A DNA stretch of 64,000 bases, taken from the NCBI RefSeq assembly GCF_003626735.1, contig NZ_RBHX01000001.1, positions 620,001 to 684,000 on the forward strand, in the 5' to 3' direction. Below are positions 1 to 64,000 of the stretch, in pieces. The stretch is from Microbacterium sp. CGR2 (lineage in GTDB: Bacteria; Actinomycetota; Actinomycetes; Actinomycetales; Microbacteriaceae). Each line of letters opens with the position of its first letter. Positions within the stretch are counted from its first letter, which is position 1. The notes beneath the pieces are model-generated. The model made no database searches, was not told where the DNA came from, and saw only the letters and a program-made list of their open reading frames with translations. Position numbers and translations under genes: made by a program.

Positions 1-180
1 AACACCGACGCGAACCGTACGGTCCCCTCGGCGTTGAACGGCTTCATCTCGACGTTCAACATCGACTGGGGCTCGATGAGTGCCGCAGCGGTCCTGACGA
101 TCCTGCCGACCATGGTGATGTTCGCGCTCGCGAGCAAGTGGATCGTCCAGGGCCTGACGGCCGGAGCGGTGAAGGAGTAG
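1..180 (+). CDS. carbohydrate ABC transporter permease, C-terminal fragment
   Basis: The window opens inside a gene; the last 59 codons and the TAG stop are visible. The residues resemble the C-terminal end of MalG/LacG-type sugar ABC permeases: a loop with NGFISTFNIDWG, a final hydrophobic helix (LTILPTMVMFALASKWIV) and the terminal QGLTAGAVKE, a typical ending for this family. The product would sit in the cytoplasmic membrane and import a sugar or oligosaccharide with a second permease, an ATPase and a binding protein, all outside the window. The substrate cannot be told. A strong palindromic terminator follows directly, so this looks like the last gene of its operon. Confidence 0.75.
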   Translation, partial: NTDANRTVPSALNGFISTFNIDWGSMSAAAVLTILPTMVMFALASKWIVQGLTAGAVKE

Positions 181-191
181 CCGTCACCTGC

Positions 192-250
192 TTCCGGTCG
201 CAGAAAAGCTCCCATCCGCCCGGCAGATGGGAGCTTTTCTGCGACCGGAA
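192..250. terminator. bidirectional hairpin terminator
   Basis: A perfect 25-bp inverted repeat (192-216 with 226-250) encloses a 9-nt loop. The stem includes AGAAAAGCTCCC and its complement GGGAGCTTTTCT, so an A/T-rich tract sits within each arm. It lies between two convergent genes and can end transcription from both sides. Confidence 0.8.
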
Positions 251-271
251 CGTGTCGTCAGGAGTCGGGTG

Positions 272-1285
272 TCAGACCAGACGCTGCTTCGGAGAGACCC
301 CGTACGTGTGCTCGGCGTCACGGTTGACCGTGTCGCCCAGCGCGGTGTCGATGGCGGCAAGGGTGTCGGCGTCGAGCTTCACGCCCGAGGCCTTGACGGT
401 CTCGGCGAGCTGCTCCGGACGGGATGCTCCGACGAGCGCAGCGGCGACGTTCGGATTCTGCAGCACCCAGGCGATCGCGAGCTGCGGCATCGACAGGCCC
501 GCCTCCTCGGCGATCGGCTTGAGCTTCTGCACGCCCGTGAGGATGTCGTCCTGCAGGAAGCTCTTGATGAAGTCGGCGCCGCTGTGCGGGTCGGTCGCGC
601 GCGACCCCTCGGGCACCGGCTGACCGGGGAGGTACTTGCCGCTGAGGACGCCCTGCGCCATCGGCGACCAGACGATCTGCGAGATGCCGAGCTCTTCGGA
701 TGCCGGGACGACCTTGCCCTCGATGACCCGCCACAGCATCGAGTACTGCGGCTGGTTCGAGATGAGCTGGATGCCGAGCTGCTTCGCCAGCGCGTGGCCT
801 TCGCGCAGCTGCTCCGCCGTCCACTCGGAGACGCCGATGTAGAGCGCCTTGCCCTGACGGACGACGTCGGCGAACGCCTGGAACGTCTCCTCCAGCGGCG
901 TCTCGTAGTCGAACCGGTGCGCCTGGTAGAGGTCGACGTATTCGGTGCCGAGGCGCTTCAGCGAGCCGTTGATCGATTCGAGGATGTGCTTGCGGCTCAG
1001 GCCGGTGTCGTTGGGGCCCTTCGGGCCGGTCGGGAAGTAGACCTTGGTGAAGATCTCCACGCCCTCGCGGCGCTGGCCTTCGAGCGCCTTTCCGAGCACG
1101 ACCTCCGCCGCGGTGTTCGCGTAGGTGTCGGCCGTGTCGAAGGTGGTGATGCCGGCTTCGAGCGCCGCATGGACCGTCTTGACGGCTGCGTCGTCGCCGA
1201 CCTGCGAGGCGTGGGTGACCCAGTTGCCGTAGGTGATCTCCGAGACCTTGAGACCGCTGTTACCGAGATAGCGATAGTTGACCAT
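272..1285 (-). CDS. aldo/keto reductase
   Basis: A 337-residue NAD(P)H-dependent aldo/keto reductase of the Kv-beta/YghZ-like branch, a cytoplasmic TIM-barrel enzyme that reduces aldehydes or ketones. The catalytic tetrad is readable: Asp in TFDTAD, Tyr in TYANTA, Lys in FTKVYF and His in YQAHRF. The C-terminal half has the cofactor-loop pattern ending VGASRPEQL. It is full length for the family. The start is supported by a TAGCGT -10 box six bases upstream, so the mRNA is probably leaderless. It is a single gene, convergent with the sugar permease. The physiological substrate is unknown. Confidence 0.9.
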   Translation of the reverse strand: MVNYRYLGNSGLKVSEITYGNWVTHASQVGDDAAVKTVHAALEAGITTFDTADTYANTAAEVVLGKALEGQRREGVEIFTKVYFPTGPKGPNDTGLSRKHILESINGSLKRLGTEYVDLYQAHRFDYETPLEETFQAFADVVRQGKALYIGVSEWTAEQLREGHALAKQLGIQLISNQPQYSMLWRVIEGKVVPASEELGISQIVWSPMAQGVLSGKYLPGQPVPEGSRATDPHSGADFIKSFLQDDILTGVQKLKPIAEEAGLSMPQLAIAWVLQNPNVAAALVGASRPEQLAETVKASGVKLDADTLAAIDTALGDTVNRDAEHTYGVSPKQRLV

Positions 1286-1291
1286 GATTCC

Positions 1292-1297
1292 ACGCTA
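1292..1297 (-). promoter_or_regulatory. -10 box, leaderless promoter of the aldo/keto reductase
   Basis: TAGCGT on the minus strand, six bases before the ATG. No clear -35 element is visible. Confidence 0.5.
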
Positions 1298-1399
1298 CTG
1301 CTTCGGATGCGGGTGGAGGCCAGGATTCCGTGACCGGTCTCAGGTGACCTGAGCGGATGCGCCCGAGAGTCTCCCGGACTCCTGCGTCGCCGGGGTGGC

Positions 1400-2914
1400 T
1401 CAGGTCGCCTGAGCCGAAGCCGCCGGTGGCGACGGCGTCACCGGCGTCGTCACTATGTCCGCGCGGTCTCGGAACCCCTCGGCGGTCACCTTGTCGAGCG
1501 CGACCTGCCGGCGGATGGCGGCGGCCTTCTCGTACAGGCTCGGGTCGCCGTAGCTGGTGAGCACCTTCACCAGGACGGGGAGCAGCTCGATCATGAAGAA
1601 CAGCGCGGCGATCAGGATGTGCGCCCACAGGATCGTCGGCTCCTTCTCGCTGAGTCGGTTGAGACCGCTGATCTGACTGAGGAGGCCGACAGCTCCGGCG
1701 TTGCCCTGGGCCACGGCATCAGCCCTGGCGTTGTACGCGGCGAGCGCCTGGTCGTACGAGTCGCGCGCGGCAGGGAGTTGCGACTGTGCCTGCTCGCGGT
1801 TCTGCGACTCGGACGACGAGGTGTTCTCCTTTGCGGCGGTGCCGGCGGCGGCGAGCTCTTCGTTCGCCGTGCGCAGCTGCGCGGCGAGGGCATCGTAGGT
1901 CTGCTGCGCCTCGGCGAGCTGCGCCTGGGCGGCATCCGAACTGGCGCCTTCGCCGTTGACCCCGGTGCAGCCCGGCACGGTGCCCGCACCCTCGCCGGTG
2001 AGTTCGCACTGGTACAGCGCCCGCGCCTGGTCGATGACGGCCTGCTGCTCGGTCATCTTCGCCGTCACGTCGTCGACCGTGGCCTGTGCCGCGGACTCCG
2101 TCGCCGACGACGACTCGGTGCCGGCGACGATCCCCGTCGCGGCCTGGTTATCCAGTTCGGCGACCCGAGCGGTTGCCGCGTCGAGAGCGATCTTCTCCGG
2201 GCCGGTCTCCAGCGCCTCCTGGTCGGACTGCGACTGCGTGATGTTGGTCGCCGCGACCTCGCGCGCGATGTCGTTGTGGAAGATCTGCAGCACGAGCGGC
2301 TCCGCGACCACGAAGCCGATGATGGCGGCCATGATCACACGCGGGATGGCGAGACCGATGAGCTTGAAGACGTTGCGCGTCGAGGTCATCGTCGACGTGA
2401 GGAACCGGTCGAGGTTGAAGATGATGAGCGCCCACACCATCGCCAGCGGCACGGCGAGCCAGATCGCCGCCTGCACGCCGGTCGTGAGCGCGAACAGCAT
2501 CGAGATGGCGGAGACGAGCGCGGTGCCTGCGAGCACGAAGAACATCTGCACGAATCGGGGTGTCTCACCGGGAACGCGGTCGAGGATCTCGCCCTCGGCC
2601 CCGCCGAGGATCGCCAGCGTGCGAGCGCGGGAACCGGGAGTGCGGGGAGGACGCGGCTTGCGGACACGCGGTTCCCGGACACGCGGTTCGCGGACGGGCT
2701 TCTCTGCGCGTGGTGCTGCGGCGGCAGCGTCCGGCTCGGCGGACGCCGGGGTCGCCTCGGAGCTCGCGGAGTCGGCGAGCGGCTCCGAGTCGGAGCCCGA
2801 GGGCTCGAACTCGCGCAGGAAATCGAGATCGTCCGTGTCAGCGTTCGGGTCGCTGTCGAGGATGATCCGACCCTGCGAGTCGAAGCGACCCGGTCGGTGG
2901 GCGGAATAAGGCAT
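1400..2914 (-). CDS. DUF4407 domain membrane protein
   Basis: A 504-residue protein matching the DUF4407 pattern. Residues 1 to about 95 are an acidic, Pro/Arg-rich cytoplasmic tail (repeated REPRVREPRVRKP). Next come the conserved ILGGAEGEILDRVP block and three hydrophobic helices around residues 125-215, including the family hallmark IFNLDRFL. A long Gln/Glu/Ala-rich helical region of about 200 residues follows, probably coiled coil and probably outside the membrane. A last hydrophobic helix (ILIAALFFMIELLPVLVKV) sits near the C terminus. The function of the family is not established. A TACTCT box six bases before the ATG suggests a leaderless mRNA. It stands alone. Confidence 0.85.
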   Translation of the reverse strand: MPYSAHRPGRFDSQGRIILDSDPNADTDDLDFLREFEPSGSDSEPLADSASSEATPASAEPDAAAAAPRAEKPVREPRVREPRVRKPRPPRTPGSRARTLAILGGAEGEILDRVPGETPRFVQMFFVLAGTALVSAISMLFALTTGVQAAIWLAVPLAMVWALIIFNLDRFLTSTMTSTRNVFKLIGLAIPRVIMAAIIGFVVAEPLVLQIFHNDIAREVAATNITQSQSDQEALETGPEKIALDAATARVAELDNQAATGIVAGTESSSATESAAQATVDDVTAKMTEQQAVIDQARALYQCELTGEGAGTVPGCTGVNGEGASSDAAQAQLAEAQQTYDALAAQLRTANEELAAAGTAAKENTSSSESQNREQAQSQLPAARDSYDQALAAYNARADAVAQGNAGAVGLLSQISGLNRLSEKEPTILWAHILIAALFFMIELLPVLVKVLTSYGDPSLYEKAAAIRRQVALDKVTAEGFRDRADIVTTPVTPSPPAASAQAT

Positions 2915-2920
2915 CCCACC

Positions 2921-2926
2921 AGAGTA
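2921..2926 (-). promoter_or_regulatory. -10 box, leaderless promoter of the DUF4407 gene
   Basis: TACTCT on the minus strand, six bases upstream of the ATG at 2914. Confidence 0.5.
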
Positions 2927-3003
2927 GAGAACGGTGTCTGTGGGTCCCGTGGAAGAGTGCTCGGAGTCGCTCCCAGGAACACGTCTGCCCCGGGCGTGGA
3001 GGC

Positions 3004-3585
3004 TCAGCTATCCCCGAGGACCCGATCCACGGTCGAGCCGAACGCCGCGAGCGCCGCGTCGAGCGTGAAGTGGCCCGCCGCGGCGAGGGTGCCCAGCCCG
3101 TGGATGAGGCCCCACAGCGCCACGACATCCTCGGGTCGGTCGAGTCCGACGGCCACCGCCGCATCGGCGAGTACGCTCTCGAGTCCGTCGATCAGCGGCG
3201 CCATGGTCGCCGTCGGGGACCCGGGAACGCAGACGGTCGGGTCGTAGATCGCATCGAACGCATGCGGATGCTCGATCGCGAAGCGCACATAGGCCGCGCC
3301 CCCGTCGACCAGCGCGCTTCGCGGAGAGTCTGCTGCGCCGACGGCCGCGCGCACCTGAGTCAGCAGGTCCGCCATGCTCCGCTCGGCAAGAACCTTGAGC
3401 AGCCCCAGCCGGTCGGCGAAGTGGTGGTAGGGCGCGTTATGGCTGACATCGGCGGTCCGCGCGACCTCACGGAGGCTGATCTCGGCCGCCGGCATCCGCT
3501 CGAGCAACTGCATCGCCGCATCCTCCAACGCCCGTGGGAGGTCCCCGTGGTGATACCCGCCCTTAGAACTTGACATGAGCAACAT
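3004..3585 (-). CDS. TetR/AcrR family transcriptional repressor
   Basis: A 193-residue one-domain regulator. The N-terminal helix-turn-helix is clear (ISLREVARTADVSHNAPYHHFADRLGLL, about residues 35-62, written here in full as the family hallmark region). The C-terminal ligand domain contains RFAIEHPHAFDAIYDP, typical of the TetR_C_13/WHG-like group. It is divergent from the flavodoxin-fold oxidoreductase at 3643, and two copies of a GACAsTGTC palindrome lie between them, so it most likely represses that gene and itself. The start is uncertain: ATG 3585 is only 3 bases from AGGAG, while ATG 3576 (MSSSKGGYHHG) is 12 bases away. I give the longer form. Confidence 0.88.
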   Translation of the reverse strand: MLLMSSSKGGYHHGDLPRALEDAAMQLLERMPAAEISLREVARTADVSHNAPYHHFADRLGLLKVLAERSMADLLTQVRAAVGAADSPRSALVDGGAAYVRFAIEHPHAFDAIYDPTVCVPGSPTATMAPLIDGLESVLADAAVAVGLDRPEDVVALWGLIHGLGTLAAAGHFTLDAALAAFGSTVDRVLGDS

Positions 3586-3595
3586 TCTCTCCTAT

Positions 3596-3627
3596 CTTGA
3601 CAGTGTCCACCAGCTTGACACTGTCCA
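3596..3627. promoter_or_regulatory. double TetR-type operator between divergent genes
   Basis: CTTGACAGTGTCCA at 3596 recurs as CTTGACACTGTCCA at 3614, an 18-bp period. Each core (GACAGTGTC at 3599-3607, GACACTGTC at 3617-3625) is a near-palindrome, and the two cores are exact reverse complements of each other. This is the usual form of a TetR-family operator. The TTGACA within each copy may double as a -35 element. Confidence 0.65.
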
Positions 3628-3642
3628 GATTGGAAAAAGCTC

Positions 3643-4323
3643 ATGACCGCTCTCGTGATCGACGGCCACCCCGACGCCCGCTCTCTGACCGCAGCTCTCG
3701 CCCAGCGCTACGCCGACGCTCACGGCGGCGCCCGGGTTCTGGCGCTTCGCGACCTCGACTTCGACCCGCATCTGCGCTTCGGCTACCGCGAGCGGATGCT
3801 GCTCGAGCCTGATCTCGCAGATGCGAAGCGCGCTCTCGCTGAAGCAGACACCGTGGTCGTCGCGATGCCGCTCTGGTGGGGCTCGGTGCCCGCGGTACTC
3901 AAGGGATTCTTCGATCGAGCGCTGCTTCCGCAGCAGGAGTACCGCTACACCAAGCTCGGGCTGCCGCAAGGACTTCTGTCCGCCCGTCGGGGTCGTCTGC
4001 TGCTGCTCGCCGACACCCCCTGGTTTGCGGCACCGTTCACCGGACTGCCCGCTCAGACCCAGGTCGCCCGCAACACGATGCGACTGTGCGGCATCCGATC
4101 TGTGCGCACCCACCGGATGCTGGGCGTCAAAGACGCGTCAGAGGCGACCATCGCGCGTTGGCTCGACCGCGCCGCCCAGCTCGGAACGAAAGACGCCCGA
4201 GCCGCTGTCGCATCTTCTCCGCGGTCCGAGCCGGAATTCGCGGCTTCCTCGCGACCGGAAGCCTCGAACGGTCAGGCCATGGCGGCGGAGGCAGCCTCGT
4301 CCTCGGTCGTCGCGACCAGTTGA
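3643..4323 (+). CDS. NAD(P)H-dependent flavodoxin-fold oxidoreductase (quinone reductase-like)
   Basis: A 226-residue protein of the NAD(P)H quinone oxidoreductase/flavodoxin_2 family, a soluble FMN or FAD enzyme that reduces quinones or similar electrophiles. Family signs are the N-terminal [13 protein letters not shown] phosphate-binding loop, the [18 protein letters not shown] motif and the [10 protein letters not shown] strand. The enzyme core ends near residue 190. The Ala/Ser-rich tail after that is unusual, and its last 52 bases overlap the 3' end of rlmN on the other strand. Control by the divergent TetR regulator is inferred from the operator pair just upstream. Such pairs often answer electrophile or antibiotic stress. 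Confidence 0.85.
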
Positions 4324-5561
4324 CCGCATGCCCCGTCGATCTCCTTGCCGCGTGTGTCGCGGAGAGTCGTCGGGATGCCGGCGTCGTTCAACCGGCGTAC
4401 GAACTCGTTCTGGGCTTCGCGCGTCGACGAGGTCCAGATCGATCCGGGGGTCGGGTTCAGCGGAATCGGGTTCACGTGCACCCAGCCGCGGCCGCGCTCG
4501 TTGAGCTTGTCGGCGAGGAGGTCCGCGCGCCAGGCATGATCGTTCATGTCCTTGATGAGGGCGTACTCGATCGACACCCGGCGTCCGGTCTTCTCGTAGT
4601 ACTCGCGCGCCGCGTCGAGGGCCTCGTCGACCTTCCATCGCGAGTTCACCGGGATGAGCTCGTCGCGGAGATGATCGTCAGGCGCGTGCAGCGAGAGCGC
4701 GAACGTGATGGGGATGCCCTCGTCGGCCAGCTTCTTGATCGCGGGAACCAGCCCGACGGTCGAGACGGTGATGCCTCGAGCGCTCATCCCGAGGCCGTCC
4801 GGCTGCGAGGCCACCATGCTGCGAACCGCATCCATGACGCGCTTGTAGTTCGCCAGCGGCTCACCCATGCCCATGAAGACGATGTTCGAGACGCGCTCCA
4901 TGCTGTGGTCGTCGGACTTCTTGCCGCCGAGCCCACCCTCGGCGATCAGCCGGTTCGCCCGCACGATCTGCTCGATGATCTCGGCCGTCGACATGTTGCG
5001 GGTGAGCCCCGCCTGGCCGGTCGCACAGAAGGGGCAGTTCATTCCACAACCCGCCTGGCTCGACACGCACAGCGTGATGCGCCCCGGGTAGCGCATGAGC
5101 ACCGACTCGACCAGCGCGCCGTCGTGCAGTCGCCACAGGAACTTGATCGTGTCGCCCTTGTCGGTCTCGAGGCGCCGCACCTCGGTGAGCAGCGGCGGGA
5201 GCATGCCGGTGACGAGCTCTTCCCGGATGCCGGCGGGCAGATCGGTCATCTCGGCGGCGTCGGACGTGTAGTGGCGGAAGTAGTGCGTGGAGAGCTGCTT
5301 GGCCCGGAATCCCGGCAGCCCCAGCTCCTTCACCTTCGCGACACGCTCGTCGGGAGTGAGGTCGGCGAGGTGCACGGGAGGCTTGCCCCGCTTGGGACTG
5401 GCGAACTGCAGCAGCGGACGCCCCTCGGCATCCTTCTGCTGGGTCCAGCCTTCGGTCTTCGGGCGCACCTGCGCCGGCTTGGTGGATCGCACTTCCCCCG
5501 AACGGGACGACGCGGGCGCTGTCGCGGGGCGCGTCTCGCGCGTGCGGGGAGAATCGGTCAT
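4272..5561 (-). CDS. rlmN: dual-specificity 23S rRNA/tRNA adenine-C2 methyltransferase RlmN
   Basis: A radical-SAM enzyme that methylates A2503 of 23S rRNA and A37 of some tRNAs. The CxxxCxxC cluster motif is at Cys162, Cys166 and Cys169 (GCGMNCPFC), followed by GMGEPL and the typical ALSLHAPDD and PVNSRW blocks. At 429 residues it is longer than usual because of about 60 disordered N-terminal residues. An open frame continues upstream to 5747, but ATG 5561 is preferred because a TACCCT -10 box lies seven bases before it. It is single and overlaps the quinone reductase gene tail to tail. Confidence 0.95.
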
Positions 5562-5568
5562 GGATACC

Positions 5569-5574
5569 AGGGTA
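5569..5574 (-). promoter_or_regulatory. -10 box, leaderless promoter of rlmN
   Basis: TACCCT on the minus strand, seven bases before the ATG at 5561; it decides that start over longer frames. Confidence 0.5.
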
Positions 5575-5686
5575 CGCGGTGACGGGTGGGAGCGGCCTGG
5601 GTCGGCTGTCGCGGCAACGGCGAGCGAGGTTGTCCGTACAGGTGGCCGTCCGCGAGAATGGACACACCCCACCCCAAGGAGCTTCG

Positions 5687-6325
5687 ATGTCCGACCGTCT
5701 CGACCGCGCCCGCACCACCGGCATCCTCGCCGTACTCCGGGCACCATCCCCCGAAGCAGCGCTGGAGGCGTCCGAGGCGATCATCCGCGGCGGGGTCACG
5801 GGCATCGAGGTGACGTTCTCCACTCCTGACGCGCCGTCGGTGATCCGTGAGCTGATCGCGCGACACGGCGACACGGTCTATGTCGGAGCAGGCACCGTGA
5901 CCGCTCCGGAGCAGGCGACTCTCGCCGCGGATGCCGGCGCGGAGTTCCTCGTCAGCCCCGGGACTCTCCCCGCCCTGACCCGTGCGATGCTCGACACCGG
6001 ACGCGTCGTCATGACGGGAGCGATGACGCCCACCGAGGTGATGGCCGCTCTAGAGCTCGGTGTCGACGTGGTGAAGATCTTCCCCGCCTCGCTCGGCGGT
6101 CCGTCGTACCTGGGTTCGCTGCGCGGACCGTTCCCGGACGCCCCGCTCATGCCGACCGGCGGGGTGACCCCCGACAACCTCGCGGCCTGGTTCACGGCCG
6201 GTGCGGTGGCCGTGGGCGCCGGCGGCGACCTGGCGAACGGCGCCTCCATCGCAGCAGCCGACTGGGCTGACCTCGAGCAGCGCGCCGCCCGCTTCAGCGC
6301 GGCCCTCGCCGCCGCGAAGGGGTGA
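5687..6325 (+). CDS. eda: KDPG/KHG aldolase
   Basis: A 212-residue class I aldolase that splits 2-keto-3-deoxy-6-phosphogluconate (or 4-hydroxy-2-oxoglutarate) to pyruvate and an aldehyde, a step of the Entner-Doudoroff and sugar-acid pathways. Features are the catalytic-Glu strand [12 protein letters not shown], the [11 protein letters not shown] loop, the Schiff-base Lys in [12 protein letters not shown] and the phosphate-binding TGGV. AAGGAG at 5676-5681 precedes the ATG at normal spacing, so this gene is leadered. The stop overlaps the next start by one base, so it is co-transcribed with the TauE/SafE gene. Confidence 0.93.
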
Positions 6326-7074
6326 TGCCCGACCTGCTGCCCTGGGCCTGGGCGGCGCTCGGGCTGGCCGCGGTCACGATCGGCATCTCCAAGACGGCGC
6401 TTCCCGGCGGCAGCATCCTCGCCATCGCCCTGTTCGCGGCGGTACTCCCGGCTCGCACGTCGACGGCCGCGATGCTTCTGCTCCTGATGGTCGGCGATGT
6501 CTTCGCCTTGATCACGTACCGTCGCCACGCGCATTGGCCGACTCTGCTTCGTCTCGCGCCCGCGGTGATCGCCGGTCTCATCGCCGGGTTCGCGTTCCTC
6601 GCGCTCGCCGGCGACGGGATCGTCCGGCGCGCGATCGGCGTGATTCTGCTGCTGATGATCGCGGTGACCCTCTGGCGGCGATGGCGACAGGACAGAGCGG
6701 ATGCGGTGGCGACCGCACGCGGCGGCATCCTGCTGTCCGGCGTCTACGGCACCCTCGGCGGGTTCACCACGATGGTCGCGAACGCCGGCGGTCCGGTGAT
6801 GTCGATGTACTTCCTCGCCACCCGCACCCCCGTGCAGGTCTTCCTCGGCACCTCGGCCTGGTTCTTCGCGATCATCAACCTGATCAAAGTGCCGTTCCTC
6901 GCCGGACTCGGACTGTTCGAGGGACAGGTCCTGCTGATGGATGCCGTGCTCGCTCCCTTGGTCGTCGTCGGCGCGCTCGCCGGCATCCGTCTCGCGAAAC
7001 GGATGGATCAGCGCCTTTTCGACCGCATCGTCATCGTCCTGACCGTGCTCGGCGCCCTCTACCTGCTGTTCTGA
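6325..7074 (+). CDS. TauE/SafE family membrane exporter
   Basis: A 249-residue polytopic membrane protein with about eight hydrophobic helices and the two repeated halves typical of the TauE/SafE (COG0730) family. The conserved signatures GISKTALPGG (residues 15-24) and GGFTTMVANAGGP are present. Members export sulfite, sulfoacetate or other organic anions. It is translationally coupled to the KDPG aldolase (TGATG), so an organic-acid role tied to sugar-acid catabolism is possible, but this is inference. A GTG one codon upstream is an alternative start. Confidence 0.87.
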   Translation: MPDLLPWAWAALGLAAVTIGISKTALPGGSILAIALFAAVLPARTSTAAMLLLLMVGDVFALITYRRHAHWPTLLRLAPAVIAGLIAGFAFLALAGDGIVRRAIGVILLLMIAVTLWRRWRQDRADAVATARGGILLSGVYGTLGGFTTMVANAGGPVMSMYFLATRTPVQVFLGTSAWFFAIINLIKVPFLAGLGLFEGQVLLMDAVLAPLVVVGALAGIRLAKRMDQRLFDRIVIVLTVLGALYLLF

Positions 7075-7083
7075 CTGCCGCGC

Positions 7084-7914
7084 TCAGTCGAGGAAGATAT
7101 CCGGGAACAGGGCGTTGTCGGGGGTACCCGGGATGGCCGCGTACCCGGAGAAGTCGGTGATGCCGTCCGCCTCCAGCACGTCCTCCACGATGAGGGAGCG
7201 TCCGCTGTAGGTGTCGGCCGGCTTGAGCAGCACGGAGTACGCGGCATCCGCGTAGATGTCGGCCGTGCGGCTCGCCGCCATGACCTTGTCGCCGCCGAGG
7301 AGGTTCTGCACGGCCGCCGTCGCGATCGTCGTCCGGGGCCAGAGCGTGTTCGCGGCGATGCCGTCTCGGGCGAACTCTGCCGCCAGCCCGAGCGTGACCA
7401 TGGTCATGCCGAACTTCGCGAGCGTGTACCCGGTGTGCGCTCCGAGCCATTTGGGCGTCGGGTTCAGGGGCGGGGAGAGCGAGAGGATGTGCGGGTTCTG
7501 CGCATCCTTCAGCATCGGAACCGCGGCACGCGAGAGCATGAAGGTGCCGCGGACGTTCACGTCCTGCATCAGGTCGTACTTCTTCGCGTCGAGGTCGAGC
7601 GAGCGCGACAGGTCGATGACACTGGCGTTGTTGATGACGATGTCGATGCCGCCGAACTCGCCCTGCGTCTTCATCACCGCCTCGGTGATGTGGTCGTCGT
7701 CGCGCACGTCGCCGACGATCGGCAAGGCCTGCCCACCCGCTTCCCTGATCAGTTCGGCGGCGCTGTGGACGGTGCCTTCGAGCTTCGGATGCGGAGTGTC
7801 GGTCTTCGCGAGCATCGCGATGTTCGCACCGTCTCGGGCCGCGCGCAGTGCGATCGCGAGGCCGATGCCACGGCTGCCGCCCGACATGAGGATGGTCTTG
7901 CCTGCCAGTGTCAT
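7084..7914 (-). CDS. SDR family oxidoreductase (HSDL2-like)
   Basis: A 276-residue short-chain dehydrogenase. The Rossmann motif is SGGSRGIGLAIA, the NNAS motif is present (INNASVID), and the catalytic YxxxK reads YTLAK. The long segment between these and the PPLNPTPKWLG stretch resembles the hydroxysteroid dehydrogenase-like 2 group, usually linked to fatty-acid or acyl-CoA metabolism. The start has AAGGAG seven bases upstream. It follows another SDR gene on the same strand after 70 bp, so the two may form an operon. The substrate is unknown. Confidence 0.85.
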   Translation of the reverse strand: MTLAGKTILMSGGSRGIGLAIALRAARDGANIAMLAKTDTPHPKLEGTVHSAAELIREAGGQALPIVGDVRDDDHITEAVMKTQGEFGGIDIVINNASVIDLSRSLDLDAKKYDLMQDVNVRGTFMLSRAAVPMLKDAQNPHILSLSPPLNPTPKWLGAHTGYTLAKFGMTMVTLGLAAEFARDGIAANTLWPRTTIATAAVQNLLGGDKVMAASRTADIYADAAYSVLLKPADTYSGRSLIVEDVLEADGITDFSGYAAIPGTPDNALFPDIFLD

Positions 7915-7984
7915 GAGTTCTCCTTGGTTCGGTGCGTTCCGGTCGCGGCTCATCCTGCATCCGCACCGGAAAAGCGTGCGGGGT

Positions 7985-8743
7985 CTACTTCGGTGCCATC
8001 CGGATGGCACCGTCGAGTCGGATCGTCTCGCCGTTGAGGTACGGGTTGGCCACGATGTGCTCCACGAGGGCGGCATATTCGTCGGGGCGGCCGAGGCGCG
8101 AGGGGAAGGGCACCTGCTGACCGAGCGAATCCTGCGCCGCCTGAGGCAGCCCCATCAGCATCGGCGTCCCCATGATCCCGGGGGCGATGGTGCACACGCG
8201 GATGCCGTGACGTGCGAGTTCGCGGGCGACCGGCAAGGTCATCGCGTGCACTCCGCCCTTGGATGCCGCGTAGGCGGGCTGCCCGATCTGCCCGTCGAAC
8301 GCGGCGACGCTCGCGGTGTTCACGATCACGCCGCGCTCCTCGTCCTGCAGGTCGTTCTTCGCGATCACGGCGGCTGCCTGCGACAGGACGTTGAAGGTGC
8401 CGACGAGGTTGATGCGGACGACCCGCTCGAAGTCGGCGAGCGCGACCGGATTGCCGTCGCGGTCGAGCACCTTCGCGGGCGGCGCGATGCCGGCGCAGTT
8501 GATCACGACACGCAGCGGTGCCGCGGCCTGAGCTGTGGCGACCGCGGCGTGCACGTCTTCTGCGCTCGTGACGTCGGCGGCGACGAAGAGTCCGCCGAGT
8601 TCGTCGGCGATCTCCCCCCCTTTCGACGAGGCGAGGTCGACGATGGTGATGTGCGCGCCAGCAGTGGCGAGTCTGCGCGCCGTGGCGAGGCCGAGGCCGG
8701 AAGCCCCGCCCGTGATGAGCACGCCCTGTTCGCTGATCTGCAT
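7985..8743 (-). CDS. SDR family NAD(P)-dependent dehydrogenase (3-hydroxyacyl-CoA dehydrogenase type 2-like)
   Basis: A 252-residue short-chain dehydrogenase with TGGASGLGLATA for cofactor binding, NCAGIAPP and the active-site YAASK. The EERGVIVNTASVAAFDGQIGQ block and the C-terminal GIMGTPM pattern are characteristic of the human HSD10/fabG-like 3-hydroxyacyl-CoA dehydrogenases, which act in beta-oxidation and branched-chain amino acid breakdown. GGGAG sits at normal distance from the ATG. It is the first gene of a likely two-SDR operon. A role in branched-chain or fatty-acid catabolism would fit the hydroxyisobutyryl-CoA hydrolase-like gene at 18.5 kb, though the two are not linked. Confidence 0.87.
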   Translation of the reverse strand: MQISEQGVLITGGASGLGLATARRLATAGAHITIVDLASSKGGEIADELGGLFVAADVTSAEDVHAAVATAQAAAPLRVVINCAGIAPPAKVLDRDGNPVALADFERVVRINLVGTFNVLSQAAAVIAKNDLQDEERGVIVNTASVAAFDGQIGQPAYAASKGGVHAMTLPVARELARHGIRVCTIAPGIMGTPMLMGLPQAAQDSLGQQVPFPSRLGRPDEYAALVEHIVANPYLNGETIRLDGAIRMAPK

Positions 8744-8842
8744 CTGAAGTTCTCCCTCGAACGTCGACGTGCGGCTCGCTGTCGTGAAACGCAGTCTCAG
8801 CCTACGTGGTCTCGGGTGCGCGCCAGAAGCCGAGTGCTGCGC

Positions 8843-8848
8843 CAGGAT
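8843..8848 (+). promoter_or_regulatory. -10-like box before the phosphotransferase gene
   Basis: CAGGAT, six bases before the ATG at 8855, matches the spacing of the other leaderless promoters here but deviates from TAnnnT. Confidence 0.35.
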
Positions 8849-8854
8849 GGAACG

Positions 8855-9589
8855 ATGTCGATCCCCGCCGAAACCGTCGTGGTACCCGAGCAGGTCCGCC
8901 TCCTCGCGCACGGCGCCGACCTCGTCTGCGTCTGGCACAACAACCTCGGGGGCCTGACGTTCCGAGCCACGGGGGCCGATGAGCCTTTCTACATCAAGTG
9001 GGGCCCGAGGAACGCCGAGTCCACACTGGAAGACGAGGCCGAGCGCCTCACCTGGGCATCTCGGTGGATCACCGTGCCCACCGTCCTCGACCACGGTCAC
9101 GACGACACCCACGAGTGGCTGGTGACCGCCGCGGTCGAGGGTCTCAGCGCCGTGGATCCCGTCTGGGTGGCTCAGCCCGAGACGGCCGTTCGGGCCGTGG
9201 GGGCGGGCCTTCGGGTGCTCCACGACAGCCTCCCGGTGGCGGTGTGCCCCTGGGACTGGAGCGTCGCCTGGCGCATCGCGAACGCAGAGGAGCGCGGCAT
9301 CGAGATACCGGCTGCCCTGCACACCCCTCCCCCGATCGATCGCCTGGTCGTCAGTCATGGCGACGCCTGCTGCCCGAACACTCTCCTGGATGCAGAGGGC
9401 CGCCCGCTCGCACACGTCGACCTGGCCCTGCTCGGGGTCGCCGACCGCTGGGCCGACATCGCCGTCGCCGCCATGAGCACCGAATGGAACTACGGGCCCG
9501 GCTGGGAGGACACACTCATCGAGGCGTACGGCGTCGAGCCCGACCGCGAGCGCCTGGCCTACTACCGAGACCTCTGGAACGCGGGCTGA
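8855..9589 (+). CDS. APH-family phosphotransferase
   Basis: A 244-residue protein with the aminoglycoside-phosphotransferase/choline-kinase fold. The catalytic loop is VVSHGDACCPNTLLD (HxDxxxxN), followed by the metal-binding Asp in LAHVDLALLGVADRWADI. FYIKWGP supplies the ATP-binding Lys. The small size and the GDACCPNTL loop match APH(3')-like proteins, but environmental actinobacteria carry many such kinases with non-antibiotic substrates, so resistance should not be assumed. It is divergent from the SDR pair and convergent with the ECF transporter genes. Confidence 0.85.
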   Translation: MSIPAETVVVPEQVRLLAHGADLVCVWHNNLGGLTFRATGADEPFYIKWGPRNAESTLEDEAERLTWASRWITVPTVLDHGHDDTHEWLVTAAVEGLSAVDPVWVAQPETAVRAVGAGLRVLHDSLPVAVCPWDWSVAWRIANAEERGIEIPAALHTPPPIDRLVVSHGDACCPNTLLDAEGRPLAHVDLALLGVADRWADIAVAAMSTEWNYGPGWEDTLIEAYGVEPDRERLAYYRDLWNAG

Positions 9590-9591
9590 AA

Positions 9592-9658
9592 GGCACCCTC
9601 CGCGTCGCGTGGCCGGCAGGCCACCGCTCCTTCAACTCCAGACGAAGCGGAAGGTGCC
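9592..9658. terminator. stem-loop structure between convergent genes
   Basis: GTGGCC-GGCA-GGCCAC at 9609-9624 is a perfect hairpin. Outside it, GGCACCCTCCGC (9592-9603) pairs with GCGGAAGGTGCC (9647-9658) with one mismatch. The right arm lies inside the last codons of the ECF T gene. There is no U-run, so terminator function is inferred from position. Confidence 0.45.
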
Positions 9659-10411
9659 CAGAGCCGCAGCCGCAGTGAGCGCCAGCACCATGATCATGGC
9701 CCCGCCGAGCAGCGCCCCGCCATCGCGTGGATGCAGCCGCGACGGTCGTGACCAGGTGCGCGGAATGTCTGACCCGAAGCCCCGCGCTTCCATGGCGAGA
9801 GCCAGCTTCGAGCCGCGGCGCACGGCGAAGACCAGCAGCACGAAGGCCATGGAGAAGAACCGCCGAAGCACCCCGCGGTCTCCGACACCGCGTGCGCGGC
9901 GGGCGAGACCCATGGTGCGCCAGTCATCGAGGAACAGTCCCAGCATCCGGGTGCCGGCGAGGATGCCGAGAACGAAGCGACTGGGAAGCTTCGCCACCTG
10001 CGAGAGAGCATCCGCGAGCTGCGTCGGGTCGGTCCCGCCGAACAGGAGGATCGTCGGCAGACCGAGCGCGATCACCCGCAGGCTCACGGCGATCGCCAGC
10101 GAGATCGAGTCGTCGCTGATGGTGGCGAAGCCGAACGTCCAGTAGACCTCGCCCGCCGGTTCCGCGTACAGCAGCATGCTGATCCCGGCTACCGGCGCGA
10201 AGACAGCGATCGGCAGCAGCCGTTTCAACACGGTGATCAGACGCAGCCCGGTCAGCGGGAGACACAGAAGCTGAAGGGCGATCGCGACGAGGGCGCTGAC
10301 GATGTCGATCGATGCGAACAGCGGCACCGAGAGGAGCACGGCGAGCACGATCTTCGTCACCGGATTGACGCCGTCCAGCCACACCGACCGTGCTGTCTCG
10401 GTCACCGTCAC
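9632..10411 (-). CDS. ykoC: ECF transporter T component (YkoC-like)
   Basis: A 259-residue EcfT transmembrane coupling protein with about five hydrophobic helices and the family motif ARRARGVGDRG, plus the second EARGFG motif (MEARGFGSD) that docks on the ATPases. The GTG start at 10411 overlaps the TGA of the ATPase gene (GTGA), so the two are translationally coupled. As the third gene behind a TPP riboswitch it is best assigned as the YkoC-type subunit of the thiamine-precursor (hydroxymethylpyrimidine or thiamine) importer. Confidence 0.88.
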   Translation of the reverse strand: MTVTETARSVWLDGVNPVTKIVLAVLLSVPLFASIDIVSALVAIALQLLCLPLTGLRLITVLKRLLPIAVFAPVAGISMLLYAEPAGEVYWTFGFATISDDSISLAIAVSLRVIALGLPTILLFGGTDPTQLADALSQVAKLPSRFVLGILAGTRMLGLFLDDWRTMGLARRARGVGDRGVLRRFFSMAFVLLVFAVRRGSKLALAMEARGFGSDIPRTWSRPSRLHPRDGGALLGGAMIMVLALTAAAALGTFRFVWS

Positions 10412-11859
10412 GATGCGGTCTCCAGTTCGATGCGGTGTCCGCCCAGGTGCCGGATCACCGCGTCGTCGTGCGTGACGGCGACGATCGAACGACCTCGGGC
10501 GATCTCCTCCTGCAGCAGGGCGACCAGGGAGATCCAACCGCGACGGTCCTGTCCGAACGTGGGTTCGTCGAGAACGATGATCTCGGGTGCGCCTGCGAGC
10601 ACCGTGGCCACAGACAAGCGTCGTTTCTGGCCCCCCGAGAGCGTGAAGGGATTGGCCAGAGCGAGCGAGGTGAGGCCGAGACGCTCCAGCAGCTCGTCCA
10701 CGACAGCATCCGTGCGTGCCTTCGTCCACCCGAGCGCGCGCGGCCCGACAGCGAGTTCGTCACGCAGGGTCTGGGCGAGGAACTGATGCTCCGGCTCCTG
10801 AAACACCATCCCGATGCGGGTGAGCAGTTCGCGGGATGTCCAACGGATGGGTCGCAGACCGCGGCGCCCAGCGAGTTCCGGCGCTGCGCGCACCTCACCG
10901 GTGTACTCCGGGATGAGGCCGGCGAGCGTCAGCGCCAGGGTGGACTTGCCCGTGCCGTTGGCGCCGGTGATCACCGTCGCGTTCGCGCGCGGTACGTGCA
11001 CCTCGAGACCCGATCGCACGGCGACGCCGGGCTCGCGGGCGACCGAGAGGTCGGACGCCGAGAGCGCGTCGGATGCTGTCACCTGCTCCAGCACGGGCAG
11101 GTCGATGCCACGGCCCGGCACCCAGACGCCGGCATCGGCGAGTGCGGCGCCGTGCTCGCCGAAGACCCGGTCCGGCGCCCCGTCCGCCAGGAGACCTCCG
11201 TCCGCGGCGAGCACGATCACCCGAGTCATCAGGTCGACCCAGATCGGGGTCCGATGCTCGACCACGACGAGCGTGGCGCCCGTCGATGCGACAGCGCGTT
11301 CGACGCTCGCCCGCACCTCGCGCACACCGTCGGGGTCGAGGTTCGCTGTCGGCTCATCGAGCAGAAGAAGGCCGGGGCGCATCGCCAGGACTCCGGCGAG
11401 CACGAGCCGTTGCTTCTGACCTCCCGACAACGCCTTCGTCGGCCGTTGCAGCGGCACATCGAGGCCGACCGCATCCATCGCCTCGCTAACGCGTCCAGGG
11501 ATCTCGGACGCCGGAACGCCGAGATTCTCGCAGCCGAAGGCGATGTCATCCGCGACCTTGGACAGGACGATACCGGCATCCGGATCCTGCAGAACGAGCC
11601 CCACCTCGCCGCGGCGCGACTCGGGTGCGGCGCCATCGACCAACAGGGTGCCGGTCCGATCGCCTTCGTCGGCATCGCCCAGCACACCGGCCAGGCCCGC
11701 GAGCAGGGTCGACTTCCCTGCCCCCGATGCGCCGAGGAGGAGCACCCTCTCCCCGGGTTCGATGGAAAAGCTCACGTCGGCGACCGCTGGGCGCTTCCGT
11801 CCGGCGTACCTCCACCCCCAGCCCGCCGCCTGCACGCGGGCCGGGGATGCCACGGTCAT
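10408..11859 (-). CDS. ykoD: ECF transporter fused double ATPase (YkoD-like)
   Basis: A 483-residue protein with two ABC ATPase domains in one chain. Domain 1 has Walker A GASGAGKST, signature LSGGQKQR and Walker B LLLLDEPTANLD. Domain 2 has GANGTGKST, LSGGQKRR and IIVLDEPTFGQD; the switch His is in each (VVVEHRT, VAVTHDD). It powers the ECF importer whose membrane partners are coded on either side, with a 2-bp gap upstream and a 4-bp overlap downstream. The fused arrangement is known from YkoD and other actinobacterial ECF systems. The start ATG 11859 gives MTVASPARV. Confidence 0.93.
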   Translation of the reverse strand: MTVASPARVQAAGWGWRYAGRKRPAVADVSFSIEPGERVLLLGASGAGKSTLLAGLAGVLGDADEGDRTGTLLVDGAAPESRRGEVGLVLQDPDAGIVLSKVADDIAFGCENLGVPASEIPGRVSEAMDAVGLDVPLQRPTKALSGGQKQRLVLAGVLAMRPGLLLLDEPTANLDPDGVREVRASVERAVASTGATLVVVEHRTPIWVDLMTRVIVLAADGGLLADGAPDRVFGEHGAALADAGVWVPGRGIDLPVLEQVTASDALSASDLSVAREPGVAVRSGLEVHVPRANATVITGANGTGKSTLALTLAGLIPEYTGEVRAAPELAGRRGLRPIRWTSRELLTRIGMVFQEPEHQFLAQTLRDELAVGPRALGWTKARTDAVVDELLERLGLTSLALANPFTLSGGQKRRLSVATVLAGAPEIIVLDEPTFGQDRRGWISLVALLQEEIARGRSIVAVTHDDAVIRHLGGHRIELETAS

Positions 11860-11861
11860 GC

Positions 11862-12524
11862 TCAGACCTCGCGCATGTGCTCTCGCCCGACGGCGAAGCG
11901 GCTGAGGGCACCTGTGACCGCCAGCGCCCGCACCAGCAGCCAGCCGACGAGGCCGGCCAGGATCGCACCGGAGATGACGACGCACACCAGGTAGATGGTG
12001 TTGAACTCGAACGACTTCAGGATGTTGGGCGAGCTGCCGTAGAAGAGCTCGAAGATCCACGCGGCAGCCGCCGCGCCCATCCCCGCGAGCGCGGCGACGA
12101 CGATCCCGAAGCGGCGGTAGAGGAACAGGGCGAAGATGAGCTCCGCGCCGAGCCCCTGCACGAGACCGGAGAGAACGGTCGAGATGCCCCAGACGTTGCC
12201 GATCAGCATCGAGACGATTGCTGCGACGAGTTCGACGACCAGCGCGGCACCGGGCTTGCGGATGACGAGGCCGCCGACGACTCCGCCGAGCAGCCAGATG
12301 CCCACAGCGATCCCGCCGAGTCCCGGCGTCAGCGCGTCGGCCGCGCCGAACCATGCATAGCCGATCGTGTTCCAGCCCCAGAAGACGAGGCCGATCGCGA
12401 CACCGAGAACAGCAGCGACAACGATGTCGACGACGCGCCAACGCCAGAGCTGCGGGTCGCTCAGCCCTCGATGCGTCGTGGCAGAGACCCGATCCTTGGC
12501 GGACGGGGACGTGGATGTACTCAT
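11862..12524 (-). CDS. ykoE: ECF transporter S component, YkoE family
   Basis: A 220-residue membrane protein with about six helices after a short polar N terminus. It resembles the YkoE substrate-binding subunits, with WRWRVVDIVVAAVLGVAIGL at the first helix and GLVQGLGAELIFALF in the middle. Members bind thiamine or its pyrimidine precursor. It is the first gene of ykoE-ykoD-ykoC, and the TPP riboswitch in its leader supports the substrate class. The start ATG 12524 has a GGAGGAG ribosome site seven bases upstream, and this site lies at the 3' edge of the riboswitch. Confidence 0.9.
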   Translation of the reverse strand: MSTSTSPSAKDRVSATTHRGLSDPQLWRWRVVDIVVAAVLGVAIGLVFWGWNTIGYAWFGAADALTPGLGGIAVGIWLLGGVVGGLVIRKPGAALVVELVAAIVSMLIGNVWGISTVLSGLVQGLGAELIFALFLYRRFGIVVAALAGMGAAAAAWIFELFYGSSPNILKSFEFNTIYLVCVVISGAILAGLVGWLLVRALAVTGALSRFAVGREHMREV

Positions 12525-12533
12525 CTGAACTCC

Positions 12534-12614
<81 letters not shown>

Positions 12615-12696
12615 GTGGTTGTGCTGACGATACTACCGCGGACACGACACCCCGTGTCGCGGCGGCCCGCGCAGCAGATTCTCGCCCGGGATTCGG

Positions 12697-12702
12697 TACC
12701 GT
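12697..12702 (+). promoter_or_regulatory. -10 box, leaderless promoter of the carboxypeptidase gene
   Basis: TACCGT six bases before the GTG at 12709; it supports that GTG start. Confidence 0.45.
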
Positions 12703-12708
12703 AAGCGA

Positions 12709-14133
12709 GTGACCGCCCCAGATCCCGTCGAGGATGCCACCGCCATCCTTCAACCTGACGCCCGGTGGGCGGACGACGAGGTCCCCGCGACGGCACTGAC
12801 CTGGGTCGACCCGGCCGCTGTGGCCGCGCATTCCCCCGGCGCGACGCTCGACGAGACCGCGAAGAGCGAGAAGGTGGTCAGCGTCATGAGCGGAGCACGG
12901 TTGCAGCCGCCGCTCGCCCGTCCAGGCGTGCTCATCCCCCTCGGCCTGCTGGCGACGCTGGCCGTCGCTTACACCGGGACGACGCTGCTGTGGCCGCTGC
13001 ACGAAGTCGCGCCCACCGTGCAGGCGGTCGGGTTCGAGACGATACCCGCGCCCGCCGCGGCGATGACCTGGCCGGCGCAGGGCAGCGCCTCCGTGGGTAT
13101 CGCCGGGGTCGGCGCCTCGGCATCCGCCGCCGAAGCCGTGAGCATCGCGAGCATCACGAAGGTCGTCAGCAGCCTCATGGTGCTCGATCGGATGCCGCTG
13201 GCGCTCGGCGAACAGGGCCCCGAGTTCTCCTTCACCTTCGGCGACAGCATCGACTACTGGAACTACCGCCGGGCCGATCAGTCCGCGCTGGATGTTCCGG
13301 TCGACGGCGTGCTCACCGAGTACCAACTGCTGCAGGGCACTCTGCTGGGATCGGCCAACAACTACATCGACCGTCTGGTGGCGGAGATCTGGGGATCCGA
13401 AGAGGAGTTCGCCAGTGCCGCCGCGATCTGGCTGAATGACCGGGGTCTCGACGGCATCACCGTGGTGACGCCGTCCGGCTTCGACGAGCGCAACGTGGCG
13501 ACACCCGAGGCGTTGATCGACCTCGGCGAGTGGGCCATGAAGAACCCGGTGTTCGCCGAGATCGTCGGCACGAAGTCCGTCGATCTGCCCGGCGCCGGAC
13601 GGGTCGAGAACACGAACGGGATGCTGGCCGACCCTGGAGTCGTCGGCATCAAGACCGGCACCCTCGTCGGCTGGAACCTGCTCACGGCGAAGGACGTGCA
13701 GATCGACGACACCACGGTGCACCTGTTCGCCGCGGCCCTCAATCAGGACGACGACAAGCAGCGCCTCGCCGCGACGCGCTCGTTGTTCGCCGAGATGGAG
13801 GCGGCGCTGCAGGCACAGGAACCTGCGGTCGCCGAGGGCACGATCGTCGGCGAAGTCACCACCGTGTGGGGCGAGAAGGTCGACGTCGTCACGGATGCCG
13901 ATGCCGAAGTCGTGCTGTGGAACGGCGCCATCGCGACGGCGACTCCCGTTTTCGAGTTGGGCGACGAGACGGCGGAGGGCGCAGAGGTGGGGTCGCTGAC
14001 CACCGCCGGGCCGATCGACACGACCACCACCGCGCTCACCCTCGCAGAGGAGCTCGAGGGGCCGAGCCCGTGGTGGCGCCTGACCCATCCACTCGAACTG
14101 CTCGGCATCGACGCCGACGCCGACGGATCGTGA
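12709..14133 (+). CDS. D-alanyl-D-alanine carboxypeptidase-like penicillin-binding protein
   Basis: A 474-residue peptidase S11 family protein that would trim the terminal D-Ala of peptidoglycan stem peptides outside the membrane. The three active-site motifs are complete: SITK (Ser148-Lys151), SAN (215-217) and KTG (315-317). Residues 1-70 are an acidic cytoplasmic tail, followed by one transmembrane helix at about 72-95, so it is a type II membrane protein with no cleaved signal. The long tail and the C-terminal all-beta extension (about 350-474) make it longer than DacA. The GTG start is supported by TACCGT six bases upstream. It is convergent with the ABC exporter genes. Confidence 0.88.
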   Translation: MTAPDPVEDATAILQPDARWADDEVPATALTWVDPAAVAAHSPGATLDETAKSEKVVSVMSGARLQPPLARPGVLIPLGLLATLAVAYTGTTLLWPLHEVAPTVQAVGFETIPAPAAAMTWPAQGSASVGIAGVGASASAAEAVSIASITKVVSSLMVLDRMPLALGEQGPEFSFTFGDSIDYWNYRRADQSALDVPVDGVLTEYQLLQGTLLGSANNYIDRLVAEIWGSEEEFASAAAIWLNDRGLDGITVVTPSGFDERNVATPEALIDLGEWAMKNPVFAEIVGTKSVDLPGAGRVENTNGMLADPGVVGIKTGTLVGWNLLTAKDVQIDDTTVHLFAAALNQDDDKQRLAATRSLFAEMEAALQAQEPAVAEGTIVGEVTTVWGEKVDVVTDADAEVVLWNGAIATATPVFELGDETAEGAEVGSLTTAGPIDTTTTALTLAEELEGPSPWWRLTHPLELLGIDADADGS

Positions 14134-14150
14134 CGCCCGGTCGCTGAACG

Positions 14151-14190
14151 TGAGACGCCCCGCTCCGGCTGACCGGGGCGGGGCGTCTCA
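14151..14190. terminator. hairpin terminator between convergent genes
   Basis: An 18-bp stem (14151-14168 with 14173-14190) with a single G:U-type mismatch and a CTGA loop. GC-rich, with no U-run on either side. Confidence 0.6.
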
Positions 14191-14200
14191 CTGGGGGATG

Positions 14201-16471
14201 TCAGGCCCGAGAGCCCGAATCGTCTGCCCCGTCTTCGATCACGGCCTTGGCGGCCGCGGCTTCTGACGCCGGCGCCTGGGCTCCGACGGTGACGCCGCGA
14301 ACCGCGTCACTCGCCTGTTCCTGTGCGCTGTCCGACCCGTCAGCGTCGCCGGTGACGACGACAGGCGTCGTCCCGGTGAGAGCTTCTTCAGCGTCGATGT
14401 CCGTCGCCGCCTGCTCGAACTGCGACTGGTACAGGCGCCAGTACGCACCCTGCGCGGTGATGAGCTCGTCGTGCGTGCCCTTCTCGACGATGTCACCGTG
14501 CTCCATCACGAGGATGAGGTCGGCGTCACGGATGGTCGACAGTCGGTGCGCGATCACGAACGACGTGCGCCCGTGACGGAGCGCCGCCATCGCGTGCTGC
14601 AGCAGCAGCTCGGTGCGGGTGTCGACCGCCGACGTGGCCTCGTCGAGGATGAGGATCGACGGCTGCGCGACGAATGCCCGCGCGATGGTGATGAGCTGAC
14701 GCTCACCTGCGGAGACGTTCGAGGCGTCTTCGTCGAGCACGGTGTCGTAACCCTCGGGAAGAGCGTGCACGAATCGGTCGACGTAGGTCGCCTTCGCCGC
14801 TGCGAGAACCTCTTCGTCGGTCGCGGTGGAGCGACCGTACCGGATGTTCTCGCGGATGCTGCCGGCGAACAACCACGGGTCCTGCAGCACCATGCCGGTG
14901 CGGGAGCGCAGGTCGTCGCGGGTGATCTCCGAGATGTCCTGCCCGTCGAGCAGGATGCGGCCGCCACTGAGCTCGTAGAACCGCATGATGAGGTTCACGA
15001 GCGTCGTCTTGCCCGCGCCCGTCGGACCGACGATCGCGACGGTCTGCCCCGGCTCCACCCGGAACGACAGATCGTTGATGAGCGGACGCTCGGGCGTGTA
15101 CGAGAACGTGACGTTCTCGAACTCGATGACACCCTTGCCGTCGGCGAGTGCCGGAGCATCCGAATCGTCGGCCTCCTGCTCATCGGCGTCGAGCAGCTGG
15201 AAGACCCGTTCGGCCGACGCGGTGCCGGACTGCACGACCGCGGCCATGCCACCCAGCTCCGACAGCGGCTGCGTGAACTGCTGCGAGTACTGGATGAACG
15301 CCTGCACGTCACCGAGTCTGAGCTGCCCACTGGCGACCATCAGACCGCCGAGCACGGCGATTCCGACGTAGCTGAGGCTTCCGACGAACATCATCGCCGG
15401 CATGATGATGCCGGAGAGGAACTGCGCCTTGAAGCTGGCCTGGAACAGCTCTTCGTTCTCGACCTGGAACTTGTCCAGCGCGTCTTTCTCGCGGCCGAAG
15501 ACCTTCACGAGCGCGTGGCCCGAGAACGCCTCTTCGACACGAGCGTTCAGCCGGCCGACCTTGCGCCACTGCGAACCGAACGCCTTCTGCGACCGCGGTC
15601 CGATGACGCCGAAGATGACGGCCATCAGCGGGAGCGTGACGAGCGCGACGAGCGCCAGCTGCCACGAGATCGTGAACATCATGAACAGGACGCCGATGAC
15701 CGTGAGCACCGAGGTGAGCGCTCCCGACAGCGATTGCTGCATCGTCTGGGTGATGTTGTCGATGTCATTCGTGACGCGCGAGATCAGCTCGCCGCGCTGC
15801 ACCTTGTCGAAGTAGGACAGGGGCAGGCGGTTGATCTTCGCCTCGACCGCCTCACGCAGGCGCCACATGGTGCGCACCATGATGACGTTGATGACGTAGC
15901 CCTGGATCCAGGTGAGGAAAGCCGCCGCGACGTAGATCGCGAGGACTGCGGCGATGATCCATCGCAGCGCACCGAAGTCGACGCCGTCACCGACGCGGAA
16001 GTCGCCCAGTGCTCCGACCTGGTTGGCGAAGTCGGTCTGCCCCGCGCCGTTGAGCGCATCGACGACGACGTTCTGCGGAGTCCCCGCGGGGAAGCCGGGG
16101 AAGTCGCCGTTGGGCTGACCGAGCTGGATGGAGATGAATCCCTTGTAGACGAGGTTCGTGGCCTCGCCCAGGACTTTCGGTGCCGCGACCGTCAGCACGA
16201 CTCCGATGGCGCCGAGGATCGACACGAAGATGAACCACACCGCCGACGGCTTCAGCAGCCCGATCATCCGCGCGAAGCTCGGCCCGAAGTTGTCGGCCTT
16301 GCCGGGTGCGACGCTGTCCCAGTCGCCGGAGTTCTGGCGCGCCTGTTCGGCGAGCTCCAACTCGTACTTCTCTTCTTCGGTCAGTTCCGGCTCGACGACC
16401 GCGGTCGTCGAGCGATTCTTCCTGGACCGAGCCTCTGCGCCCTTCGTGGGGCGCTTCTCGTTCTCGCTCAT
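14201..16471 (-). CDS. ABC exporter half-transporter, second subunit of a heterodimer
   Basis: A 756-residue type IV ABC exporter half: six transmembrane helices (about residues 80-400) and a nucleotide-binding domain (Walker A GPTGAGKTT, Walker B ILILDEATSAVD, switch His in VIAHRLS). The signature is VSAGE rather than LSGGQ. Together with the missing catalytic Glu in the partner, this forms one degenerate ATP site, the pattern of TM287/288- and BmrCD-type exporters. It has an 80-residue charged N-terminal tail and an 80-residue Ala-rich C-terminal tail. It overlaps the upstream partner gene by four bases (ATGA). It probably exports drugs or lipids; the substrate is unknown. Confidence 0.92.
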   Translation of the reverse strand: MSENEKRPTKGAEARSRKNRSTTAVVEPELTEEEKYELELAEQARQNSGDWDSVAPGKADNFGPSFARMIGLLKPSAVWFIFVSILGAIGVVLTVAAPKVLGEATNLVYKGFISIQLGQPNGDFPGFPAGTPQNVVVDALNGAGQTDFANQVGALGDFRVGDGVDFGALRWIIAAVLAIYVAAAFLTWIQGYVINVIMVRTMWRLREAVEAKINRLPLSYFDKVQRGELISRVTNDIDNITQTMQQSLSGALTSVLTVIGVLFMMFTISWQLALVALVTLPLMAVIFGVIGPRSQKAFGSQWRKVGRLNARVEEAFSGHALVKVFGREKDALDKFQVENEELFQASFKAQFLSGIIMPAMMFVGSLSYVGIAVLGGLMVASGQLRLGDVQAFIQYSQQFTQPLSELGGMAAVVQSGTASAERVFQLLDADEQEADDSDAPALADGKGVIEFENVTFSYTPERPLINDLSFRVEPGQTVAIVGPTGAGKTTLVNLIMRFYELSGGRILLDGQDISEITRDDLRSRTGMVLQDPWLFAGSIRENIRYGRSTATDEEVLAAAKATYVDRFVHALPEGYDTVLDEDASNVSAGERQLITIARAFVAQPSILILDEATSAVDTRTELLLQHAMAALRHGRTSFVIAHRLSTIRDADLILVMEHGDIVEKGTHDELITAQGAYWRLYQSQFEQAATDIDAEEALTGTTPVVVTGDADGSDSAQEQASDAVRGVTVGAQAPASEAAAAKAVIEDGADDSGSRA

Positions 16472-18195
16472 GCGTCCGCCCCCAGCTGCGATTCGACGAT
16501 CTCTCGGTAGGTCTCGCTCGTCTCCAGCAGCTCCTGATGGGTGCCGGCGCCGACCATGGTCCCGCCGTCGAGGACGATGATGCGGTCGGCATCCGTGATG
16601 GAGGAGACGCGCTGAGCCACCACGATCTTCGTGACGTGCGGCAACTCGCGCCACAGTGCTTGGCGCAATCGGGCATCCGTGGTCAGGTCGAGGGCCGAGA
16701 ACGAGTCGTCGAACACGAGGATCTGCGGCTGGTGCACGATCGCACGCGCGATCGCGAGTCGCTGGCGTTGCCCGCCGGAGACATTCGTGCCGCCCTGCGC
16801 GATGCGCGACTCGAGTCCGTCGGGCATCTCCTCGACGAAGTCGCGGCCTTGCGCGATCTCGAGCGCGTGCCAGAGCTCTTCGTCCGTTGCTTCTTCTCGC
16901 CCATAGCGCAGGTTCGAAGCCACCGTCCCGGTGAAGAGGAACGGGCGCTGCGGGACCAGACCGATGCTGTCCCAGAGCGCCTCGACGTCGGCATCGCGCA
17001 CGTCGGTGCCGCCGACGTGCACGGAACCGCCGGAGACGTCGAACAGGCGCGGGATGAGGGAGACGAGCGTGGTCTTGCCTGAACCGGTGGAACCGACGAT
17101 CGCGACCGTCTCGCCCGGCTGAGCGGCGAAGCTGATGCCCTTGAGCACGGGGGCGTCGGCTCCGGGGTAGGTGAACTCGACGTCATCGAGCGCGACAGAG
17201 CCCGGTGTCGGGAAAACGGTGACGCCGTTCTCCGGGCGGACCATCGTGGACTCCGAGTCGAGCACCTCGCCGATGCGCTCGGCCGAGACCGCGGCGCGCG
17301 GAATCATCATCGCCATGAAACTCGCCATGATGACGCCGCCCATGATCTGGCCGATGTACTGCATGAAGGCGAAGAGGGTGCCGACCTGGACAGTGCCGTT
17401 GTTGACCTCGATGCCGCCGAACCAGATGACCGAGACGACCGTGACGTTGAGGATCAGCATGAACAGCGGGAACAGCAGCACGAACAGGGAGCCCACCTTG
17501 CGACCCACCACCATGATGTCGGTGTTGGCCCCTCGGAAGCGTTCCTCTTCGATGCGCTCCCGGACGAACGCGCGGACGACGCGGACGCCCGTGAGCTGTT
17601 CGCGCATGATGCGGTTCACGTTGTCGAGCTTGCCCTGGTAGGTGCGGAACAGCGGAACCATGCGACCGATGACGAGCGCGGCGAGGATCAGCAGCAGCGG
17701 CACGGAGACGGCGATCAGCCAGCTGAGGCCGACATTCGTCTGGACGGCGAAGATGATGCCGCCGATCGCGAGGAGGGGCGCAGTGACGAGCATGGTCGCG
17801 CCCATCATCGCGAGCATCTGCACCTGCTGGACGTCGTTCGTGTTGCGCGTGATGAGTGAGCCGGCGCCGAACTGCGAGACTTCGCGCTCGGAGAAGCCGC
17901 TGACCTTGCCGAACACGTCGGCGCGGATGTCGCGCCCGGCGCCCATCGCAGCCCTGGCGGCGAAGTAGGTCGCGGTCACGGAGGCGACGATCTGCCCCAG
18001 CGACACGGCGAGCATGAACAGACCTGTGTTCCAGATGTAGCCGGTGTCGCCCATGGCGACACCCTTGTCGATGATGTCGGCGTTCAGGCGGGGGAGGTAC
18101 AGGGTCGCCGCCGCACTGGCGAGCTGGAAGACCAGCACACCGAGCAGGAGCCACCTATAGCGAGACAGGTAACGGAGGAGGATTTTTCCCAGCAC
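16468..18195 (-). CDS. ABC exporter half-transporter, first subunit of a heterodimer
   Basis: A 575-residue ABC half-exporter with six membrane helices and a C-terminal ATPase: Walker A GSTGSGKTT, signature NVSGGQRQR, Walker B ILVFDDSFSALD. The residue after the Walker B Asp is Asp instead of Glu, so this subunit carries the non-catalytic half of the ATP pair. Translation is coupled to the second subunit (ATGA overlap). The start is not certain. GTG 18195 (VLGKILLRYLSRYRW) begins where family members usually begin, but no good Shine-Dalgarno is seen. An open frame runs further upstream to 18387. Confidence 0.88.
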   Translation of the reverse strand: MLGKILLRYLSRYRWLLLGVLVFQLASAAATLYLPRLNADIIDKGVAMGDTGYIWNTGLFMLAVSLGQIVASVTATYFAARAAMGAGRDIRADVFGKVSGFSEREVSQFGAGSLITRNTNDVQQVQMLAMMGATMLVTAPLLAIGGIIFAVQTNVGLSWLIAVSVPLLLILAALVIGRMVPLFRTYQGKLDNVNRIMREQLTGVRVVRAFVRERIEEERFRGANTDIMVVGRKVGSLFVLLFPLFMLILNVTVVSVIWFGGIEVNNGTVQVGTLFAFMQYIGQIMGGVIMASFMAMMIPRAAVSAERIGEVLDSESTMVRPENGVTVFPTPGSVALDDVEFTYPGADAPVLKGISFAAQPGETVAIVGSTGSGKTTLVSLIPRLFDVSGGSVHVGGTDVRDADVEALWDSIGLVPQRPFLFTGTVASNLRYGREEATDEELWHALEIAQGRDFVEEMPDGLESRIAQGGTNVSGGQRQRLAIARAIVHQPQILVFDDSFSALDLTTDARLRQALWRELPHVTKIVVAQRVSSITDADRIIVLDGGTMVGAGTHQELLETSETYREIVESQLGADA

Positions 18196-18505
18196 AGGCG
18201 CACTTTCTAGGAAGGGTGGAACGGCGGATTTCTCGGCAGACGGATGCCGACCGACAATCGGCCACACCAAAGGGTGCCACGAAGCGCGGACATTCGTATC
18301 CCTCTTGAGGCGTACCTTCGCTGACAGCGAACCATTTCGCCTGCGGCCAGCGGTTTCTAGACCGGGACGAAGAAGTCGAGCCCACACAGTTGGCGGGGAT
18401 TTTCACACTCCGCGGGCCGATTCGGGATGTTTCATCCGACATCCGTCAACACTCCCGACACGTGTACCGAGCGGTCTGACAGTTGTCCGCGGGCGACGCC
18501 CGGAC
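18196..18505. other. 310-bp intergenic region, no gene recognised
   Basis: This gap lies between the ABC exporter operon and the hydroxyisobutyryl-CoA hydrolase-like gene; both are read leftward. It must hold the exporter promoter, but no convincing -35/-10 pair is visible. A TTCGCT-GAC-AGCGAA inverted repeat at 18317-18331 could be an operator. A short minus-strand frame of about 40 codons ends just before the exporter start, but it has no family resemblance. Confidence 0.5.
18317..18331. promoter_or_regulatory. candidate operator palindrome upstream of the ABC exporter
   Basis: TTCGCT and AGCGAA flank a 3-base centre, about 120 bp upstream of the exporter start. The regulator is unknown. 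Confidence 0.3.
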
Positions 18506-19567
18506 TCAGAAGAGCGGATGCTCCGGCACATAGTCCCGCGCGGCCGCACCGGCATCCGCCGGCAGCTCGGCGAGAGTCGGCGGATCCCAGCGCGGAGTGC
18601 GGTCCTTGTCGACCAGCTGCGCGCGGATGCCCTCGACCAGGTCCGGATGCTCGTTGACGAACCAGAGCACGCGTCGGTATTCACCCTCCAGCGCTTCCCG
18701 CAACCCGGCGGCCTCGCGGGCCTCGCGCACGGCATCGAGCGTGACCACGAGGGCGGTGGGAGCGAGCCCCTCCAGGACGTCGGCGGCGGCCGCAGCATCC
18801 GGAGCCTGCGATGCGCGCAGCCGCTCGACGATCCCGACGACGTCGGGTGCCGAGAACGCCTCGTCGATCCATCCCTGCGATGCGGGAAGCCGGCTCGGAT
18901 CCGGCGTCTCGTCGAAGAGCAGCACGATCTCGCTGGGCCCGGTCGGATCGGCACGGTAGGCGAATGCCTCACGAAGAGCGTCGAGCCGTTCGGACGGCAC
19001 GAAGTGATCGGCGAAACCCAGGTGCACCGCATCCGCCCCGCTCATGCTCGCGCCCGTCAGTCCGAAGTACTCGCCGAACCGACCGGGGGCCCGGCCCAGC
19101 AGCCAGGTCCCACCGACGTCGGGCGTGAAACCGATGCGGGTCTCCGGCATGGCGAGCTTCGAGCGCTCGGTGACGATGCGGATGGCGGCGTGACCGGCCA
19201 GGCCGATCCCGCCACCCATGGTGATGCCGTCCGCCAGCGCCACCACCGGCTTCGGATACTCGGCGATCAGCGCGTTCAATGCGTATTCCGCCCGGAAGAA
19301 CTCCGCGGTCCGCTCCGCCTGCCCCGCGACGATCTGCCCATGCAGCGCCCGCACGTCGCCGCCGGCGCACATCCCACGCTCCCCCGCCCCGTCGATCAGG
19401 ACGATCTGCACGTCTGTGTCGTCGACCCACGCGGTGAGCGCCTGAGTGAGGAGTTCGATCATGCCGAGATCCAACGCGTTGATCGCCTCGGCACGGTTGA
19501 GGGTGAGCCTCCCGAGGGCCCCTTCCGTGCGGACGAGGACACGGGGCGCGGAGGTCGAATCGGTCAC
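18506..19567 (-). CDS. enoyl-CoA hydratase/isomerase family protein, 3-hydroxyisobutyryl-CoA hydrolase-like
   Basis: A 353-residue crotonase-fold protein. The long ECH_2 form, with the extra C-terminal helical region from about residue 200, is typical of 3-hydroxyisobutyryl-CoA hydrolases of valine breakdown. Oxyanion-hole motifs are GMCAGGDVRALH and GITMGGGIGL; the catalytic Glu is in MPETRIGFTPDVGG, and the FGEYFGLTG loop follows. It is cytoplasmic. The GTG start is backed by TAGCCT seven bases upstream. It is divergent from the ABC ATPase gene at 19680 with 112 bp between them. Confidence 0.88.
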   Translation of the reverse strand: MTDSTSAPRVLVRTEGALGRLTLNRAEAINALDLGMIELLTQALTAWVDDTDVQIVLIDGAGERGMCAGGDVRALHGQIVAGQAERTAEFFRAEYALNALIAEYPKPVVALADGITMGGGIGLAGHAAIRIVTERSKLAMPETRIGFTPDVGGTWLLGRAPGRFGEYFGLTGASMSGADAVHLGFADHFVPSERLDALREAFAYRADPTGPSEIVLLFDETPDPSRLPASQGWIDEAFSAPDVVGIVERLRASQAPDAAAAADVLEGLAPTALVVTLDAVREAREAAGLREALEGEYRRVLWFVNEHPDLVEGIRAQLVDKDRTPRWDPPTLAELPADAGAAARDYVPEHPLF

Positions 19568-19574
19568 GGATGCC

Positions 19575-19580
19575 AGGCTA
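19575..19580 (-). promoter_or_regulatory. -10 box, leaderless promoter of the crotonase-family gene
   Basis: TAGCCT on the minus strand, seven bases before the GTG at 19567. Confidence 0.45.
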
Positions 19581-19679
19581 CTCCGTCGCCCCGACGGCCC
19601 GGCATCCGCACGAAATACGCGATCCGAGCGCTTTTCCGGCAGGATAGGGGGAACTGTTCATTGCAACGAGAGGTCGCGG

Positions 19680-21785
19680 ATGCCCGACGGACAGGTGCTC
19701 GAGTTCACGAATGTGACGAAGCGCTTCAATGAGGTGACCGCTGTCTCGGACTTCTCCGCACGCGTCGAGCCCGGTGCTGTCACCGCCTTCCTCGGCCCGA
19801 ACGGGGCGGGCAAGACCACATCGCTCCGGATTCTGCTCGGCCAGATTCGCGCGACGTCCGGAACGGCCACGATCGGTGGCATTGCATATGCGGAGCTCCG
19901 TCAGCCGCTGCGCACGATCGGTGCAGTGCTGGAGGAGACGGCCTACCGGCCGCGGCGCACCGCCAACCGCCAGCTCACGATCGCGGCGAAAGCCAACGGC
20001 ATCCCGCTCTCGCGTGTCGACGAGGTGCTCTCGCTGGTCGGCCTCGAAGGAGAGGGCGATACGCGCATCGGCGGGTACTCGCTCGGCATGCGCCAGCGGT
20101 TGAGCGTCGCGCACGCCCTTCTCGGTGATCCCGGGGCGCTCGTGTTCGACGAGCCCGCCAACGGGCTCGACCCTGAGGGCATCCGGTGGATGCGACTGCT
20201 GATGCGGCGCCTGGCCGACGAAGGCCGGACCGTCCTCGTCTCCTCCCACCTTCTCAGCGAGGTCGAGCAGGTCGCCGACAACGTGCTCGTCCTGTCCAAG
20301 GGGCACCTCGTCCTGGCGAGCGGCATCGAGAAACTCGCCGACCCGAACGCAGGATCCGTCGTGGTCGACGCCAGCGACCGGGGCGCGCTCACCTCCGCCC
20401 TGTCGGCAGCCGGATTCGACGTCGAGGTGCTGCGCTCCGGGCTCACCGTGCGAGGTGGCGACGCCGGAACGGTCGGCGCCGTCGCCGCTGCAGCCGGCAT
20501 CGCCCTCAGCACACTCGTGCAGCGAGGGCCCACCCTCGAGGACGTCTTCATGGACCTGGTGCGCGGCGGCAAGCTCAGGCCGCGCGTCGAATCCGCCGCA
20601 TCACAGCTGATGGCCCCGGAGAGCTCTGGCTCGGTGGCCACTGTCGCGATCGGCGCGGACAACGAGGGTACGGCGGACTCGGATGAGGCTTCCGACGCGT
20701 CGAAGCTGCCGGATGCGACAGCCGCGTCGCACGACGTCAGCAGCGACACGGACGGCGGGGCACCGAGTTCTGAGAAGACGCCGCTCGCTGATCACGCTTC
20801 GGTCCAGGTCAGCCTGGTCGAGGAGATCACCGAGAGGGCGTCCGCGACGGAGGCGACCGTCGAGCAGGACGCCGGATCCACGACAGCGAGGTCGTTCGAC
20901 GAGATCCTCTTCGGTGCGGCCTCCGACACCGCCGAGACACCGGCGCCCGAGCAGGCGCACCACAGCCTCGCAGCGGTCTTCGAGGAGTCTGAAGCACCCG
21001 CGGAGTCGGCGACAGCGGAAGAGCCGGTACCGGTCGATGAGGGCGTCGGCGTCGGTGACGCGACCGACGAGACCGCGCGGGTCGACGAGACCGGTGCAGT
21101 CGACGAGACCGGTGCGGTCGACGCAGCCCTCGCGGTCGATGAGGCCGGCACTACCGACGAGACTGTGGCGGTCGACGAGGCACCTGAAGCCGGCGAGGCC
21201 GGCGAAGATGATGAGTCCGGCGAGGCCGACGACGACAGCAACCCGACAGACGACGGCAGCCTGACGACGGGCGAGATCGAGTCCGTGGGGGTGGAGTTCT
21301 TCGCCGAGCTCGACGAGACGGATGCTCCCGGCGAAGCCGAGAGCGAAGCCGGGGGCGAAGCCGAGAGCGAAGCCGGGGATGCAGGCGACGCCGACAGCGA
21401 CGCACCGGGGGCAGCAGAGCGTGCGGACTCGATCGGAGACAGCCCCACGCAGGAGGGCGAGGACGACCCTCGCTCCGCCGCCGTGACCTCGATGCTCGCC
21501 GCCGCCGCTCGCGCGTATTACGACGACGAGCCGAAGGACTATCCGCTCGGCGGCGCAGAGTCGTCGGTGGACGGCGGCGCGTCGCACGAGGGTGCAACCA
21601 CCGACGACGGCCGTCAGTGGAGCGTCGCATCGACGGGCGTGATCGACACGGTCTCGAGCGCCGAGGCGGTCGAGACTTCAGAGGATCACGAACCGCACGA
21701 CGAGCACGACCCTCACAACGAGCACCATGAGCACAACGAGCACAACGAGCACGACGAGCACGACGGTGACCATCACCCGCAGTGA
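19680..21785 (+). CDS. ABC transporter ATP-binding protein with long acidic, His-rich C-terminal tail
   Basis: A 701-residue protein. Residues 1 to about 300 are a complete DrrA/CcmA-type ABC ATPase: Walker A GPNGAGKTT, signature YSLGMRQRL, Walker B ALVFDEPANGLD, switch His in SSHLLSEV, and a C-terminal ThrLeuGluAspValPhe motif (TLEDVFMDL). From about residue 305 to the end the chain is low-complexity, rich in Asp, Glu, Ala, Ser and Thr, with hexapeptide repeats (VDETGA type) and a final run of about 30 residues dominated by His, Asp, Glu and Asn. Such tails are not part of the family. AGAGG lies upstream of the ATG. No permease gene is adjacent, so its partner must be elsewhere. Confidence 0.85.
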   Translation: MPDGQVLEFTNVTKRFNEVTAVSDFSARVEPGAVTAFLGPNGAGKTTSLRILLGQIRATSGTATIGGIAYAELRQPLRTIGAVLEETAYRPRRTANRQLTIAAKANGIPLSRVDEVLSLVGLEGEGDTRIGGYSLGMRQRLSVAHALLGDPGALVFDEPANGLDPEGIRWMRLLMRRLADEGRTVLVSSHLLSEVEQVADNVLVLSKGHLVLASGIEKLADPNAGSVVVDASDRGALTSALSAAGFDVEVLRSGLTVRGGDAGTVGAVAAAAGIALSTLVQRGPTLEDVFMDLVRGGKLRPRVESAASQLMAPESSGSVATVAIGADNEGTADSDEASDASKLPDATAASHDVSSDTDGGAPSSEKTPLADHASVQVSLVEEITERASATEATVEQDAGSTTARSFDEILFGAASDTAETPAPEQAHHSLAAVFEESEAPAESATAEEPVPVDEGVGVGDATDETARVDETGAVDETGAVDAALAVDEAGTTDETVAVDEAPEAGEAGEDDESGEADDDSNPTDDGSLTTGEIESVGVEFFAELDETDAPGEAESEAGGEAESEAGDAGDADSDAPGAAERADSIGDSPTQEGEDDPRSAAVTSMLAAAARAYYDDEPKDYPLGGAESSVDGGASHEGATTDDGRQWSVASTGVIDTVSSAEAVETSEDHEPHDEHDPHNEHHEHNEHNEHDEHDGDHHPQ
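21081..21188 (+). repeat. 18-bp tandem repeat encoding a VDExxA hexapeptide
   Basis: Six in-phase 18-bp units, the first two identical except for the last base and the others diverged (VDETGA, VDETGA, VDAALA, VDEAGT, TDETVA, VDEAPE). Internal to the acidic tail of the ABC ATPase gene. Confidence 0.85.
21330..21377 (+). repeat. perfect 24-bp tandem duplication
   Basis: Two identical 24-bp copies, each encoding GEAESEAG, within the acidic tail of the ABC ATPase. Confidence 0.9.
21690..21782 (+). repeat. degenerate short repeat encoding the His/Glu/Asp/Asn-rich C terminus
   Basis: GAGCAC and AACGAGCAC units repeat through the last 31 codons, giving HDEH, HNEH and HEH motifs. About one residue in three is His. 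Confidence 0.8.
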
Positions 21786-21802
21786 GCGCGTTCTGCGCTG
21801 AC

Positions 21803-21848
21803 GACAACGCCCTCCCCACCCGAAGGTGGCGGAGGGCGTTCCGTTGTC
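21803..21848 (+). terminator. hairpin terminator after the ABC ATPase gene
   Basis: GACAACGCCCTCCCCACC pairs with GGTGGCGGAGGGCGT and an outer GTTGTC across a CGAA tetraloop, with one mismatch and a short bulge. It starts 18 bp after the stop codon. Confidence 0.75.
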
Positions 21849-21893
21849 AGGATGCCGTTGTCAGGATGCCGCAGTCAGGATGCCGCAGTCAGG
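21843..21893. repeat. 14-bp tandem repeat, about 3.6 copies
   Basis: GTTGTCAGGATGCC occurs twice, then GCAGTCAGGATGCC once, then a partial GCAGTCAGG. It begins in the 3' arm of the terminator and runs into the last codons of the minus-strand hypothetical gene. Confidence 0.85.
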
Positions 21894-22338
21894 CCGGCCG
21901 TGGGCGGATGACCGGGCGACGGCTTCCTTTCGACACAGGGACCGGGGCGGTCGCGACGATCTCTTCGACAGTGGTCGGTTCGTCGGAGACGTCGAGTCGA
22001 AGGGCATGGGTGAGGGCGAGACCGTGCCGCGTGGTCAGGATCAGCCGACCATAGTGCTCGTCGCCCTCGAGGTCGATCACCACGCTGGGGCGGCGACGGC
22101 GGATGAGCACGAAGTCGAGACTCCCCGCCGCCTTCCAGCTCCCCGCGGCGAGGACGCCGGGGATGTGCGTACCCGGGTTCGGCACCCCGCGCAGCCACGT
22201 CCAGGCATCTTCGATGAGCTGCACCTTGGCGATGGTCTCGCGCGCGACGCGAACATTCTGCCGATGGAAGGTGGCGGCACGCTCGATCGGGGAGAGCACG
22301 ATCTCCAGTTGCGTCTGATCCAACAGCAACGTCACCAT
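21889..22338 (-). CDS. conserved hypothetical protein
   Basis: A 149-residue soluble protein that I do not recognise. The body (about 1-120) is a compact alpha/beta sequence with no signal or membrane helix: LLLDQTQLEIVLSPIERAATFHRQNVRV, then a WTWLRGVPNPGTHIPG segment and a beta-rich region with the basic run IRRRRPSVVIDLEGDEHYGRLILTTRHG. The last 15 residues are basic and Pro-rich. CAGACT six bases upstream of the ATG suggests a leaderless start. A 14-bp repeat array meets its 3' end. The function is unknown. Confidence 0.7.
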   Translation of the reverse strand: MVTLLLDQTQLEIVLSPIERAATFHRQNVRVARETIAKVQLIEDAWTWLRGVPNPGTHIPGVLAAGSWKAAGSLDFVLIRRRRPSVVIDLEGDEHYGRLILTTRHGLALTHALRLDVSDEPTTVEEIVATAPVPVSKGSRRPVIRPRPA

Positions 22339-22344
22339 GCCCCC

Positions 22345-22350
22345 AGTCTG
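22345..22350 (-). promoter_or_regulatory. -10-like box before the hypothetical gene
   Basis: CAGACT on the minus strand, six bases before the ATG at 22338. Confidence 0.35.
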
Positions 22351-22448
22351 CCAGCGCGGGCCTTCCCGTTGTCTGGAAGTTGCTCACAGGAAAGCAACGA
22401 TCCGTTGTGGCGCGCCCCGTGTTGCACAAATCGCCTCTTTCGGTATTC

Positions 22449-22466
22449 GAACATATGTTCTATACT
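22449..22466 (+). promoter_or_regulatory. SOS (LexA) box overlapping the promoter of the HNH gene
   Basis: GAACATATGTTC at 22449-22460 is a perfect 12-bp palindrome matching the actinobacterial/Gram-positive LexA site GAACNNNNGTTC. It directly abuts the -10 box TATACT (22461-22466), which is six bases before the ATG. LexA bound here would block the promoter. Confidence 0.8.
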
Positions 22467-22472
22467 AGAGGC

Positions 22473-23915
22473 ATGGCCACCCACTCCGACGACACCATCG
22501 AGCAGCGTCGCGAGCTGCTCGATGCGTGGGTCGAGAAGCGGCGTCAGATCGCCATCATGGAGGCCGAAGCGTCGACGCTTCTCGCTGACCGCGTGCGCGA
22601 TCTCGACGCCGACGTTCGGGAGCACCCGCATCACCGGGAGGCGATTCATCGGTCGATGATCGCCGAGTACTCGGCCGCCGGCCGTGTCGCCAAGGGCAGC
22701 GTCGAGTACGCGTTTTCCGACGCCTACTTCCTCGACGATGCGCACCCGGCCATCCGCGAGTCCTTTGGTCGCGGCGACATCACCGCCGCGCACGTGCGAG
22801 AGATCGTTCGGGCAGCGATGATCGTCCGGCAGGCGGTTCGTGAGGGGCGGGCCGTTCCCGAAGCCCTGAGTCTCTACGACACGGCGGCTCTCGTGGTGGC
22901 CGAGCGCGAAACTCCGGGTCGCACACGAGCGATGGTGCGTCAGATCGCTGCGTCCCTCGCCGGCGAGACGCTGAACGATCGCCATCGCCGAGCCCGCGGC
23001 GAGCGTTCGGTCACGATGCGTTCGCTCGATGACGGCCTGGCCATGCTGCAGATCGTGCTCCCCGAGCACCTCGCCGCCGCCATCCTCGACCGTCTCACCC
23101 GGCTCGCTGAGAAGCTGATCGCCACCCGCGACGATCACACGCCTGCTCTCACTTCCGACGCCCTCGATGCTGGACCAGACCCGATCTATCTGCACGATCT
23201 GGCGCCCGACGACCCGCGCCGCGACGATCCCGCCCTCAACGAGCACCGGTTCGATGACCACGTGATCTTCGGAGAAGACGGTACCTTCACCCTCGATCCG
23301 TGTTCTCCCGACCTTGAGCACCTGCCGTCCGACGAGCGCACCGTCGACCAGGTTCGCGCCGATCTGCTGAGCGACCTCCTCCTCACGACCGATCCGTCCG
23401 AGGCGAACGGCACCGGGCTCGACGGGGTGCAGGCGCGGGTGCAGGTCACCATCGCCGCTTCTTCCCTGATCGGTGCCGATGATCGCCCCGCAGAGCTCGA
23501 TGGCGTCGGCCCTCTGCACCCCGACATCGCCCGAGATCTCGCAGGTCGGTGCCGCGGATGGTCGCGCCTGTTCCTCGATCACTCCGGCATGGTGACCGCC
23601 ACCGACACCTACTCCCCCACCGAGGCGATGCGGCGGCACTTGCGTGCCCGAGATCAGCACTGCCGGTTCCCCGGGTGCCGTATGCCCGTCCATCGCTGCG
23701 AGATCGATCACAATCACGACCATGCCAAGGGCGGCAGAACTTCGACAGACAATCTCAGTCACTTCTGCATCGGGCACCACACGTTGAAGCATCCCGATAT
23801 CCACGAGCGATATCGATGGACCGCCCGACAACTCCCCGGCGGGGACATCGAGTGGATCAGCCCGATCGGGCGCAGCTACACCGATGCAGCGCCGCGCAGA
23901 GTCATGTTCGTCTGA
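22473..23915 (+). CDS. DUF222/HNH endonuclease domain protein (13E12 repeat-like family)
   Basis: A 480-residue protein of the REP13E12-like family found in many copies in actinobacteria. Residues 1 to about 330 form the helical DUF222 region. The C-terminal HNH nuclease is intact: HCRFPGCRMPVHRCEIDHNHDHAKGG, then DNLSHFCIGHHTLKH, with Cys pairs and His for zinc and catalysis. Some members of this family are known to be DNA-damage induced, and the LexA box overlapping its promoter supports that here. The mRNA is probably leaderless. The biological role is not settled; it could be a selfish or repair-linked nuclease. Confidence 0.9.
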   Translation: MATHSDDTIEQRRELLDAWVEKRRQIAIMEAEASTLLADRVRDLDADVREHPHHREAIHRSMIAEYSAAGRVAKGSVEYAFSDAYFLDDAHPAIRESFGRGDITAAHVREIVRAAMIVRQAVREGRAVPEALSLYDTAALVVAERETPGRTRAMVRQIAASLAGETLNDRHRRARGERSVTMRSLDDGLAMLQIVLPEHLAAAILDRLTRLAEKLIATRDDHTPALTSDALDAGPDPIYLHDLAPDDPRRDDPALNEHRFDDHVIFGEDGTFTLDPCSPDLEHLPSDERTVDQVRADLLSDLLLTTDPSEANGTGLDGVQARVQVTIAASSLIGADDRPAELDGVGPLHPDIARDLAGRCRGWSRLFLDHSGMVTATDTYSPTEAMRRHLRARDQHCRFPGCRMPVHRCEIDHNHDHAKGGRTSTDNLSHFCIGHHTLKHPDIHERYRWTARQLPGGDIEWISPIGRSYTDAAPRRVMFV

Positions 23916-23939
23916 ATAGCCGCCGCAGCCGCACCGGTC

Positions 23940-25274
23940 TCACGCCGGAGCAACGGCGACGGCAGCCGCCGCGGCCGCAGCCGCGGCTGGCAGGGCCGCT
24001 TCGATGATCTGAAGCTCCTCGTCGCCGTGCGCAGCCGTGAGGAACCACGCCTCGAAGACACTCGGCGGCAGCGCCACACCCTGCTCCCGCATCGAGTGGA
24101 AGAACGGCGCGTAGCGGAACGACTCCTGCGCCTGCGCTTCGTCGTAGTCGCGGGGAGCAGAAGCACGGAAAGACGCGTTGAACAGACTGCCGGCCTTCGC
24201 CACCGCGTGGGTCACTCCCGCGTCCGCGAGAGCCCGATCGAGCGCCGTGGCCAGCCGCGAGGATGCCGCATCCACGGTCGCGTACACCTCCGGCGTCGCC
24301 CCGCGCAGCGTCGCGAGCCCCGCAGCGACCGACAGCGGGTTCCCCGAGAGCGTCCCCGCCTGATACACCGGCCCGAGCGGCGCGAGAAGATCCATGATCT
24401 CCGCCCGACCGCCGAGCGCGGCCAAGGGCATCCCGCCGCCGACGACCTTGCCGAAAGCGATGATGTCGGGCACGTACTCCTCCCCCGCAGCAGCCTGCAG
24501 CCCCCAGAACCCGGCAGCATGCACGCGGAACCCCGTCAGGACCTCATCGAGGATCATCAGGGCACCGTGGGCGTGCGCGGTGTCTGCGATGAGGCGGTTG
24601 AACCCCGGCAACGGCGCGACGACGCCCATGTTGGCAGCCGCCGCTTCGACGATGACCGCCGCGATGCGGTGCCCGTGCTCGGCGAAGACCGCGGCGAGAG
24701 CATCCGGGTCGTTGTAGCCGATGACCAGCGTCTGTGCGGCGATCGGCCCCGGGACCCCCGCGGACCCGGGAAGTGCCAGCGTCGCCACGCCGGAACCCGC
24801 CTGAGCCAGAAGCCCGTCCGAATGACCGTGGTAGTGCCCCGCGAACTTCACCAGCAGATCGCGACCGGTCGCCCCGCGCGCCAGGCGGATCGCGGTCATC
24901 GTCGCCTCGGTGCCCGTCGAAACCAGACGCACCCGCTCCACGGGGCGAACGTCGCCGAATCGGACACGATCCGCGATCAGGGTCGCCAGTTCGACCTCAC
25001 CCTCGGTCGGAGCGCCGAACGACAGTCCTCGCGCTGCGGCCTCCTGCACGGCCGCCACGACCTCGGGATGCGCGTGCCCGAGGAGAGCCGGCCCCCATGA
25101 GGCCACCAGGTCGACGTACCGCCGGCCGGAAGCATCCGTGACCGTCGCTCCCTTCGCCGAGGCGAGGAACCGCGGTGTGCCGCCGACGGAGCCGTAGGCG
25201 CGCACGGGCGAGTTCACCCCACCGGGGATGACTGCCCTGGCAGCCGAGAACAGGTCGTCATTGCGGTCGGTCAT
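23940..25274 (-). CDS. hemL: glutamate-1-semialdehyde 2,1-aminomutase
   Basis: A 444-residue PLP enzyme that turns glutamate-1-semialdehyde into 5-aminolevulinate, the second step of the C5 haem pathway. Signs are [11 protein letters not shown] at the start, [38 protein letters not shown] and the PLP Lys in [12 protein letters not shown]. The C terminus ends in a run of alanines ([15 protein letters not shown]) after the usual end of the family, a likely slippage-grown extension. It is the last gene of hemQ-hemC-hemD-hemB-hemL, 8 bp after hemB, with GAGGAG upstream. It works with HemA, encoded at 32.7 kb. Confidence 0.96.
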
Positions 25275-25282
25275 CAGACTCC

Positions 25283-26260
25283 TCAGTCGTCGAGCCAGCG
25301 GGCAGCCTCGGTCGCCCAATACGTCAGCACCGCGTCCGCGCCCGCTCGGCGAATGGAGAGCAGCGACTCCAGGATCGCGGCACGACGGTCGATCCAACCG
25401 TTCGCCGCGGCGGCCTCGATCATCGCGTACTCGCCGGACACCTGGTACGCCCACACCGGGACGTGCACCGTGTCGCGCACCTCGCGCAGAACGTCGAGGA
25501 AAGACATCGCCGGCTTCACCATGACGATGTCGGCGCCTTCCGCCTCGTCGACGACGGCCTCACGCACGCCCTCCCGACGGTTGCCGGGATCGAGCTGATA
25601 CGTGCGGCGGTCGCCCTGCAACTGCGAGTCGACGGCCTCGCGGAAGGGCCCGTAGAACGCACTCGCGTACTTCGCGGCGTACGCGAGCAGCAGCGCGTCC
25701 GTGAAACCCTCCGCGTCGAGAGCGGCGCGGATGACGGCGACCTGGCCGTCCATCATCCCCGAGAGCCCCAGCAGCTGCGAACCGGCGCGCGCCTGGGCGA
25801 GCGCCATCGATGTGTAGCGTTCGAGCGTCGCATCGTTGTCGACCGCCCCGTCGGCGGTGAGAACTCCGCAGTGACCGTGGTCGGTGAACTCATCCAGGCA
25901 GAGGTCGGTCTGCACGACCAGCGCGTCGCCGACTTCGGCGGCCAGCGCCTCGGTCGCGACATTCAGGATGCCGTGCGGATCATCCGCCCCGGACCCTCGC
26001 GCATCGCGCACAGCCGGAACACCGAAGAGCATCACGCCGCCGACACCGGCCTCCGCAGCCTCCACAGCTGCGGCGCGCAGCGAATCGACCGAGTGCTGAA
26101 GGACGCCCGGCATCGAACCGATCGCGGACGGCTCGGTCAGCCCCTCGCGGACGAAGAGCGGTAAGACCAGTTGCGCCGGCCGCACCGACGTCTCGCGCAC
26201 GAGGTTGCGAACCGCCGGCGACTGACGAAGACGCCGCAGCCGGACTTCCGGGAAGCTCAC
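25283..26260 (-). CDS. hemB: delta-aminolevulinic acid dehydratase (porphobilinogen synthase)
   Basis: A 325-residue TIM-barrel enzyme that condenses two 5-aminolevulinates to porphobilinogen. The two active-site lysines are in [14 protein letters not shown] and DIVMVKPAM. The metal loop reads [15 protein letters not shown]: two cysteines with an Asp in place of the middle Cys, so it is neither the full three-Cys zinc form nor the plain magnesium form. This is the usual actinobacterial variant. The start overlaps the hemD stop (ATGA). Confidence 0.97.
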
Positions 26261-27051
26261 GGCGCGAACTCGTCAGCGGAGTGCGGGAGCGTGAACTGCG
26301 AGACGGCGTCGATCAGCGCATCGACGGTCTGCTTGTCTGCGACGACGGAAACCGACAGGCCCGCCTTGCGCGCGTCCTTCGCCGTACGCGGGCCGATCGC
26401 GGCGAGAAGGGTGTCGTCGGGGATGTGCGGGAACTGCGCGCGCACCTGCTCCGCCACGGAGCCACTGGTGATGAGGATGGCGTTGATCCGGCCGTTCTCG
26501 ACGTCGCGCCGGATGCGCTCGGTCACGGGAACTCCGACGGTGCGGTAGGCGACGACGCTCGCGACGTCGTGCCCGGCCTGCGAGAGCAGCTTGCTGAGCA
26601 CGGGCTTCGCGATCTCGCTGCGGAGGGCGAGGATGCGGCGGGGCTGCGTCTCCAGAGCGATCAGCTGCTCCGCCATCCCCTCAGCGGAGTTGTCCTGGTC
26701 GGGAACCAGCGCGACCTCGTACCCCACGGCCTGCAGAGCCGCCGCCGTGGTCTCGCCGACCGCAGCGATCTTGGTCGAACGGGGAACCACCGCGCGATGC
26801 GCGAACAGCACGTCGACGGTGGTCGCGCTCGTGACGGTCAGCCAGTCGAACGCCCCTGCAGCCAGCTGCTCCAGCGCGACGTCCAGACCCGCCTGGTCGG
26901 TCGTCGGCGCGAAGTTGATCAGCGGAGCCACCACCGGCACGGCTCCGTGGGAACGGAGGCTCGCGGCGACGCCATCACCCCAGGGGCCTCCCCGGGGCAC
27001 GAGGATGCGTCGTCCGTCCAACGGTCGGTCCTGCTTCGAATCGGGTGTCAT
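26257..27051 (-). CDS. hemD: uroporphyrinogen-III synthase
   Basis: A 264-residue protein with the two-lobed HemD fold. It cyclises hydroxymethylbilane and inverts ring D. The family is weakly conserved; readable marks are the start [36 protein letters not shown], and the second-lobe [12 protein letters not shown] and [18 protein letters not shown]. Identification is helped by its place between hemC and hemB, with 4-bp overlaps on both sides, so the three are translated as a coupled set. It is cytoplasmic and of normal length. Confidence 0.93.
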
Positions 27052-28043
27052 GAGGAATGCTCTCGGGAGACGAGTCCAGCCGCCCCTTGATCGAGCAGCC
27101 GACGGGCAAGAGTGAACCCGAGCTCGCGTGCTGCGCGCATCGGGTCTGCACCATCGGCAGTATCCGCTCCATTGCCACTGCCGTTCCGACGAATATACTC
27201 CCCGCTCAGCGGTTCCGTGACGTCGAGGCCGATCCTGTTACTGCCGTCGGGTGCGTAGACCACCGTCCTGACGCGGATCGACCCTTCTTCGACGACCGCG
27301 TGTGCGGCCATCGGCGCCTGGCATCCGGCGTCGAGGCCTTCCAGGACTGCGCGCTCGACCGTGATCGCCAGTCGAGTGTTCCAGTCGTCGAGTTCGGCGA
27401 GCGCGGCGAGCAGGTCGGCGGGAGCATCCGCTCGCGTCTCGACGGCGAGCGAGCCCTGCCCTGGGGCGGTCGGCCACTCGGCGAGCCCGAGCTCCTCGCG
27501 TTGCAATGGCGTGTTCGTGTCGAGCCGCGACAACCCCGCGGCCGCGAGGATCACCGCATCCAGCTCTCCCGACGCGACGCGTGCGAGGCGGGAGTCGACG
27601 TTGCCGCGGATGTCGACGACCTCCGCATGCGGTGCACGGCGATGCACCTGGGCGATGCGGCGCGGCGACCCGGTGCCGACGGTGCTGCCGGGCGCCAAGT
27701 CGTGCAGCGCGACGCCGCCGCGGGTGAGGACCACGTCTCGCGCGTCTTCTCTCGTCGGAGTCGCGGCGATCACGAGTCCGGCCGGGATGGCGGTCGGCAG
27801 GTCTTTGAGCGAGTGCACCAGGAAGTCGCACTCGCCCGCCAGCAGCGCCTCGCGAAGCCGGGTGGCGAAGATTCCCAGACCGCCGATCTCCGAAAGAGAG
27901 GCGCGGTTCGTGTCGCCTTCGCTGGTGATCGGGACCAACTCGACAGGGCGCCCCGCGATCTTCTCGAGGGCGGTGGCGACATGACCGGACTGCGCCTGCG
28001 CGAGAGCGCTGCGGCGGGTGCCCAGACGGATCGGGATGCTCAT
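27048..28043 (-). CDS. hemC: hydroxymethylbilane synthase (porphobilinogen deaminase)
   Basis: A 331-residue enzyme that polymerises four porphobilinogens into hydroxymethylbilane. Motifs are LGTRRSALAQAQS, GDTNRASLSEIGGLGIFATRLREALL, the catalytic-Asp region VHSLKDLPT, GTGSPRRIAQV, DIRGNVDSRL, and the dipyrromethane cofactor Cys in LDAGCQAPM. It starts 8 bp after the hemQ stop and overlaps hemD by four bases. It is full length, with a slightly extended Gly/Asp-rich loop near residue 290. Confidence 0.97.
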   Translation of the reverse strand: MSIPIRLGTRRSALAQAQSGHVATALEKIAGRPVELVPITSEGDTNRASLSEIGGLGIFATRLREALLAGECDFLVHSLKDLPTAIPAGLVIAATPTREDARDVVLTRGGVALHDLAPGSTVGTGSPRRIAQVHRRAPHAEVVDIRGNVDSRLARVASGELDAVILAAAGLSRLDTNTPLQREELGLAEWPTAPGQGSLAVETRADAPADLLAALAELDDWNTRLAITVERAVLEGLDAGCQAPMAAHAVVEEGSIRVRTVVYAPDGSNRIGLDVTEPLSGEYIRRNGSGNGADTADGADPMRAARELGFTLARRLLDQGAAGLVSREHSS

Positions 28044-28051
28044 CCGCGCGC

Positions 28052-28729
28052 CTACTGCAGCACGTCCGCGATCTCGTCGAAGCGCAGGCGGCGCCCCGTG
28101 TAGAAAGGCACCTCCTCCTTCACATAGAGACGCGCATCGGTGTAGCGGAGATCGCGCATGAGATCGACGAGTTCCGTGACGTCATCGGCCTCGAGCGGGA
28201 GCAGCCATTCGTAGTCGCCGAGCGCGAACGCAGCGACGGTGTTGGCGATGACGCCCTTGAAAGCCGCCCCCTTGCGACCATGGTCGGCGAGCATGCGGCG
28301 GCGGTCCTCTTCGGCCGCCAGGTACCACTCGGGAGTGCGAACGAAGGGGTACAGGCAGAGCCAGTCCTTCGGCTCCACCCCGCGGAGGAAGCCGGGAACG
28401 TGCGACCGGTTGAACTCCGCATCGCGGTGCACGCCCATGACGTTCCACACGGGGATCAGCGAGCGAAGAAGGTCGGTCCGGCGCAGGCGTCGCAGCGCCT
28501 TCTGCAGCTCTTCGGCGGTCTCACCATGGAGCCAGACCATGAGGTCCGCGTCAGCCTTCAGTCCGGACACATCGTAGAAGCCACGCACAGTGACGCCGGA
28601 GTCTTCGACGTGAGAGACGATCGTCTCGAGTTCCGTCGAGTCGTTCTCGGTGACGGGCACCCCGGGATCGCGTCGCCAAACTGCCCACAAGGTGAAGCCG
28701 GACGGGTTCTCTTCGCGCTCTTCGGACAT
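28052..28729 (-). CDS. hemQ: coproheme decarboxylase HemQ (ChdC)
   Basis: A 225-residue chlorite-dismutase-fold protein that decarboxylates coproheme III to haem b, the last step of the coproporphyrin-dependent pathway of Gram-positive bacteria. The catalytic Tyr lies in CLYPFVRTPEWY and the haem-ligand His in ADHGRKG. The C-terminal PFYTGRRL block is typical of the actinobacterial type. It heads hemQ-hemC-hemD-hemB-hemL. A CAGACT box six bases before the ATG could give it its own leaderless promoter, although the DUF3618 gene ends only 47 bp upstream. Confidence 0.95.
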   Translation of the reverse strand: MSEEREENPSGFTLWAVWRRDPGVPVTENDSTELETIVSHVEDSGVTVRGFYDVSGLKADADLMVWLHGETAEELQKALRRLRRTDLLRSLIPVWNVMGVHRDAEFNRSHVPGFLRGVEPKDWLCLYPFVRTPEWYLAAEEDRRRMLADHGRKGAAFKGVIANTVAAFALGDYEWLLPLEADDVTELVDLMRDLRYTDARLYVKEEVPFYTGRRLRFDEIADVLQ

Positions 28730-28735
28730 GTCTCC

Positions 28736-28741
28736 AGTCTG
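28736..28741 (-). promoter_or_regulatory. candidate internal promoter before hemQ
   Basis: CAGACT on the minus strand, six bases before the hemQ ATG; the same box and spacing occur before the genes starting at 22338 and 42021. Confidence 0.4.
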
Positions 28742-28776
28742 CCCCTTTCGCGCGGGAGCCGCGAATGCGCGAGTCG

Positions 28777-29052
28777 TCAGCGGGCGACCGCGCGGGCGAT
28801 CGCCCACACGACTCCGCCTACCACCGCCGCGATGCCGACAGCGGCCGCGATCGCCGCGATCGGGTTGCGATCGGCGAAGACACGAGCATCGGCGACGGCG
28901 CGAGTCGACGCCTGCTCCACGCGCCGCGGAATGTTGCCCTTGATCTCGATCGCGGCCAGGGCGGCCTTCAGTTCAGCGCGCGCCGACTCACGAGGATCGA
29001 GGATGCCTGCCGGGACGACGGTGCGGGGTAGCAACGGCTCAGAGATTGTCAT
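28777..29052 (-). CDS. DUF3618 domain protein
   Basis: A 91-residue small membrane protein. The N-terminal half is polar and helical (RESARAELKAALAAIEIKGNIPRRVEQ, the DUF3618 pattern), and one hydrophobic helix fills the C terminus (about 64-88, AAIAAAVGIAAVVGGVVWAIARAV). The function is unknown. Its start lies 14 bp inside the 3' end of the Holin-X gene, so the two are coupled; hemQ follows 47 bp later. It completes a three-gene envelope module set inside the haem locus. Confidence 0.82.
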   Translation of the reverse strand: MTISEPLLPRTVVPAGILDPRESARAELKAALAAIEIKGNIPRRVEQASTRAVADARVFADRNPIAAIAAAVGIAAVVGGVVWAIARAVAR

Positions 29053-29446
29053 TGCCGGCCTCCTTCACGATTCGGATGTCCTGCGCGACAGCCTGTCCCG
29101 GGTTCTCGCGAGCGAGGACCTTGCGGAACTTCAGGATGCCGAGCAGGGCGAACAACAGGACCACGACGAGGAGGATGCCGAGCACGGCGACTGCCGACAG
29201 CCAGACCGGCCACCAGGAGGAAAGCCCCGCGATGGCGAAGACGAGGATGACCGGCACCGCCCAGAACAGGAAGAACAGCGCGATGAGGAACCAGACCGAG
29301 CCGATTCCGGCATCCTTCGCCGTCTTCGAGATCCAGACCTTCGCCGCGTCGATCTCTGCCTTGACGAGCTTGGTGACGAGTTCGGGCAGGTCGCCCAGAA
29401 CGGTCAGCAGACTGTCGTCGGCGCGATCCCGGTATCCGCGAGCCAT
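29039..29446 (-). CDS. phage holin family protein (actinobacterial Holin-X/DUF1469)
   Basis: A 135-residue membrane protein with an amphipathic N terminus (residues 1-45, DLPELVTKLVKAEIDAAK), two adjacent hydrophobic helices (about 50-75 and 80-105) and a basic C-terminal tail. This matches the Holin_X/DUF1469 family. Despite the name these proteins are chromosomal and are not known lysis genes. It begins 2 bp after the YtxH-like gene and overlaps the DUF3618 gene by 14 bp. Its role in the cell envelope is unknown. Confidence 0.82.
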   Translation of the reverse strand: MARGYRDRADDSLLTVLGDLPELVTKLVKAEIDAAKVWISKTAKDAGIGSVWFLIALFFLFWAVPVILVFAIAGLSSWWPVWLSAVAVLGILLVVVLLFALLGILKFRKVLARENPGQAVAQDIRIVKEAGNDNL

Positions 29447-29448
29447 GA

Positions 29449-29868
29449 TCAGACGCCGGGCTTCTTCGGAGCCGGCTTCTTGCTCGTGACGCTGGCAGTC
29501 GTGGCACCGGCGCCGGCGGGACCGGCGTTCCGGGACTTGGCTTCCTCGACCGCATCCTCCGTGGCCTCGGATACGTCTTCTGCGGCTTCCTTGCCGGAGG
29601 AGATGACGGCGTCGAGCTTCTCGCCCGCGCTCCCCTCGCCCGTGACCGACTTGACGACCTTCACGGCCCCGGTCCACAGGACCCCGGGGACAGCGGCGGC
29701 CTTGTCACCGACGAAACCCTTGACCTTGTCGACCTGATCCTGCACCTGGTCCGTGTTCCAGACCTTCTGCCACTGCGTCTTCAGCTGCTCGTAACGCTCC
29801 TGTCCTGCACGAGTGCCGAGCACGTAGCCGACGCCGAGTCCTACGACGAGTCCGATTTTCCCCTTCAT
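29449..29868 (-). CDS. YtxH-like small membrane protein
   Basis: A 139-residue protein beginning with a glycine-rich hydrophobic helix, MKGKIGLVVGLGVGYVLGTR, followed by AGQERYEQL, the YtxH-type start. The rest is a long charged amphipathic region (coiled-coil-like, with VQDQVDKVKGFVGDKAAAV) and a Lys/Pro-rich tail. GAGGAGACCCC sits upstream of the ATG. It is the first gene of the three-gene envelope module with Holin-X and DUF3618, 140 bp after hemY. The function is unknown. Confidence 0.78.
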   Translation of the reverse strand: MKGKIGLVVGLGVGYVLGTRAGQERYEQLKTQWQKVWNTDQVQDQVDKVKGFVGDKAAAVPGVLWTGAVKVVKSVTGEGSAGEKLDAVISSGKEAAEDVSEATEDAVEEAKSRNAGPAGAGATTASVTSKKPAPKKPGV

Positions 29869-30008
29869 GGGGTCTCCTCACGTTGTTCCGGCCTGATTCG
29901 CCCTATGCGGACGATGATCGAAGGTCTGCTCCCCCGGTCAGGTCTCCAGCGTAGCCCCGTATGCCGATTTCGGCATCTGTACCGCCAGGGGTTGACACCG
30001 GCGATTCA

Positions 30009-31550
30009 TCAGTGCCAGAGAAGGGCTCGACGGAGGCGGTCGGCCTCGTCCTTCGCGTCCGGGATCACCTGCGCCAGACCCGTGCCGGCAAGCCAGGAGC
30101 CGACCGCCGCGAGACCGGGCGCGGCCTGTACTGCGGCGCGCGCGGCGGCGCGGCGTTCACCCGATCCGATGATCGAGGCCGGCTGGGACTGCACGAAACG
30201 GGAACGGTGCGCGGCCACGAGCGTCTCCGCGCCGAGCGGCACTCCGAGCAGAGCGGACGCCTCGCGCAGTGCGAGGGCGGCGGCGGCATCGTCGTCCAAC
30301 CCGGCGGTGGCCGCAGCCTCTCCCTGAGCGCCGAACGACACCCGTACGACGTGGCGATCGCCCGCAGCGTCACGAACCCAGCTCCACTTCGCCGTGGAGT
30401 GAGTCAGCGCCTTCGCCGTGTGACTGCCCGGCACCGTCAGGACGCCCGTTCCCCGAGGGGCACCCTGCAGCCGTGGTGCACGGAGAAGCAGGGTGATGAT
30501 CTCGACCTCTGGTGACGACGACGATTCGGCGGCGGCGAGCGCAGGGACCACGGGTGCGAGAAGGGAGCGGGCAGCGGATTCGGCGGTCGCGACGATGACG
30601 GCATCCGCCGTGAGGTCGACGAGCTCGGGTTCGGACTCCGGATCTGCTTCCGGATCTGCTTCCGGTTCTGCCCCCGACTCGATCGCCGTCTTCGCCGCGA
30701 TCCGCCACGTCGCGTCGGTCTTCGCGATGCTCTGCACCTCGACGCCGGTGCGCACGTCCGCACCCAGCTGGACCAGGTCGGCGACGAGCGCGTCGACGAG
30801 CACGCCCATCCCGCCGCTGAGCCCCTCGACGGCAGCGCCCGGCGCCTTCGCCTCGGTCGGGCCGGCCGTGGCGCGCGCCGCCGCCTCCGCGCGGAGAGCC
30901 TGCACCGCACCCGACAGCGATCCGACGCGAGTGAGTGCCGCATTGAGCCCCGGAGCCGCGACATCCACATCGACGTCATCCGGGGAGGCGGAGTAGACGC
31001 CCGTCGTCACCGGTGCGACGAGCCGGTCGCGCACCTTGTCGCCCATGCGTGACGAGACCAGCCTGCCGAGGCTGAGCTGGTGTCCGATGGTCAACGGAGG
31101 ACGTACACGGTCGAGATACGCGCGCCAGGCACCCGACCAGCCGATGATCCGCCGGACGTCATCCTGAAACGGATTGCCCGGGATGCCGAGGATGCCTCCG
31201 ACCGGCAGCGGTGCCGCTCCCACGCCGGGGATTCCCGCCAGCCACGCCTTCCCCGCATCCGGGGCGACGATCCGGTCGGTGAGGCCGAGTTCGCCCAGGA
31301 GCTCGCGAACGTGTCCGCCGCGGGTGGCGTAGCTCTCGGCGCCCGCATCGACGACGACACCGTCGAGTTCGACCCGACGGATCGCACCGCCCACGGCATC
31401 GGCCGATTCGAGCAGGGTCACGCGCATGCCGACCTTCGCGCACTCACGGGCGGCGATCAGTCCGCCGACGCCGCCGCCGATGACGACGACGTGCTTCTCG
31501 GCGGCGCGGGCAGCCAGTTCGGGGGGCGCAGCTGAGGGTTCGGCGGTCAT
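30009..31550 (-). CDS. hemY: coproporphyrinogen III oxidase (HemY/CgoX type)
   Basis: A 513-residue FAD enzyme that oxidises coproporphyrinogen III to coproporphyrin III in the Gram-positive pathway. The dinucleotide-binding site is VVIGGGVGGLIAARECA, followed by LLESADAVGGAIR, DAGAESYATRGG and VTTGVYSASPDDVDV. The C-terminal FAD site is VGSWLAGTGLAQVIPDA. An acidic repeat (PEADPEADPESEPE) is inserted near residue 330 and is not a family feature. It follows hemE after 23 bp with a weak GGAAG ribosome site. The start ATG 31550 was chosen because the frame upstream loses similarity. Confidence 0.93.
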   Translation of the reverse strand: MTAEPSAAPPELAARAAEKHVVVIGGGVGGLIAARECAKVGMRVTLLESADAVGGAIRRVELDGVVVDAGAESYATRGGHVRELLGELGLTDRIVAPDAGKAWLAGIPGVGAAPLPVGGILGIPGNPFQDDVRRIIGWSGAWRAYLDRVRPPLTIGHQLSLGRLVSSRMGDKVRDRLVAPVTTGVYSASPDDVDVDVAAPGLNAALTRVGSLSGAVQALRAEAAARATAGPTEAKAPGAAVEGLSGGMGVLVDALVADLVQLGADVRTGVEVQSIAKTDATWRIAAKTAIESGAEPEADPEADPESEPELVDLTADAVIVATAESAARSLLAPVVPALAAAESSSSPEVEIITLLLRAPRLQGAPRGTGVLTVPGSHTAKALTHSTAKWSWVRDAAGDRHVVRVSFGAQGEAAATAGLDDDAAAALALREASALLGVPLGAETLVAAHRSRFVQSQPASIIGSGERRAAARAAVQAAPGLAAVGSWLAGTGLAQVIPDAKDEADRLRRALLWH

Positions 31551-31573
31551 GCCGTCAATTCTTCCACTCGGGG

Positions 31574-32596
31574 TCAGGTCGAGTGGACGAGTTCGACGAT
31601 GCGGGTGAGCTGATCGGGGTCTGTCTCCGGAGGCACCCCGTGCCCGAGATTCACGATGTGCGCGCGTGCCGCACGGCCGCGCTCGATCACGTCGCGCACG
31701 TGCGTCTCCAAGACGGGCCATGGAGCTGAGAGCAGCGCGGGATCGATGTTGCCCTGCACGGTCACGTCCGGGCCGAGGAGTGCCGCCGCCTCATCGAGCG
31801 GCTGGCGCCAGTCGACACCGACGCCGTCGGCCACGCCGCCCAGGCGCATGTCGGCGAGGAACGGTCCGGTGCCGACTCCGAAGTGGATGGTCGGGATGCC
31901 GATGCCCTCCAGCGCCGCATGCGAATGCGGGGCGACGAAGGCGCGATAGTCGGCCGGGTTGAGAGAGCCCGCCCAGCTGTCGAAGAGCTGGACCACGGAT
32001 GCGCCGGCGTCGCGCTGCGTCTCCAGGAAGCGTCGCGAGACCCGCGCCAGCCATCCGGCGAGGCGGTTCCAGGCGTCGGGGTCGGCGTGCATCATCGCTC
32101 GAGCGCGCAGGTGCTCCTTCGACGGGCCGCCCTCGACCAGGTAAGCGGCGAGGGTGAACGGGGCGCCGGCGAACCCGATGAGCGGGGTGTCGCCGAGTTC
32201 GGCGGTCACGATCCGCACCGCTTCGGCGATCGCGGTGCCATCGAGCGAATCCGGGTCGATGGCCGTGATCCGATCCACGTCGGATGCCGAGCGCACGGGG
32301 TTCGCGAAGACCGGGCCGCGTCCTGGTTCGATCTCGACGTCGACGCCGGCGAGCCGCAGCGGGATGACGATGTCGCTGAAGAAGACCGCGGCGTCGACGC
32401 CGTGTCGACGCACGGGCTGCAGGGTGATCTCGGCCGCCAGATCGGGGGTGAGGCAGGCATCCAGCATCCGCGTTCCCACCCGCAGTTCGCGATATTCGGG
32501 CAACGACCTCCCGGCCTGACGCATGAACCACACCGGGGCGTGGGCAGGACGGGAGCCGGCGAGGGCGCGCAGCAGCGGGGCGTCGGAAAGGGCCAT
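31574..32596 (-). CDS. hemE: uroporphyrinogen decarboxylase
   Basis: A 340-residue TIM-barrel enzyme that converts uroporphyrinogen III to coproporphyrinogen III. Diagnostic motifs are [65 protein letters not shown], the HFGVGTG loop, and [10 protein letters not shown] with [19 protein letters not shown] is eight bases before the ATG. It is the first gene of hemE-hemY and is divergent from hemA with 71 bp between the starts. Confidence 0.97.
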
Positions 32597-32655
32597 GCTC
32601 TCATCCTCCCATCCGGTTGTTGTGAGCCTGCGGAGATACCCCGCCGGGGCTCGGG

Positions 32656-32661
32656 TAGAAT
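32656..32661 (+). promoter_or_regulatory. -10 box, leaderless promoter of hemA
   Basis: TAGAAT, close to consensus, six bases before the GTG at 32668; it supports that start codon. Confidence 0.55.
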
Positions 32662-32667
32662 CGACGG

Positions 32668-34005
32668 GTGCTGCTGTGTGTCACGGCGAGTCACAAGACC
32701 GCCTCCTTCGAATTGCTCGAACGCCTGAGCCGCACCCCCGACGACGTCGCCTCCACCGTGGTGGACATGACGCCGTGCGTGCAGGGTGCGGTGGTTCTCG
32801 CGACCTGCAACCGGTTCGAGGCGTACGTCGAGATGGACGAACCCGTCACCGCCGCCGGCGCGATCGGCGTCGAAGCCGTGCTCGAGGCCGTCGAGTCGGT
32901 GACCGGCGTCTCGGCCGAGGAGTTCGACGGCGCGTACGAGGTGCACTCGGGGCGCCGAGTCGCAGAGCACCTCTTCTCCGTGGCATCCGGCCTCGAATCG
33001 GTCGTCTCCGGCGAGGGCGAGATCGCCGGCCAGGTACGTCGCGCGCTGAAGTCGGCCCGCACCGACGGCACCACCTCTCCCGAGCTCGAGCGCCTCTTCC
33101 AGCGCGCCAGCCAAGCGCAGCGCAAGGTCAAGAACGTCACCGCGCTCGGTCGCGCCGGTCGCTCCCTGGTGCGCCTCGCGCTGGAGCTCGCCGACAGCCG
33201 GATCGCCGACTGGTCCACCGAGCGCGTGCTGCTGGTGGGCACGGGCGCCTACGCCGCCGTGACACTCGCCACCCTGCGCGAGCGCGGCGCTGCCGACATC
33301 TCGGTGTACTCCCCGTCCGGCCGTGCCGAGGTGTTCGCCGCGAAGCACGGCATCCGCCCGGTCGCAGCCGCCGACTACGCCCGGACCGCCGCGCACTCGA
33401 GCCTGCTGATCACCTGCACCAGCGCGACCGAGCCGGTCCTCGGCCCGGAGCATCTTCGACTCCCTGCGGCCATCGAAGCCGTCGGCTGCCCCGTCGGCCC
33501 CTCGATCGGCTCGAGCACGCATTCGACAGGTTCACCGTCGCGACTGGTCGTCGACCTCGGTATGCCGCGGAACGTCGACCCCGCCATCGCGTCGCTCGAG
33601 GGCGTCGCTCTCCTCGATCTCGAGACGATCCGCCTGCACGCTCCGCTCGAAGAACTCCAAGCGACGGATGCGGCGCGCACCGTCGTGCGTGAGGCCGCAG
33701 ACACCTTCCACGTCGTCGGGGCCCGACAGAGCGTGACTCCCTCGATCGTCGCGCTGCGCTCGCACATCTTCTCGCTGCTCGACGCCGAGATCGGTCGCGC
33801 TCGTGCTCGCGGCGACGAAGACGGCCGCGTGGAGCAGGCTCTCCGTCACCTCGCCGGAGTGCTGCTGCACACGCCGACGACCCGCGCCCACGAACTCGCC
33901 GCCGCCGGCCGCGCCGACGAGTTCACCGCCGCCCTCGCCGCCCTGTACGACATCGCGCCGGCGAATCCGGTGTCCGAACTGGGTTCGGAATCGTCGATCG
34001 CCTGA
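32668..34005 (+). CDS. hemA: glutamyl-tRNA reductase
   Basis: A 445-residue enzyme that reduces glutamyl-tRNA to glutamate-1-semialdehyde, the committed and usually regulated step of C5 haem synthesis. The catalytic Cys is in [34 protein letters not shown] and the NADPH site [16 protein letters not shown] follow, then the C-terminal dimerisation helices. Between the nucleotide domain and [13 protein letters not shown] there is a Ser/Thr/Gly/Pro stretch of about 20 residues ([15 protein letters not shown]) not typical of the family. It is divergent from hemE; the GTG start fits a leaderless mRNA. Confidence 0.95.
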
Positions 34006-34037
34006 CGAGTCGGCGCAGCCGGTGCGAAAATGAAGCC

Positions 34038-34652
34038 ATGGCTCTTCACATCACCGGCGACACCGCTGCCGATGCACTCCTGACCGACAACCCGCTGGCT
34101 CTGCTCGTCGGGATGCTGCTCGATCAGCAGATCCCGATGGAGACGGCGTTCGCCGGTCCGCTCAAGATCGAGCAGCGCACCGGAGCGACGGATGCCGCCA
34201 CCATCGCCGCGATGGAACCCGACGAGTTCCTCGAGGCATTCCGGCAGGCTCCGGCCGTGCACCGCTTCCCCGGGTCGATGGCCACCCGCGTGCAGACACT
34301 GTGCCAGACGCTCGTCGACGACTGGGGCGGCGATGCGGCAGCTCTCTGGACCGAGGGCGACCCGTCCGGTGCCGAGGTGCTGAAGCGACTGAAGGCGCTC
34401 CCCGGATTCGGTGAGCAGAAGGCGAAGATCTTCCTGGCACTGCTGGGCAAGCAGTACGGGTTCAGCGGCCCGGGATGGCGCGAAGCCGCCGGCGTCTACG
34501 GTGAGGAAGGTTCGTTCCGCAGCGTCGCCGACATCGTCTCGCCCGAATCGCTGACGAAGGTGCGGGAGCACAAGAAGGCGATGAAGGCGGCGGCGAGAGC
34601 AGAGGCGACGGGCGAGACCGAAGCCCTCCCTGTGCCGAGCGAGCAGAGCTAG
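34038..34652 (+). CDS. HhH-GPD-type base-excision repair protein
   Basis: A 204-residue protein of an actinobacterial group related to endonuclease III-like glycosylases. It has LLVGMLLDQQIPMETAFAGP near the N terminus (the family's substrate-pocket helix) and a helix-hairpin-helix LKRLKALPGFGEQKAKIFLALLG (about 118-140). No Cys cluster for an iron-sulfur centre is present. It presumably removes a damaged base; the lesion is unknown. It starts 32 bp after hemA and may be co-transcribed. A weak GAAAAT box lies six bases upstream. The C-terminal tail is Ala/Glu-rich. Confidence 0.85.
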   Translation: MALHITGDTAADALLTDNPLALLVGMLLDQQIPMETAFAGPLKIEQRTGATDAATIAAMEPDEFLEAFRQAPAVHRFPGSMATRVQTLCQTLVDDWGGDAAALWTEGDPSGAEVLKRLKALPGFGEQKAKIFLALLGKQYGFSGPGWREAAGVYGEEGSFRSVADIVSPESLTKVREHKKAMKAAARAEATGETEALPVPSEQS

Positions 34653-34654
34653 CC

Positions 34655-35806
34655 TCAGCGGAGCTCCGCGAAGAACTCCCGGATGTCGCCGGCGAGAACC
34701 TCAGGACGCTCCAGCGCGGCGAAGTGGCCGCCCTCCTCGAAGCGGCTCCAGTGCACGATGTTCGAGTTGTCGCGCTCCGCGAAGACCCGGATCGTCTGGA
34801 AGTCGTCCTTGAACACCGCGACCCCGGTCGGAGCGGCGTTGATCTGCGGCTCGGCATCCTCGCCGCCGTCAGCACGCGCGTTCTCGAGGTAGCTGCGGCT
34901 CATTCCCGATGCGGCGTTGGCGAACCAGTTGACGCTCACCTCGAGAAGGATCTTCTCCAACGGCACCAGGGACGTTCCGTTGCCGAAGGAGTTGAACAGC
35001 TCGCTGTAGGCGAGGAGCCCGACAGGGGAATCGCTGATGCCGACGGAGACCGTCTGTGGGCGCGACGCGTTCATCGTGTTGTAGCCGCCCACCGACTGGA
35101 ACCACTGCATGTGCTCGAGCCCGGCGTAGTCGGCCGGCTCCAGCTTCTCGAACTCGGACGGGTCGCCCGAGGGGAACGAGAACAGCTGCAGCACGTGCAG
35201 CCCGAGAAAGCCCGCGGGGCTGAGCAGCCCGAGTTCGCGGGCGACCATCGCACCGTTGTCGGAGCCGTGGATGCCATAGCTGTCGTAACCGAGGGCACGC
35301 ATCAGTCGGTCATAGGCCGCCGCGACGCGTCCCACCGTCCAGCCCGGAGACGCGAGCGGCTGCGAGAAGCCGTAGCCGGGAGCATCCGGGATCACGACGT
35401 CGAAGGCGTCCTCGGCCCGCCCGCCGTACGCCACCGGGTCGACGAGGATGTCGATCATGTCGAGATAGTCGACGCTCGACCCGGGGTAGGTGTGGGCCAA
35501 CAGCAGCGGAGTGGCGCCCGCGTGCGCGGAGCGGACATGGATGAAGTGGACGGTCTGCCCGTCGATCTCCGTCTCGAAATGCGGGACGGCGTTGATCCGC
35601 TCCTGGGCGGCCGCCCAGTCGAAGGACCGCCAGGCGGCGATCGCCTCGCGAAGGTACGAGTTCGGGGTGCCGGCATCCCAGTCGTCCGTGGGTGCGGGCT
35701 GCGGAAGGCGGGTGCGGGCGAGGCGGTCGTGTAGGTCGGCGACCGCGGCGTCGGAGACGGAGACGAGGAAGGGGCGGATGCTGAGGGAGGAGGTTGTGTT
35801 GTTCAT
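34655..35806 (-). CDS. epoxide hydrolase (alpha/beta hydrolase with EHN domain)
   Basis: A 383-residue microsomal-type epoxide hydrolase. The N-terminal EHN domain (about 8-110, with RLARTRLPQP and WDAGTPNSYLREAIAAW) precedes an alpha/beta hydrolase fold. The nucleophile Asp is in GIHGSDNGAMVAR, the oxyanion motif is in LAHTYPGSSVDY, and the C-terminal His is in EEGGHFAALERPE. It would add water to an epoxide in the cytoplasm. It is convergent with the HhH-GPD gene and divergent from the ArsR-type regulator, so that regulator may control it. TATCGT seven bases before the ATG suggests a leaderless mRNA. Confidence 0.9.
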   Translation of the reverse strand: MNNTTSSLSIRPFLVSVSDAAVADLHDRLARTRLPQPAPTDDWDAGTPNSYLREAIAAWRSFDWAAAQERINAVPHFETEIDGQTVHFIHVRSAHAGATPLLLAHTYPGSSVDYLDMIDILVDPVAYGGRAEDAFDVVIPDAPGYGFSQPLASPGWTVGRVAAAYDRLMRALGYDSYGIHGSDNGAMVARELGLLSPAGFLGLHVLQLFSFPSGDPSEFEKLEPADYAGLEHMQWFQSVGGYNTMNASRPQTVSVGISDSPVGLLAYSELFNSFGNGTSLVPLEKILLEVSVNWFANAASGMSRSYLENARADGGEDAEPQINAAPTGVAVFKDDFQTIRVFAERDNSNIVHWSRFEEGGHFAALERPEVLAGDIREFFAELR

Positions 35807-35813
35807 GTCTCCG

Positions 35814-35819
35814 ACGATA
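35814..35819 (-). promoter_or_regulatory. -10 box, leaderless promoter of the epoxide hydrolase gene
   Basis: TATCGT on the minus strand, seven bases before the ATG at 35806. Confidence 0.45.
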
Positions 35820-35830
35820 TGAGACTAATA

Positions 35831-35863
35831 GGTCGGATATGTTCCTAATCAGTTGGACCGACC
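35831..35863. promoter_or_regulatory. candidate operator between epoxide hydrolase and ArsR genes
   Basis: GGTCGG at 35831-35836 and CCGACC at 35858-35863 form an inverted repeat. Imperfect CTAATAGG/CCTAATCAG halves overlap it. It lies in the 109-bp divergent region and is a plausible site for the ArsR-type regulator. Confidence 0.3.
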
Positions 35864-35878
35864 CGTTCAAAATAGTCA

Positions 35879-35908
35879 TTGACAGGAATATTCTTTTGCG
35901 CGAATACT
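35879..35908 (+). promoter_or_regulatory. promoter of the ArsR-SRPBCC gene
   Basis: TTGACA at 35879-35884 (perfect -35), an 18-base spacer, then AATACT at 35903-35908, seven bases before the ATG at 35916. This is the clearest two-part promoter in the window; the transcript would be leaderless. Confidence 0.65.
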
Positions 35909-35915
35909 TGACACC

Positions 35916-36767
35916 ATGATCGAATGGCTCACGGCACTCGCCGATCCGGCACGATGGCGAATCGTGCTGCTCCTGGCCGACCGCCCGCAATCGGTCGGCG
36001 TCATCGCCGAACTCTCCGGACTACGCCAGCCGCAAGCCAGCAAGCACCTCCAGACCCTGGAACGCGCAGGAGTCGCGGTGTCGCGGCGCAGCGGACAGCG
36101 GAGGATCTATGCGCTCGAACCAGAGGCGCTGCGCGCGCTGGCCACCGAGATCGCTCGAATCGGCGAGCGCGCAGCGTCCGGTCGCGTGCAGTTCGACCAG
36201 CACTCGGCCGCCGTCGTAGCCGAGACCGAAGCCGCCGATCGCGACCGCTGGGCGGACGGTCGCGAGTACGTCTTCCGGCGCCCCCTCGTGGCTGACCTCG
36301 CGACCACCTGGGAGCATCTCACCGAGCCGGACCTTCTGCGCCGGTGGTGGGCACCCTCGGGTCTGCGATTGGCTCACATCGAGTTCGGCACGCGAGTGGG
36401 CGACCCCATCGCCCAGGTGTACGTCGACGCTGCGGACACGCGTGGAACCGGCGTCGTCGTCGGTGAGGCGACCGGCGTGATCGACCACGTCGCGCCGCAC
36501 TCCCGCATCGACTTCACCCTGTCGCCTCGGCTGGCCGACGGTACGATCGGTTTCACCGGTCATTACCGCTGGGACATCGCCGACGCCGACGAAGGCACGC
36601 AGCTGGAGGTCCGCCTCCTCCTCGACGACACCGTCATACCGTCCGCCGAGTTCGTCGCCGGGATCGAGCTCGGTTGGAACGAGTGCCTCGACGAACTGGC
36701 GGCGCTTCTGACCGCGGCCACATCATCCACCTCCACCTCCACCTCCACCATGAAGGAATCGCAATGA
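35916..36767 (+). CDS. ArsR-family regulator fused to an SRPBCC (AHSA1) domain
   Basis: A 283-residue two-domain protein. Residues 1 to about 90 are an ArsR-type winged helix (LADPARWRIVLLLADRPQSVGVIAELSGLRQPQASKHL, with the wing SRRSGQRRIYALEP). Residues about 110-270 are a START/AHSA1-like hydrophobic-pocket domain (EYVFRRPLVADLATTWEHLTEPDLLRRWWAP and a late GWNECLDELAALL). The second domain probably senses a small hydrophobic ligand. The gene ends in a Ser-Thr dipeptide run coded by CCACCT repeats. Its stop overlaps the start of the RibD_C-type gene (ATGA), and it is divergent from the epoxide hydrolase. Confidence 0.87.
   Translation: MIEWLTALADPARWRIVLLLADRPQSVGVIAELSGLRQPQASKHLQTLERAGVAVSRRSGQRRIYALEPEALRALATEIARIGERAASGRVQFDQHSAAVVAETEAADRDRWADGREYVFRRPLVADLATTWEHLTEPDLLRRWWAPSGLRLAHIEFGTRVGDPIAQVYVDAADTRGTGVVVGEATGVIDHVAPHSRIDFTLSPRLADGTIGFTGHYRWDIADADEGTQLEVRLLLDDTVIPSAEFVAGIELGWNECLDELAALLTAATSSTSTSTSTMKESQ
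36727..36750 (+). repeat. 6-bp microsatellite at the end of the ArsR-SRPBCC gene
   Basis: Four copies of a CCACCT unit encode Ser-Thr repeats just before the last six codons. Changes of whole units would keep the frame. Confidence 0.75.
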
Positions 36768-37357
36768 GCACCAACGAACGTCGCGTCGTCGCGAACATCG
36801 CCCTGAGTCTGGACGGTTTCTACCAAGGGCCGGGAGACCCGGCAGACATGTCCTGGCTCATGCCCTATGCTCTCAGCGACGTCTCCCGTGACCATCTGAC
36901 CGGCCTCTGGCAGAACGCGACGACCGCCCTGCTCGGTCGCACGAACGCCGAAGGATTCTTCGCGTACTGGCCCACGGTCGCCGACGATGAGAACGCAGAC
37001 TCGCGAGACCGCGCATACGGAGCCTGGATGCGCGACGCGGAGAAGGTCGTGCTCTCACGATCCCTCGAATCGGCACCCTGGTCGAACGCCCGGGTCTTCG
37101 ACGAACCCGCCGCCGACGTGGTCGCCCGCCTCAAGGGCGAACCAGGCAGCGACATCGTCGTCTTCGCCAGCGTCAGCGTGATCAGGGCCCTCCTGGCGGC
37201 CGACGTCGTCGACCGCCTCTCACTGACGGTGTTCCCACAGATCCTCGGCGGCGGCGCGCGTCTGTTCGACGGCGAGATCCCGCCATCAGCGTGGACGCTG
37301 GCGAGCGCGGAGTCGGGCGACGGCGTCGTGGCCCTGACATACGACCGAGTTCGCTGA
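36764..37357 (+). CDS. dihydrofolate reductase-fold (RibD C-terminal-like) protein
   Basis: A 197-residue protein of the YyaP/YwjB group of DHFR-like reductases (RibD_C domain). It has the start VVANIALSLDGFYQGPGDP, the LLGRTNAEGFFAYWP stretch and the C-terminal DRLSLTVFPQILGGGARLF motif. It is probably a cytoplasmic NAD(P)H-dependent reductase whose substrate is not known. The start at MSTNERR overlaps the upstream stop by four bases. The open frame extends further 5' but would lie within the previous gene. Small DHFR-like genes are often coupled to ArsR/SRPBCC regulators. Confidence 0.87.
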   Translation: MSTNERRVVANIALSLDGFYQGPGDPADMSWLMPYALSDVSRDHLTGLWQNATTALLGRTNAEGFFAYWPTVADDENADSRDRAYGAWMRDAEKVVLSRSLESAPWSNARVFDEPAADVVARLKGEPGSDIVVFASVSVIRALLAADVVDRLSLTVFPQILGGGARLFDGEIPPSAWTLASAESGDGVVALTYDRVR

Positions 37358-37385
37358 TCGCGACCGCCGACCGGACCGAGTCCTC

Positions 37386-38351
37386 ATGACCGACCCCACC
37401 GCCCGCCTCCTGTCTCTGCTCTCGCTCTTGCAGACCGGTCCGGAACGCTCTGGACGCGACCTGGCCGAGCGCCTCGGAGTCTCGACGCGCACGATCCGCC
37501 ACGACGTGGACCGCCTGCGCGACCTCGGCTACCCGGTGGATGCCGCACGTGGCCCCGTGGGCGGCTACCGTCTCGGCGCCGGCGGCAAGCTGCCACCCCT
37601 GCTGCTCGACGATGAAGAGGCCGTGGCGGTGACGGTGGGCCTGCGCGCCGCCGCGGGAATCGCCGGAGTCGCCGAGTCGGGGGCGCGGGCCCTCGCCAAG
37701 CTCGAACAGGTGCTGCCCTCCCACCTGCGCCCCACCGTCGACGCACTGCGATCGAGCGTCGACAGGGCGCCCGAGAACAACGACACAGATGCGCCCGATC
37801 CGGAAGTCGACGCCGCGACGCTGCAGGCCATCGCGGGTGCCATCCGGAACACGGAGTGGCTGCGCTTCGACTACCAGGATGCGCAGGTCCTGGTAGAGCC
37901 GTACCGGCTGCTCACCTGGCATCGGCGCTGGTACCTGGTGGGGCGAGACCCGCAGACGGATGAGTGGGCGACGTACCGCGTCGACTGGATGACACTGCGG
38001 ATGCCGACGCGGCGGCGCTTCGACCCGCAACCCCTTCCGGGCGGCGACTACACGGCGTTCGCGATGCGCACGATCGCCGTGAGCGGGTGGGTCGTCCACG
38101 CGCGGTTGCGCATCGATGCCCCCGCCGAGGCCGTGCTCGACCGGATCCACGCCGCCGTCGGTGTCGTGGAGCCGGTCGACGATGAGCACTGCATCCTCGT
38201 CACCGGCGCCGACAGCCTCGATACGGTCGCCGCGTACATCGGGATGCTGATGATGGACTTCACCGTCGAATCGCCGCCGGAGCTCATCCCTCGTCTGCAG
38301 GTTCTCTCCGAGCGCTACGCCCGCGCGGTCGCCGGCTCTCCGCGCCCCTGA
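37386..38351 (+). CDS. WYL-domain transcriptional regulator (YafY-like)
   Basis: A 321-residue regulator. The N-terminal DeoR-type helix-turn-helix is clear (ERSGRDLAERLGVSTRTIRHDVDRLRDLGYP, about 19-49), followed by the linker GPVGGYRLGAGGKLPPLLLDDEEA. The WYL domain (about 140-205) has RFDYQD, VEPYRLLTWHRRWYLVGRD and WATYRVDWM, and a C-terminal WCX domain follows. WYL proteins respond to ligands or nucleic acid and often govern DNA-damage or defence genes. It lies 28 bp after the DHFR-fold gene in the same direction and may be the third gene of that operon. The target is unknown. Confidence 0.9.
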   Translation: MTDPTARLLSLLSLLQTGPERSGRDLAERLGVSTRTIRHDVDRLRDLGYPVDAARGPVGGYRLGAGGKLPPLLLDDEEAVAVTVGLRAAAGIAGVAESGARALAKLEQVLPSHLRPTVDALRSSVDRAPENNDTDAPDPEVDAATLQAIAGAIRNTEWLRFDYQDAQVLVEPYRLLTWHRRWYLVGRDPQTDEWATYRVDWMTLRMPTRRRFDPQPLPGGDYTAFAMRTIAVSGWVVHARLRIDAPAEAVLDRIHAAVGVVEPVDDEHCILVTGADSLDTVAAYIGMLMMDFTVESPPELIPRLQVLSERYARAVAGSPRP

Positions 38352-38361
38352 GCTCCGGCGG

Positions 38362-39747
38362 TCAGGCGCCCTTCAGGCGCTCCGCCAGGTAAGCGTGCAG
38401 CCCGTCGATCGACACGCGCTCCTGTGCCATCGTGTCGCGGTCGCGCACGGTGACGGCACGGTCGTCGAGCGAGTCGAAGTCGACCGTCACGCAGAACGGG
38501 GTGCCGATCTCATCCTGTCGGCGGTAGCGTCGCCCGATGGCGCCGGCATCGTCGAAGTCGACAGCCCAGGAACTGCGAAGCGTGTCGGCGACCTCGCGCG
38601 CGAGCGGAGACAGCTTCTCGTTGCGCGACAACGGCAGCACTGCAGCCTTGACCGGGGCGAGGCGCGGGTCGAGCTTGAGCACTGTGCGCACGTCGGTGCC
38701 CCCCTTGGCGTTGGGCACCTCCTCTTCGCGGTACGCATCGACGAGGAACGCCATCATGGCCCGGGTGAGGCCGAACGACGGCTCGATCACGTACGGGGTA
38801 TAACGCTCGCCGGTGGCCTGGTCGAAGTAAGTGAGGCTCTGGCCCGACGCTTCGCTGTGGCTGGAGAGGTCGTAATCGGTGCGGTTGGCGACGCCCATGA
38901 GCTCGCCCCACTCCTTGCCGACGAAGCCGAATTTGTACTCGACGTCGATCGTCCCGGCGGAGTAGTGCGCCCGGTCATCCTCGGGCACATCGAACTGACG
39001 CATGTTCTCGGCGTCGATACCGAGATCGATGAACCAGTTCCAGCACGCCTCCACCCAGTGCTCGAACCACTGCTGCGCCTCGGCGGGAGGGGTGAAGAAC
39101 TCGATCTCCATCTGCTCGAACTCGCGCGTGCGGAAGATGAAGTTACCGGGGGTGATCTCGTTGCGGAAGGCCTTGCCGACCTGGCCGATGCCGAACGGCG
39201 GCTTCTTGCGGCTCGCGGTGAGCACGTTCGAGAAGTTGACGAAGATGCCCTGAGCCGTCTCGGGACGCAGGTAGTACAGGCTGGATTCGTCGTCGACCAC
39301 GCCGAGGTACGTCTTGATCAGACCCGAGAACGACTTCGGCTCGGTGTACTGGCCCTTGGTGCCGCAGTTCGGGCACGGCACGTCGAGAAGACCGTTCTCG
39401 GCCTTGCGTCCCTTGCGCGCCTCGAAGTCCTCGACGAGGTTGTCGGCGCGGAAGCGCTTGTGACACTGCAGACATTCGACGAGCGGGTCGGTGAAGGTGG
39501 CGACGTGACCGGACGCTTCCCACACCCGCTTGGGCAGGATGATGCTCGAGTCGAGGCCGACCATGTCGCCACGGCCGCGGACGAAGGTCTGCCACCACTG
39601 GCGGCGGATGTTCTCCTTGAGCTCGGTGCCGAGGGGACCATAGTCCCAGGCCGATCGCGAACCGCCGTAGATCTCACCCGCTTGGAACACGAACCCGCGG
39701 TGGCGGGCGAGGGCGATGACCTTGTCAAGACGGGACTGTTCGGCCAC
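38362..39747 (-). CDS. glyS: glycyl-tRNA synthetase (single-chain, dimeric type)
   Basis: A 461-residue class II synthetase that charges tRNA-Gly. Motifs are [20 protein letters not shown], motif 2 [21 protein letters not shown], motif 3 [14 protein letters not shown], and a zinc-type insertion with CLQCHKRF and CPNCGTKG. This is the archaeal/eukaryotic-like form common in actinobacteria, of normal length. A TACACT -10 box at 39798-39803 would give a leader of about 45 bases, so this gene is not leaderless. I see no T-box. It is divergent from the peptide transporter gene and convergent with the WYL gene. Confidence 0.97.
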
Positions 39748-39828
39748 GGTGGCTCCAATGGTCGGCTGTGGGAGAACCCGTGAGCACGGGCATCTCCAGT
39801 GTATCCGCGCGAAAGCTGCCTGCTTGAG

Positions 39829-39859
39829 CCTCCGACTGGGACCCTCAGCCGGTCGGAGG
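39829..39859. promoter_or_regulatory. inverted repeat upstream of the peptide transporter gene
   Basis: CCTCCGAC (39829-39836) and GTCGGAGG (39852-39859) are exact complements around a 15-base centre. They sit just before the TACCGT -10 box, so an operator role is possible. Confidence 0.35.
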
Positions 39860-39860
39860 G

Positions 39861-39866
39861 TACCGT
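39861..39866 (+). promoter_or_regulatory. -10 box, leaderless promoter of the POT transporter
   Basis: TACCGT six bases before the ATG at 39873. Confidence 0.45.
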
Positions 39867-39872
39867 CGATGC

Positions 39873-41342
39873 ATGAACACCGAGCAGCCGACCCGTCACA
39901 CCCGCGACGAAGACACCCGCTTCTTCGGCCAGCCTTGGTCGCTGGTGCATGTCTTCGGCGTCGAGATGTGGGAGCGGTTCAGCTTCTACGGCATGCAGGG
40001 CATCCTGCTGATCTACCTGTACTACTCCGTCACCGACGGCGGACTCGGCATCCCTCAGGCGATCGCCGGCGGCATCGTCGGCGCATACGGCGGCTCGGTC
40101 TACCTGGCGACCATCCTCGGCGCCTGGCTCGCCGACCGGCTCTTCGGGTCGGAGCGCGTCCTGTTCGCCAGCGCGATCGTGATCGTCGCCGGCCACCTCG
40201 CCCTCGCGCTGATCCCCGGTGTGCTCGGAGTCGGTGTGGGCCTCGTGCTCGTGGCCCTCGGATCGGGTGGGCTCAAGGCGAACGCCACATCGGTGGTCGG
40301 CAGTCTCTACAGCGCCGACGACACCCGACGGGACGCCGGCTTCTCGCTGTTCTACCTCGGGATCAATCTCGGGGCATTCCTCGGCCCCATCCTCACCGGG
40401 CTGCTGCAGTCGTCGCTGGGCTTCCACTACGGCTTCGGCCTCGCCGCCATCGGCATGACGCTTGGACTGGTGCAGTATTCGTTCGGTCGCCGCGCCCTGC
40501 CCGACACCGCTCGACAGGTGCCGAACCCGCTCCCCTCCTCGCGATATCCCCTGGTCGCACTCATCGCTGCAGCGGCCATCGCGCTGATCGTCGTGCTCGT
40601 GCTGCTCGGCGTCATCCGCGCAGACAACCTGTCCCTCATCGTCATCCTCGGCACCGTGGTCGCCGCGATCGCCTACTTCGCCGTGATCCTCGGCAGCCGA
40701 CGGATCGACAGCACCGAACGCTCCCGCGTCTGGGGATTCCTCCCGCTGTTCGTCACGAGTGTGGCCTTCTGGTCGCTGTACCAGCAGCAGTTCACCGTGC
40801 TCACCGTGTATTCCGACGAGCGCCTCGACCGCAACCTGTTCGGCTGGGAGATGCCGGTGTCGTGGGTGCAGTCCATCAACCCGATCTTCATCATCATCCT
40901 GTCGGGCGTCTTCGCCGCCGTCTGGACGCGTCTGGGCGCACGCCAGCCGTCGACCCCGGTGAAGTTCGGCCTGGGCGCGATGATCATGGGAGCCGCGTTC
41001 CTGCTGTTCCTGCCGTTCGCGGGAGGAGGGGCGAACTCGACGCCGCTGCTGGCGATCGTCGGCATCCTCTTCGTGTTCACGGTGGCGGAGCTGCTGATCT
41101 CGCCCGTGGGGCTCTCCGTCACGACGAAGCTCGCGCCTGCCGTCTTCCACACACAGATGGTGGCGCTGTTCTTCTTGTCGGTGGCCCTGGGCACCGCGAT
41201 CTCGGGCTGGCTCGTGCAGTTCTACGACGCCGACAACGAGGTTCCCTACTTCTCGATCCTCGGCGGTATCGCGATCCTCGTCGGCATCGGCCTGCTGCTG
41301 TCCGTCAAGCCGGTGCTGCGGCTCATGCGCGGGGTGCGCTGA
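39873..41342 (+). CDS. POT/PTR family proton-coupled peptide transporter
   Basis: A 489-residue major-facilitator protein with 14 predicted helices. The signature [19 protein letters not shown] (about 30-48) carries the ExxER proton-coupling motif; [11 protein letters not shown] and [16 protein letters not shown] are the PTR2 signatures. It imports di- and tripeptides across the cytoplasmic membrane. It resembles DtpT-like bacterial POTs in length. Its last 20 bases overlap the 3' end of the GNAT gene on the other strand. Confidence 0.93.
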
Positions 41343-42021
41343 ACAGGTACCCTCTGGCCACGTCGAAGCCGGTGATCTGCAGGCCGCGGGCGAGCAGGCC
41401 CTCCATCTGAGCCCGCAGGCGCGTGCGCCACTCGTGGGCCGCGGCGGGGTCTGAACCGCGCAGAGCCTCGATGTCAGCGGGGATCTCGAGAGTCTCGGCC
41501 ACCGCCTCGTCGGCGGGAGCCTTGGCGATGTCGGCAAGCGCCCACTCGACGTCGAGGCGATCGCTCTCATCACCGGCATCCCCGCCGCCGAAGATTCCGT
41601 AGCGGTTCACCGAGTAGCCGGTCACTCTCGCTCCGAGCACGCTCAGGAAGAAGTGGGCGTTGCGGGCGACCAGCGGATCGAACGTCCAGGTGATGCGCCC
41701 CACGTCGCGGGAGAACGCCCACTGACGCTGGTGCTCCTTCAACTCACGCCCCCAACCGCGCCCACGGTATTCGGGCAGAAGCGCCGTGATGTGCGAGTGC
41801 ATCGCACGCCGGCCCGGCTCACCGAAGAACGCGATCGACGCGCCGACCATGTGTTCGTCGCCTCCTTCGCCGTCGAAGAGGCCGACGACGTAGTTGCCTG
41901 ACTGCTGCAGGGCGCGCAGGGTGCCGGCATCGACGACGCGCTGCGGACCCCGGATGGAGTCGAGCAGGCCCTGCGCGTCGATGATGAGTTCAACGGTGTC
42001 GAGATCACGGATGGTTCGCAC
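41323..42021 (-). CDS. GNAT-superfamily acetyltransferase (COG3375-like)
   Basis: A 232-residue predicted acetyltransferase. The acetyl-CoA site is LLPEYRGRGWGRELKEHQRQWA. The segment ITWTFDPLVARNAHFFLSVLGARVTGY is the hallmark of the COG3375 group. An open frame continues upstream, but the GTG at 42021 (VRTIRDLDTVELI) is chosen because CAGACT stands six bases before it and a longer form would run into the divergent MFS gene. The substrate is unknown. Confidence 0.78.
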   Translation of the reverse strand: MRTIRDLDTVELIIDAQGLLDSIRGPQRVVDAGTLRALQQSGNYVVGLFDGEGGDEHMVGASIAFFGEPGRRAMHSHITALLPEYRGRGWGRELKEHQRQWAFSRDVGRITWTFDPLVARNAHFFLSVLGARVTGYSVNRYGIFGGGDAGDESDRLDVEWALADIAKAPADEAVAETLEIPADIEALRGSDPAAAHEWRTRLRAQMEGLLARGLQITGFDVARGYLFSAPRA

Positions 42022-42027
42022 GAACCC

Positions 42028-42094
42028 AGTCTGCCCCTCCTCGCCGCGTTCGAGGAATCGTCCGGCCCCGAGTCCGGGAGAACGCCGATAGCCT
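42028..42094. promoter_or_regulatory. divergent leaderless promoters of the GNAT and MFS genes
   Basis: On the minus strand CAGACT (42028-42033) is six bases before the GTG at 42021. On the plus strand TAGCCT (42089-42094) is six bases before the GTG at 42101. The start sites would be only about 80 bp apart. Confidence 0.45.
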
Positions 42095-42100
42095 GGATCG

Positions 42101-43540
42101 GTGAGTGCGAGTGACGACAGGGCAAGAAGGCGTCTCTCCCGAACCTCGCCGAAGTGGGCGATCGTCGCCGTTCTCGCCTTCGCCGGCCTGTGCTCCTCGT
42201 TCATGTTCACCCTCGTGGTGCCGCTCCAGGCAGAGCTGCCTCAGCTGTTGAACGCCTCGCGCGAGGACACCACCTGGGTCGTCACGATCACGCTGCTCGT
42301 CGCCGCAGTCGCCACCCCGATCTCGGGCCGTCTGGGTGACATGTACGGCAAGCGACGCGTGGTGATCGTGCTGCTGGTCCTGCTCATCGTCGGGTCGGTC
42401 ATCGCGGCGGTGTCGGCATCCATCGTCGGCGTGATCATCGGGCGCGCTCTGCAGGGTGCGGTCACCGGCGTCGTACCGCTCGGCATCGCGATCATGCGTG
42501 ACGTGCTGCCGACCAACCGTCTCGGAACCGCCGTCGCCCTGATGAGCGCCACGATGGGCGTCGGCGGCGCGATCGGGATGCCGGTGGCAGCCCTTCTCGC
42601 CCAGAATGCCGACTGGCACATGCTGTTCTGGCTCGCCGCGGCACTCGGCGGCGTGGGGCTCGCCCTCGTCGTCGCGGTCATCCCCGAGGACGTGCTCCGG
42701 TTCCCCGGTCGCCTGGACGTGCTCGGCGCCCTCGGCCTCGCGATCGGTCTGACCGGTGTGCTGCTGTTCGTCTCACGCGGTGCGGAGTGGGGCTGGGCCG
42801 CGCCGCTCACCCTCGTCTGCGGCGTGGGCGGACTCGCCGTCCTGCTGCTGTGGGGCTGGTATCAGCTCCGCACCGACGATCCTCTCCTCGACCTCCGGGT
42901 CGCCGCCCGCCCTGCGGTGCTGTTCACCAACATCGCCGCGATCGGCATGGGCTTCGCGCTGTTCGCCTCCAACGTCACCTTCCCGCAACTGCTCGAACTG
43001 CCCGCAGACGGAGGCGGGTTCGGTCTGGACATGGTCGCAGCGGCGCTCGTGATCATGCCCGCCGGTCTGGTGATGATGGTGATCTCCCCGCTGTCCGGCT
43101 GGCTGGAGCGCACCGTCGGCCCTCGTCCGCTCTTCACCGTGGGCGCCGTCGCCATCGTGCTCGCCTACGTGTTCGTCCTGCTCTGGTCCAGCGAGGTGTG
43201 GCACATCCTCATGGCGAACCTGCTGATCGGTGTGGGCATCGGGTTCACGTTCGCCGCCATGCCGATGATCATCATGCGATCGGTCCCGACGAACGAGACC
43301 GGGGCATCCAACGGACTGAATGCGCTGTTCCGCTCGGTCGGCACGTCCGGCGCCTCCGCCGTCATGGGCGGGGTTCTGGCCGCGATGAGCGTCGAGGTCG
43401 ACGGAGTCGCCGTGCCCACTCGAGCAGCATTCGAAGTCTGCTTCTGGCTCGCCATCGCCGCGGGGATCATCGCCGTGGTGCTGTCGCTGTTCATCCCGAA
43501 GCAGCGCTCCACCGAGCAGCATCCGTCACTGCCGAGCTGA
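42101..43540 (+). CDS. MFS transporter, DHA2-like drug exporter
   Basis: A 479-residue protein with 14 hydrophobic helices and the DHA2 arrangement. It has the motif-A-like GRLGDMYGKRRVVIVLLVL after helix 2, GRALQGAVTGVVPLGIAIMRD in helix 4, and motif C-like GVGGAIGMPVAALLA in helix 5. It probably exports drugs or metabolites using the proton gradient. The GTG start is six bases after a TAGCCT box. The basic N terminus (DDRARRRLSRTSPKW) precedes helix 1. It overlaps the next minus-strand gene by 15 bp at its 3' end. Confidence 0.92.
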   Translation: MSASDDRARRRLSRTSPKWAIVAVLAFAGLCSSFMFTLVVPLQAELPQLLNASREDTTWVVTITLLVAAVATPISGRLGDMYGKRRVVIVLLVLLIVGSVIAAVSASIVGVIIGRALQGAVTGVVPLGIAIMRDVLPTNRLGTAVALMSATMGVGGAIGMPVAALLAQNADWHMLFWLAAALGGVGLALVVAVIPEDVLRFPGRLDVLGALGLAIGLTGVLLFVSRGAEWGWAAPLTLVCGVGGLAVLLLWGWYQLRTDDPLLDLRVAARPAVLFTNIAAIGMGFALFASNVTFPQLLELPADGGGFGLDMVAAALVIMPAGLVMMVISPLSGWLERTVGPRPLFTVGAVAIVLAYVFVLLWSSEVWHILMANLLIGVGIGFTFAAMPMIIMRSVPTNETGASNGLNALFRSVGTSGASAVMGGVLAAMSVEVDGVAVPTRAAFEVCFWLAIAAGIIAVVLSLFIPKQRSTEQHPSLPS

Positions 43541-43942
43541 CTCCGAGATCGTTCGCGGGTCGGGGTCGCCGTCTCGCGGCGGGCGAAGGCGCGCGGGGAT
43601 GGGCCACTCGAGCACGAACTGCGCGGTCGCCGGCCGGGTCATGTCACCGAAGTCATCCAGCTTCACCACGATCCTGCCCGGCGCTCCGGCCTCGTCGGGT
43701 GTCACTTCGAGGATGCGCACGCGCAGGGGGCGCCGGCCTTCACCGTCGAGCATCCACGGGTCGGCGAGCCAGGCGATTCCGTGCTCTTCGAGAGCATCTT
43801 CGGCGTCGAGCCATTCGGTGGGTTCAGAGACCTGACGCCCGAGCACATCGACCGCGACCCACTCGTCGCCGTGCGGATGGATCCAGCCGAGCAACTCACC
43901 GTCGTCACGGCGGTGCGGGGTCCAGTCGGTGGTCGGTGCCAT
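43526..43942 (-). CDS. conserved hypothetical protein
   Basis: A 138-residue soluble acidic protein that I do not recognise. It opens with WTPHRRDDGELLGWIHPHGDEWVAVDVLGR and continues with WLDAEDALEEHGIAWLADPWML, RPLRVRILEVTPD and IVVKLDDFGDM, a beta-rich pattern that could form two small sheets. There is no membrane helix or signal. Its start overlaps the stop of the beta-lactamase-like gene by one base (TGATG), so they are translated together and may act together. Confidence 0.72.
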   Translation of the reverse strand: MAPTTDWTPHRRDDGELLGWIHPHGDEWVAVDVLGRQVSEPTEWLDAEDALEEHGIAWLADPWMLDGEGRRPLRVRILEVTPDEAGAPGRIVVKLDDFGDMTRPATAQFVLEWPIPARLRPPRDGDPDPRTISESARQ

Positions 43943-44883
43943 CAGTGCGTGTACTCCATGAGTTCGACACCGAGCACGCGGAACGCGTCGTGAGCGCGCA
44001 GTCGATGTGTGATCGACAGATCGTCGAAGCAGACGATGAGCGAGTACGCGACTCCCGCCCTGGGCCCCGCGAGCACCCCGGCTTCGGCGCGCACCCCGCG
44101 GTCCCGACCGGTCTTGTTGACGAAGAGGAGGCCGTGCTGGTCATGATCGTGCGCGAACGGGTCGAGTCCGGTCGAGGCGCCGACCAGACTGAGGTCGTTG
44201 TTGAGGCCGAGCCACTCCGAGACCTGCGCACTCACCGCGGCGTCGACGGCCTGGGAGTTGACCAGCGCCGAGAAGAGACCGGCGAGCTCACGCGCGGATC
44301 CGACGGCAACCTGCGGTGCATCGTCAGGCCCCCGATGGTCGCGGAACCGGTCGAGCAGAGCCGTGTGCCGCAAGCCCAGCGATTCGATGCGTTCGCGCAC
44401 CCGGTCGTGCCCGACCTTGTCCAGCAGCACATTGACCGCGACGGGGTCGCCCGACGAAGCGGCCAGCACCGCGAGGTCTTCGAGCGGAAGCGCCGGAGCG
44501 TGCAGGTGCCGCCACACCCCCGCGGTCTCCACCGCCTCGACGCTGGACCGCTCCACGATCTCGAACGGATCGAGGGTGCCGCCCTCGAAACCGGCGGCCA
44601 CCTCCACCAGCAGGGGGACGACCCCCAGGCCCGCGATCGGCAGGGTCACGTGATCGTCACCCGCCAGCACATGCATGTGTGTGTCGAGGTCGACCACGTG
44701 CACCGAGACCTGCGCCCCGGACTCCGTCAGATCTTCCAGCGAGCGCAGAGTGGAGGGGAAGGACCGGCGTTGTGGTGCCGCGCGACGTGGCAGGCGCCGG
44801 CCGGCGCGCTGCGACCGCCGCCCTTCCGCCCGGGCCGGGGCAGAGGACTTGCGGGACCCATCGAAAGGCTCGGGAACGCTCAC
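43942..44883 (-). CDS. class A beta-lactamase-like protein lacking the catalytic Ser and Lys
   Basis: A 313-residue protein with the serine beta-lactamase/DD-peptidase fold. Residues 1-45 are Arg-rich and hydrophilic with no signal peptide. The helix that should carry SxxK reads LPIAGLGVVPLLVEVA, so Ser is replaced by Gly85 and Lys by Val88. The SDN element reads SGD (134-136). The KTG motif is kept (VNKTGRD, 257-259), as are the surrounding strands. It is probably non-hydrolytic and may bind a ligand or partner. It is coupled to the 138-residue hypothetical gene. Confidence 0.78.
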   Translation of the reverse strand: MSVPEPFDGSRKSSAPARAEGRRSQRAGRRLPRRAAPQRRSFPSTLRSLEDLTESGAQVSVHVVDLDTHMHVLAGDDHVTLPIAGLGVVPLLVEVAAGFEGGTLDPFEIVERSSVEAVETAGVWRHLHAPALPLEDLAVLAASSGDPVAVNVLLDKVGHDRVRERIESLGLRHTALLDRFRDHRGPDDAPQVAVGSARELAGLFSALVNSQAVDAAVSAQVSEWLGLNNDLSLVGASTGLDPFAHDHDQHGLLFVNKTGRDRGVRAEAGVLAGPRAGVAYSLIVCFDDLSITHRLRAHDAFRVLGVELMEYTH

Positions 44884-44961
44884 TCGTGATCCTTCAGGAG
44901 AGGAGATGTGCCGATATCGTAACCCCGCCGACGAGTGGGAACCCGTGAGTGCGTCGATCGG

Positions 44962-46926
44962 TCACCAGATGGTCACCCGCGACTCCTCCGGCAGCCATAG
45001 GGCGTCTGCATCCGTCACCTCGAACGCCTCGTAGAAGGCGTCGATGTTGCGCACGATCTGGTTGCAGCGGAACTCGTTCGGAGAGTGCGGGTCGATCGTC
45101 AGCAGTCGCAGGGTCTCGGCCTCGCGGCTCTTCTGCTGCCACACCTGCGCCCAGGAGAGGAGCAGCCGCTGCACACCCGTGTACCCGTCGATGACCGGCG
45201 CCTCCCCGCCCTCCAACGACAACTCGTACGCCTTCAGCGCGATACCCAGACCTCCGAGATCCCCGATGTTCTCGCCGATCGTGAGGGCGCCGTTCACATG
45301 GTGCTCCGCCCCCAGCCCCTCGGGGACGAGCTCGTCGTACTGCGCGATCAGCGCTTTCGTGCGCTCTTCGAACGCCGCACGATCAGCATCCGTCCACCAG
45401 TCCTGAAGCCGACCGTCGCCGTCGTAGCGGCTGCCCTGATCGTCGAACCCGTGCCCGATCTCATGGCCGATCACCGCGCCGATCCCGCCGTAGTTCGCCG
45501 CGGCGTCTCGGGAGGCGTCGAAGAAGGGGTACTGCAGGATCGCCGCGGGGAAGACGATCTCGTTCATCGAGGGGTTGTAGTAGGCGTTGACCATCTGCGG
45601 CGGCATGTGCCACTCGTCGCGATCGATGGGCTTCCCGACCTTCGCGACATGACGGTCGTGCTCGAAGATCGCGGCACGACGCACGTTGCCGAACAGGTCG
45701 GCGCGGTCGATCGTCAGGCTCGAGTAGTCGCGCCAGACCGTGGGATGCCCGATCTTGGGCGTGAACGCGTCGAGCTTGGCGAGCGCCCGCTCACGGGTCT
45801 CGGCCGTCATCCACTCGAGGTTCGTGATGCTCTGCCGGTAGGCCTCGACGAGATTCGCGACGAGTTCGTCCATCGCAGCCTTCGCCGTCGGCGGATAGTG
45901 CCGCTCGACGTACACCTTGCCGATCGCTTCGCTCAGCGCCCCCTCGGTGACCGAGACGCCGCGCTTCCAGCGCTCGCGGATCGTCGGCACTCCGGTGAGC
46001 TCGGTGCCGTAGAACGAGAAGTTCTCCTGCACGAAGTCGTCGGTGAGATACGGAGCAGCGGCGTGCACGACCTGGGCACGCAGCCACGCCTTCCAGTCGT
46101 CGAGGCGGTCGACGCTGAGGAGCGAGCCGAGACCCTCGAGGAAGCTCGGCTGCGAGACCACGACCTCGTCGAAAGCGTCGGGGGCGGACGGGGCGACCGC
46201 GTCACGCCACGGGGTCAGGTCGACACCGGCGAGTTCCTGGATCTCGTTCCAGGTCTTCAGGTTGTAGGTCGCCACCGCATCGCGGCTCTTCACGTTGTCC
46301 CAGTGGTGTCCGGCGAGCTCGGTCTCGAGGGCGATCGCCCGGTCGGCCTGCGCCGCGGCATCGGTCACCCCGGCGAGCTCGAGCAGACGCTCGAGGTGTG
46401 CGCGATAGGCGGCGCGGGTGTCGACGAAGGTGTCGAGGCGGAAGTAGCTCTCGTCGGGCAGCGACAGGCCGGACTGCACGAGAACCGGGACGTAGCGCTC
46501 GGGGTTGCCGGGATCGCCGTCGACGTAGAACCCGATCAGGTGTGCACGGCCGTCGCGATCGTACGCTCCGACGGTGCGGAGGAAGGCGGGGATGCCGTCG
46601 ATCGCGTCGACCTCGGCGAAGGTCTCGGCGAGAGGCGTGGCGCCGGCGGCGGCGATCCGGTCGGTGTCCATGAAGCTGGCGAACATGTCGCCGATCTTCC
46701 GCGCGAGAGTGCCGTCGTCGGCATCCTGCGACTCTTCGATGATCGCCCTGACGTCTTTCTCCGCCTGCTCGGCGAGGAGGTGGAATGCGCCCCAGCGCGC
46801 CTTGTCTCCCGGGATCTCCGTGCGCGCGAGCCAGTTGCCGTTGACGTGGCGATACAGGTCGTCCTGCGGGCGGATGTCGGAGCTGAACTCATCAAGGGCG
46901 AGGCCCACGGGAAGAACGTCAGTCAT
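44962..46926 (-). CDS. M13-family metallopeptidase (neprilysin/PepO-like)
   Basis: A 654-residue zinc endopeptidase that cleaves oligopeptides. The N-terminal M13_N domain includes DDLYRHVNGNWLARTEIPGDKARWGAF. The catalytic domain has NAYYNPSMNEIVFPAAILQ, the zinc site HEIGHGFDDQG, and the Glu-Asp motif ENIGDLGG; the C terminus ends in a VxxW-like form (VTIW). No signal or membrane anchor is present, so it is cytoplasmic as in PepO. The start ATG 46926 has TAGGGT seven bases upstream. It stands 43 bp after the membrane-protein gene on the same strand. Confidence 0.95.
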   Translation of the reverse strand: MTDVLPVGLALDEFSSDIRPQDDLYRHVNGNWLARTEIPGDKARWGAFHLLAEQAEKDVRAIIEESQDADDGTLARKIGDMFASFMDTDRIAAAGATPLAETFAEVDAIDGIPAFLRTVGAYDRDGRAHLIGFYVDGDPGNPERYVPVLVQSGLSLPDESYFRLDTFVDTRAAYRAHLERLLELAGVTDAAAQADRAIALETELAGHHWDNVKSRDAVATYNLKTWNEIQELAGVDLTPWRDAVAPSAPDAFDEVVVSQPSFLEGLGSLLSVDRLDDWKAWLRAQVVHAAAPYLTDDFVQENFSFYGTELTGVPTIRERWKRGVSVTEGALSEAIGKVYVERHYPPTAKAAMDELVANLVEAYRQSITNLEWMTAETRERALAKLDAFTPKIGHPTVWRDYSSLTIDRADLFGNVRRAAIFEHDRHVAKVGKPIDRDEWHMPPQMVNAYYNPSMNEIVFPAAILQYPFFDASRDAAANYGGIGAVIGHEIGHGFDDQGSRYDGDGRLQDWWTDADRAAFEERTKALIAQYDELVPEGLGAEHHVNGALTIGENIGDLGGLGIALKAYELSLEGGEAPVIDGYTGVQRLLLSWAQVWQQKSREAETLRLLTIDPHSPNEFRCNQIVRNIDAFYEAFEVTDADALWLPEESRVTIW

Positions 46927-46933
46927 GCGTTCC

Positions 46934-46939
46934 ACCCTA
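46934..46939 (-). promoter_or_regulatory. -10 box, leaderless promoter of the M13 peptidase gene
   Basis: TAGGGT on the minus strand, seven bases before the ATG at 46926. Confidence 0.4.
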
Positions 46940-46969
46940 TGACCCCGCGCAGACACCGCACCCGACGGC

Positions 46970-48316
46970 TCACCACCCGGTGTGCAGCAACGACTGCACG
47001 ACGATGGCGAAGACGATCTGCACGCCGAGCAGCCAACGGCGCGTCGATGGGCCGAACAGTGCGAGTCCGAGGGTCGCCCACGGCACGAACGGCAACCAGA
47101 TCCGCTCGACCTCCGCCCTGCTCATGTTCGACAGGTCGGCGGCGAGCACCATGAGCCAGCCCGCCGCTGCCAACAGCAGCACCACCCGGTTCCGGGTGCG
47201 ACGCGCTTCGGACCGCGCGCCGACCATGCCCGAGCCGACGGCCGCGATCGAGGCGCCGATCGCCGGACCGGCGCTCACGGCGAACGCGGCGAGGTTGCCC
47301 CACAGCCAGTACTGCGGGGGCCGCCGGGAGGCGACTCCGTCCCAATAGCGCTCCTGCAGGACGGGAAAAGCCTCCCACCAGCTGAAGCCGTTCACCGCGA
47401 ACAGCAGCACCACGCCGAGGGCGGATGCCGCGGCGATCGGCAGCGGAACCCAGGACCGCCCTGCCACCAAGACGGCGACGGCCAGGATCCCGAGCAGCGG
47501 CAGGCCGTAGGACAGCATCACGCAGTACCCGAGCAGCAGGCCGGCGAGGATCGACCAGCCGACGCGCCGACTCGCCCGTGCGGCGGTGGCGAGCGCCAGC
47601 GCGGCGATCCCCCAGGCCGCGACAGCCATGAACATGCCGTCACCGGATACCGCCACCCAGATCGCGGCGGGGCTGAACACCAGGAAGGGAGCAGCACGTC
47701 GGGCGGATTCCTCCGCCCCGAGCGCCCGCAGAGCGATCATGACAGCCATGACGGTGGTCGCTCCGAGCAGAAGCACCACCGTGCCGGCGGCGAGCGCGCT
47801 GCCCAACCCCAGACGCGCGAGGACGACGAAGAACAGCAGAGCGCCGGGCGGATGACCGGCGATGTGCACAGGCCAGTTGTCGCTGTGGGCGTAGGGGATC
47901 CGCTCGACATACTCCCGGAGCGTCGCACCGAAGTCGTCGACCTCCCGCGCCGTGCCGAGATACTCGTACCGGTGGTCGAGGATGGTGCCGATACCGTCGA
48001 GCCCGTCGACCGTCGCGAGCGCGAACAGCCACAGCGCCGAAGCCGCGAAGGCGATCAGCAGCAGTCGCCCCCATCGCGCGGATGCCGCCAGTCGAGGCCC
48101 CCAGATGATTCCGGCGATGCCCAGTGCGACCGCGAGCGCGGTGCCCGGCCCGAGCCGTGGCATCCATTCGGCGTGGAGGGGCGGGAACGACTTCACGCGC
48201 ACGTTCCAGCCGGTCAGAGCAGGGACTGCGATCGCCGCCGTGATGAGGGCGAGCGCCGCGGCCACTCCCCACACCGCCGCCTTGGATCCTGGCCGCTCCA
48301 GCCCGGGCGCGCTCAT
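46970..48316 (-). CDS. polytopic membrane protein, possibly a GT-C-type glycosyltransferase
   Basis: A 448-residue protein with about 11-12 hydrophobic helices. Between helices 3 and 4 a long outside loop contains HRYEYLGTAREVDDFGATLREYVERIPYAHSDNWPVHIAGHPPG. The HPPG motif at the entry to a helix is typical of membrane glycosyltransferases that use polyprenyl-phosphate sugars, so a GT-C role is plausible but not proven. It is the last of three coupled genes (MTAP-like phosphorylase, epimerase, this gene) with an ATGA overlap to the epimerase. Together with the GT2 gene at 53.1 kb it suggests a cell-surface glycan. Confidence 0.75.
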   Translation of the reverse strand: MSAPGLERPGSKAAVWGVAAALALITAAIAVPALTGWNVRVKSFPPLHAEWMPRLGPGTALAVALGIAGIIWGPRLAASARWGRLLLIAFAASALWLFALATVDGLDGIGTILDHRYEYLGTAREVDDFGATLREYVERIPYAHSDNWPVHIAGHPPGALLFFVVLARLGLGSALAAGTVVLLLGATTVMAVMIALRALGAEESARRAAPFLVFSPAAIWVAVSGDGMFMAVAAWGIAALALATAARASRRVGWSILAGLLLGYCVMLSYGLPLLGILAVAVLVAGRSWVPLPIAAASALGVVLLFAVNGFSWWEAFPVLQERYWDGVASRRPPQYWLWGNLAAFAVSAGPAIGASIAAVGSGMVGARSEARRTRNRVVLLLAAAGWLMVLAADLSNMSRAEVERIWLPFVPWATLGLALFGPSTRRWLLGVQIVFAIVVQSLLHTGW

Positions 48317-49374
48317 CCGGTCGCCTTCTCGCGAAGCGGTGCGCGCGCGAACTCGCGGACCCCCTCGTCGAACCCGATCTCTGCGGTCCACCCCAACTCG
48401 GCGCGGATGCGATCGGCGGATGCCGTGATGTGCCGCACATCGCCCAGACGGAACTCGCCCGTTCGCAGGGGTGTCCGCTGCCCGAACGCCGCCGCCAGAC
48501 CGTCGGCGAAGTCGCCGATCGTGTGCGGCACCCCCGTTGCGACGTTGAAAGCGCGCGCCGTCTCGGGCTCGATCGTTCCGGTCCAGTCGAGCGCGGCGAG
48601 GTTCGCGCGGGCGACATCGCGGACGTGGATGAAGTCGCGGCGCTGATTGCCGTCTTCGAAGACGCGCGGAGACTCGCCGCGCTCCAGTGCCGAGCGGAAC
48701 AACGACGCGACCCCCGCGTACGGAGTGCCCTGCGGCATGTCCGGTCCGTACACGTTGTGATAGCGGAGCATCGCCGCGCGGCCACCGCCCTGCACCCAGG
48801 CGCGGGCAAGCAGCTCCTGCTCGAGTTTCGTCGCCGCATAGACGTTTCGTGGGTCGCATGGCTGCTCCTCACGGATCGAGATCGGCTTCAGAGCCGCGCC
48901 CGTGCGAGCGGAGAGCGGCTCGAAACGCCGGGCCTCGAGGTCGGCTCTGGTGCGGGGTGGAGGCTGAACGGGGCGATCGTCGTCGAGGTAGAGACCCTCC
49001 CCGTAGACGACCATCGACGAGGCGAGCACCAGGCGCTGCACCCCCGCGTCGGCCATCCCGGCGAGAAGGACGGCTGTGCCGAGAGAGTTGGAGGAGACGT
49101 AGTCCGGTGCATCGCCGATGCCGACCCCGAGACCGACCTTCGCCGCCTGATGACAGACCGCGTCGACGCCCGCGAGCGCACGCCGGACCGTGTCGTCGTC
49201 GCGGACGTCCCCGTGCACGAGCTCGATCTCCGGCCGAGGAGCACCCATGGCGGGATGCACGTCGGGGCGCAGGGAGTCGAGCACGCGCACGCGCCACCCC
49301 GCGGCGAGCGCCTCGCCGACGACCGCCGAACCGATGAAGCCGGCGCCGCCCGTGACCAGGAGCACGCCGCTCAT
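48313..49374 (-). CDS. NAD-dependent epimerase/dehydratase (extended SDR)
   Basis: A 353-residue nucleotide-sugar epimerase-like enzyme. NAD binding: VTGGAGFIGSAVVGEAL and GDVRDDDTV; active site: ASSMVVYGEG and the YxxxK in NVYAATKLEQELL; C-terminal sugar-nucleotide motifs: YHNVYGPDMPQGTPYAGV, RRDFIHVRDVARA. It probably alters the sugar of an NDP-sugar such as UDP- or GDP-hexose. The start overlaps the phosphorylase stop, and its end overlaps the membrane-protein start, both by four bases, so all three act as one operon. The exact sugar is unknown. Confidence 0.9.
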   Translation of the reverse strand: MSGVLLVTGGAGFIGSAVVGEALAAGWRVRVLDSLRPDVHPAMGAPRPEIELVHGDVRDDDTVRRALAGVDAVCHQAAKVGLGVGIGDAPDYVSSNSLGTAVLLAGMADAGVQRLVLASSMVVYGEGLYLDDDRPVQPPPRTRADLEARRFEPLSARTGAALKPISIREEQPCDPRNVYAATKLEQELLARAWVQGGGRAAMLRYHNVYGPDMPQGTPYAGVASLFRSALERGESPRVFEDGNQRRDFIHVRDVARANLAALDWTGTIEPETARAFNVATGVPHTIGDFADGLAAAFGQRTPLRTGEFRLGDVRHITASADRIRAELGWTAEIGFDEGVREFARAPLREKATG

Positions 49375-50228
49375 CCGCGCGACCACAGGAGGGCGTCGAC
49401 CACATCCGGGGCCAGCTTCGGCTCGGGAGAGCAGTGCGACGGAATCGCATCGATGATCGCGGCGACGGCGGCGCTGAGACGCGGCTGCGCCTCAGCCATC
49501 ACGGCGAAGACCCGTTCCGCGGTCGCGGACGTGTCGGTGTCACCCTCGCCGCGCTCGGTGTCGGTGTCGGTGACGATCGCGAGGTTCACATGCGCGAAGC
49601 CGACTTCGGCGGCGAGCGCCGCTTCGGGCAGCTGCGTCATGTTGACCAGGTGCGCGCCCATCGCGCGGTGCCAGTCGGCCTCTGCCGCGGTCGCGAACCG
49701 TGGCCCCTGAATGACGACGCTCGTGCCACCGGGATGCACGCGCTCGCCGAGGTTCCGGAGCGCCTGCAGCGCGATCCCGCGGAGCTCCGCGTCATAAGGC
49801 TCGGCGAACGGCAGATGCTGCACGCCGATGCCGTCCTGGCCTCCGTCGAAGTAGGTGTCGGGTCTGCCGTGCGTCCGGTCGATCAGCTGATCGGTGAGCA
49901 CGAAGTCGCCGGGACGCAACGGATCGGTGAGTCCGCCGACGGCGTTGGTCGACAGGAGTATCCGCGCGCCCAGCCGACGCAGACCCCACAGGAGCGGCCG
50001 CGGATCGACACGGTGCGGCGGCACGCGGTGCCCCGCGCCGTGCCGAGGCGCGAAGGCCACGCGACGGCTGCCCAGCCGCCCGGTCACGACCTCCGGGATC
50101 TCCCCCCAGGGCGATTCCCGCGGCGGGAGGACCGCTCGATCGGCGAGGTCGAGTGTCTGGAATCCCGATCCTCCGATCACGGCGAACTCGACATCCGGGC
50201 CATCACCGTTGCGCGCTGCATCCGTCAT
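49371..50228 (-). CDS. MTA/purine nucleoside phosphorylase family enzyme
   Basis: A 285-residue phosphorylase of the trimeric MTAP/PNP family that splits a purine nucleoside with phosphate into base and ribose-1-phosphate. Motifs are AVIGGSGFQTL, APRHGAGHRVPPHRVD, STNAVGGLTDPLRPGDFVL, IQGPRFATAAE and the purine-site NMTQLPEAALAAE. The Asp pair in IVTDTD matches the adenine-specific MTAP type rather than the guanine/hypoxanthine type. It heads the operon with the epimerase and the membrane protein; that partnership is unusual for a salvage enzyme. CAGTCT is six bases before the ATG. Confidence 0.9.
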   Translation of the reverse strand: MTDAARNGDGPDVEFAVIGGSGFQTLDLADRAVLPPRESPWGEIPEVVTGRLGSRRVAFAPRHGAGHRVPPHRVDPRPLLWGLRRLGARILLSTNAVGGLTDPLRPGDFVLTDQLIDRTHGRPDTYFDGGQDGIGVQHLPFAEPYDAELRGIALQALRNLGERVHPGGTSVVIQGPRFATAAEADWHRAMGAHLVNMTQLPEAALAAEVGFAHVNLAIVTDTDTERGEGDTDTSATAERVFAVMAEAQPRLSAAVAAIIDAIPSHCSPEPKLAPDVVDALLWSRG

Positions 50229-50234
50229 GCACCC

Positions 50235-50353
50235 AGACTGCGCGAGCGGCGGACGTGGCGGCGGGTGATTTTCTTACACCGCGGTGACATCTCACGCCCG
50301 TCACCGTTCTGTAAGGGGATCGCGGTCCCAGACTTCGCCTCCCTTCCCATACT
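50235..50353. promoter_or_regulatory. divergent leaderless promoters of the phosphorylase and molybdopterin-fold genes
   Basis: CAGTCT (50235-50240, minus) is six bases before the phosphorylase ATG, and CATACT (50348-50353, plus) is six bases before the ATG at 50360. Confidence 0.4.
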
Positions 50354-50359
50354 GGGGGC

Positions 50360-51562
50360 ATGAGCAACGCTCGCACTCCCGACTCCGTGACCGAGAGGCT
50401 GTCCCTCGCGCTGCAGGAGCGATCGGGGCGCGTCCGCGAGGCCCTCGGCTCCCCTGTCCGGACGACGCGCATGGCGGTCGTCGTGGGCCGCCTGCTCGGG
50501 CTCGGCTTCGCGATCTGCTTCGTGACGGGTGTGTACAGCCACCTGCTGCAGGATCCGCTCCCCTGGCTGCCGCTGCCCGTGGGGCCGGCGTATCTCTATG
50601 CCTCGACGCAGGGCACGCATGTCGTCGTGGGGTCGGCGCTCATCCCGCTCGTCCTCGCGAAGCTGTGGATCGTCTTCCCGAGGCTCTTCACCTGGCCGCC
50701 GGTGCGCAGCCTCCCCCATCTCCTCGAACGGGTGAGCGTGGCCGTGCTCGTCTCGACCGCACTCATGGAACCCGTCACGGGGTTGCTGAACAGCCTGCAG
50801 TGGTACCCGTGGGGTTTCTCATTCCGTCGCACGCACTTCGCTCTCGCCTGGGTGCTCATCGGGGCACTGGTGGTGCACATCGCCGTGCATCTCCCGGCCA
50901 TCGCGAGAGCATGGCGAGCGGATGCCGCTGACGAGAGTGGGACGAAGAAGACGCCCGAGGAGCGCGCGGACATCTCGCGGAGGGCCTTCCTGTGGGGCGT
51001 GGGTGGGAGCGGTGCACTGCTGGGAACCGCAGCCGTCGCGCACGCGACGACACCGATCGGGCCGTTCAGCCTGAAGAGTCCTCGGTCGCGCATCGGCAGC
51101 CCCCAGGACCTGCCGGTCAACCGATCCGCACGCCAAGCCGACGTCACGGCGCTCGCGCTCGATCCCGGCTGGCGTCTGCATCTCGCCGCCGGAGACGCCG
51201 CCGTCGCGCTCACGCTCGCCGACCTCGACGCCCTGCCGCAACGGACCGAGGTTCTCCCGATCGCCGGCGTGGAGGGGTGGACCGTCGATGCGACGTGGCA
51301 AGGCGTGCGACTTCGGGATCTGCTCGCACTCGTGGATGCTCCGGCCGACGCGACGATCCGCTTCCGCAGCATGCAGCGGCGCGGGGCATTCCGTGAGACG
51401 ACGATGCCCCCGGCCTACGCCCGCGACCCGCGCACCCTCGTCGCCCTGCGCGTCAACGGCGAGCCACTCGACGTCGACCACGGGTATCCCGCCCGCGTGA
51501 TCGCCCCGGGAAGACCGGGCGTGCTGCAGACCAAGTGGCTCGAATCCATCGAGGTCGCCTGA
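50360..51562 (+). CDS. membrane-anchored molybdopterin-fold oxidoreductase with cytochrome b-like helices and internal Tat motif
   Basis: A 400-residue protein. Residues about 38-180 hold four hydrophobic helices with spaced His residues (THVVV, THFALAW, VHIAVHL), resembling a b-type cytochrome anchor. Residues 206-211 read SRRAFL, followed by a mild hydrophobic stretch ending AHA, a twin-arginine signal inside the chain. Residues about 240-400 are a sulfite-oxidase-like molybdopterin domain (EGWTVDATWQGVRLRDLL, MPPAYARDPRTLVALRVNGEPLDVDHGYPARVI). The Cys that normally binds molybdenum is Gly303 (IAGVEGW). It is coupled to a small membrane gene. Confidence 0.88.
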   Translation: MSNARTPDSVTERLSLALQERSGRVREALGSPVRTTRMAVVVGRLLGLGFAICFVTGVYSHLLQDPLPWLPLPVGPAYLYASTQGTHVVVGSALIPLVLAKLWIVFPRLFTWPPVRSLPHLLERVSVAVLVSTALMEPVTGLLNSLQWYPWGFSFRRTHFALAWVLIGALVVHIAVHLPAIARAWRADAADESGTKKTPEERADISRRAFLWGVGGSGALLGTAAVAHATTPIGPFSLKSPRSRIGSPQDLPVNRSARQADVTALALDPGWRLHLAAGDAAVALTLADLDALPQRTEVLPIAGVEGWTVDATWQGVRLRDLLALVDAPADATIRFRSMQRRGAFRETTMPPAYARDPRTLVALRVNGEPLDVDHGYPARVIAPGRPGVLQTKWLESIEVA

Positions 51563-51816
51563 TGCGCGCGACTCGCTTCGTCCTCGCCGCCGCCGGTGCG
51601 CTTCTTCTCGGATGGGGTATCTGGCTGATGCTCAGCCGACAGGATCTCGACCAGCTGGCCAGTGCCGCGCTCTGGCTCATCGCGGTCGTCGTCGTGCACG
51701 ACGGGCTGGTCGCGGCGATCGGCGCCGTGCGTCATCGGCGTCGGCGGGGGCGGGGGCGAGGGCGTCCGCGAGGGCGATCACACCGCGCGGGAGAGGCGAA
51801 CGAAGGCTCGATCTGA
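51562..51816 (+). CDS. small membrane protein with Arg-rich tail
   Basis: An 84-residue protein with two hydrophobic helices (about 5-24 and 34-55) and a very basic C terminus (RHRRRRGRGRGRPRGRSHR). Its start overlaps the stop of the molybdopterin-fold gene by one base, so it is likely a partner of that protein. I do not recognise a family. The last 39 bases overlap the methyltransferase gene on the other strand. Confidence 0.7.
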   Translation: MRATRFVLAAAGALLLGWGIWLMLSRQDLDQLASAALWLIAVVVVHDGLVAAIGAVRHRRRRGRGRGRPRGRSHRAGEANEGSI

Positions 51817-52446
51817 GACGGCCCATTCCTCGATGAACCTCAACCCCGTGTCCGTGACTCGGTCGCGCAACGCCGCGGCACCGATGTCGTGCCAGGGGAA
51901 CGGCGAGCTCGAGCGCCCATCCTCATCGACCACGGTGGCCTCGAATCCACGGTCGACGTCCGGGTCGGGGTCGACCTCGACGACGATGGTGCCGCGCGAC
52001 GAGATGATCTGCGCGCAGCGCGCCAGCAGCACCGCCGGATCCCCGCCGATGCCGATGTTCCCGTCGAGCAGCAGGAGCGTCTCCCACGAGCCCTCCTGCG
52101 GAAGAACATCGAACACCGACAGCTGCAGAGCAGGGAGACCGCGCTCTCTGGCGTGTTCGACCGCGGTGTGCGAGACGTCGACTCCGAGCGCGAGCAGGCC
52201 GGCGCGGATCGCCGCGTGCAGGATCCGGCCCGGGCCGCAGCCGACGTCGAGCAGAGGGCCACGAGCGCGCGAGATCACCGAGTCATCCGCCGCATCCGCC
52301 GCAGCGAGGAAGCGAGCGATCTCGACGCGCCGCCCGGCTCCCGCCGCGAGTTCGACGAGGCGGAGTGTGCCGCCGCCGTTGCGGAGCGCCACATCGTAGG
52401 GCGCATCACCGCCGGCGCCGAAATGCGCTACCCGCGGGGCGCTCAT
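51778..52446 (-). CDS. class I SAM-dependent methyltransferase
   Basis: A 222-residue enzyme. Motif I is PLLDVGCGPGRILHAAI, with the acidic Asp of motif II in ALGVDVSHTAVEHARERG; LLLLDGNIGIGGDPAVLL follows as the motif IV region. An unusual N-terminal segment, APYDVALRNGGGTLRLVELA, precedes the fold. It is the third gene of GT2-TIGR04282-methyltransferase, with an ATGA overlap to the upstream gene. The substrate is unknown; a sugar or a lipid-linked intermediate is an inference from the neighbours. Confidence 0.87.
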   Translation of the reverse strand: MSAPRVAHFGAGGDAPYDVALRNGGGTLRLVELAAGAGRRVEIARFLAAADAADDSVISRARGPLLDVGCGPGRILHAAIRAGLLALGVDVSHTAVEHARERGLPALQLSVFDVLPQEGSWETLLLLDGNIGIGGDPAVLLARCAQIISSRGTIVVEVDPDPDVDRGFEATVVDEDGRSSSPFPWHDIGAAALRDRVTDTGLRFIEEWAVSDRAFVRLSRAV

Positions 52447-53117
52447 GATGCGCCTCCTCGTCGGTCGATCCCCAGCTCCACGAGCAAGGTCGCGAGATGA
52501 CCCCCGCGTGGCAGGCTGTCGGACACCGCCCGCAACGACTCGATGTCGTCGATGTCCGTGAGGGGCGGAGCATCCGTCACGCGCAGCCACGCATCGGCGA
52601 GGCGCTCACGCTGCCGCGCCCCCGTCTCCACCGAGGACATCGGCACGCCGCGCACCAGGTCGCCCCGCGATCTGCCGCCGAGTCTGCACGGCGAGAGATC
52701 GTCGAGACCCAGCAGCCAGAACCCGCCGTCGTCGGCAGGGCCGAACCAGCCGTCGATGTCATCGGGCCACTCCTCGGCGAAGCTCCGCAGAAGCAGCGGA
52801 TCGACCTGGGGCGTGTCCATGCCGATGAGCAGCACGCGTCCCGCACACTCCTCGACCGCGGCGGCGATGCGTTCGTCCAGGCCGCCATCGACCTGCGGAA
52901 TCGATCGCATCCCGGCGCGCACCGGAACGTCGCCCTGAGCGCAGACGACGACGGGCAGTCCCGACGCCTCGGCGGCGTCGAGCGTGTCGGCCAGGCTCGC
53001 GGCAGCGACACGGGCGGCGTCCGCCAGGGTGAGCGGCGGATGCAGCCGCGTCTTCACTCGGCCCGGGAGGCACTCCTTCGCCATCACCATGATGGTCGTC
53101 GTCTCGCTCATGCCCAT
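52443..53117 (-). CDS. TIGR04282/DUF2064 family nucleotidyl- or glycosyltransferase-like protein
   Basis: A 224-residue protein with a GT-A/CofC-like fold. It has VMAKECLPGRVKTRLHPPLTLADAARVAAASLADTLDA, the family hallmark start, LLIGMDTPQVDPLLLRSF (metal-site Asp) and PADDGGFWLLGL. The family (rSAM/selenodomain-associated transferase 1) is known from arsenosugar and other unusual-sugar clusters; its reaction is not settled. The ATG at 53117 is chosen for AAGGAG six bases upstream and overlaps the GT2 gene by 10 bp. An ATG two codons later would overlap by four. Confidence 0.87.
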   Translation of the reverse strand: MGMSETTTIMVMAKECLPGRVKTRLHPPLTLADAARVAAASLADTLDAAEASGLPVVVCAQGDVPVRAGMRSIPQVDGGLDERIAAAVEECAGRVLLIGMDTPQVDPLLLRSFAEEWPDDIDGWFGPADDGGFWLLGLDDLSPCRLGGRSRGDLVRGVPMSSVETGARQRERLADAWLRVTDAPPLTDIDDIESLRAVSDSLPRGGHLATLLVELGIDRRGGAS

Positions 53118-53812
53118 GTCCGGCTCCTTGCCCCTGCGTGTCCCGCCCCGCCGGCGTGCCGTCGCAGCATCCGCTGCATGTCGGCCACCGCCGTGATGGT
53201 TCCTCGTACCGTGCCGGTGACCTTGGAGCGCCCCAATCGCGGCCGGTAGTCCACGTCGACCTCCCCGATTCGCAACCCCTCCTGCCAGGCGCGCAACAGC
53301 AGCTCGAGCGGGTAGCCGCTGCGGCGATCCTCCAATCCGAGAGCCAGGAGTTGCTCTCGTCGCCCGGCGCGGAACGGGCCGAGATCGCGCACGGGCAACC
53401 CCGTCCGGCGTCGCACCGACGCGAGCAGCACGCTGTTCGCGAACCTGGCGTGCACCGGCCAGGCTGCGGCACTCACCACGCGGCGCCGACCGAAGACGAG
53501 GTCGCTCTCGTCGCGGTGGACCGGCCCTGCGACCCGGTCGATCTGGCTGAGATCGAACGAACCGTCGGCATCGCAGAAGACGACGACGGGAGCGGTCGCG
53601 GCGCAGAGCCCCGCGTGCACCGCGGCACCGTAACCGCGCAATGGCGCCTCCACGACCAGCGCCCCCGCGTCGCGGGCGACCTCGGCCGATCCGTCGGTGG
53701 ATCCGTTGTCGACCACTATCGCCCTGACGTCTCGCGGGAGCGCGGCGAGCACGCCGGGGAGTGCGGCCGCCTCGTTCAGGCACGGCAGGACGACGTCGGT
53801 GCGGATGCTCAT
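53108..53812 (-). CDS. glycosyltransferase family 2 (dolichyl-phosphate-sugar synthase-like)
   Basis: A 234-residue GT2 enzyme: VVLPCLNEAAALPGVLAALP, VDNGSTDGSAEVARDAGA, and the metal-binding DxD in VVFCDADGSFDL. FGRRRV and RRSGYPLELLLRAWQEGLRIGEVDVDYRPRLGRSKVTGTVRG follow the pattern of polyprenyl-phosphate hexose synthases. It has no membrane helix, so it would act at the inner membrane face. It is the first gene of the GT2-TIGR04282-methyltransferase operon and is divergent from the two-component system. TAGCGT six bases before the ATG marks a leaderless start. Confidence 0.9.
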   Translation of the reverse strand: MSIRTDVVLPCLNEAAALPGVLAALPRDVRAIVVDNGSTDGSAEVARDAGALVVEAPLRGYGAAVHAGLCAATAPVVVFCDADGSFDLSQIDRVAGPVHRDESDLVFGRRRVVSAAAWPVHARFANSVLLASVRRRTGLPVRDLGPFRAGRREQLLALGLEDRRSGYPLELLLRAWQEGLRIGEVDVDYRPRLGRSKVTGTVRGTITAVADMQRMLRRHAGGAGHAGARSRTWA

Positions 53813-53818
53813 ACCGAG

Positions 53819-53927
53819 ACGCTAAACAGCATGGCCGCCGCCCGGCACGCGAAGTCCTTACGAACCGAGGAAGGATGCCCCTGGAGGCCGGATTCGCCCC
53901 CGCGCGGCGACAGCCCGAACCTACGAT
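53819..53927. promoter_or_regulatory. divergent leaderless promoters of the GT2 operon and the two-component system
   Basis: TAGCGT (53819-53824, minus) and TACGAT (53922-53927, plus) each lie six bases before their start codons. The roughly 100 bp between them could hold a shared response-regulator site, though no clear repeat is visible. Confidence 0.5.
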
Positions 53928-53933
53928 GGGACC

Positions 53934-54653
53934 ATGTCCCAGCCGCCCGCGGAGTCCGCCGAGCTCACCGACCGTCGCGTGCTCGTGATCGAGGACGACG
54001 CGATGGTCAGCGAGGTCGTGCACACGTATCTCCGCGCCGCGGGCTACCTGGTGGACAGCGCGACCGACAGCTTCTCCGGCCTCGCCGCGGTCGCCGAACT
54101 CTCCCCCGATCTGATCGTGCTCGATCGGATGCTGCCGGGTTTCGACGGTGCCGAGGTGTGCCGCCGCATCCGGGCCGTCTCGACCGTGCCGATCATCATG
54201 CTCACCGCCCTCGGATCCGAAGACGACCGCATCGACGGTCTGGAAGCGGGCGCCGACGACTACATCGTCAAGCCGTTCTCACCGAAGGAGCTGGTGCTGC
54301 GCGTCACGTCCGTGCTGCGGCGGAGCCTGCCGGAGTTCGCCCGAGAGGCCCCGTTCGACCTCGGACCCTTCCATCTCGATCCTTCTGCACGGATCGTGAC
54401 GAAGGACGGCGTGACGCTGGAGTTGTCGGTGCGGGAGTTCGATCTGTTCTGCTTCTTGCTGAAGCATCCGCGGCAGACCTTCGACCGGTCCACCCTCCTG
54501 CGCAGCGTCTGGGGGTGGGAGATCGGCGACCTCTCGACGGTCACCGTCACGACCCGGCGGCTCCGCGAGAAGATCGAGGAGGACCCCGGCAACCCGGCGG
54601 TGCTCGTCACGGTCTGGGGAGTCGGCTACCGCCTGGAACTGGGAGGCCCCTGA
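53934..54653 (+). CDS. OmpR-family response regulator
   Basis: A 239-residue two-domain regulator. The receiver domain (about 14-125) has the acidic pair in VIEDDAMV, the phospho-acceptor Asp in LIVLDRMLPGFDG, Thr in MLTALG and Lys in IVKPFSPKE. The C-terminal winged helix (about 140-235) has LSVREFDLFCFLLKHPRQTFDRSTLLRSVWG and VTVTTRRLREKIEEDP. It is coupled to the kinase gene by a one-base overlap. Its divergence from the GT2 operon suggests that operon, and perhaps the whole 47-54 kb cluster, as target. Confidence 0.95.
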   Translation: MSQPPAESAELTDRRVLVIEDDAMVSEVVHTYLRAAGYLVDSATDSFSGLAAVAELSPDLIVLDRMLPGFDGAEVCRRIRAVSTVPIIMLTALGSEDDRIDGLEAGADDYIVKPFSPKELVLRVTSVLRRSLPEFAREAPFDLGPFHLDPSARIVTKDGVTLELSVREFDLFCFLLKHPRQTFDRSTLLRSVWGWEIGDLSTVTVTTRRLREKIEEDPGNPAVLVTVWGVGYRLELGGP

Positions 54654-55789
54654 TGCCCTTCGCCGACGTCGCCGCGATCGCCGGCATCGCGCTCGCGTGG
54701 GCCCTTCTGATCGGCGGTCTCGGGCTCCTCGCCCTGTGGATGCTGCGCCGACGCTCCCTGATGCTGCAACTGTGCGTCGTCATCGTGGCGGTCGTGGGGT
54801 CGTTCGCCGCCGGGGTGCTCGCGGTGGCCGAGGCGATGTACATCTCGCAACACGACCTGCTGGTCGTCGTGGTCGTGACGGCCATCTCCGCGGTGGTGGC
54901 ACTGGCCGTGGCCGTGCTGCTGGCGACCCGACTCGTGCGCGGGGTCCGCTCCCTCCAGCAGCTGACGCACTCCGTCGGTGACGGCGAACGACTCGACGGC
55001 ACCCGCGCGCCCGTGGTGAACGCCGACTTCGCGCGCGTCGCCCAGGAGCTCGTCGCCACCAGCGAGCGTCTCTCCGCCGCCCGAGAAGAGGTGCAGGTCC
55101 TCGACCGCTCGCGGCGGGAGCTGATCGCCTGGATCTCGCACGACCTGCGGAGTCCGCTCGCGGGACTCCGCGCGATGACCGAGGCTTTGGACGACGGCCT
55201 CGCGGACGACCCCGCGCGCTTCCACCGGCAGATGCGGCGGCAGGTCGATCACATGACCGATCTGGTCGACAGTCTCTTCCAACTGTCGAAGATCACCTCG
55301 GGCACGCTCGTGCTCCGGCCCGAACCGATGTCGCTGCACGATCTGGTCAGCGACGCGGTCGCGGAGCTCGCTCCGATCGCCCGCGCCAAGCAGGTCACGC
55401 TCATCGAGCTCACCAGTCCCGATCACACCGTCGTCGGCGACTCGAGGGAGTTGTCGCGCGTGATGATCAACCTCCTCGCCAACGCCATCGAGCACACGCC
55501 GACCGGAGGGACCATCCGCACCAGCACCGCCCGCGAGGGCGAGACGATGGTGCTCTCGGTCGAGGACTCCGGAACGGGCATCGCCGACGACGATCTGGCA
55601 CGCGTGTTCGAGCCGGGCTGGCGCGGCACCGACGCCCGCACCCCGGGGGCCGGCATCCACGGCACCAGCGGGGCGGGGCTCGGGCTCGCGATCGCCCGGG
55701 GCATCGTCGAGGCGCACGACGGAGTGATCAGCGCCCATCGCGCCGACGGCGGTTCCCGGTTCGACGTGCGCCTTCCCCAGGCGATGTGA
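54653..55789 (+). CDS. sensor histidine kinase
   Basis: A 378-residue membrane kinase. Three hydrophobic helices (about 7-29, 38-60, 69-92) are joined by very short loops, so there is no large external sensor domain; the signal is likely sensed in or at the membrane. A HAMP-like stretch precedes the HisKA domain (SHDLRSPLAGLRAMTEAL, His near 160). The ATPase domain has the N box NLLANAIEHT and G boxes DSGTGIADDDL and GTSGAGLGLAIARGIV. It pairs with the upstream OmpR-type regulator. Confidence 0.94.
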   Translation: MPFADVAAIAGIALAWALLIGGLGLLALWMLRRRSLMLQLCVVIVAVVGSFAAGVLAVAEAMYISQHDLLVVVVVTAISAVVALAVAVLLATRLVRGVRSLQQLTHSVGDGERLDGTRAPVVNADFARVAQELVATSERLSAAREEVQVLDRSRRELIAWISHDLRSPLAGLRAMTEALDDGLADDPARFHRQMRRQVDHMTDLVDSLFQLSKITSGTLVLRPEPMSLHDLVSDAVAELAPIARAKQVTLIELTSPDHTVVGDSRELSRVMINLLANAIEHTPTGGTIRTSTAREGETMVLSVEDSGTGIADDDLARVFEPGWRGTDARTPGAGIHGTSGAGLGLAIARGIVEAHDGVISAHRADGGSRFDVRLPQAM

Positions 55790-55797
55790 CGGCAGAC

Positions 55798-56355
55798 TCA
55801 GCGCTGCCGACGCGGGAAGCCGAGACGGCGGCGACGAGGCGGTTCGGGGTCGGATGCCGCGGGTCTGGCGGCCCTGCGCTGCGCCCATGCTGCGACGGTC
55901 TCCTCGATGTCGCGCGGTGCCGTGACGACCGGAGGTCCGCCCTGGAGTTGTCGGCGCGCTTCGATCAAGCGACGGTTGAAGTCCTCGAGCACGTCGCGCA
56001 CATCCGCCTCGCGGCCGAGCAGGTCGAGCTGGTCGTCGAGCTCCCGATCCTCGTTGCGCAGCAGAATGGCGGGCGGGCCGAGTCCGGTGAGGTTCTCGGT
56101 CTCGATCTTCCGACGGATCCACCAGTCCGGGTCATGGTGGTCACCGAGGCCCTCGAGGGGCTTTCCGGCGCCGGGCAGATCGTCGAAGTCGCCGCGGCGG
56201 ATCGCCACCTGGATCGCGCTCTCGATGAAGGCGGCTCGATCGACAGCGGCAGCAGACCCGGGGGCAGCGCCGGCCTCTTCGTCGGACTCACCCGCATCCT
56301 GCGGGGCCTGCTGACGAGCGCGGTACCGCGCCGCCGCTTCCCGTGGGTCTGTCAT
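55798..56355 (-). CDS. DUF1992/DnaJ-homologue C28-like protein
   Basis: A 185-residue protein. The DUF1992 core (about 42-110) is clear: FIESAIQVAIRRGDFDDLPGAGKPLEGLGDHHDPDWWIRRKIETENLTG. The N terminus is polar and acidic, and the C terminus is strongly basic (PPRRRRLGFPRRQR). There is no J domain itself. The function of the family is unknown. GGAGG is six bases before the ATG, so this gene is leadered. It is convergent with the kinase gene, 8 bp away, with no clear terminator. Confidence 0.88.
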   Translation of the reverse strand: MTDPREAAARYRARQQAPQDAGESDEEAGAAPGSAAAVDRAAFIESAIQVAIRRGDFDDLPGAGKPLEGLGDHHDPDWWIRRKIETENLTGLGPPAILLRNEDRELDDQLDLLGREADVRDVLEDFNRRLIEARRQLQGGPPVVTAPRDIEETVAAWAQRRAARPAASDPEPPRRRRLGFPRRQR

Positions 56356-56435
56356 GATGCACCTCCGCAGCATCCGATACCTCCCATGTTACGAGCGACG
56401 TCCCGCGGCCGCGCGGGGGAGTCGGCGGCACGCCA

Positions 56436-56441
56436 TAGGCT
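56436..56441 (+). promoter_or_regulatory. -10 box, leaderless promoter of the MATE gene
   Basis: TAGGCT six bases before the ATG at 56448. Confidence 0.45.
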
Positions 56442-56447
56442 CGGAGG

Positions 56448-57770
56448 ATGACCGCGCGCCTGTCCCTCAATCGAGAGATCCTGCGCCTCGCCGTCCCCGC
56501 GCTCGGGGCCCTCATCGCCGAACCCGCGTTCCTCATCGTCGACGCCGCGCTGGTCGGCCACCTGGGTACGACGCCCCTGGCGGGGCTCGGAATCGCCGGC
56601 GCTGTCCTGCAGACCATCGTCGGACTCATGGTGTTCCTCGCGTACTCGACCACCCCGGCGGTCGCGCGACGTTTCGGTGCCGGCCGACCAGGCGAAGCCG
56701 TCTCCGTCGGGGTCAACGGCATGTGGCTCGCGCTCGGTTTGGGCTCCGTCCTCGCCGTCATCGGCGCCGTGTCCTCCCCGTGGCTCGTCTCGCTGTTCGG
56801 TGCGGGAGAGGCCGTCGCCGCCGACGCGGAGGCGTACCTGGTCATCTCGATGTGGGGCCTGCCCGCGATGCTCATCGTCTTCGCCGCAACAGGGCTGCTG
56901 CGCGGCATGCAGGACACGATGACTCCCCTGTGGATCGCCGGTCTCGGCTTCGGGGCGAACGCACTGTTGAACTGGGTGTTCATCTACGGTTTCGGCTGGG
57001 GCATCGCCGGCTCCGCCGCCGGCACCGTCGCCGCCCAGTGGGGCATGGTCGCCGCCTACGCGCTGGTCGTCCGCCGCCTCGCCACACGGCACAGCGCATC
57101 GCTGCGAGCTCAGCGCGACGGCATCCGCAGCACCGCGACCTCCGGCGGATGGCTGTTCCTGCGCACGGTGAGCCTTCGCGTCGCCCTGCTCGCGACGGTC
57201 GCGGTCGCCACCGGCATCGGCACCGAAGAGCTCGCCGGGTGGCAGATCGTCTTCACGATCTTCTCGGCGGCGGCCTTCGCCCTCGACGCGCTGGCCATCG
57301 CCGCCCAGGCCCTCATCGGCAAAGAGCTCGGCGCCGGAGACGAACGGCAGGTGCATCGGGTGCTCGGGCGCACCGTGGCGTGGGGCGTGTGGTTCGGAGT
57401 GATCGTCGGCGCCCTGATCGCGGCGCTCTCCGGAGTGCTCGGCATCGTCTTCACCGGCGACCCCGAGATCGCGGCGCTCGTGCAACCGGCGCTGCTCGTG
57501 CTGGCGGTCGCCCAGCCGGTCGCCGGCGTGGTGTTCGTGCTCGACGGAGTGCTGATGGGGGCCAACGACGCCCGCTACCTCGCGATCGCCGGCGTCCTCA
57601 ACCTGGTGCCGTTCCTTCCGGTGCTGTGGCTCATCGTCACGCTCGGGGTCGACGGCAGCACCGGTCTGATCTGGCTCGGCGTCGCGTTCTTCGGCGTGTA
57701 CCTGCTCGCGCGTCTGGCGACGCTCGGCTGGCGGGTGCGGTCGGGCCGCTGGCTCTCCGCCACCGCCTGA
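56448..57770 (+). CDS. MATE family efflux transporter (DinF-like)
   Basis: A 440-residue protein with 12 helices in two similar halves. The start REILRLAVPALGALIAEPAFLIVDAALVGHLG is the DinF-subfamily N terminus, with Asp and Glu in the first helix that take part in cation coupling. The second half has IVFTIFSAAAFALDALAIAAQALIGKELGAGD. It exports cationic drugs or metabolites in exchange for H+ or Na+. It is single and convergent with the TrmH-type gene; only 6 bp separate the two stop codons. Confidence 0.94.
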   Translation: MTARLSLNREILRLAVPALGALIAEPAFLIVDAALVGHLGTTPLAGLGIAGAVLQTIVGLMVFLAYSTTPAVARRFGAGRPGEAVSVGVNGMWLALGLGSVLAVIGAVSSPWLVSLFGAGEAVAADAEAYLVISMWGLPAMLIVFAATGLLRGMQDTMTPLWIAGLGFGANALLNWVFIYGFGWGIAGSAAGTVAAQWGMVAAYALVVRRLATRHSASLRAQRDGIRSTATSGGWLFLRTVSLRVALLATVAVATGIGTEELAGWQIVFTIFSAAAFALDALAIAAQALIGKELGAGDERQVHRVLGRTVAWGVWFGVIVGALIAALSGVLGIVFTGDPEIAALVQPALLVLAVAQPVAGVVFVLDGVLMGANDARYLAIAGVLNLVPFLPVLWLIVTLGVDGSTGLIWLGVAFFGVYLLARLATLGWRVRSGRWLSATA

Positions 57771-57776
57771 GCAGAC

Positions 57777-58469
57777 CTACGGTCGCTTCGCGTACCTGCG
57801 GCACCACTCGTACATGATGACGGCCGCGGCGGCGCTCGCATTGATGGATCGGGTCGACCCGTACTGCGTGATCTCGACATGAGCGGATGCCGCGGCGAGC
57901 GCCTCGGCCGACAGGCCCGGCCCTTCCTGACCGAACAGCAGCACGCATCGCTCGGGGAGGTCGGCGGCGTCGACGGGCACGGACCCCGGGACGTTGTCGA
58001 CCGCGATGATCGGGAGGCCTTCTCGCGCCGCCCAGGCCGCGAACACCTCGACGTCTTCGTGGTGCACGACGTGCTGGTAGCGGTCGGTGACCATCGCACC
58101 GCGTTTGTTCCAGCGGCGTCGCCCGATGATGTGCACCGTGTCGGCGAGGAACGCGTTCGCGCTCCGCACGATCGAGCCGATGTTCATGTCGTGCTGCCAG
58201 TTCTCGATGGCGACGTGGAACGGATGGCGTTGCGTGTCGAGGTCGGCGACGATCGCCTCCATCCGCCAGTAGCGGTAGCGGTCGATGACGTTGCGGGTAT
58301 CGCCGGCCGCGAGCAGTTCGGGGTCGAACTCGTCCCCCTCCGGCCATGCGTCCGCACCGCCGGGCCAGGGACCGACGCCGTATCCCGGCTGCGCGGCAGA
58401 CCCACCGCGCGTCGGGGATTCGCCGGGCATTCGTGCCTCGGCGCGAGCCTCCGGGGTCTGATCGTCCAT
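57777..58469 (-). CDS. TrmH/SpoU-family RNA 2'-O-methyltransferase
   Basis: A 230-residue SPOUT methylase. Motif 1 is NWQHDMNIGSIVRSANAF, motif 2 is CVLLFGQEGPGLS and motif 3 is ITQYGSTRSINASAAAAVIMYEW, together forming the SAM knot. The N-terminal 50 residues are Pro/Gly-rich and probably disordered; YRYWRMEAIVADLDTQRHP links to the domain. It methylates a ribose 2'-OH in tRNA or rRNA; the target is not known. TAGCCT six bases before the ATG gives a leaderless start. It is divergent from mntH. Confidence 0.93.
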   Translation of the reverse strand: MDDQTPEARAEARMPGESPTRGGSAAQPGYGVGPWPGGADAWPEGDEFDPELLAAGDTRNVIDRYRYWRMEAIVADLDTQRHPFHVAIENWQHDMNIGSIVRSANAFLADTVHIIGRRRWNKRGAMVTDRYQHVVHHEDVEVFAAWAAREGLPIIAVDNVPGSVPVDAADLPERCVLLFGQEGPGLSAEALAAASAHVEITQYGSTRSINASAAAAVIMYEWCRRYAKRP

Positions 58470-58475
58470 CTGCCC

Positions 58476-58481
58476 AGGCTA
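58476..58481 (-). promoter_or_regulatory. -10 box, leaderless promoter of the TrmH-type gene
   Basis: TAGCCT on the minus strand, six bases before the ATG at 58469, and separate from the mntH operators. Confidence 0.45.
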
Positions 58482-58508
58482 TCCGCCGGCCCAGGTGTCG
58501 AAAGCACC

Positions 58509-58552
58509 TTTAGGCATACCGAAAAATCGAGTACGGTTTCGGTGTGCCTAAA
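58509..58552 (+). promoter_or_regulatory. two MntR-type operators over the mntH promoter and start codon
   Basis: Box 1, TTTAGGCATACCGAAA (58509-58524), and box 2, TTTCGGTGTGCCTAAA (58537-58552), are reverse complements at 15 of 16 positions. Each is itself a palindrome of form TTTnGG-N4-CCnAAA. The -10 box TACGGT (58532-58537) lies between them; box 1 covers the -35 region and box 2 covers the GTG start (58544). This fits metal-dependent repression by a DtxR/MntR protein. Confidence 0.8.
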
Positions 58553-59842
58553 AATCCTGCACCATCGTTGACGACCTCGTCGACCGCACCAGCCCGCCCG
58601 CGCGCGCCGCGGGTGCTGTGGCTCCTGGGCCCGGCCCTCGTGGCCGGCGTGGCATACCTCGACCCGGGGAACGTCGCGAGCAATATGACCGCCGGCGCCC
58701 AGTACGGATACCTGCTCGTGTGGGTCGTCGTGGCCGGCAACGTGATGGCCTGGCTCATCCAGTACCTCTCCGCGAAGCTGGGCGTCGTCACCGGCCGCAG
58801 CCTGCCGGAGATGCTGGGCACCCGGTTGAAGCGCCCGTGGGTTCGCCGGGCGTACTGGCTGCAGGCCGAGCTCGTGGCGATGGCGACCGACCTCGCCGAG
58901 GTCATCGGCGGGGCCGTCGCGCTGTATCTTCTGTTCGACATCCCGCTGCTGCTGGGCGGCCTGATCACCGGCGCCGTATCGATGATCCTGCTCGCGGTGC
59001 AGAGTCGGCGCGGCGCCCGCCCTTTCGAGTTCGTCATCGTCGGACTGATGCTGATCATCACCGTCGGCTTCGTCGCCGGCGTGTTCGTGGCGCCGCCGGA
59101 TCCCGCAGGTGTGCTCGGCGGCCTCGTGCCGCGCTTCGACGGGACCGGATCAGTGCTGCTGGCCGCATCCATTCTCGGCGCGACGATCATGCCGCACGCG
59201 ATCTACGCCCATTCCTCACTGACCCGTGACCGCTTCGGCGCCGCGACCGCCCACATCGGCGACGAGGCGGTCCGCACCGAGACGTCGCGTATCCGACGGC
59301 TTCTCACCGCCACCCGGTGGGACGTGTCGATCGCGATGGTCATCGCCGGTTCCGTGAACCTCGCCATCCTGCTCCTCGCAGCCGCCAACCTCGCCGGTGT
59401 CGAAGGCACTGATTCGCTGGAAGGGGCGCACGCGGCCCTGTCCGCTGGGCTCGGCCCGGTGGTCGCGACGTTCTTCGCGGTCGGGCTCCTCGCGTCGGGG
59501 CTGGCGTCGACCTCCGTGGGCGCCTACGCCGGTGCCGAGATCATGCACGGTCTGCTGCGCGTTCGCATCCCCCTGCTGGCACGCCGGCTCGTCACCCTGA
59601 TACCCGCGCTGGTGATCCTCGGAATCGGCGTCGACCCCACCCTCGCACTGGTCCTGAGCCAGGTGGTGCTGTCGTTCGGCATCCCGTTCGCGCTGATCCC
59701 CCTGGTGGCACTCACCGCACAGCGGCGCACACTCGGCGCGTGGACGAACCGCCCCTGGACCACGGCGGCGGGCATCACGGCGTCCGTTCTGCTGATCTCG
59801 CTCAACGGCGCGCTGCTCTGGCTGGTGCTCAGCGGCGCGTGA
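58544..59842 (+). CDS. mntH: Nramp-type divalent metal (manganese) transporter
   Basis: A 432-residue proton-coupled importer of Mn2+ (and perhaps Fe2+) with 11 helices. The metal-site motifs are complete: DPGNVASN in helix 1 (VAYLDPGNVASNMTAGAQYG) and MPHAIYAHS in helix 6. The GTG start is within the second operator and six bases after TACGGT, so the mRNA is leaderless. The mntR gene sits 1.6 kb downstream, after a small membrane-protein gene. Repression when manganese is plentiful is inferred from the operators. Confidence 0.95.
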   Translation: MPKNPAPSLTTSSTAPARPRAPRVLWLLGPALVAGVAYLDPGNVASNMTAGAQYGYLLVWVVVAGNVMAWLIQYLSAKLGVVTGRSLPEMLGTRLKRPWVRRAYWLQAELVAMATDLAEVIGGAVALYLLFDIPLLLGGLITGAVSMILLAVQSRRGARPFEFVIVGLMLIITVGFVAGVFVAPPDPAGVLGGLVPRFDGTGSVLLAASILGATIMPHAIYAHSSLTRDRFGAATAHIGDEAVRTETSRIRRLLTATRWDVSIAMVIAGSVNLAILLLAAANLAGVEGTDSLEGAHAALSAGLGPVVATFFAVGLLASGLASTSVGAYAGAEIMHGLLRVRIPLLARRLVTLIPALVILGIGVDPTLALVLSQVVLSFGIPFALIPLVALTAQRRTLGAWTNRPWTTAAGITASVLLISLNGALLWLVLSGA

Positions 59843-59850
59843 GGCCCGGA

Positions 59851-59856
59851 TAGGCT
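59851..59856 (+). promoter_or_regulatory. -10 box before the small membrane protein gene
   Basis: TAGGCT seven bases before the ATG at 59864, so this gene can be expressed apart from mntH. Confidence 0.4.
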
Positions 59857-59863
59857 CGACGAC

Positions 59864-60166
59864 ATGCCTGCCGAAACCGCCCGCCGCTCCGTCCGCATCC
59901 TCACCTGGATCGGTATCGCGACGGGTGTCGCCGGGGGCCTGCTCGTCACCTTCCCGAACGCACTGCCGGTGGGCGGCCCCTGGGTGCAGCTCGCCCTCGG
60001 CATCGCCACGCTCGTCCTGGCATTCCGCGCCCGCAAAGTCGGCATCGCCGAGATCCCAGGGTTCGACGGCCGCCTCTCGCTCCTCGCCGCACTGCTCGGC
60101 TTCCTCGTGGTGTTCTTCGCCGGACAGGTCGCGTTCGTCCTCCTCGTGGCCGCAGCGGGCTCCTGA
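59864..60166 (+). CDS. small membrane protein
   Basis: A 100-residue protein with three hydrophobic helices (about 10-30, 36-54 and 70-97) joined by short loops, one of which is basic (FRARKVGIAEIPGFDGR). I recognise no family. It lies 21 bp after mntH and 14 bp before mntR, so it may belong to the manganese locus, but its own TAGGCT box and that of mntR suggest separate starts of transcription. Confidence 0.7.
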   Translation: MPAETARRSVRILTWIGIATGVAGGLLVTFPNALPVGGPWVQLALGIATLVLAFRARKVGIAEIPGFDGRLSLLAALLGFLVVFFAGQVAFVLLVAAAGS

Positions 60167-60168
60167 TT

Positions 60169-60174
60169 TACACT
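60169..60174 (+). promoter_or_regulatory. -10 box, leaderless promoter of mntR
   Basis: TACACT six bases before the GTG at 60181. No TTTnGG-N4-CCnAAA box is seen here, so MntR does not obviously control itself. Confidence 0.5.
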
Positions 60175-60180
60175 GGGCTG

Positions 60181-60810
60181 GTGGCATCCCCGGCGGCAGA
60201 CGACTATCTGAAGACCGTCTATGCGCACACCGAGTGGCAGGATGCGCCGATCACCCCGTCGGTTCTCGCCGCGAAACTCGGCATCGCCCCTTCGTCGGTG
60301 ACGGAGATGGTGAAGAAACTGGCCGCGGCCGGCCTGGTCTCGCATGTGCCTTACGGCGCGGTGCGACTGACGGAGGCCGGCACCCTCCGCGCGCTCGCGG
60401 TGATCCGCCGCCACCGTCTGATCGAGACCTGGCTGGTGCAGGAGTTCGGCTACGGGTGGGACGAGGTGCATGACGAGGCGGAGATCCTCGAGCACACGAT
60501 CAGCGACCGCCTGCTGGAGGGCATCGACGCACGCCTGGGCCGACCGCGGTTCGACCCGCACGGCGATGCGATCCCCGATGCCGCCGGTACCGTCGACCGG
60601 GTCCCGTTCGTGCTGCTCGCCGACGCACCGGGCGATCATGTCGGACGGGTGCTCCGTGTCGACGACCGCGATCCGGAGCTGCTGCGCACGCTGGAAGCGG
60701 CGGGCGTGACCGTCGGAACCGAGTTGCGCGTCCGCGCGACCGGACTGTCCATCGGCGAGCACGAGATCGACATCGAGGGTGCGTCCGGCGCCGTGTGGAT
60801 CACCGCCTGA
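60181..60810 (+). CDS. mntR: DtxR/MntR-family metal-dependent repressor
   Basis: A 209-residue regulator. The N-terminal winged helix (about 8-65, DDYLKTVYAHTEW, TPSVLAAKLGIAPSSVTEMVKKLAAAGLVSHVPYGAVRLTEAG) is followed by the metal and dimer domain with RRHRLIETWLVQEFGYGWDEVHDEAEILEHTISDRLLEGID, the family's conserved His/Glu helix. A C-terminal FeoA/SH3-like domain (about 140-209) completes the long DtxR form. With Mn2+ (or Fe2+) bound it should dimerise and bind the twin boxes before mntH. Confidence 0.92.
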   Translation: MASPAADDYLKTVYAHTEWQDAPITPSVLAAKLGIAPSSVTEMVKKLAAAGLVSHVPYGAVRLTEAGTLRALAVIRRHRLIETWLVQEFGYGWDEVHDEAEILEHTISDRLLEGIDARLGRPRFDPHGDAIPDAAGTVDRVPFVLLADAPGDHVGRVLRVDDRDPELLRTLEAAGVTVGTELRVRATGLSIGEHEIDIEGASGAVWITA

Positions 60811-60851
60811 CCCCGATTCGAGGCGGCGTACACCACGTCACCGGCTCCCTC

Positions 60852-60857
60852 TAGGCT
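60852..60857 (+). promoter_or_regulatory. -10 box, leaderless promoter of the HAD gene
   Basis: TAGGCT six bases before the ATG at 60864; it favours that ATG over the GTG two codons upstream. Confidence 0.5.
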
Positions 60858-60863
60858 GTGCAC

Positions 60864-61652
60864 ATGGGACACCGCGACGACATCGAATGCTGGCTCACCG
60901 ACATGGACGGCGTGCTCGTCCACGAGAACGACGCCGTGCCGGGAGCATCCGAACTCCTCGCCGGGTGGGAAGCCGCCGGCATCCCGTACCTGGTACTCAC
61001 GAACAATTCGATCTTCACCGCACGTGACCTCGCCGCCCGCCTGCGCGCAAGCGGGCTCACCGTGCCGGAAGATCGCATCTGGACATCGGCGCTCGCGACC
61101 GCCGACTTCCTCGCACAGCAGCTCCCCGGCGGCTCGGCGTTCGTCATCGGCGAGGCCGGCATCCTCACCGCCCTGCACGAGGCCGGCTTCATCATGACCG
61201 AGACCAAGCCCGACTTCGTCGTCGTCGGCGAGACGCGCAACTACTCGTTCGAGGCGATCACCAAGGCGATCCGCCACATCAACGCCGGGTCGCGCTTCAT
61301 CGTCACGAACCCGGATGCCACGGGCCCGAGCGCCGACGGTCCGATGCCCGCCACCGGCGCGATCGCGGCTCTCATCACGAAGGCCACGGGCAAGGAGCCG
61401 TACGTGGTCGGCAAGCCCAACCCGATGATGTTCCGTTCGGCCTTGAACAAGATCGGCGCCCATTCGAAGAAGACCGGAATGATCGGCGACCGGATGGACA
61501 CCGACATCGTCGCCGGCATCGAGGCGGGCCTGCACACCGTGCTCGTACTCACCGGAATCAGCGACGAGGCCGAGATCCAGAAGTACCCTTTCCGCCCCGA
61601 CGAGGTCGTGGACTCGGTCGCCGATCTGCTTCCCACAGCGTACGAGGGCTGA
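60864..61652 (+). CDS. HAD-IIA family hydrolase (NagD-like phosphatase)
   Basis: A 262-residue haloacid-dehalogenase phosphatase. Motif I is the DMDGVL of ECWLTDMDGVLVHEND, motif II is LTNNS, the Lys is in VVGKPNPMMF, and motif III is GMIGDRMDTDIVAGIEAGL. The large cap domain between motifs II and III marks the IIA class. It probably dephosphorylates a sugar phosphate or nucleotide in the cytoplasm. It is the first of three closely packed genes (HAD, YdeI-like, small membrane protein). Confidence 0.93.
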   Translation: MGHRDDIECWLTDMDGVLVHENDAVPGASELLAGWEAAGIPYLVLTNNSIFTARDLAARLRASGLTVPEDRIWTSALATADFLAQQLPGGSAFVIGEAGILTALHEAGFIMTETKPDFVVVGETRNYSFEAITKAIRHINAGSRFIVTNPDATGPSADGPMPATGAIAALITKATGKEPYVVGKPNPMMFRSALNKIGAHSKKTGMIGDRMDTDIVAGIEAGLHTVLVLTGISDEAEIQKYPFRPDEVVDSVADLLPTAYEG

Positions 61653-61655
61653 CCG

Positions 61656-62225
61656 ATGGGCGTTCTCGATGACGGCGAGCGGGTCACTGCGGCGGATGCT
61701 GCGGACTGGCGCTCCTGGCTCGAGGACAACCACGCGCGAACGGCGGGTGTCTGGCTGCTGAGCGTGCGCGGCAAAGACACCGGCGGTGTCGGCTATGAGG
61801 ATGCCGTGCGACAGGCACTCTGCTTCGGCTGGATCGACGGGCCCGTGCGGACGTTCGACGATCAGACGGTGGGCCAGTGGTTCTCACCGCGACGCCCCAC
61901 CAGCGGGTGGGCAGCGACGAACAAGGCGCGCATCGCTCTGCTCGAGGCGGAGGGCCTGCTCGCACCGGCCGGAATGCGGGCCCTCGATCTCGCGAAGGCG
62001 AACGGCTCATGGACGATGCTCGACGGCCCGGAGGCCGGAATCGAGCCCGACGAACTGGCCGCGGCCCTCGACGCTGTTCCCGCGGCACGCGCGAACTGGG
62101 ACGCCTTCCCCAAGTCGGTCAAGAAGTTCGGACTCACTCACATCGTGACGGCGAAGAAGCCGGAGACCAGATCGGCCCGCATCGCGAAGATCGTCGCGGA
62201 TGCCGCGGAAGGGAGACGCCCATGA
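61656..62225 (+). CDS. YdeI/OmdA-family protein
   Basis: A 189-residue protein of the bacteriocin-protection YdeI/OmpD-associated family. It has WRSWLEDNHARTAGVWLL near the start, GVGYEDAVRQALCFGWIDGPVRTFDDQTVGQWFSPRRPTSGWAATNKARI as the core, and a C-terminal FPKSVKKFGLTHIVTAKKPETRSARI. It is soluble and has no known enzyme activity. It begins 3 bp after the HAD gene and ends in an ATGA overlap with the next gene, so it is part of a small operon. Confidence 0.9.
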   Translation: MGVLDDGERVTAADAADWRSWLEDNHARTAGVWLLSVRGKDTGGVGYEDAVRQALCFGWIDGPVRTFDDQTVGQWFSPRRPTSGWAATNKARIALLEAEGLLAPAGMRALDLAKANGSWTMLDGPEAGIEPDELAAALDAVPAARANWDAFPKSVKKFGLTHIVTAKKPETRSARIAKIVADAAEGRRP

Positions 62226-62386
62226 ATCAGAGCGACGTGCTCTTTCTCGTCATGTTCCTGATCCTGCTCAGCACGCTGGTGGTGTTCGTCGTGCAGTTCG
62301 TGCGCTCGCGCCGCGGGCGCGGTTCCGACGACGGGCGCGGCGGATGGTGGGAAGGCCCGTGGGACGAAGACGACCAGAAGCGCTGA
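62222..62386 (+). CDS. small single-pass membrane protein
   Basis: A 54-residue protein: one hydrophobic helix (about 6-27, VLFLVMFLILLSTLVVFVVQFV), a basic stop (RSRRGRG) and an acidic, Trp-containing tail (WWEGPWDEDDQKR). Its start overlaps the YdeI-like stop (ATGA), which is the main support that it is real. No family is recognised. Confidence 0.68.
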   Translation: MNQSDVLFLVMFLILLSTLVVFVVQFVRSRRGRGSDDGRGGWWEGPWDEDDQKR

Positions 62387-62395
62387 CGGCGCTCC

Positions 62396-63544
62396 TCAGT
62401 CGAGGGCGAGGCTGCTCACCGCGGCCACCGGCTCGGGCAGGCGAAGCGGCCCTGCGCCGGGGGTGATCGTCCCGAGGATGCGGGGTGCGCGTGCGCCGGT
62501 GGCGGATGGCAGTACGGCCGGGACACCGTGCAGGGTGCACCATCCGATCAGTGCGAAGAGAATCGCTTCCTTGCTGTCGACGGATGCGCCGAGCTCATCG
62601 GCGAGGACCACCTCGACCTCGGGAAGGGCGGCTCGCAGGCCGTCCATGATCAGCGGGTTGTGGCATCCGCCGCCCGACACCGCGAGGTAGCCGACACCGG
62701 CGGTGCGCACGTCGCGGGCCACGGCCTGCACCGTGAGTTCGGTGAGGGTGCGGACCAGGTCGGGCGTCGAGATCTCTCTACCTGCTGTGTGGGCACGGAC
62801 ATAGTCGAGGTGGAAGTGCTCCTTGCCCGTGCTCTTCGGCGCGGGGAGGGCATAGTACGAGTCATCGAGAAGCGCCGCGAGCAGCGACTCGTCGATGGCG
62901 CCGGTGCGGGCGATGGCAGCATCCGCGTCGTAGCTCCGCGCGTTGAGGGCCTCTGCGGTGACGACCGCGTCGACCAGCGCGTTCGCCGGACCGATGTCGT
63001 ACGCCGACACGGCTTCGCCCACGATGGTGATGTTGGCGATTCCGCCGAGGTTCACTGCCGCGGAGACACCTGCGCGTCCGCGTAACAGCAGCTCGTCGAG
63101 GAAAGACACCAGTGGGGCCCCGTGCCCTCCGGCGGCGATGTCGCGGATTCGCACATCGGACACGACCGGGGCACCGACTGCCTCGGCGATCCAGGCGGGC
63201 TGTCCGATCTGCAGGGTGCCGCGGGCGTGGTCGCCTTCGACCCAGTGAAAGACGGTCTGTCCGTGCGTGCACACCGCGTCGACGCCACCCACGGCCGCAG
63301 CGGCATCGGCGGCCACCTGTGCGAACGCCTGCCCGATCAGGGTGTCGAGTTCGCACACCTCCGCGAACGTGGTCGGGCTCGGAGGCAGAGCGGCGACCAG
63401 GCGAGTGCGCAGCTCGGGAGCGTACGGGTGGCTGCCCTCGTGCAGAACGGTGCCCCGCAATGCGCCATCGCTGACGGTGAAGTCGACCACGGCGACGTCG
63501 ATGCCGTCGTGAGAGGTGCCCGAGAGCAGTCCGAGTACACGCAT
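62396..63544 (-). CDS. anmK: anhydro-N-acetylmuramic acid kinase
   Basis: A 382-residue sugar kinase of the ASKHA fold that opens and phosphorylates 1,6-anhydro-MurNAc to MurNAc-6-phosphate in cell-wall recycling. Signs are LGLLSGTSHDGIDVAVVDF at the start, CTHGQTVFHW, LQIGQPAWIAE, NLGGIANITI, the DIGPANALVD motif, and VSGGGCHNPLIMDGLRAALP. The start has AAGGA six bases upstream. It is 40 bp after a ROK-family gene on the same strand, and the two probably form an operon for amino-sugar recovery. Confidence 0.95.
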   Translation of the reverse strand: MRVLGLLSGTSHDGIDVAVVDFTVSDGALRGTVLHEGSHPYAPELRTRLVAALPPSPTTFAEVCELDTLIGQAFAQVAADAAAAVGGVDAVCTHGQTVFHWVEGDHARGTLQIGQPAWIAEAVGAPVVSDVRIRDIAAGGHGAPLVSFLDELLLRGRAGVSAAVNLGGIANITIVGEAVSAYDIGPANALVDAVVTAEALNARSYDADAAIARTGAIDESLLAALLDDSYYALPAPKSTGKEHFHLDYVRAHTAGREISTPDLVRTLTELTVQAVARDVRTAGVGYLAVSGGGCHNPLIMDGLRAALPEVEVVLADELGASVDSKEAILFALIGWCTLHGVPAVLPSATGARAPRILGTITPGAGPLRLPEPVAAVSSLALD

Positions 63545-63584
63545 GGAGGATCCTTACCGCGAGTGGCTGAGGAGGAGCGGCGCG

Positions 63585-64000
63585 CTACCGCAGCAGCACG
63601 AGGGCGGCGGCGCCGATGAGCGGTCCCTCGTCGCCCAGCCCGGAGCGGACGACGCGCGCCCGACGAGAGTATTCGTGGGCGGCGCTCGCGGTGAGCGCCT
63701 GCTGCACGAGGTCGATGTAGTCGGTCGAGACGCGCGAGAAGCCGCCGCCGATGGCAACGGTGTCGAGGTCGACGAGGGTCGCGGCATCCGCCAGCGCCTC
63801 CCCGACCGCCTTCGCCGATCGCTCGATCGCCGCGCGAGCGACGGCGACCCCGGCCGACGCGTCACGCGCGAGGTCTTCGCCGGTGGCACCGTTCCACCCC
63901 TGCTGCTGCGCCCACGCCGCGCTGGCTGGGCCGGAGGCGATCTCCTCGAGAGTCAGCCCGCCCTCGCGGCGCACCTGCCCGAGGTGGCCCGCGTTGCCTG
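63585..64000 (-). CDS. ROK-family sugar kinase, 3' part
   Basis: The last 137 codons of a ROK (repressor/ORF/kinase) protein; the 5' part lies beyond the window. Visible are GNAGHLGQVRREGG at the substrate loop, TVAIGGGFSRVSTDYIDLVQQ (the second glycine motif) and the end ARVVRSGLGDEGPLIGAAALVLL, all typical of ROK kinases. The CGCGxxGC zinc motif that normally follows GHL is absent; the sequence goes straight to LTLEEIASGPA. It is likely a cytoplasmic amino-sugar kinase, given the anmK gene next to it. Confidence 0.85.
   Translation of the reverse strand, partial: GNAGHLGQVRREGGLTLEEIASGPASAAWAQQQGWNGATGEDLARDASAGVAVARAAIERSAKAVGEALADAATLVDLDTVAIGGGFSRVSTDYIDLVQQALTASAAHEYSRRARVVRSGLGDEGPLIGAAALVLLR

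What the first reader, a model, noticed from the sequence alone, without database searches (positions are those of the whole stretch)
46970..55789. Candidate undescribed glycoconjugate or modified-sugar system
Within about 9 kb lie a GT2 polyprenyl-phosphate-sugar-synthase-like enzyme, a TIGR04282/DUF2064 transferase and a methyltransferase (operon 1), an adenine-type MTAP-like phosphorylase, a nucleotide-sugar epimerase and a polytopic GT-C-like membrane protein (operon 2), and a membrane molybdopterin-fold protein with a small membrane partner. A two-component system diverges from operon 1. Gene starts and stops overlap throughout each operon. TIGR04282 proteins and nucleoside phosphorylases are known near arsenosugar-type pathways, where a nucleoside adduct loses adenine before glycosylation. 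Here no radical-SAM gene is present. My inference is a pathway that takes a nucleoside-derived or NDP-sugar unit, methylates it, moves it to a lipid carrier and modifies it outside the cell.
Basis: partly seen in the sequence, partly recalled or inferred. Interest (0 to 1): 0.75.

Follow-up and report, generated by a model that had tools for sequence, protein, structure and literature searches.

The report
Methylthio-sugar capping cluster in Microbacterium
The genes look like a version of the pathway that puts a rare sulphur sugar (methylthioxylose) on the tuberculosis bacterium's coat, here in a Microbacterium without the usual enzymes for that coat polymer and with an added molybdenum enzyme that may repair or oxidise the sulphur, so this sugar chemistry may be much more widespread than described.

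Summary
In detail: ten overlapping genes at 46970-55789 in a Microbacterium genome. The set recurs: at least 4 of 6 partner genes lie beside the GT-C gene in 56 of 61 full-flank named loci, flanking genes in 3 or fewer. The "undescribed" pathway has a described relative, 5-methylthioxylose (MTX) capping of mycobacterial lipoarabinomannan. The GT-C protein is 40% identical to one named methylthioxylose transferase, and mycobacterial loci carry phosphorylase, epimerase, GT2, TIGR04282 and GT-C together. What differs: 32 of 41 GT-C-positive genomes, this one included, show no Emb arabinosyltransferase, so another acceptor is likely; and a Tat-type, cytochrome-b-fused sulfite-oxidase-fold molybdoenzyme belongs to the set. 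In 198 mycobacterial genomes it occurs in 132 of 149 with the GT-C gene and 1 of 49 without, often not nearby. I propose that it interconverts the MTX thioether and its known sulfoxide outside the cell, more likely as reductase. This strain's copy lacks the molybdenum-ligand cysteine. Product, acceptor and direction are untested.

The parts
46970..48316 (-). GT-C-like polytopic membrane glycosyltransferase, MtxT (methylthioxylose transferase) family
   Evidence: 40% identity over 412 columns to P0030, which JGI names methylthioxylose transferase; invariant residues in alignment A1; no Pfam/NCBIfam model
48313..49374 (-). NAD-dependent sugar epimerase (proposed ribo-to-xylo step, inferred)
   Evidence: Pfam Epimerase 1.6e-47; present in 71 of 80 loci
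49371..50228 (-). MTAP-like purine nucleoside phosphorylase (proposed: MTA + phosphate to 5-methylthioribose-1-phosphate + adenine)
   Evidence: TIGR01694 220 bits, below cut-off 274.85; PDB MTAPs at best 7.1e-47; best of two matches in own genome, the other a partial one of 75 bits
50360..51562 (+). MOCO: four-helix cytochrome-b-like membrane part, twin-arginine motif at residues 206-211, sulfite-oxidase-fold domain about 240-400; Gly303 where the relatives examined have Cys
51562..51816 (+). Small hydrophobic (probably membrane) protein, overlaps MOCO stop by one base
   Evidence: ORF; membrane character judged by eye only; tblastn relatives in 20 of 80 loci
51778..52446 (-). Class I SAM-dependent methyltransferase-fold protein, partner of MOCO (role unknown)
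   Evidence: Methyltransf_25/11; model pLDDT 92.8, Foldseek to SAM methyltransferases; within 2.5 kb of MOCO in 55 of 58 loci that hold both
52443..53111 (-). TIGR04282/DUF2064 (CofC/MobA-like) protein, proposed nucleotidyltransferase or transferase on the sugar-1-phosphate
   Evidence: TIGR04282 2.4e-26, below cut-off; PDB 3cgx 7.8e-29, CofC-type guanylyltransferase 1.3e-4
53108..53812 (-). GT2 polyprenyl-phosphate sugar synthase, proposed MtxS-like
   Evidence: Glycos_transf_2 1.6e-18; dolichyl-phosphate hexose transferase family 1.7e-25, below cut-off; 71 of 80 loci
53934..54653 (+). OmpR-type response regulator
   Evidence: 35 of 80 loci
54653..55789 (+). Sensor histidine kinase
   Evidence: 35 of 80 loci

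Best explanation
It is a methylthioxylose-type (MTX-type) cell-surface sugar pathway. Inferred steps: the MTAP-like phosphorylase splits 5'-methylthioadenosine to adenine and 5-methylthioribose-1-phosphate; the TIGR04282 protein activates or transfers it; the epimerase sets the xylo configuration; the GT2 loads it on polyprenyl phosphate; the GT-C protein transfers it, outside the cell, to an unknown surface glycan that is unlikely to be lipoarabinomannan in this host. A Tat-exported molybdoenzyme fed by its own membrane cytochrome b then interconverts the thioether and its sulfoxide, more likely reducing sulfoxide back to thioether as MsrPQ does for methionine. Shown: gene content, conservation, co-inheritance, predicted folds and motifs. 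Inferred: every reaction, the order of the middle steps, the acceptor. In this strain the molybdoenzyme lacks the metal-ligand cysteine and is predicted to be inactive or altered. The confidence is for the MTX-type pathway; for the reductase step alone I would give about 0.4.
For: Sequence: GT-C 40% identical to a protein named methylthioxylose transferase; 11 of the 120 listed relatives of a mycobacterial member bear that name. Layout: type-1 mycobacterial loci L179-L182, L233, L236 hold phosphorylase, epimerase, about 3.5-4 kb, GT2, TIGR04282, then GT-C in opposite sense; in L233 menE, a PHO4-type transporter and menB follow, which agrees with the recalled M. tuberculosis Rv0535-Rv0548c order. 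Literature: MtxT = Rv0541c and MtxS = Rv0539 (legend); decaprenyl-phosphate donor, starting from methylthioadenosine, GT-C outside the cell. In 61 full-flank named loci: EPI 57, GT2 57, TIGR04282 55, MT 54, MOCO 50, MTAP 47, against M13 peptidase 3, DUF1992 1, MATE 1. No Emb family in own genome; 32 of 41 GT-C-positive genomes of 396 show none. MOCO: in 33 of 41 phylum genomes with GT-C and 10 of 355 without; in 132 of 149 mycobacteria with GT-C and 1 of 49 without; not within 20 kb of it in 61 of 129 genomes with both positions printed. The sulfoxide of MTX occurs in all four LAM preparations of one study. Own genome has MoaA and TatC.
Against: No product or enzyme was assayed. The primary paper (Angala 2017) was not held, so gene-to-step links beyond MtxS/MtxT are recalled or inferred. 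The name methylthioxylose transferase is an annotation by one source. MTAP and TIGR04282 fall below family cut-offs, so substrates may differ. MTAP is absent within 10 kb in 14 of 61 loci, and 3 of 61 loci have the GT-C with none of the six partners. 17 mycobacteria have GT-C without MOCO at the thresholds used, and 10 phylum genomes have MOCO without GT-C, four of them beside GT2, TIGR04282 and EPI and three more beside GT2 and EPI. Some Emb-less genomes of the phylum sample are incomplete (down to 67%). 42 of the 61 'not within 20 kb' cases lie on different contigs, where nearness is not excluded. Related genomes are not independent, so the Fisher values overstate. MOCO's Gly303 argues that at least that step is off here.
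Confidence: 0.75

Rival explanations
1. Same pathway, but the molybdoenzyme works in the oxidising direction, making the sulfoxide (MSX) from MTX and passing electrons to the quinone pool.
For: Sulfite oxidases and sulfite dehydrogenases head the fold and sequence matches; the sulfoxide is a real constituent of LAM.
Against: The plan (Tat-exported catalytic domain plus heme-b membrane part) is that of MsrPQ, a sulfoxide reductase (recalled); reduction of the MTX sulfoxide by an Msr enzyme has a precedent (title of a 2009 paper in a reference list).
Confidence: 0.3
2. The pathway makes a different 5-modified pentose (for example from 5'-deoxyadenosine or another adenosine derivative), an analogue of MTX rather than MTX; the methyltransferase supplies the modification.
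For: MTAP and TIGR04282 are below family cut-offs; a methyltransferase is present in 66 of 80 loci but was not found in the type-1 mycobacterial loci.
Against: GT-C belongs to the family in which proteins are named methylthioxylose transferase; MTAPs are the best PDB matches of the phosphorylase.
Confidence: 0.2
3. An arsenosugar-like pathway, as the family name TIGR04282 suggests.
For: TIGR04282 match 2.4e-26 and a nucleoside phosphorylase.
Against: Match is below the family's cut-off; no arsenic methyltransferase or radical-SAM family hit among the nine cluster proteins scanned.
Confidence: 0.03
4. Ordinary housekeeping genes that happen to lie together.
For: The phosphorylase is the only near-complete MTAP match in the genome, so it may also serve MTA salvage.
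Against: At least 4 of 6 partners recur beside the GT-C gene in 56 of 61 full-flank loci from many genera, in several gene orders.
Confidence: 0.02

Closest known systems
Methylthioxylose (MTX) capping pathway of mycobacterial lipoarabinomannan, MtxS (Rv0539) / MtxT (Rv0541c)
   Same: Phosphorylase, epimerase, GT2, TIGR04282 and GT-C families, in a conserved neighbourhood; lipid-linked donor and external GT-C
   Different: Host has no Emb match; molybdoenzyme, methyltransferase, small protein and two-component system are inside the locus; the type-1 mycobacterial locus L233 has two other ORFs between epimerase and GT2, one with DUF7937
MsrPQ periplasmic methionine sulfoxide reductase (YedYZ)
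Three-component pentofuranose systems (polyprenyl-phosphoribose synthase, MATE flippase, GT136 GT-C)
   Same: Lipid-linked pentofuranose added outside the cell by a GT-C enzyme, with auxiliary epimerases (abstract and discussion passage)
   Different: Starts from PRPP, not methylthioadenosine; the MATE gene at 56448-57770 lies near the cluster but was found in only 1 of 80 loci
TIGR04282/TIGR04283 arsenosugar-associated glycosyltransferases
   Same: Distant family resemblance of the DUF2064 protein and weakly of the GT2
   Different: Below cut-offs; no arsenic genes recognised among the nine proteins scanned

Membership tests
MTX pathway | GT-C of the MtxT family | tested here: met
   40% identity to a protein so named; the name is an annotation, not an assay
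MTX pathway | Phosphorylase, epimerase, GT2 and TIGR04282 genes beside it | tested here: met
   same set in mycobacterial loci
MTX pathway | Lipoarabinomannan as acceptor (Emb arabinosyltransferases present) | tested here: not met
   No PF04602 match in own genome while the Corynebacterium control rings
MTX pathway | Product 5-deoxy-5-methylthio-xylofuranose | not testable with these tools
   needs chemistry
Molybdenum enzymes of the sulfite oxidase fold | Fold | tested here: met
Molybdenum enzymes of the sulfite oxidase fold | Cysteine ligand of molybdenum | tested here: not met
   Gly303 in the window; Cys in 38 of 38 other rows of A3, in all 88 MOCO motifs matched, in 4 further loci and in 19 of 19 Microbacterium loci with the gene. 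The family meets it, this copy does not
MsrPQ | MsrP family score | tested here: not met
   21 bits against cut-off 207: works like at most, not a member
MsrPQ | Sulfoxide reductase activity | not testable with these tools
   needs assay
TIGR04282 arsenosugar transferase | Score above family cut-off | tested here: not met
   92.7 against 134 bits
S-methyl-5'-thioadenosine phosphorylase (TIGR01694) | Score above family cut-off | tested here: not met
   220 against 274.85 bits; PDB MTAPs are still the best matches

The most novel reading that the evidence does not exclude
Methylthio-pentose caps are a widespread, renewable antioxidant coat of Actinobacteria: the thioether on a surface glycan takes up oxidants, becoming a sulfoxide, and a quinol-fed, Tat-exported molybdoenzyme (the MOCO family, which in mycobacteria would be the Rv0218-type protein) reduces it back, so the sugar works like surface methionine in the MsrPQ cycle. 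The methyltransferase travels with this enzyme and would tailor the same sugar. (Anti-oxidative properties of MTX have been proposed in print, passage in PMC10503756.)
Probability: 0.3. Interest if true: 0.8.

Novelty: new variant of a known kind. Interest (0 to 1): 0.62.

Why it matters
A 2024 paper states that it is unclear whether MTX addition exists outside lipoarabinomannan assembly (PMC11127046). Here the gene set lies in an Emb-less genome, and 32 of 41 carriers in a phylum sample show no Emb match, so the question becomes directly testable in Microbacterium. A co-inherited molybdoenzyme also offers a candidate for making or repairing the MTX sulfoxide seen in lipoarabinomannan. MTX-lipoarabinomannan is a target of tuberculosis immunoassays (title of PMC6258851), so occurrence of the genes in many other Actinobacteria would bear on how specific that sugar is.

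Tried and rejected
Arsenosugar reading: rejected on scores and missing partners. Clustering of all ORFs in 80 loci for further conserved partners: the known genes stood out; I took most other families to be shadow frames of the GC-rich DNA from their positions and did not check them one by one, so a minor partner in up to about 18 of 80 loci could be missed. One scan of viral contigs with the window GT-C alone found no relative. Rfam on 44000-58000: no match. Simple scan of 50150-54000: no sigma-70 promoter-like site, two terminator-like sites that I did not use. The fold of the methyltransferase did not fix a substrate; AzeJ, a relative bound to MTA, is among many similar matches and I draw nothing from it. 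Papers: DUF2064 with glycosyltransferase none; TIGR04282 two, seen as a listing only; methylthioxylose with Actinobacteria none; methylthioxyl with molyb one, where the molybdenum word is a staining reagent. These cover only the held library.
Full report
What is there. The window lies in contig 1 of a genome of 3.97 Mb in 4 contigs, completeness 100. Ten genes fill 46970-55789. Two minus-strand operons (phosphorylase-epimerase-GT-C; GT2-TIGR04282-methyltransferase) flank a plus-strand pair (molybdopterin protein and small protein), and a two-component pair diverges from the GT2. Neighbours within the operons overlap by 4 bases, those in the plus-strand pairs by 1.

Is it a unit? With window proteins as queries (tblastn, E up to 1e-5) the 80 loci hold epimerase 71, GT2 71, TIGR04282 68, methyltransferase 66, MOCO 61, MTAP 58, RR and HK 35 each, small protein 20; the window's other neighbours are found 3, 1 and 1 times. 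Of the 61 loci with full flanks, 40 have all six partners, 12 five, 4 four, 1 three, 1 one and 3 none. Gene order varies between genera, so the association is not just inherited synteny. The loci were ranked by similarity to the window, so this is not a random sample. In an even draw of 396 phylum genomes GT-C (E up to 1e-15) occurs in 41 and MOCO (E up to 1e-25) in 43, both in 33. In Microbacterium GT-C occurs in 23 of 247. Of these I fetched 20 loci and G014's; G819 was not looked at. Of the 20, 19 hold the epimerase, 19 MOCO, 18 MTAP, 18 GT2, 18 TIGR04282, 17 the methyltransferase and 17 the two-component pair (L218 lacks GT2, TIGR04282, methyltransferase and two-component genes in its stretch, L229 lacks MTAP, methyltransferase and two-component genes, L230 has GT-C only).

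What it is. A mycobacterial GT-C relative searched against 5.8 billion proteins gives a family in which 11 of the 120 listed carry the JGI name methylthioxylose transferase; the window protein is 40% identical to one of them. [quoted passage not shown] Mycobacterial loci L179-L182, L233 and L236 show phosphorylase, epimerase, about 3.5-4 kb, GT2, TIGR04282 and GT-C in opposite sense; in L233 the gap holds a DUF7937 protein and another ORF, and menE, a PHO4 transporter and menB follow GT-C. This agrees with the recalled Rv0535-Rv0548c map, but no named M. tuberculosis sequence was compared. In L237 the set is cut by the end of the stretch; in L235 TIGR04282 and GT2 lie about 8 kb from GT-C. A second mycobacterial type (L176-L178, L183) carries MOCO, methyltransferase and the two-component pair in the locus, as in the window.

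What is different. First, the host is not expected to make lipoarabinomannan of the mycobacterial kind: no PF04602 match in its genome, and 32 of the 41 GT-C-positive phylum genomes show none, while 9 do; some of the 32 are incomplete assemblies. Second, MOCO belongs to the system. Among 198 mycobacterial genomes, GT-C (E up to 1e-30) is in 149 and MOCO (E up to 1e-60) in 133; both in 132, GT-C alone in 17, MOCO alone in one (G518, a partial hit), neither in 48. In 129 genomes whose positions were printed for both, 68 have them within 20 kb and 61 do not; of the 61, 19 have them on one contig 0.38-2.0 Mb apart and 42 on different contigs, where nearness is not excluded (lower-scoring extra copies were not listed). 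Co-inheritance without linkage argues for shared function; shared ancestry of the genomes means that the Fisher values (about 1e-31 phylum, 3e-30 genus) are not probabilities. Third, the methyltransferase goes with MOCO: within 2.5 kb in 55 of 58 loci with both, and at three of five stand-alone mycobacterial MOCO loci read (L198-L200 yes; L201 and L234 no).

How it works, step by step. Shown: genes, predicted folds, motifs, recurrence. Inferred: MTA to methylthioribose-1-phosphate (phosphorylase); activation by the CofC/MobA-like TIGR04282 protein (3cgx and CofC among the three PDB matches); epimerisation; loading on polyprenyl phosphate (GT2); external transfer (GT-C); sulfur redox (MOCO). 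The flippase, the acceptor glycan, the methyltransferase reaction and the signal of the two-component system are unknown.

Verdict. It is a variant of a described pathway, with two things that I did not find in print in the searches made (held library only, listings and passages): its spread outside lipoarabinomannan makers and the co-inherited molybdoenzyme.

Noticed in passing
window 51266-51268 (MOCO residue 303): Gly where every relative examined has Cys; predicted loss of the molybdenum ligand in this strain's copy.
   Followed up: yes
L060, L045 and 13 of 19 Microbacterium loci: The molybdoenzyme gene is split into an overlapping membrane ORF and a Tat-leader ORF (two ORFs checked in L060 and L045 only), an MsrQ/MsrP-like arrangement, whereas elsewhere it is mostly one chain.
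   Followed up: partly
G670 C1, G720 C1, L232: The MtxT-like gene gives two search pieces and may be broken in some Microbacterium.
   Followed up: no
L202, L203, L204, L208: MOCO with GT2, TIGR04282, epimerase and two-component genes but no recognisable MtxT nearby: perhaps a different final transferase.
   Followed up: no
G528 contig C34 (138170 and 191321): Two GT-C/MOCO pairs about 53 kb apart in opposite orientation with equal scores: a duplication or an assembly effect.
   Followed up: no
window 44962-46956 and 55798-57770: M13 peptidase, DUF1992 and MATE genes flank the cluster in near Microbacterium (all three in L213 and L136; peptidase and MATE in L214) but rarely elsewhere.
   Followed up: partly
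L233 15229-16851: A DUF7937 protein lies between epimerase and GT2 in the mycobacterial type of the cluster; role unknown.
   Followed up: no
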